DNA of 9,081 bases from Peptostreptococcaceae bacterium (GTDB lineage Bacteria > Bacillota_A > Clostridia > Peptostreptococcales > Anaerovoracaceae), in NCBI GenBank assembly GCA_016650135.1, contig JAENWH010000057.1:1-9081 (forward strand), written 5' to 3'. The notes under the pieces are model-generated. The model saw only the letters and a list, made by a program, of their open reading frames with translations, was not told where the DNA came from and did not search any database. This document shows positions 1-9,081 of this stretch, one piece after another. Each line of letters opens with the position of its first letter. Positions within the stretch are counted from its first letter, which is position 1. Both the position numbers and the translations under genes were made by a program.

Positions 1-329
1 AGATTCTGTCCAATGAGATAGGACTGGAGATACATGTATCCCACTTCCCTCCGGGGACCTCCAAGTGGAACAAGATTGAGCACCGCTTGTTCAGCCACAT
101 AAGCAAGAACTGGAGGGGAAGGCCCTTGGTTTCGCTGGCAGTCATCATCAGCCTGATAGGATCGACGACGACAAAAAAAGGTCTGAGAGTGAGATGTGGC
201 ATCGATACCAACGAGTATGAGAAAGGCCTCAAGGTCTCAGATAAGGAGCTTGGGGAGCTCAATATCAGCAGACATGAGTTCCATGGAGAATGGAATTATT
301 GGATATCTCCGTCGGATACCTTTGCTTAG
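1..329 (+). CDS. ISAzo13-family transposase, C-terminal fragment (5' end outside window)
   Basis: The open frame is entered at base 3 and runs to TAG at 327-329, giving about 108 residues of the C-terminal part of a DDE-type transposase. The stretch HFPPGTSKWNKIEHRLFS is the recognisable block of ISAzo13-family (Rhodopirellula-type) transposases; the Glu in NKIEHR is probably the last acid of the catalytic DDE triad (inference from family knowledge). Further family-like blocks follow: NWRGRPLVS, a TTTKKGLRVRC stretch and HGEWNYWISP near the C-terminus. No stop or frameshift is visible in this part. An ATG at 87 exists but lies inside the conserved region, so it is not the true start. GC content is about 50%, well above the glycan genes that follow, which fits an inserted element at the edge of the locus. 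Whether the rest of the element is intact cannot be seen. Confidence 0.85.
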   Translation, partial: ILSNEIGLEIHVSHFPPGTSKWNKIEHRLFSHISKNWRGRPLVSLAVIISLIGSTTTKKGLRVRCGIDTNEYEKGLKVSDKELGELNISRHEFHGEWNYWISPSDTFA

Positions 330-337
330 TTTATTTT

Positions 338-363
338 TTTACAGTTCCTTAGTAGCCTGTAAA
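338..363. repeat. 7-bp inverted repeat just after the transposase (possible IS end)
   Basis: TTTACAG (338-344) and CTGTAAA (357-363) are perfect inverted arms around a 12-base loop, 8 bases after the transposase stop. The T-run precedes the stem on the + strand, so this is not a canonical intrinsic terminator. The segment TTACAGTTCCTTA (339-351) is a candidate right terminal repeat of the element. The other end lies outside the window, so this cannot be confirmed. Confidence 0.35.
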
Positions 364-463
364 CACTAATTCTTCAATTCGATTGGAGAGCGTTGCTAAA
401 GGTATTATGTTTTTGAGGTCACATAGTTACAAAATTTTGGGATTTTAGGTAGGATATTTATTT

Positions 464-1738
464 GTGAAAAAAGAAAAAAAGTTTTTTACCGCTTTGGTAG
501 TGTTTTTGCCGATTCTGTCATTATATAAGACTCCAGTTCCTGGGTTTGATCTTGGAACGTTGGTATTAATTCTTTCATGCTTTCTTTATTTGCTTCGAAA
601 ACGGCTTATTTTTACCCAGAATAAATTTTTTTTTATTTTTACAATTTATGTTTTTATTTTTTCATTAATTAGTTATCTTTTATTAAAAAAACTTAATACT
701 GATACACTTTTAATTTTTCTTCGTTTAGCAAAATTTTCTTTATTTTCAATTTTTTTTATGATGTTTGATATGTTTGATTTTGAATTTGGTATTATTTGGT
801 TAAAAAGAATTACTCTTGTAGCCGTTGTGATGATTATTGTTCAAACGATTTCCGTAAATATATTTCATTTTTATGTTCCTGGAGTTATTTATCGATTTGC
901 GGATGCCCAAGTGTATGCAGACCAAATACAGAAAATGAAAGATAGTGGTATGAGTTCTTTATTCTTTTTTCGCCCTAGCTCAATATTTTATGAGCCTGGA
1001 CAGTTTGCCCAGTACTGCTATGTGTATCTTTGTTATTGTTTATTTAGTGAAAAGAGAATATCCCGAGAAAATTTATTTAATTCTGTATTTATAAGTATCG
1101 GTCTTATCCTTTCCACTTCAGGTCAAGGCATTCTTATTCTAACATTTTTTTGGATTGGTTTTGGGTTGAATAACTTCTTTTCGCAAAAATTTTCATACTT
1201 CAAATTATTTTCTGGGATTTTTTTATTAGTTACAATAATATTTGCTTTTTCGGTTATTCTTAAACTACCTATTTTTTCAAAAAGTATGGATAGAGTAATT
1301 GATAATTCTTCTGGGTTTCATTTTGGAGTGGCTGTTTATGGAAGGTTTTTAAGCTACTCTTTGCTCAAAGATTTGTCACTTTATGATTTTTTATTTGGGG
1401 TTGGATTTGGTAATGTTACTATGTATATGCCTACAGTTTCGCAGATAATTCATACTAGTGGTTTGTTTGGAATTGTGTTATTTTTCTTGTTTTTAGTTTC
1501 TTCTTTTTTTAAGGGAGATTCTTTTCAGAAATGGGGAATTATAGTCTTTTTCGGACTTTGCATTGGAGCAAATCTCTTTACAGCAGTGAATATATGGTTT
1601 TATTTTAGTTTCTTTTTGAGTCGTCGGAAAAATATAATGTTCCAAAAATATGCTAAAAGTGAATATTTGCTACATTCTTCGTGTCAGTCCGTAGAACCAC
1701 GCACTGATATTTTTCAAACTGGGGTTAATATACGATAG
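464..1738 (+). CDS. Wzy-like O-antigen/capsule polymerase (multi-pass membrane protein)
   Basis: A 424-residue, very hydrophobic protein with about ten probable membrane helices (near residues 8-20, 28-45, 53-75, 80-101, 112-135, 178-194, 208-233, 240-267, 330-350 and 357-385). Wzy proteins join lipid-linked repeat units on the outer face of the inner membrane. Family-like signals are the loop RPSSIFYEPGQFAQY (about 170-184), resembling the Arg/Glu-Pro-containing Wzy loop, a second Arg-containing loop around GRFLSYSLL (293-301), and FGVGFGN (321-327). The start is GTG at 464, preceded by AGGTAGGA at 447-454. Sequence conservation in this family is poor, so an O-antigen-ligase-like (WaaL) role cannot be excluded. 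The coding sequence is extremely AT-rich (15-17% GC in places). The last 30 or so residues form a polar tail after the final helix, encoded by DNA with higher GC, and may come from altered flanking DNA. Confidence 0.7.
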   Translation: MKKEKKFFTALVVFLPILSLYKTPVPGFDLGTLVLILSCFLYLLRKRLIFTQNKFFFIFTIYVFIFSLISYLLLKKLNTDTLLIFLRLAKFSLFSIFFMMFDMFDFEFGIIWLKRITLVAVVMIIVQTISVNIFHFYVPGVIYRFADAQVYADQIQKMKDSGMSSLFFFRPSSIFYEPGQFAQYCYVYLCYCLFSEKRISRENLFNSVFISIGLILSTSGQGILILTFFWIGFGLNNFFSQKFSYFKLFSGIFLLVTIIFAFSVILKLPIFSKSMDRVIDNSSGFHFGVAVYGRFLSYSLLKDLSLYDFLFGVGFGNVTMYMPTVSQIIHTSGLFGIVLFFLFLVSSFFKGDSFQKWGIIVFFGLCIGANLFTAVNIWFYFSFFLSRRKNIMFQKYAKSEYLLHSSCQSVEPRTDIFQTGVNIR

Positions 1739-2258
1739 CAGCCATGGAGGATTAGGATGCTGTTAGTGGGAAACCCAGTTGGAGGAGATTTTTTTATCTC
1801 AAGAAAAATGTCCTTGACATTACCACCCAGTTTGTATTGAATACATTTCAGCCCTATTGGGTCTGGCTTTCGGCAAGCTTGGCCTCATATTCCTCAACGG
1901 AGATCATGTTTTGGGCAAGGCATTGACCCGGTATTCTTCGGTAACGAGGGACAGGTCTTCTTGGCTTACGTTCTAGGGCATGAGGGGCTCAAGGATGTCC
2001 CTACCGATTTCCCAGCTTACGGGAACTGCACTTTTCATGAATACATATGTGAATTTCCCAAAAAAGTTCCACTAAAAACCAACACCAGCGCCTGCGTTAG
2101 CTTTTTCCCCCAGCATTCAGGAAGTTCATCATCTCCTCGAAGCTCCTTCCTGGTAATATCAAGGAGATTATTCTTCATATCAACTAGACAATAAGTTGGG
2201 AATTTGAGTACGATACAGTTTGGAGATTCAAGCTAAATCGTTCAAATAAAAAAGTCAT
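1739..2258. other. Gene-free GC-richer stretch, probably decayed inserted DNA
   Basis: No convincing intact gene lies here. The GC content of the middle (about 50% at 1921-1980) contrasts with the AT-rich genes on both sides and resembles the insertion-sequence fragment at the window start. Short protein-like pieces are readable on the minus strand in different frames. One, from 1907 back to 1854, begins MISVEEYEAKLAESQTQ. Another runs from 2178 back to 2035, begins MKNNLLDITRKEL and can be read further upstream without a stop to about 2238. An overlapping frame gives SFEEMMNFLNAGGKS. This pattern of broken pieces is what a degraded transposase or other accessory gene would leave. I do not recognise the family. 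A + strand open frame at 1961-2194 is low-complexity in appearance, has no good ribosome site and is not accepted. Confidence 0.45.
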
Positions 2259-2279
2259 ATGTATTTTTTCAGAGGTTTT

Positions 2280-3209
2280 ATGAATTATTCTATAGTTATA
2301 ACCACCTATAATGGGGCTAAATACCTTTTAGAGCAATTGGATTCAATCCGGTTGCAAACTATTCCACCGGATGAAGTTTTAATTTTTGATGATCGATCGA
2401 CGGATTCTACTCCCAAACTTATTATAGACTATATTGATAAGAATGAATTGTCTTGGAATTTTGTAATAAATGATCGAAATCTTGGATGGAAAAGAAATTT
2501 TATGCAAGGGATTTCAAAGGCAACAGGCAATATTGTTTTCCTGTCTGATCAAGATGACGTGTGGCTATTAGATAAATGTGAAAAAATGCTTGAGATAATG
2601 AAAAATATTCCAAGATGTAATCTTTTAATGTCAAATTATAAACCTGTTTTTATGGATGAAAGAAACAAATCTAGTTTTGGGATAAAAAGACAATCCAACA
2701 ATCGAAAGGTTATGAAGATACCGTGTAATGCAAAAAGATTATTTACTGTATATCGGCCAGGGTGTACATATTGTTTGCGAAAAGATTTTTTTAACAGTAT
2801 TGAAGATTATTGGTATGATGAGGTTGCTCACGATCGTTATATCTATAATTCTGCTTTAATTTCAGATTCCGTTTATCTATATAATTATAGGGCAATAATA
2901 TTTCGCCGGCATAATAGAAATAATAGTCCTAAGAATATTCGTACATCAAAGAATAGAATAAGTGGAATTGAATATCTTGAAAAATTATTTAATGTATTTT
3001 TTGGAAATATTGATTTATTTACTAGCCAAAATCAAGATAAATCATTAGAAGGTCTCAATAGAGTACTAGAATTTTGTCAGTATAGAGATCTTTATTACAA
3101 ATCACCAACATTGGTTTGTTGGTTTAAAGGGTTTATTAGATATCATAAAATTTATCCTTCATTTAGATCTATATTTAGTGATTTGTATATAGTCCTTAGA
3201 AAACGGTAA
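2280..3209 (+). CDS. Family 2 glycosyltransferase (GT-A fold, rhamnosyltransferase-like group)
   Basis: A 309-residue inverting glycosyltransferase acting at the cytoplasmic face of the membrane during repeat-unit assembly. It begins with the GT2 hallmark SIVITTYNGAKYL (residues 4-16). The nucleotide-binding DDRSTD is at 37-42 and the metal-binding SDQDDVW at 89-95 (DxD = D90/D92, with D93). HDRY at 184-187 sits where the catalytic acid region is expected, and FRRHNRNN at 208-215 matches the [YF]RxHxxN motif seen in many rhamnosyltransferase-like members. Donor and acceptor cannot be read from sequence. An rfbA gene downstream makes dTDP-rhamnose a plausible donor (inference). I chose ATG 2280 because AGAGG (2271-2275) lies just upstream and it gives the usual GT2 N-terminus; an in-frame ATG at 2259 would add seven atypical residues. 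The gene is AT-rich like its neighbours and ends 72 bases before the next gene. Confidence 0.88.
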   Translation: MNYSIVITTYNGAKYLLEQLDSIRLQTIPPDEVLIFDDRSTDSTPKLIIDYIDKNELSWNFVINDRNLGWKRNFMQGISKATGNIVFLSDQDDVWLLDKCEKMLEIMKNIPRCNLLMSNYKPVFMDERNKSSFGIKRQSNNRKVMKIPCNAKRLFTVYRPGCTYCLRKDFFNSIEDYWYDEVAHDRYIYNSALISDSVYLYNYRAIIFRRHNRNNSPKNIRTSKNRISGIEYLEKLFNVFFGNIDLFTSQNQDKSLEGLNRVLEFCQYRDLYYKSPTLVCWFKGFIRYHKIYPSFRSIFSDLYIVLRKR

Positions 3210-3281
3210 ATCTTGTGAACATTGGATTCAAATACTAACCGTTATTCATTTGAAAATGAAGGCGACTTTTAAAGGAAGAAT

Positions 3282-4175
3282 ATGAGTAGAATAAAGAGAA
3301 GTGTTGCGCAATTATTGGGAGCAAAAATAATCAATGTTGCTATTAAGATAAGTAATTTTGCTTCTTGGAAGGATTTAAAAACTATTAGAAAAAATAAAAT
3401 ATTGCGAAACAAATACATTGGAAAAAGTTGTTATATTATTGGAAATGGGCCTTCTTTAAAAAACCAAGATTTAAGTTTATTAAAAGATAAATTTGTATTC
3501 ACAGTAAATCTTGCAACAAAGTTGTCTTCATTTTCTTCAATTCAGACGAATATTCATCTTTTGACTGATTTACGGTTTCTTGATTTTGATCCTGATTTAG
3601 AAGACGGTCATGCAATTATTGAGGTAATGAAGAATGTGAATTTGGGTTCCTCTCCTATTGTGTTTTTGCCGATTAAGGCTAAATGCAAAATAGAAGAATT
3701 AGGATTGGAAAAATTCATGGATTTTAATTATTTTAAAAATCCTTTATACTTTGATGAAACATTTTCACAATATGTTGATTTTTCAAAATTGGTTCCTGAT
3801 TTTCCTACAGTAGTCCAAAGTGCAATAATGTTTGCTTATTATATGGGATTCCGAAAGATTTATTTATTGGGCTGTGATTGCACTGGTTTTCTGACGCTTG
3901 CCAAGTCTTATTTAAATAGTATTGACGAAGATTGTTATGCTTATAGTCTTTCAAAAACTGATAAACAAAGAATTATAAATACGAATACAAAATATAATTC
4001 AATTGAAGCCGAACTATACTCTTCTGCGAAAATATTTGATAATTATAAATACATTAATTCATATTTAAAAAAAAAGGGATGTGATTTGGTTAACTGTACT
4101 GATGGGGGGCTTCTAAGTAAAATACCTCGGCAAGATTTTAAACAAAGTTTACAAGAATCATGGAATTTTTCTTAA
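3282..4175 (+). CDS. DUF115 / GT42-like protein, possible glycosyltransferase
   Basis: A 297-residue protein. After a basic N-terminal stretch of about 45 residues comes KSCYIIGNGPSLKNQDLSLL (48-67). This GNGPSL nucleotide-binding loop followed by a Leu-rich helix is shared by DUF115 (MptE-like) proteins and GT42 sialyltransferases of the Cst type. Later, MGFRKIYLLGCDCTGF matches the second conserved block of both groups (G-[FY]-x-x-I-Y-L-x-G-x-D). NCTDGGLLSKIPR near the C-terminus resembles the DUF115 ending. GT42 enzymes transfer sialic acid from CMP-sialic acid, and a CMP-sugar synthetase-like gene lies directly downstream, so use of that CMP-sugar is an attractive inference, not something the sequence proves. 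The start is ATG 3282 with AGGAAG at 3273-3278. Base composition (about 23-30% GC) groups it with the upstream glycosyltransferase rather than with the downstream genes. Confidence 0.65.
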   Translation: MSRIKRSVAQLLGAKIINVAIKISNFASWKDLKTIRKNKILRNKYIGKSCYIIGNGPSLKNQDLSLLKDKFVFTVNLATKLSSFSSIQTNIHLLTDLRFLDFDPDLEDGHAIIEVMKNVNLGSSPIVFLPIKAKCKIEELGLEKFMDFNYFKNPLYFDETFSQYVDFSKLVPDFPTVVQSAIMFAYYMGFRKIYLLGCDCTGFLTLAKSYLNSIDEDCYAYSLSKTDKQRIINTNTKYNSIEAELYSSAKIFDNYKYINSYLKKKGCDLVNCTDGGLLSKIPRQDFKQSLQESWNFS

Positions 4176-4205
4176 CCTGTAATTCACAATATATTTTCCC
4201 TCCGT

Positions 4206-4236
4206 GGAATGTTTGTATTCTTATAACTTTTTTTTT
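4206..4236 (+). terminator. Weak candidate intrinsic terminator
   Basis: GGAATG (4206-4211) can pair, with two G-U pairs, with TATTCT (4216-4221) around a TTTG loop. A run of nine T bases follows at 4228-4236, separated from the stem by six bases. The stem is weak and the gap to the T-run is long, so this is only a possibility. It lies at the boundary between the AT-rich genes and the GC-richer block. Confidence 0.2.
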
Positions 4237-4238
4237 GG

Positions 4239-4266
4239 TTTTCAGATATTATAAATATGGTAAAAT
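4239..4266 (+). promoter_or_regulatory. Candidate sigma-70-type promoter for the CMP-sugar block
   Basis: TTTTCA (4239-4244) and TAAAAT (4261-4266) are separated by 16 bases and lie 37 bases before the next start codon. The -10 hexamer matches consensus at five of six positions and the -35 at four of six. In AT-rich DNA such matches arise by chance, so support is modest. The placement, in the only sizeable gap upstream of a tightly spaced gene group, makes it reasonable. Confidence 0.3.
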
Positions 4267-4302
4267 AAATTAGTTGGCTTTTATTTGATAGGAGGAATAC
4301 AG

Positions 4303-4968
4303 ATGAAAACAGTAGTAATGATTCCAATAAAACTAAATAATGAACGAGTTCCTGGAAAAAACATCAAGAAATTCTCGGACGGTACGCCGCTTATGGAACT
4401 AATTCAGAGAGCTTGTCTTGGTGCAAAGAGTGTCAATCAAGTTTATGTGTATTGCAGCAAGCCGGAAGTTCAAGAGTATCTTGTTGATGGTGTCATATAC
4501 CTTCATCGACCGGAATATCTGGATGGCAGTGGTGCGAATTGCAACGACATTATCCGTGAATTCATGAAAGTTGTTGATGCAGATATTTATATTGCATCTC
4601 ACGCAACGGGTCCTTTTACTAAAAGCAAAAGCATTGATGTTTGTGTTCAGAAGGTCGCTTCCAGAGAATTTGACTCGGCATTCCTTGCACAAAGAATGCA
4701 GGAGTTCTTATGGCAGAACGGATTGCCAATGAACTTTGATATTCAACATTTTCCACGTACACAAGATCTAACACCTATTTATTCGGAATCTTCTGGTGCC
4801 TATGTTTTTTCCAAAGAAACGTTTCTGAAGTTCGACCGCAGAGTAGGTGTTAAACCATATATTCATGAGATTGACGATATTGAAGCGATAGACATCGATT
4901 ATCCAATTGACTTTGAAATAGCCAATGCCATTTATAAGGAGATAGTGAAAAATGAACGTTCAAATTAA
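4303..4968 (+). CDS. NeuA/KdsB-type cytidylyltransferase (CMP-sugar acid synthetase-like)
   Basis: A 221-residue enzyme of the acylneuraminate cytidylyltransferase family, which joins CMP from CTP to the anomeric hydroxyl of sialic-type acids. The start is ATG 4303 with GGAGG at 4291-4295; an upstream TTG at 4285 lies before the ribosome site and is rejected. The N-terminal loop reads MIPIKLNNERVPGKNI (6-21): RxPGKN is kept, but the usual glycine-rich ARGGSKG is replaced by IKLNNER. The mid-region ADIYIASHATGPF matches the family's D-x-x-x-x-x-x-x-T-[SG]-P strand. SESSGAYVFSKETF fits the family's product-side strand. IDIDYPIDFEIANAI near the end carries the metal-binding aspartates (D197, D199, D203). 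The 3' end overlaps the aldolase gene by 17 bases, indicating translational coupling. The substrate is not a standard sialic acid by any direct sign, and the altered loop argues for a divergent one. Confidence 0.82.
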   Translation: MKTVVMIPIKLNNERVPGKNIKKFSDGTPLMELIQRACLGAKSVNQVYVYCSKPEVQEYLVDGVIYLHRPEYLDGSGANCNDIIREFMKVVDADIYIASHATGPFTKSKSIDVCVQKVASREFDSAFLAQRMQEFLWQNGLPMNFDIQHFPRTQDLTPIYSESSGAYVFSKETFLKFDRRVGVKPYIHEIDDIEAIDIDYPIDFEIANAIYKEIVKNERSN

Positions 4969-5986
4969 CGATTGCACAATTCGTGATGGCGGATATTTGC
5001 TTGCAAAGAATTCTCCTCCGGAATTTGTTAACGGTGTGATTGAAGGACTGGTATCTGCTGGTATTGACATAGCTGAAATAGGATTCCTTCAAAACGTAAC
5101 AAACGGTGAAACACTTGTATACGGAAATTCTGTAGAAGCCAGAAAGTTTATTCCACATTCAGTAGGTTCTTATCGGTTTACTGGGTTTTGCGATAACAGC
5201 CGCTATTCACTAGAGAAGCTTGATGATTTCGACGGAAAGGCTTTTGAGTATCTCAGAATATCCTTTGCAAAACATGAAAGCAAAGCGGCGCTTGAGTTCG
5301 TTGCGGGAGCAAAAAAGAAGGGTTACAAGGTTTTTGCAAATCCTATGGATGCGCCATCCTATACAGCTGAAGAGAGAAGCGAGATGATTTCCGCTATAAA
5401 CGATATACAGCCGTATTGCTTTTCAATCGTTGACACCTTTGGGACAATGTATTTAGACGACCTTCGCAATTTTTTCGACCAAGTCAATAAGGAACTTGAC
5501 AAATCGATAAGAATAGGACTCCATTCTCATAACAATCTTCAGCTGTCTAACGCATTGGCAGAAGTGTTTATCGATTTAGCTGCTACGGCAGACAGGGACA
5601 TTGTTGTAGACGCATCACTATATGGTATGGGCAGAGGTGCCGGAAACGCATCGACAGAAGTCATTGCAAGCTATCTAAATACTAAGTATGGAAAGAAGTA
5701 TGATTTGGGAGTAATCTTCGATATAATTGAGAAGTATATCCTTTCTCTCAAGTCTTCTGTTATTTGGGGATATGATTTGCCGATGTTTGTTTGCGGAGTT
5801 GAGGGTTCTCATGTAGATAATATATCCTATCTTCAAAAGAATGTAAAATGCAACTTGAAAGAGATGCTGCAGATTATTTCATGTATGGATATTTCAAAAC
5901 GTAAGCGGTATGGCTCGAATTACTCTAAGACAGATTTTTCTGACTTAGAAAAAGCATGTAAAAAATATCTTGTTGATAGGAGGTAA
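4952..5986 (+). CDS. DRE-TIM metallolyase aldolase (HMGL / 4-hydroxy-2-oxovalerate aldolase-like)
   Basis: A 344-residue TIM-barrel aldolase. It opens with NDCTIRDGGY (6-15), the DxT[LI]RDG signature whose Arg and Asp (R11, D12, with D7) bind substrate and a divalent metal. Other family blocks are AEIGF (41-45), SIVDTFG (158-164), the metal-binding HSHNN (191-195) and GMGRGAGN (225-232). These match 4-hydroxy-2-oxovalerate aldolases better than HMG-CoA lyase, though no partner acylating dehydrogenase is present. Enzymes of this group make or break the bond in 4-hydroxy-2-oxo acids using pyruvate. Next to a CMP-transferase and a KdsC-like phosphatase, condensation of pyruvate with a sugar aldehyde is the likely role (inference). 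ATG 4952 has AAGGAG at 4936-4941, overlaps the upstream gene by 17 bases, and the gene ends in the ribosome site of the next gene. A homocitrate-synthase-like acyl transfer role is a less likely alternative. Confidence 0.85.
   Translation: MNVQINDCTIRDGGYLLAKNSPPEFVNGVIEGLVSAGIDIAEIGFLQNVTNGETLVYGNSVEARKFIPHSVGSYRFTGFCDNSRYSLEKLDDFDGKAFEYLRISFAKHESKAALEFVAGAKKKGYKVFANPMDAPSYTAEERSEMISAINDIQPYCFSIVDTFGTMYLDDLRNFFDQVNKELDKSIRIGLHSHNNLQLSNALAEVFIDLAATADRDIVVDASLYGMGRGAGNASTEVIASYLNTKYGKKYDLGVIFDIIEKYILSLKSSVIWGYDLPMFVCGVEGSHVDNISYLQKNVKCNLKEMLQIISCMDISKRKRYGSNYSKTDFSDLEKACKKYLVDRR
5978..5983 (+). promoter_or_regulatory. Ribosome binding site that fixes a TTG start at 5992
   Basis: AGGAGG lies within the last codons of the aldolase gene, 8 bases before TTG 5992. 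It supports TTG as the start of the ThDP gene; the first residues it yields match the usual N-terminus of the family. Stop and start are only 5 bases apart, so coupling is expected. Confidence 0.75.
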
Positions 5987-5991
5987 TTGTA

Positions 5992-6525
5992 TTGAACTGT
6001 GCAGAATATCTGGTAGATTTTTTAATCAAACATAATGTTACAGATGTGTTTGGTTACTCTGGGGGCTACATTGTTCCTTTTATGGACGCTCTAAACAGCA
6101 GCAGGAATAAGATCAAAGTTCATGTTTGTTACAATGAGCAGGGATGTTCGTTCGCTGCAAATGGATTTGCTCGTGTAAGCGGTAAATTAGGAGTATACTT
6201 TACTACTTCAGGGCCTGGAGCGGTCAATGCTTTTGGTGGACTTGCTGATGCTTGGTTTGACAGTATACCCATTATGGGAATTTGCGGAAATGCGCCAAGT
6301 ACAGAATTAAAAGGCTATTCTGGCGTGCGTCAAATCGGATTTCAGGAAATGGATATTGTCTCTATGACTCGTAGCATTACGAAATATTCTGTGACACCGA
6401 ATAATGGAGAGGAATTTCCGAAAATAGTAGACATGGCCTATAACATGGCACTGTTAGGCAGAAAAGGAGGCGTTATAATTGATTTTCCATTCGACATCCA
6501 GAAAACCAGTGTTGATAGTAGGTAA
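5992..6525 (+). CDS. Acetolactate synthase-like ThDP enzyme, N-terminal (PYR) domain; first half of a split or broken gene
   Basis: 177 residues corresponding to the first domain of acetolactate synthase/YerE-type ThDP carboligases, which decarboxylate pyruvate and transfer the two-carbon unit. Visible blocks are DVFGYSGGYIVPFMDAL (18-34), NEQGCSFAANGFAR (48-61) with the catalytic Glu E49, TTSGPGAVNAFGGLADAWFD (71-90), FQEMD (117-121) and the domain end GVIIDFPFDIQK. The last true family residues are at about 6504. After that, six out-of-frame codons lead to TAA at 6523-6525, while the rest of the enzyme continues in the +1 frame. The start is TTG with AGGAGG upstream. ThDP binds between this domain and the PP domain of another chain, so this half alone is not an enzyme. 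It is either a frame-broken gene or one chain of a two-chain enzyme. Confidence 0.85.
   Translation: MNCAEYLVDFLIKHNVTDVFGYSGGYIVPFMDALNSSRNKIKVHVCYNEQGCSFAANGFARVSGKLGVYFTTSGPGAVNAFGGLADAWFDSIPIMGICGNAPSTELKGYSGVRQIGFQEMDIVSMTRSITKYSVTPNNGEEFPKIVDMAYNMALLGRKGGVIIDFPFDIQKTSVDSR
6465..6470 (+). promoter_or_regulatory. Internal ribosome-binding-like site before TTG 6479
   Basis: AGGAGG lies inside the end of the first ThDP half, exactly 8 bases before TTG 6479. That is the same sequence and spacing as the site that starts the first half (5978-5983 to 5992). It could allow separate translation of the second half. It may equally be chance, because these bases also encode the conserved Lys-Gly-Gly of the first domain. 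Confidence 0.4.
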
Positions 6526-7588
6526 TGGTGCAAGATCTGCAGAAGCAGCTGAAGCTATTCATCAGTTTTCAGAGAAAACAAGAATTCCTGTGTTAACAAC
6601 TATGAACGCTGTGGATTTGGTACAAGATGAAGATAAAATTGGGTTTGTTGGTACATATGGCAATCGAGCAGCAAATATTATAATTGCCGAGTGTGATTTA
6701 TTGATTTCTGTCGGAGCAAGACTGGGCTTAAGACAAACAGGCCGTGTTCCCGAAAGATTTGCCCCGAATGCAAAGCTTATTCGTGCAGATATTGACCAAT
6801 ATGAACTTATCAGAAGCATAAAACCAGATGAGGAAAAGTACCTAACCGACGCGAAAGAATTCATGCTTAAGCTCTTAGCAGAGGATATTCCTGAATATAC
6901 CGAGTGGCGAGACAAATGTTTTGAAGTAAAAGTGACGCTTGATGGCGTTGACAACGTAATAGGTAATCTGGTGATTGAGAAGATATCTTCGCTTTTACCC
7001 GAAAACCCGGTTGTTGCTGTTGATGTTGGGCAAAATGAATGCTGGGCAGCACAATCTTTAACGTTGAAAGGAAAAGAAGGAAGAATACTGATTAGCGGTG
7101 GATACGGTTCAATGGGATGTGGTCTACCGTTTGCAATTGGCGCGTCCATCTCGAAGAGTTACGACACAGTATTCTGTATTACGGGAGACGGCGGACTGCA
7201 AATGAATATTCAGGAACTCGAAACCGTTGTACGTGAAAAAATCCCTGTAAAGATATTTGTCCTTAATAACCATGCGCTGGGAAAAATCAGTGAGGTTCAA
7301 ATGAAGTCATATGGCGAAAGATATGCACAAACAACAGAAACCAGTGGGTATTCTGTTCCGGATTTTGAAAAGGTCTCAAAAGCATATGGAATCAAAGCGA
7401 CTACGTTGTCCTCGTATGAACAGCTTGACGATTATTCTAGTTGGTTGGCGGATGACGAACCTTGTTTGATAAACATAACTCTTCCGTGGAATACTTTGCT
7501 TATTCCTAAAATTGATTTTAGTACCATGGAGGTAATGCCAAAACTTGACCAAATAACAGCGGTAACCGTGCAAAGGATACTTGAGTGA
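6479..7588 (+). CDS. Acetolactate synthase-like ThDP enzyme, central and PP domains; second half of a split or broken gene
   Basis: Up to 369 residues if TTG 6479 is used. The first seven are out of frame with the parent domain, and homology begins at RKPVLIVGNGAR (8-19), the start of the central domain. CDLLISVGARLGLRQTGR is the nucleotide-fold core of that domain. The PP domain follows, with GYGSMGCGLPFAIGASI and the full ThDP motif GDGG (236-239) to NN (263-264), with the Mg-binding residues D237 and N263/N264 region present. PDF and YG motifs near the C-terminus also fit acetolactate synthases. There are no other stops or missing motifs, so decay, if any, is recent. The 30-40 residues that normally link the two domains are absent at the junction. 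The exact substrate is unknown; YerE-like addition of a two-carbon unit to a sugar, or making an aldehyde or acetolactate-like precursor, are possibilities. Confidence 0.85.
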   Translation: MIFHSTSRKPVLIVGNGARSAEAAEAIHQFSEKTRIPVLTTMNAVDLVQDEDKIGFVGTYGNRAANIIIAECDLLISVGARLGLRQTGRVPERFAPNAKLIRADIDQYELIRSIKPDEEKYLTDAKEFMLKLLAEDIPEYTEWRDKCFEVKVTLDGVDNVIGNLVIEKISSLLPENPVVAVDVGQNECWAAQSLTLKGKEGRILISGGYGSMGCGLPFAIGASISKSYDTVFCITGDGGLQMNIQELETVVREKIPVKIFVLNNHALGKISEVQMKSYGERYAQTTETSGYSVPDFEKVSKAYGIKATTLSSYEQLDDYSSWLADDEPCLINITLPWNTLLIPKIDFSTMEVMPKLDQITAVTVQRILE

Positions 7589-7768
7589 TTTACTTCTTCT
7601 AAGGAACAAAGACTAAGAATTTGATGATAGTTGGCTTTTGGACAGAGTTTGTTGGGGTTGCTATCGCAAAACTACCCATTTGCTGACATCATTGATTAAA
7701 GGCCTTCTTGGGCTGGTGTTTTTGCAGGAATATGCTTGTGAATGCTTGTTATTTTCAGAGGTGAGATA
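7589..7768 (+). other. Intergenic gap of 180 bases within the block
   Basis: The other genes of this block overlap or nearly touch, so this gap stands out. I see no hairpin with a T-run and no good promoter. No open frame here has recognisable protein similarity. A deleted or decayed small gene is possible but unsupported. Confidence 0.4.
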
Positions 7769-8746
7769 ATGCTAAGGTTTCAAAAACAAATAAGGTTTAT
7801 TGTTATGGATGTTGACGGAACGCTCACCGATGGCAAAATATACATGGGTGATTCCGGCGAGATGATGAAGGCCTTTGATATAAAGGATGGCTGCGGAATA
7901 AAAGAAATTCTCCCTAAATGCAGTATTGTTCCTGTGATAATAACAGCGAGGAACAGTGAAATACTTAAAAACAGATGCAAGGAACTTGATGTTCTTGAAA
8001 TACATCAGGGTGTCAGGAATAAAATTGGCGAGTTGGAGAAAATACTCACTGACTTCTCCGAGAGAGACGGTTCTAGCTATTCCTTACAAAACGTTGCTTA
8101 TATTGGAGACGACCTTTTGGATATACAGTGTATGGAGCCAATCAAGGAAGCTGGCGGACTTGCTGTGTGCCCCAGCGATGCGGCAAGAGAAGTCGTTGAT
8201 ATTGCGAGTTTTATCTGCACAAAAAAAGGCGGAGACGGTGCCATCAGAGAGTTTATTGACTGGATTGCGGGTATTAATTCAGGTAGCAGGTCTGAACTTG
8301 AAAGGATTAGAACCATTTCCTCTGTTGCTTATGGCTTTATCACCAACTTTAATTCGAGTACGAACTCTGATGGGAGATATGACCTTGGGAATGGTGTGTT
8401 TGCAAATGTCATGTCATACATCACAAAAGAAGCGTGCCTGACCTGCTATGAAACCCATAAGAAATATATTGATGTTCAATATGTGATCTATGGAACAGAA
8501 ATCATGATGACTCAGCCTGTCGAAGAACTTAATGATTGCGTTTTCACACCGTACAACGAGGCAAAGGATATCACATTTTACGATAACAATTTTGGGAAAG
8601 TTAGCATTCTTAATCCGGGGGATTCTATTATTCTTTACACAAACGATGCGCATAGAGGTGCAATTTCAGTAAGCCGTCCGACCCCAGTGAGAAAGATCGT
8701 TGTAAAGGTTCCGCTTAGTAACGTAGCGGGCAAAGGGAAAATGTAA
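7769..8746 (+). CDS. Fusion: KdsC-like HAD phosphatase + YhcH/NanQ-like (YhcH/YjgK/YiaL) anomerase domain
   Basis: A 325-residue two-domain protein. Residues 1 to about 170 are a C0-type HAD phosphatase like KdsC or the NeuA-linked sialic acid-9-P phosphatases. They show DVDGTLTDG (14-22, nucleophile D14, acid/base D16), IITARN (57-62), K85, GDDLLD (113-118) and a KdsC-like ending CPSDAAREVVDIA followed by a GGDGAIREF stretch. Residues about 195-320 are a YhcH/YjgK/YiaL (DUF386) domain with GRYDLGNGVFANVMSY, HKKYIDVQY (230-238) and NPGDSIILYTNDAH (H295), the usual conserved sites. E. coli YhcH (NanQ) interconverts sialic acid anomers. Together they suggest dephosphorylation of a ulosonic acid phosphate and supply of the anomer used by the CMP-transferase. 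I chose ATG 7769 because GAGGTGA (7758-7764) precedes it; ATG 7742 would add nine unconserved residues upstream of that site. Confidence 0.85.
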   Translation: MLRFQKQIRFIVMDVDGTLTDGKIYMGDSGEMMKAFDIKDGCGIKEILPKCSIVPVIITARNSEILKNRCKELDVLEIHQGVRNKIGELEKILTDFSERDGSSYSLQNVAYIGDDLLDIQCMEPIKEAGGLAVCPSDAAREVVDIASFICTKKGGDGAIREFIDWIAGINSGSRSELERIRTISSVAYGFITNFNSSTNSDGRYDLGNGVFANVMSYITKEACLTCYETHKKYIDVQYVIYGTEIMMTQPVEELNDCVFTPYNEAKDITFYDNNFGKVSILNPGDSIILYTNDAHRGAISVSRPTPVRKIVVKVPLSNVAGKGKM

Positions 8747-8941
8747 ATCAGAATTCATTTGAGAATGTATTATCGGTACAGGGAAGGACTTCCATATTTT
8801 CCACAGAAACCGCTGAAATAGGGCATTCAGAGCGTGATTTGGCGATTTGAGGTACCATGTAGGATTTCCACAAAATCCATATCTGCAGAAACTATCAGGA
8901 TTTTTCAAGGGTTCTGTAGTAGGATTTCAAAGGAGAGTCTA
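8747..8941 (+). other. Intergenic region before rfbA with a small stem-loop
   Basis: No supported gene occurs in these 195 bases. GGATTT (8862-8867) and AAATCC (8873-8878) form a 6-bp stem with a five-base loop; no T-run follows directly, so it is not a clear terminator. The region separates the variable block from rfbA and could hold the rfbA promoter, but no confident -35/-10 pair is visible. A minus-strand open frame (8666-8908) runs into the phosphatase gene and is not credible. Confidence 0.4.
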
Positions 8942-9081
8942 ATGAAAGGAATTATCTTAGCTGGTGGAACTGGTTCTCGTCTTTATCCACTGACCATGGT
9001 AACCAGCAAACAGCTGTTGCCTGTCTATGACAAGCCCATGATCTATTATCCCTTGTCTACCCTCATGTTGGCAGGCATCAA
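8942..9081 (+). CDS. rfbA: Glucose-1-phosphate thymidylyltransferase, N-terminal part (3' end outside window)
   Basis: The first 46 residues of RfbA/RmlA, which makes dTDP-glucose from glucose-1-phosphate and dTTP, the first step to dTDP-rhamnose. [18 protein letters not shown] is the nucleotide-binding signature, with Ser in place of the more usual Thr in [21 protein letters not shown] (about 24-40) is the highly conserved RmlA continuation. ATG 8942 has AAAGGAG at 8929-8935. GC content here is about 42-45%, close to the preceding block and above the AT-rich glycosyltransferase genes. The gene probably begins a conserved rfbACBD-type group beyond the window (inference). It supports a deoxysugar such as rhamnose in the glycan. 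Confidence 0.93.

Follow-up and report, generated by a model that had tools for sequence, protein, structure and literature searches.

A conserved gene cassette with a split AHAS-like ThDP enzyme and a possible route to a CMP-activated ulosonic-type acid

We describe a gene block from a Peptostreptococcaceae bacterium (contig JAENWH010000057.1) that recurs as a cassette in at least five phyla. It combines a cytidylyltransferase, an aldolase-type enzyme, a ThDP enzyme split over two genes and a KdsC-type phosphatase. The chances seem to us evenly balanced that the product of this cassette is a CMP-activated ulosonic-type acid, formed by a route that bypasses NeuB and KdsA, the PEP-dependent synthases, and of which we infer every chemical step. 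Since the block is conserved across genera and phyla, we take it to be beyond chance. The features of the window, which is the whole stretch of 9,081 nucleotides that was analysed, are as follows.

464..1738, + strand: hydrophobic protein, Wzy-like by look alone (translation judged by eye); context
2259..3209, + strand: GT2 glycosyltransferase (Pfam PF00535); context
3282..4175, + strand: possible CMP-sugar transferase, GT42/GT29/Maf fold (Pfam MptE-like, DUF115); neighbour gene
4303..4968, + strand: CMPT, cytidylyltransferase of the CTP_transf_3 (NeuA/KdsB/PseF) superfamily; 221 aa; Pfam PF02348
4952..5986, + strand: ALD, DRE-TIM (HMGL-like) aldolase-type enzyme; 344 aa; Pfam PF00682
5992..6525, + strand: ThDPn, PYR half of an AHAS-like ThDP enzyme; 177 aa; TTG start; Pfam PF02776
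6463..6481, + strand: probable ThDPc translation start inside ThDPn; Shine-Dalgarno-like AAAAGGAGG, about 8 nt before TTG (6479-6481)
6479..7588, + strand: ThDPc, TH3 and PP half of the ThDP enzyme; 369 aa; Pfam PF00205, PF02775
7742..8746, + strand: HAD phosphatase of KdsC type with a fused DUF386 domain (YhcH/NanQ-like); TIGR01670, TIGR00022
8942..9081, + strand: 5' part of an RmlA-type nucleotidyltransferase gene that runs past the end of the window; TIGR01207 over 45 aa; context

The cassette and its enzymes

The sequence-only reading had placed four activities in this block, and Pfam and NCBIfam matches recovered all four there on the + strand. In sliding windows the GC content of the block was 0.37-0.43, with 0.26-0.30 over 2251-4250 and 0.40-0.43 over 1501-2250. 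The protein encoded at 464..1738 had no Pfam or NCBIfam match.

The four families had been predicted to co-occur elsewhere, and in loci linked by their related aldolases they indeed form one unit. With ALD as seed we gathered 42 loci with close ALD relatives (group A), so that ALD is present in 42/42 by construction. By direct match, CMPT was found in 38/42, ThDPn in 40/42, ThDPc in 41/42 and KdsC in 36/42 of these loci; family clustering gave 42 for ALD, 39 for CMPT, 40 for each ThDP half and 36 for KdsC. Outside the cassette families, no family occurred in more than 9 of the 42 loci by the same clustering. KdsC was absent from six loci and DUF386 from 27, while 14/42 carried a DUF386-fused KdsC. 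One of the 120 homologues listed, P0018, is a CMPT-ALD fusion protein. The cassette appears to be a small, mobile and horizontally exchanged surface-glycan gene set of gut and rumen bacteria. ALD relatives were also found in 38 further loci (group B), in part alongside genes of CDP-sugar type and single-chain ThDP enzymes.

NeuB and KdsA, whose presence nearby would have counted against the sequence-only reading, were generally absent near the cassette: within 10 kb, NeuB was found in 0/42 and KdsA in 1/42 group A loci, some of which end early at contig ends. No PEP-dependent synthase was found among the scanned ORFs of the window or in the conserved unit. Genome-wide, 15 of 41 genomes had a KdsA and 18 a NeuB that scored over the cut-off, and 11/41 had neither a NeuB match nor KdsA over the cut-off. 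In one genome (G005), KdsA lies just beyond the 10-kb limit.

CMPT matched Pfam CTP_transf_3 (PF02348) with 49.2 bits (cut-off 22.6), and its residues 12-208 align with the CMP-Neu5Ac synthetase 1qwj. It scored below every NeuA, KdsB and PseF NCBIfam cut-off listed, including PseF (50.1 bits; 205.7) and a KdsB-type model (34.1; 255), and its first motif is divergent (PIKLNNER, compared with PAR in 1gq9 and 9t4z). The proposed NeuA/KdsB-kind cytidylyltransferase holds at the level of the superfamily, not at that of the specific families listed.

ALD matched Pfam HMGL-like (PF00682) with 67.7 bits (cut-off 29). Its best solved relative is the 'putative aldolase' 3dxi (BVU_2661, Bacteroides vulgatus; 78.5 bits, residues 1-285), yet this protein is much farther off than group A, and a literature search found no published function for it; HOA aldolases come next. 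ALD fell below the HOA cut-offs of TIGR03217 and PRK08195 (79.5 bits against 286 and 90.7 bits against 229) and below all listed IPMS/HCS cut-offs. It keeps an R-D pair (R11-D12) and an H-x-H motif (H191, H193), which correspond to the R-D pair and the HxH metal ligands of the HOA family. Tyr15 aligns with DmpG His21, the catalytic base, and at least 95% of 43 rows keep this Tyr. The catalytic motifs, described earlier as intact, are therefore intact only in part, and ALD lies outside the characterised HOA family. For this reason we can only infer pyruvate aldol chemistry; because the HOA cut-offs are missed and a Tyr replaces the catalytic His, ALD might not be a pyruvate aldolase.

The phosphatase had been correctly recognised as a KdsC-like/NanQ-like fusion. 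The ORF at 7742-8746 scored 133.7 bits against TIGR01670 for KdsC-type phosphatases (cut-off 106.95), 102.8 against Pfam DUF386 (26.5) and 88.2 against TIGR00022 (45.5). It remained below the equivalog scores for KdsC proper (134.9; cut-off 208) and KDN-9-phosphatase (102.8; 180), and its DUF386 domain below that for the N-acetylneuraminate anomerase NanQ (NF040884; 65 bits, cut-off 160). The KdsC-type motif DxDGTLTDG is present, and at least 95% of 36 rows keep D13, D15, T19, D113 and D114 (numbering from codon 7772). For this gene, a start at the ATG at 7769 is more likely than one at 7742.

A ThDP enzyme on two overlapping genes

The ThDP enzyme, read earlier as one gene, is encoded by two ORFs, 5992-6525 and 6479-7588, which overlap and are read in different frames; Pfam TPP_enzyme N, M and C matches lie over ThDPn and ThDPc. 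Both halves are present in 40/42 group A loci and are separate in all 40; a single ORF matching both was found in 0/42. The 120 ThDPc homologues listed are 355-392 aa long and none has the PYR motif, in a search that admitted proteins up to 1.75 times the query length. Given this conservation in relatives, it is very unlikely that the split stems from a sequencing error or marks a pseudogene. PYR and PP parts lie on separate ORFs with catalytic residues on each, as in a split enzyme: the catalytic Glu E49 of ThDPn is present in 41/41 aligned rows, and ThDPc has a GDG...NN ThDP motif, with GDG in 41/42 rows. Against TIGR00118 the halves, scored apart, reached 152.3 and 237.9 bits, where the cut-off of 538.35 is set for one chain and unfair to a split protein. 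The AHAS-type arginine (R85) is kept in 42/42 ThDPc rows. In AHAS, this arginine binds the carboxylate of the acceptor, and with its retention a 2-oxo acid, instead of an aldehyde phosphate, may be the acceptor here. In a tree that included 14 single-chain rows of group B, the split enzyme formed a clade separate from these.

Codon conservation points to a probable conserved translation start of ThDPc, the TTG, inside ThDPn. In the start region, the Ile, Asp and Phe codons are ATT, GAT and TTT in 34/34 cases each, compared with background frequencies of 0.44, 0.72 and 0.69, and the glycine codon of the Shine-Dalgarno stretch is GGR in 33/34 against a background of 0.51. The recoding control of Shine-Dalgarno energy was weak, with 24/34 below the recoded mean and the window's own hardly so. 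In 33/40 loci, ThDPc is in the +1 frame and overlaps the end of ThDPn, an arrangement that would also suit a programmed +1 frameshift joining the two ORFs into one AHAS-like chain instead of two subunits; the internal Shine-Dalgarno-like stretch could stimulate such a shift too. We nevertheless consider a frameshift highly improbable. Six Bacteroidota loci have an ATGA stop-start overlap instead of a TTG inside ThDPn, which suggests reinitiation, and one locus (L040) has c-frame stops ahead of its own ATG (by eye). Moreover, codon conservation begins at the TTG, and the codon preceding the ThDPn stop is variable (AGG, CGG, TGG, GGG), so no fixed slippery site is visible there. Even apart from the pathway, a split AHAS-like ThDP enzyme whose internal start is conserved deserves interest.

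Using ThDPn as seed and leaving out the chosen centres, we found eight genomes with the split enzyme, of which four had no aldolase nearby. In 4/4 of these aldolase-free genomes an IspD-type cytidylyltransferase adjoins the split pair or is one gene off. Their clade is nested within the cassette clade in the tree. The scheme of the sequence-only reading leaves this arrangement unexplained.

Proposed pathway and rival readings

In the pathway we propose, ThDPn and ThDPc would form a heteromeric AHAS-like enzyme that converts a 2-oxo acid, probably pyruvate, into a phosphorylated carbonyl compound (X-P), which we leave unspecified. ALD would join X-P and a pyruvate unit into a phosphorylated 4-hydroxy-2-oxo (3-deoxy-ulosonic-type) acid, although the order of the ThDP and ALD steps could be either. 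The KdsC domain would then remove the phosphate, the DUF386 domain, where present, would equilibrate the anomers, and CMPT would transfer CMP from CTP onto the acid. In the derived variant, the same split enzyme would supply X-P to the IspD-type cytidylyltransferase, and LicD or TarF-type enzymes would then carry out a phosphodiester transfer. Such feeding of X-P to IspD would explain why a phosphatase accompanies CMPT and none accompanies IspD. In favour of the pathway stand the conserved gene set, the split ThDP enzyme with catalytic residues on both halves, the rarity of NeuB and KdsA nearby, neighbours of CMP-sugar-transferase type and the IspD variant. Against it count the cut-offs missed by ALD and CMPT, the Tyr of ALD, the AHAS-type arginine of ThDPc, the loci without KdsC or DUF386, the genomes with KdsA or NeuB over the cut-off, the split pairs with no aldolase nearby, the setting of the group B relatives, the wider occurrence of the fold of the 3282-4175 product and the weak recoding control.

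A CMP-sugar transferase would finally put the sugar on a glycan, with a Maf/GT42-fold enzyme here and GT52 or polysialyltransferase-type enzymes in some other loci. The nearest solved folds to the 3282-4175 product are Maf and GT42/GT29 sialyltransferases. MptE and SteA, neither a glycosyltransferase, have this fold as well; a CMP-sugar transferase is possible, but the shared fold shows no function. A neighbour family occurs in five loci and its L015 member matches GT52, and a neighbour protein in L011 matches polyST. By these matches, some cassette-neighbour glycosyltransferases are of types that use CMP-sugars.

More tentatively, and with less confidence than in the route itself, the product may be a CMP-sugar of an undescribed type, possibly a branched or methyl-bearing ulosonic acid. 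Its skeleton would come from central metabolites via two carboligations, by the split AHAS-like ThDP enzyme and the non-canonical DRE-TIM aldolase, and the ThDP product would also enter CDP-activated units via the IspD-type enzyme in the derived variant.

The 4-hydroxy-2-oxo acid made by ALD could instead be the donor for the ThDP enzyme, which would pass a hydroxyacyl unit to another carbonyl acceptor and yield a C-branched acid (compare erwiniose and caryophyllose) that is then dephosphorylated and CMP-activated. Group B, in which ALD may feed the ThDP enzyme, fits this order: its loci include single-chain ThDP enzymes (23/38) and families resembling RfbF, RfbG and RfbH by eye (15, 14 and 16 of 38). 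We find it rather unlikely for the cassette, as the four genomes with a split pair and no ALD nearby make the ALD product an unlikely obligate donor there. In addition, the split enzyme is AHAS-like and keeps its arginine throughout, whereas Leu takes this place (by eye) in the L043 enzyme of group B, and the conserved unit contains no keto-sugar-forming dehydratase. The CMP-activated product might also not be a ulosonic acid at all, with the HMGL-like protein performing Claisen-type or other chemistry on an acyl-CoA or another 2-oxo acid. The distance of ALD from characterised families, with the listed HOA and IPMS/HCS cut-offs all missed, its Tyr in place of the catalytic His and the divergence of CMPT speak for this possibility, which we consider unlikely.

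If the ulosonic-acid route is correct, it would be a way to a CMP-activated sugar acid that is invisible to NeuB- or KdsA-based gene searches and thinly spread over at least five phyla among the bacteria of gut and rumen. Acidic surface sugars would then be predicted in hosts believed to lack them, and the cassette would offer a compact enzyme set for chemoenzymatic synthesis.

Comparison with known systems

The cassette shares a KdsC-type phosphatase subfamily and a CTP_transf_3 enzyme with the Kdo (KdsA-KdsC-KdsB) and Kdn/sialic acid (NeuB-type synthase, KDN-9-phosphatase, NeuA) pathways, and its DUF386 domain and the sialyltransferase-like fold of the neighbour are further likenesses. Unlike these pathways, it has HMGL-like and ThDP enzymes and no PEP-dependent synthase. 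ALD belongs to the same fold superfamily as the DmpG/BphI-type HOA aldolases and has their R-D and HxH motifs, but differs by Tyr15 for His21, and the conserved unit of the cassette has no dehydrogenase family.

AHAS and 5ahk (Pseudomonas protegens) are the nearest solved relatives of both ThDP halves, which keep the AHAS-like catalytic Glu, FQE, Lys, Arg and ThDP motif. In contrast to AHAS, the enzyme lies on two ORFs, the residue at the AHAS Trp position is Ile or Val in 40/42 rows, and the conserved unit of the 42 group A loci contains no other amino-acid biosynthesis family.

Split ThDP enzymes are known: the Carboxydothermus transketolase has PYR and PP parts on separate chains and also misses the linker (PMC7661550), RhiEF is a heteromeric ThDP decarboxylase and ComDE is also split (PMC12141560). 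Here, however, a three-domain, AHAS-like enzyme is divided as PYR | TH3-PP, and the second start lies inside the first gene. The YerE-like branched-sugar enzymes YerE, ErwE, MMAR_2332 and JanthE are, like the split enzyme, decarboxylase-superfamily ThDP enzymes in surface-sugar loci (PMC12247030); for YerE and ErwE, the reported substrate is a CDP-keto-deoxysugar. The split enzyme looks like a clean natural example of a three-domain ThDP enzyme that was divided at the PYR boundary and came to serve two different cytidylyl-activation pathways.

Gene content and distribution of the cassette

The genes of the window run on the + strand in the order ISAzo13 transposase end, hydrophobic Wzy-like ORF, GT2 glycosyltransferase, MptE-like (DUF115) protein, the block listed below and the start of an RmlA-type gene.

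4303-4968, + strand: CTP_transf_3 cytidylyltransferase (CMPT)
4952-5986, + strand: DRE-TIM/HMGL-like aldolase-type enzyme (ALD)
5992-6525 and 6479-7588, + strand: the two ORFs of an AHAS-like ThDP enzyme, with the PYR half (ThDPn) and the TH3 plus PP half (ThDPc)
7742-8746, start probably 7769, + strand: KdsC-type HAD phosphatase (KdsC) fused to a YhcH/NanQ-like DUF386 domain

GC content is 0.37-0.43 across this block versus 0.26-0.30 over 2251-4250. The transposase C-terminal end (3-329) lies at the window edge, beside the glycan locus. About 150 bases (7589-7741) separate ThDPc from KdsC, genes that almost abut in many relatives. We base the fold reading of 3282-4175 on the VIA-align Z, which supports it, and not on Foldseek alone, where TM-scores stayed below 0.5 and PdxJ was the odd row among the best five.

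ALD is HMGL-like and scores below the cut-offs for HOA and for IPMS/HCS. Among solved structures, the putative aldolase 3dxi is its best relative, followed by HOA aldolases. Compared to DmpG (1nvm), ALD retains R17-D18 but has Tyr15 in place of DmpG His21. CMPT (CYTIDYLYLTRANSFERASE) aligns with the CMP-Neu5Ac synthetase 1qwj across most of its length and keeps the D-I-D motif, while scoring below every specific family cut-off.

We scanned one genome per species with a profile (A2) of ALD and 22 relatives. A pattern was matched by 155 stretches, of which 116 encode a relative, and the best 80 of the 116 were kept. These were divided at the gap between 50% and 39% identity, a cut that we set ourselves, into group A (42 loci, 50-71%) and group B (38 loci, 33-39%). 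The sequence-only reading had treated the families as a unit, and group A bears this out: direct matching found CMPT in 38, ThDPn in 40, ThDPc in 41 and KdsC in 36 of the 42 loci. Since ALD seeded the loci, its presence in 42/42 is uninformative by itself. Family clustering of selected ORFs of at least 90 aa gave nearly the same counts (CMPT 39/42, ThDPn 40/42, ThDPc 40/42, KdsC 36/42), and the most frequent family outside the cassette reached 9/42. DUF386 occurs in 15/42 loci and is fused to KdsC in 14. Five incomplete loci were entered as misses, and four further loci lack KdsC:

L003: neither CMPT nor ThDPn found
L018: ThDPc of just 297 aa, KdsC absent
L037: ALD alone
L038: CMPT absent, late start of the ThDPc ORF
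L039: ALD interrupted by the contig start
L005, L023, L036, L040: without KdsC

Group A hosts include, by their labels, Lachnospiraceae, other Clostridia, Treponema, another spirochaete, Bacteroidales, Synergistaceae, Enterorhabdus and a Thermoplasmata archaeon. The last is a MAG whose cassette (L022) is nested among Clostridia in the tree, a placement reflecting either transfer or a binning error. Three loci have a second, 34-44% identical cytidylyltransferase within or adjoining the cassette (L001:12722-13408, L016:3509-4168, L034:8646-9317). A CMPT-ALD fusion was found in the metagenomic protein P0018; no other protein among the 120 homologues listed exceeds 400 aa. A DNA-level search of E. 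coli genomes gave no match. The 155 matching plasmid records are all below 60% identity (the 20 listed are at 22-28%), and viral contigs yielded one partial ALD relative (L087, IMG/VR; 54% identity over residues 44-215) at the beginning of the fetched stretch.

Organization of the split ThDP enzyme

The ThDP enzyme had been read from the sequence as a single gene, which did not hold. The PYR and TH3-PP domains lie in different frames in the window, with a 47-base overlap, and the halves are separate ORFs in 40/42 group A loci, with no single ORF matching both. ThDPc overlaps ThDPn in the +1 frame in 33 of these 40 loci. In six Bacteroidota loci (L024, L027, L031, L033, L035, L042) the ORFs overlap by the four bases ATGA, and in the remaining one (L038) the second ORF starts late. 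L040 has another codon in place of the TTG, with an ATG located further downstream.

A search for ThDPc homologues that admitted proteins up to 1.75x the query length returned, among the matches listed, 120 proteins of 355-392 aa. The PYR motif was found in 0/120 of these, and the first residues of 96/120 are those encoded from the TTG start, M or L and then I-F. ThDPn has a match at 69-82% identity in 39/41 genomes; the other matches in the 41 genomes (E up to 1e-30) are at most 47% identical and lie in open frames of 388-612 aa. Given the conservation of the split in relatives, we reject a pseudogene or sequencing error as very unlikely.

Catalytic positions are conserved in both halves. E49, F117-Q118-E119 and K131 of ThDPn are each present in 41/41 rows, and ThDPc has the GDG in 41/42, the first and second Asn of the NN in 40 and 41, and the AHAS-type arginine R85 in 42/42. 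The AHAS Trp position is occupied by Ile in 33/42 and by Val in 7/42 rows. These residues correspond to positions with functional roles in AHAS. The nearest solved chain is 5ahk for ThDPn and ThDPc alike.

The ThDPc start was compared in 34 TTG-type rows, including the window, and six ATGA-type rows. Over the start, the codons ATT, GAT and TTT are each used in 34/34 TTG-type rows against backgrounds of 0.44, 0.72 and 0.69 (simple binomials ignoring kinship: 6e-13, 1e-5 and 3e-6); the mean dominant-codon fraction of conserved degenerate codons before position 155 is 0.50. The glycine codon completing AAAGGAGG is GGA or GGG in 33/34 TTG-type rows versus a background of 0.51 (3e-9, ignoring kinship), and in 1/6 of the ATGA type. 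Shine-Dalgarno energy gave a weak signal relative to synonymous recoding, with 24/34 rows below their own recoded mean (mean -13.6 vs -11.6), and the stretch in the window is not distinct (-11.6 vs -11.4, with 0.547 of recodings equally low). Because this signal is weak, our claim for the start site rests on codon conservation. The conserved start codons and the ATGA loci lead us to favour two separately started proteins over a single product of frameshifting.

NeuB, KdsA and KpsF genes

ALD had been proposed to stand in for NeuB or KdsA, neither of which is in the window. Comparing the locus ORFs with NeuB (three proteins) and KdsA (two proteins) drawn from these genomes showed NeuB in 0/42 group A loci, some of which end at contig ends, and KdsA in one (L001). 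There it is flanked by a KpsF/KdsD-type gene on one side and by a KdsB-like ORF on the other. In G005, KdsA lies ~10 kb away on the same contig, just beyond the locus. Among the 41 whole genomes, many of them MAGs, 18 have NeuB (PF03102) matches and 15 have KdsA over the cut-off. Eleven (G003, G009, G011, G014, G016, G022, G025, G027, G029, G032, G040) have neither; nine of these showed zero match to NeuB or KdsA, and G016 and G027 gave weak KdsA-profile matches. The genome of Butyrivibrio sp. INlla18 (L010) carries a single NeuB match and none to KdsA.

The KpsF/KdsD-type isomerase family (SIS-CBS) is present in 6/42 group A loci and lies immediately upstream of CMPT in L001 and L033. KpsF is over its cut-off in 15/41 genomes, and we consider it a canonical Kdo gene because KdsA is also over its cut-off in 14 of those 15. 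In the nine genomes that matched neither NeuB nor KdsA, KpsF is never over the cut-off (G009 and G040 have sub-cut-off matches at 95-98 bits). We reject KpsF as a cassette member and D-arabinose 5-phosphate as the aldehyde.

Proposed order of reactions and known systems

Searches seeded with ThDPn in five overlapping sets of 397, 393, 245, 394 and 383 genomes found 13 genomes: the five chosen as centres, four already in the ALD set (G014, G017, G024, G028) and four new ones (G335, G1040, G1305, G1378). The cassette is rare, at two or three genomes per set, centre included. Neither ALD nor CMPT nor KdsC was found in the fetched 15-19 kb of the four new genomes; therefore the ThDP enzyme co-occurs with ALD strongly, though not in every case. 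An IspD-type gene lies immediately upstream of the split pair in three of these ALD-free loci (L094, L095, L097) and one gene off in L096, and the TTG junction is kept in L094 and L095. Other neighbours are LicD (two loci), a TarF-type transferase with a HisC-like aminotransferase (one), a short-chain dehydrogenase (one) and an NAD epimerase-type protein (two). L096 also has a phosphonate-type cluster nearby (PEP mutase fused to nucleotidyltransferase domains, TPP enzyme, Fe-ADH). A midpoint-rooted tree of 58 second halves, for which the tool warned that long branches meet between the split and single-chain types, separated the split type, as a single clade, from 14 single-chain group B proteins. 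Within the cassette rows, the four IspD-associated rows branch together as a nested clade.

A ThDP product bearing a carbonyl and a phosphate would suit both contexts. Beside IspD, the carbonyl would first be reduced or transaminated, and the phosphate would then become part of the CDP link. Beside ALD, pyruvate would be joined to that carbonyl, the KdsC domain would take off the now-superfluous phosphate, and CMP would then be attached at the anomeric position. We infer all of these steps in both contexts.

The reverse order, with the ALD product serving as donor for the ThDP enzyme, may well fit group B. Its ALD relatives are mostly ~540 aa (L043-L080; for example L043:9989-11611), with an N-terminal ALD-like aldolase and a ~200-aa C-terminal domain that had no Pfam match in the one protein scanned and that we would guess to have a GT42-like fold. 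The structure matches listed for the group B aldolase all fall within residues 1-340. Single-chain ThDP enzymes accompany these proteins in 23/38 loci, often with CDP-deoxysugar-type genes. In the one such enzyme scanned (L043), acetolactate synthase models score best, below their cut-offs; the context would suggest that the group B enzymes are YerE-like. The group B ALD relatives possibly provide the 4-hydroxy-2-oxo acids that act as donors in making branched sugars. There is real precedent for an aldolase feeding a ThDP enzyme in this way, as the donors of ErwE and MMAR_2332 are 4-hydroxy-2-oxo acids according to PMC12247030. For the group A cassette, we favour the order in which the ThDP enzyme would supply the phosphorylated carbonyl compound to ALD, and the final product of the cassette may be a new sugar.

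CMP-ulosonate pathways are of a known kind. Among the matches listed in a literature search covering few subscription journals, no paper described the cassette genes together or an AHAS-like enzyme in split form. Split ThDP enzymes are already known, as described for transketolase (PMC7661550) and RhiEF/ComDE (PMC12141560). The novelty would lie in the combination of a split AHAS-like ThDP enzyme with a putative CMP-ulosonate-type pathway.
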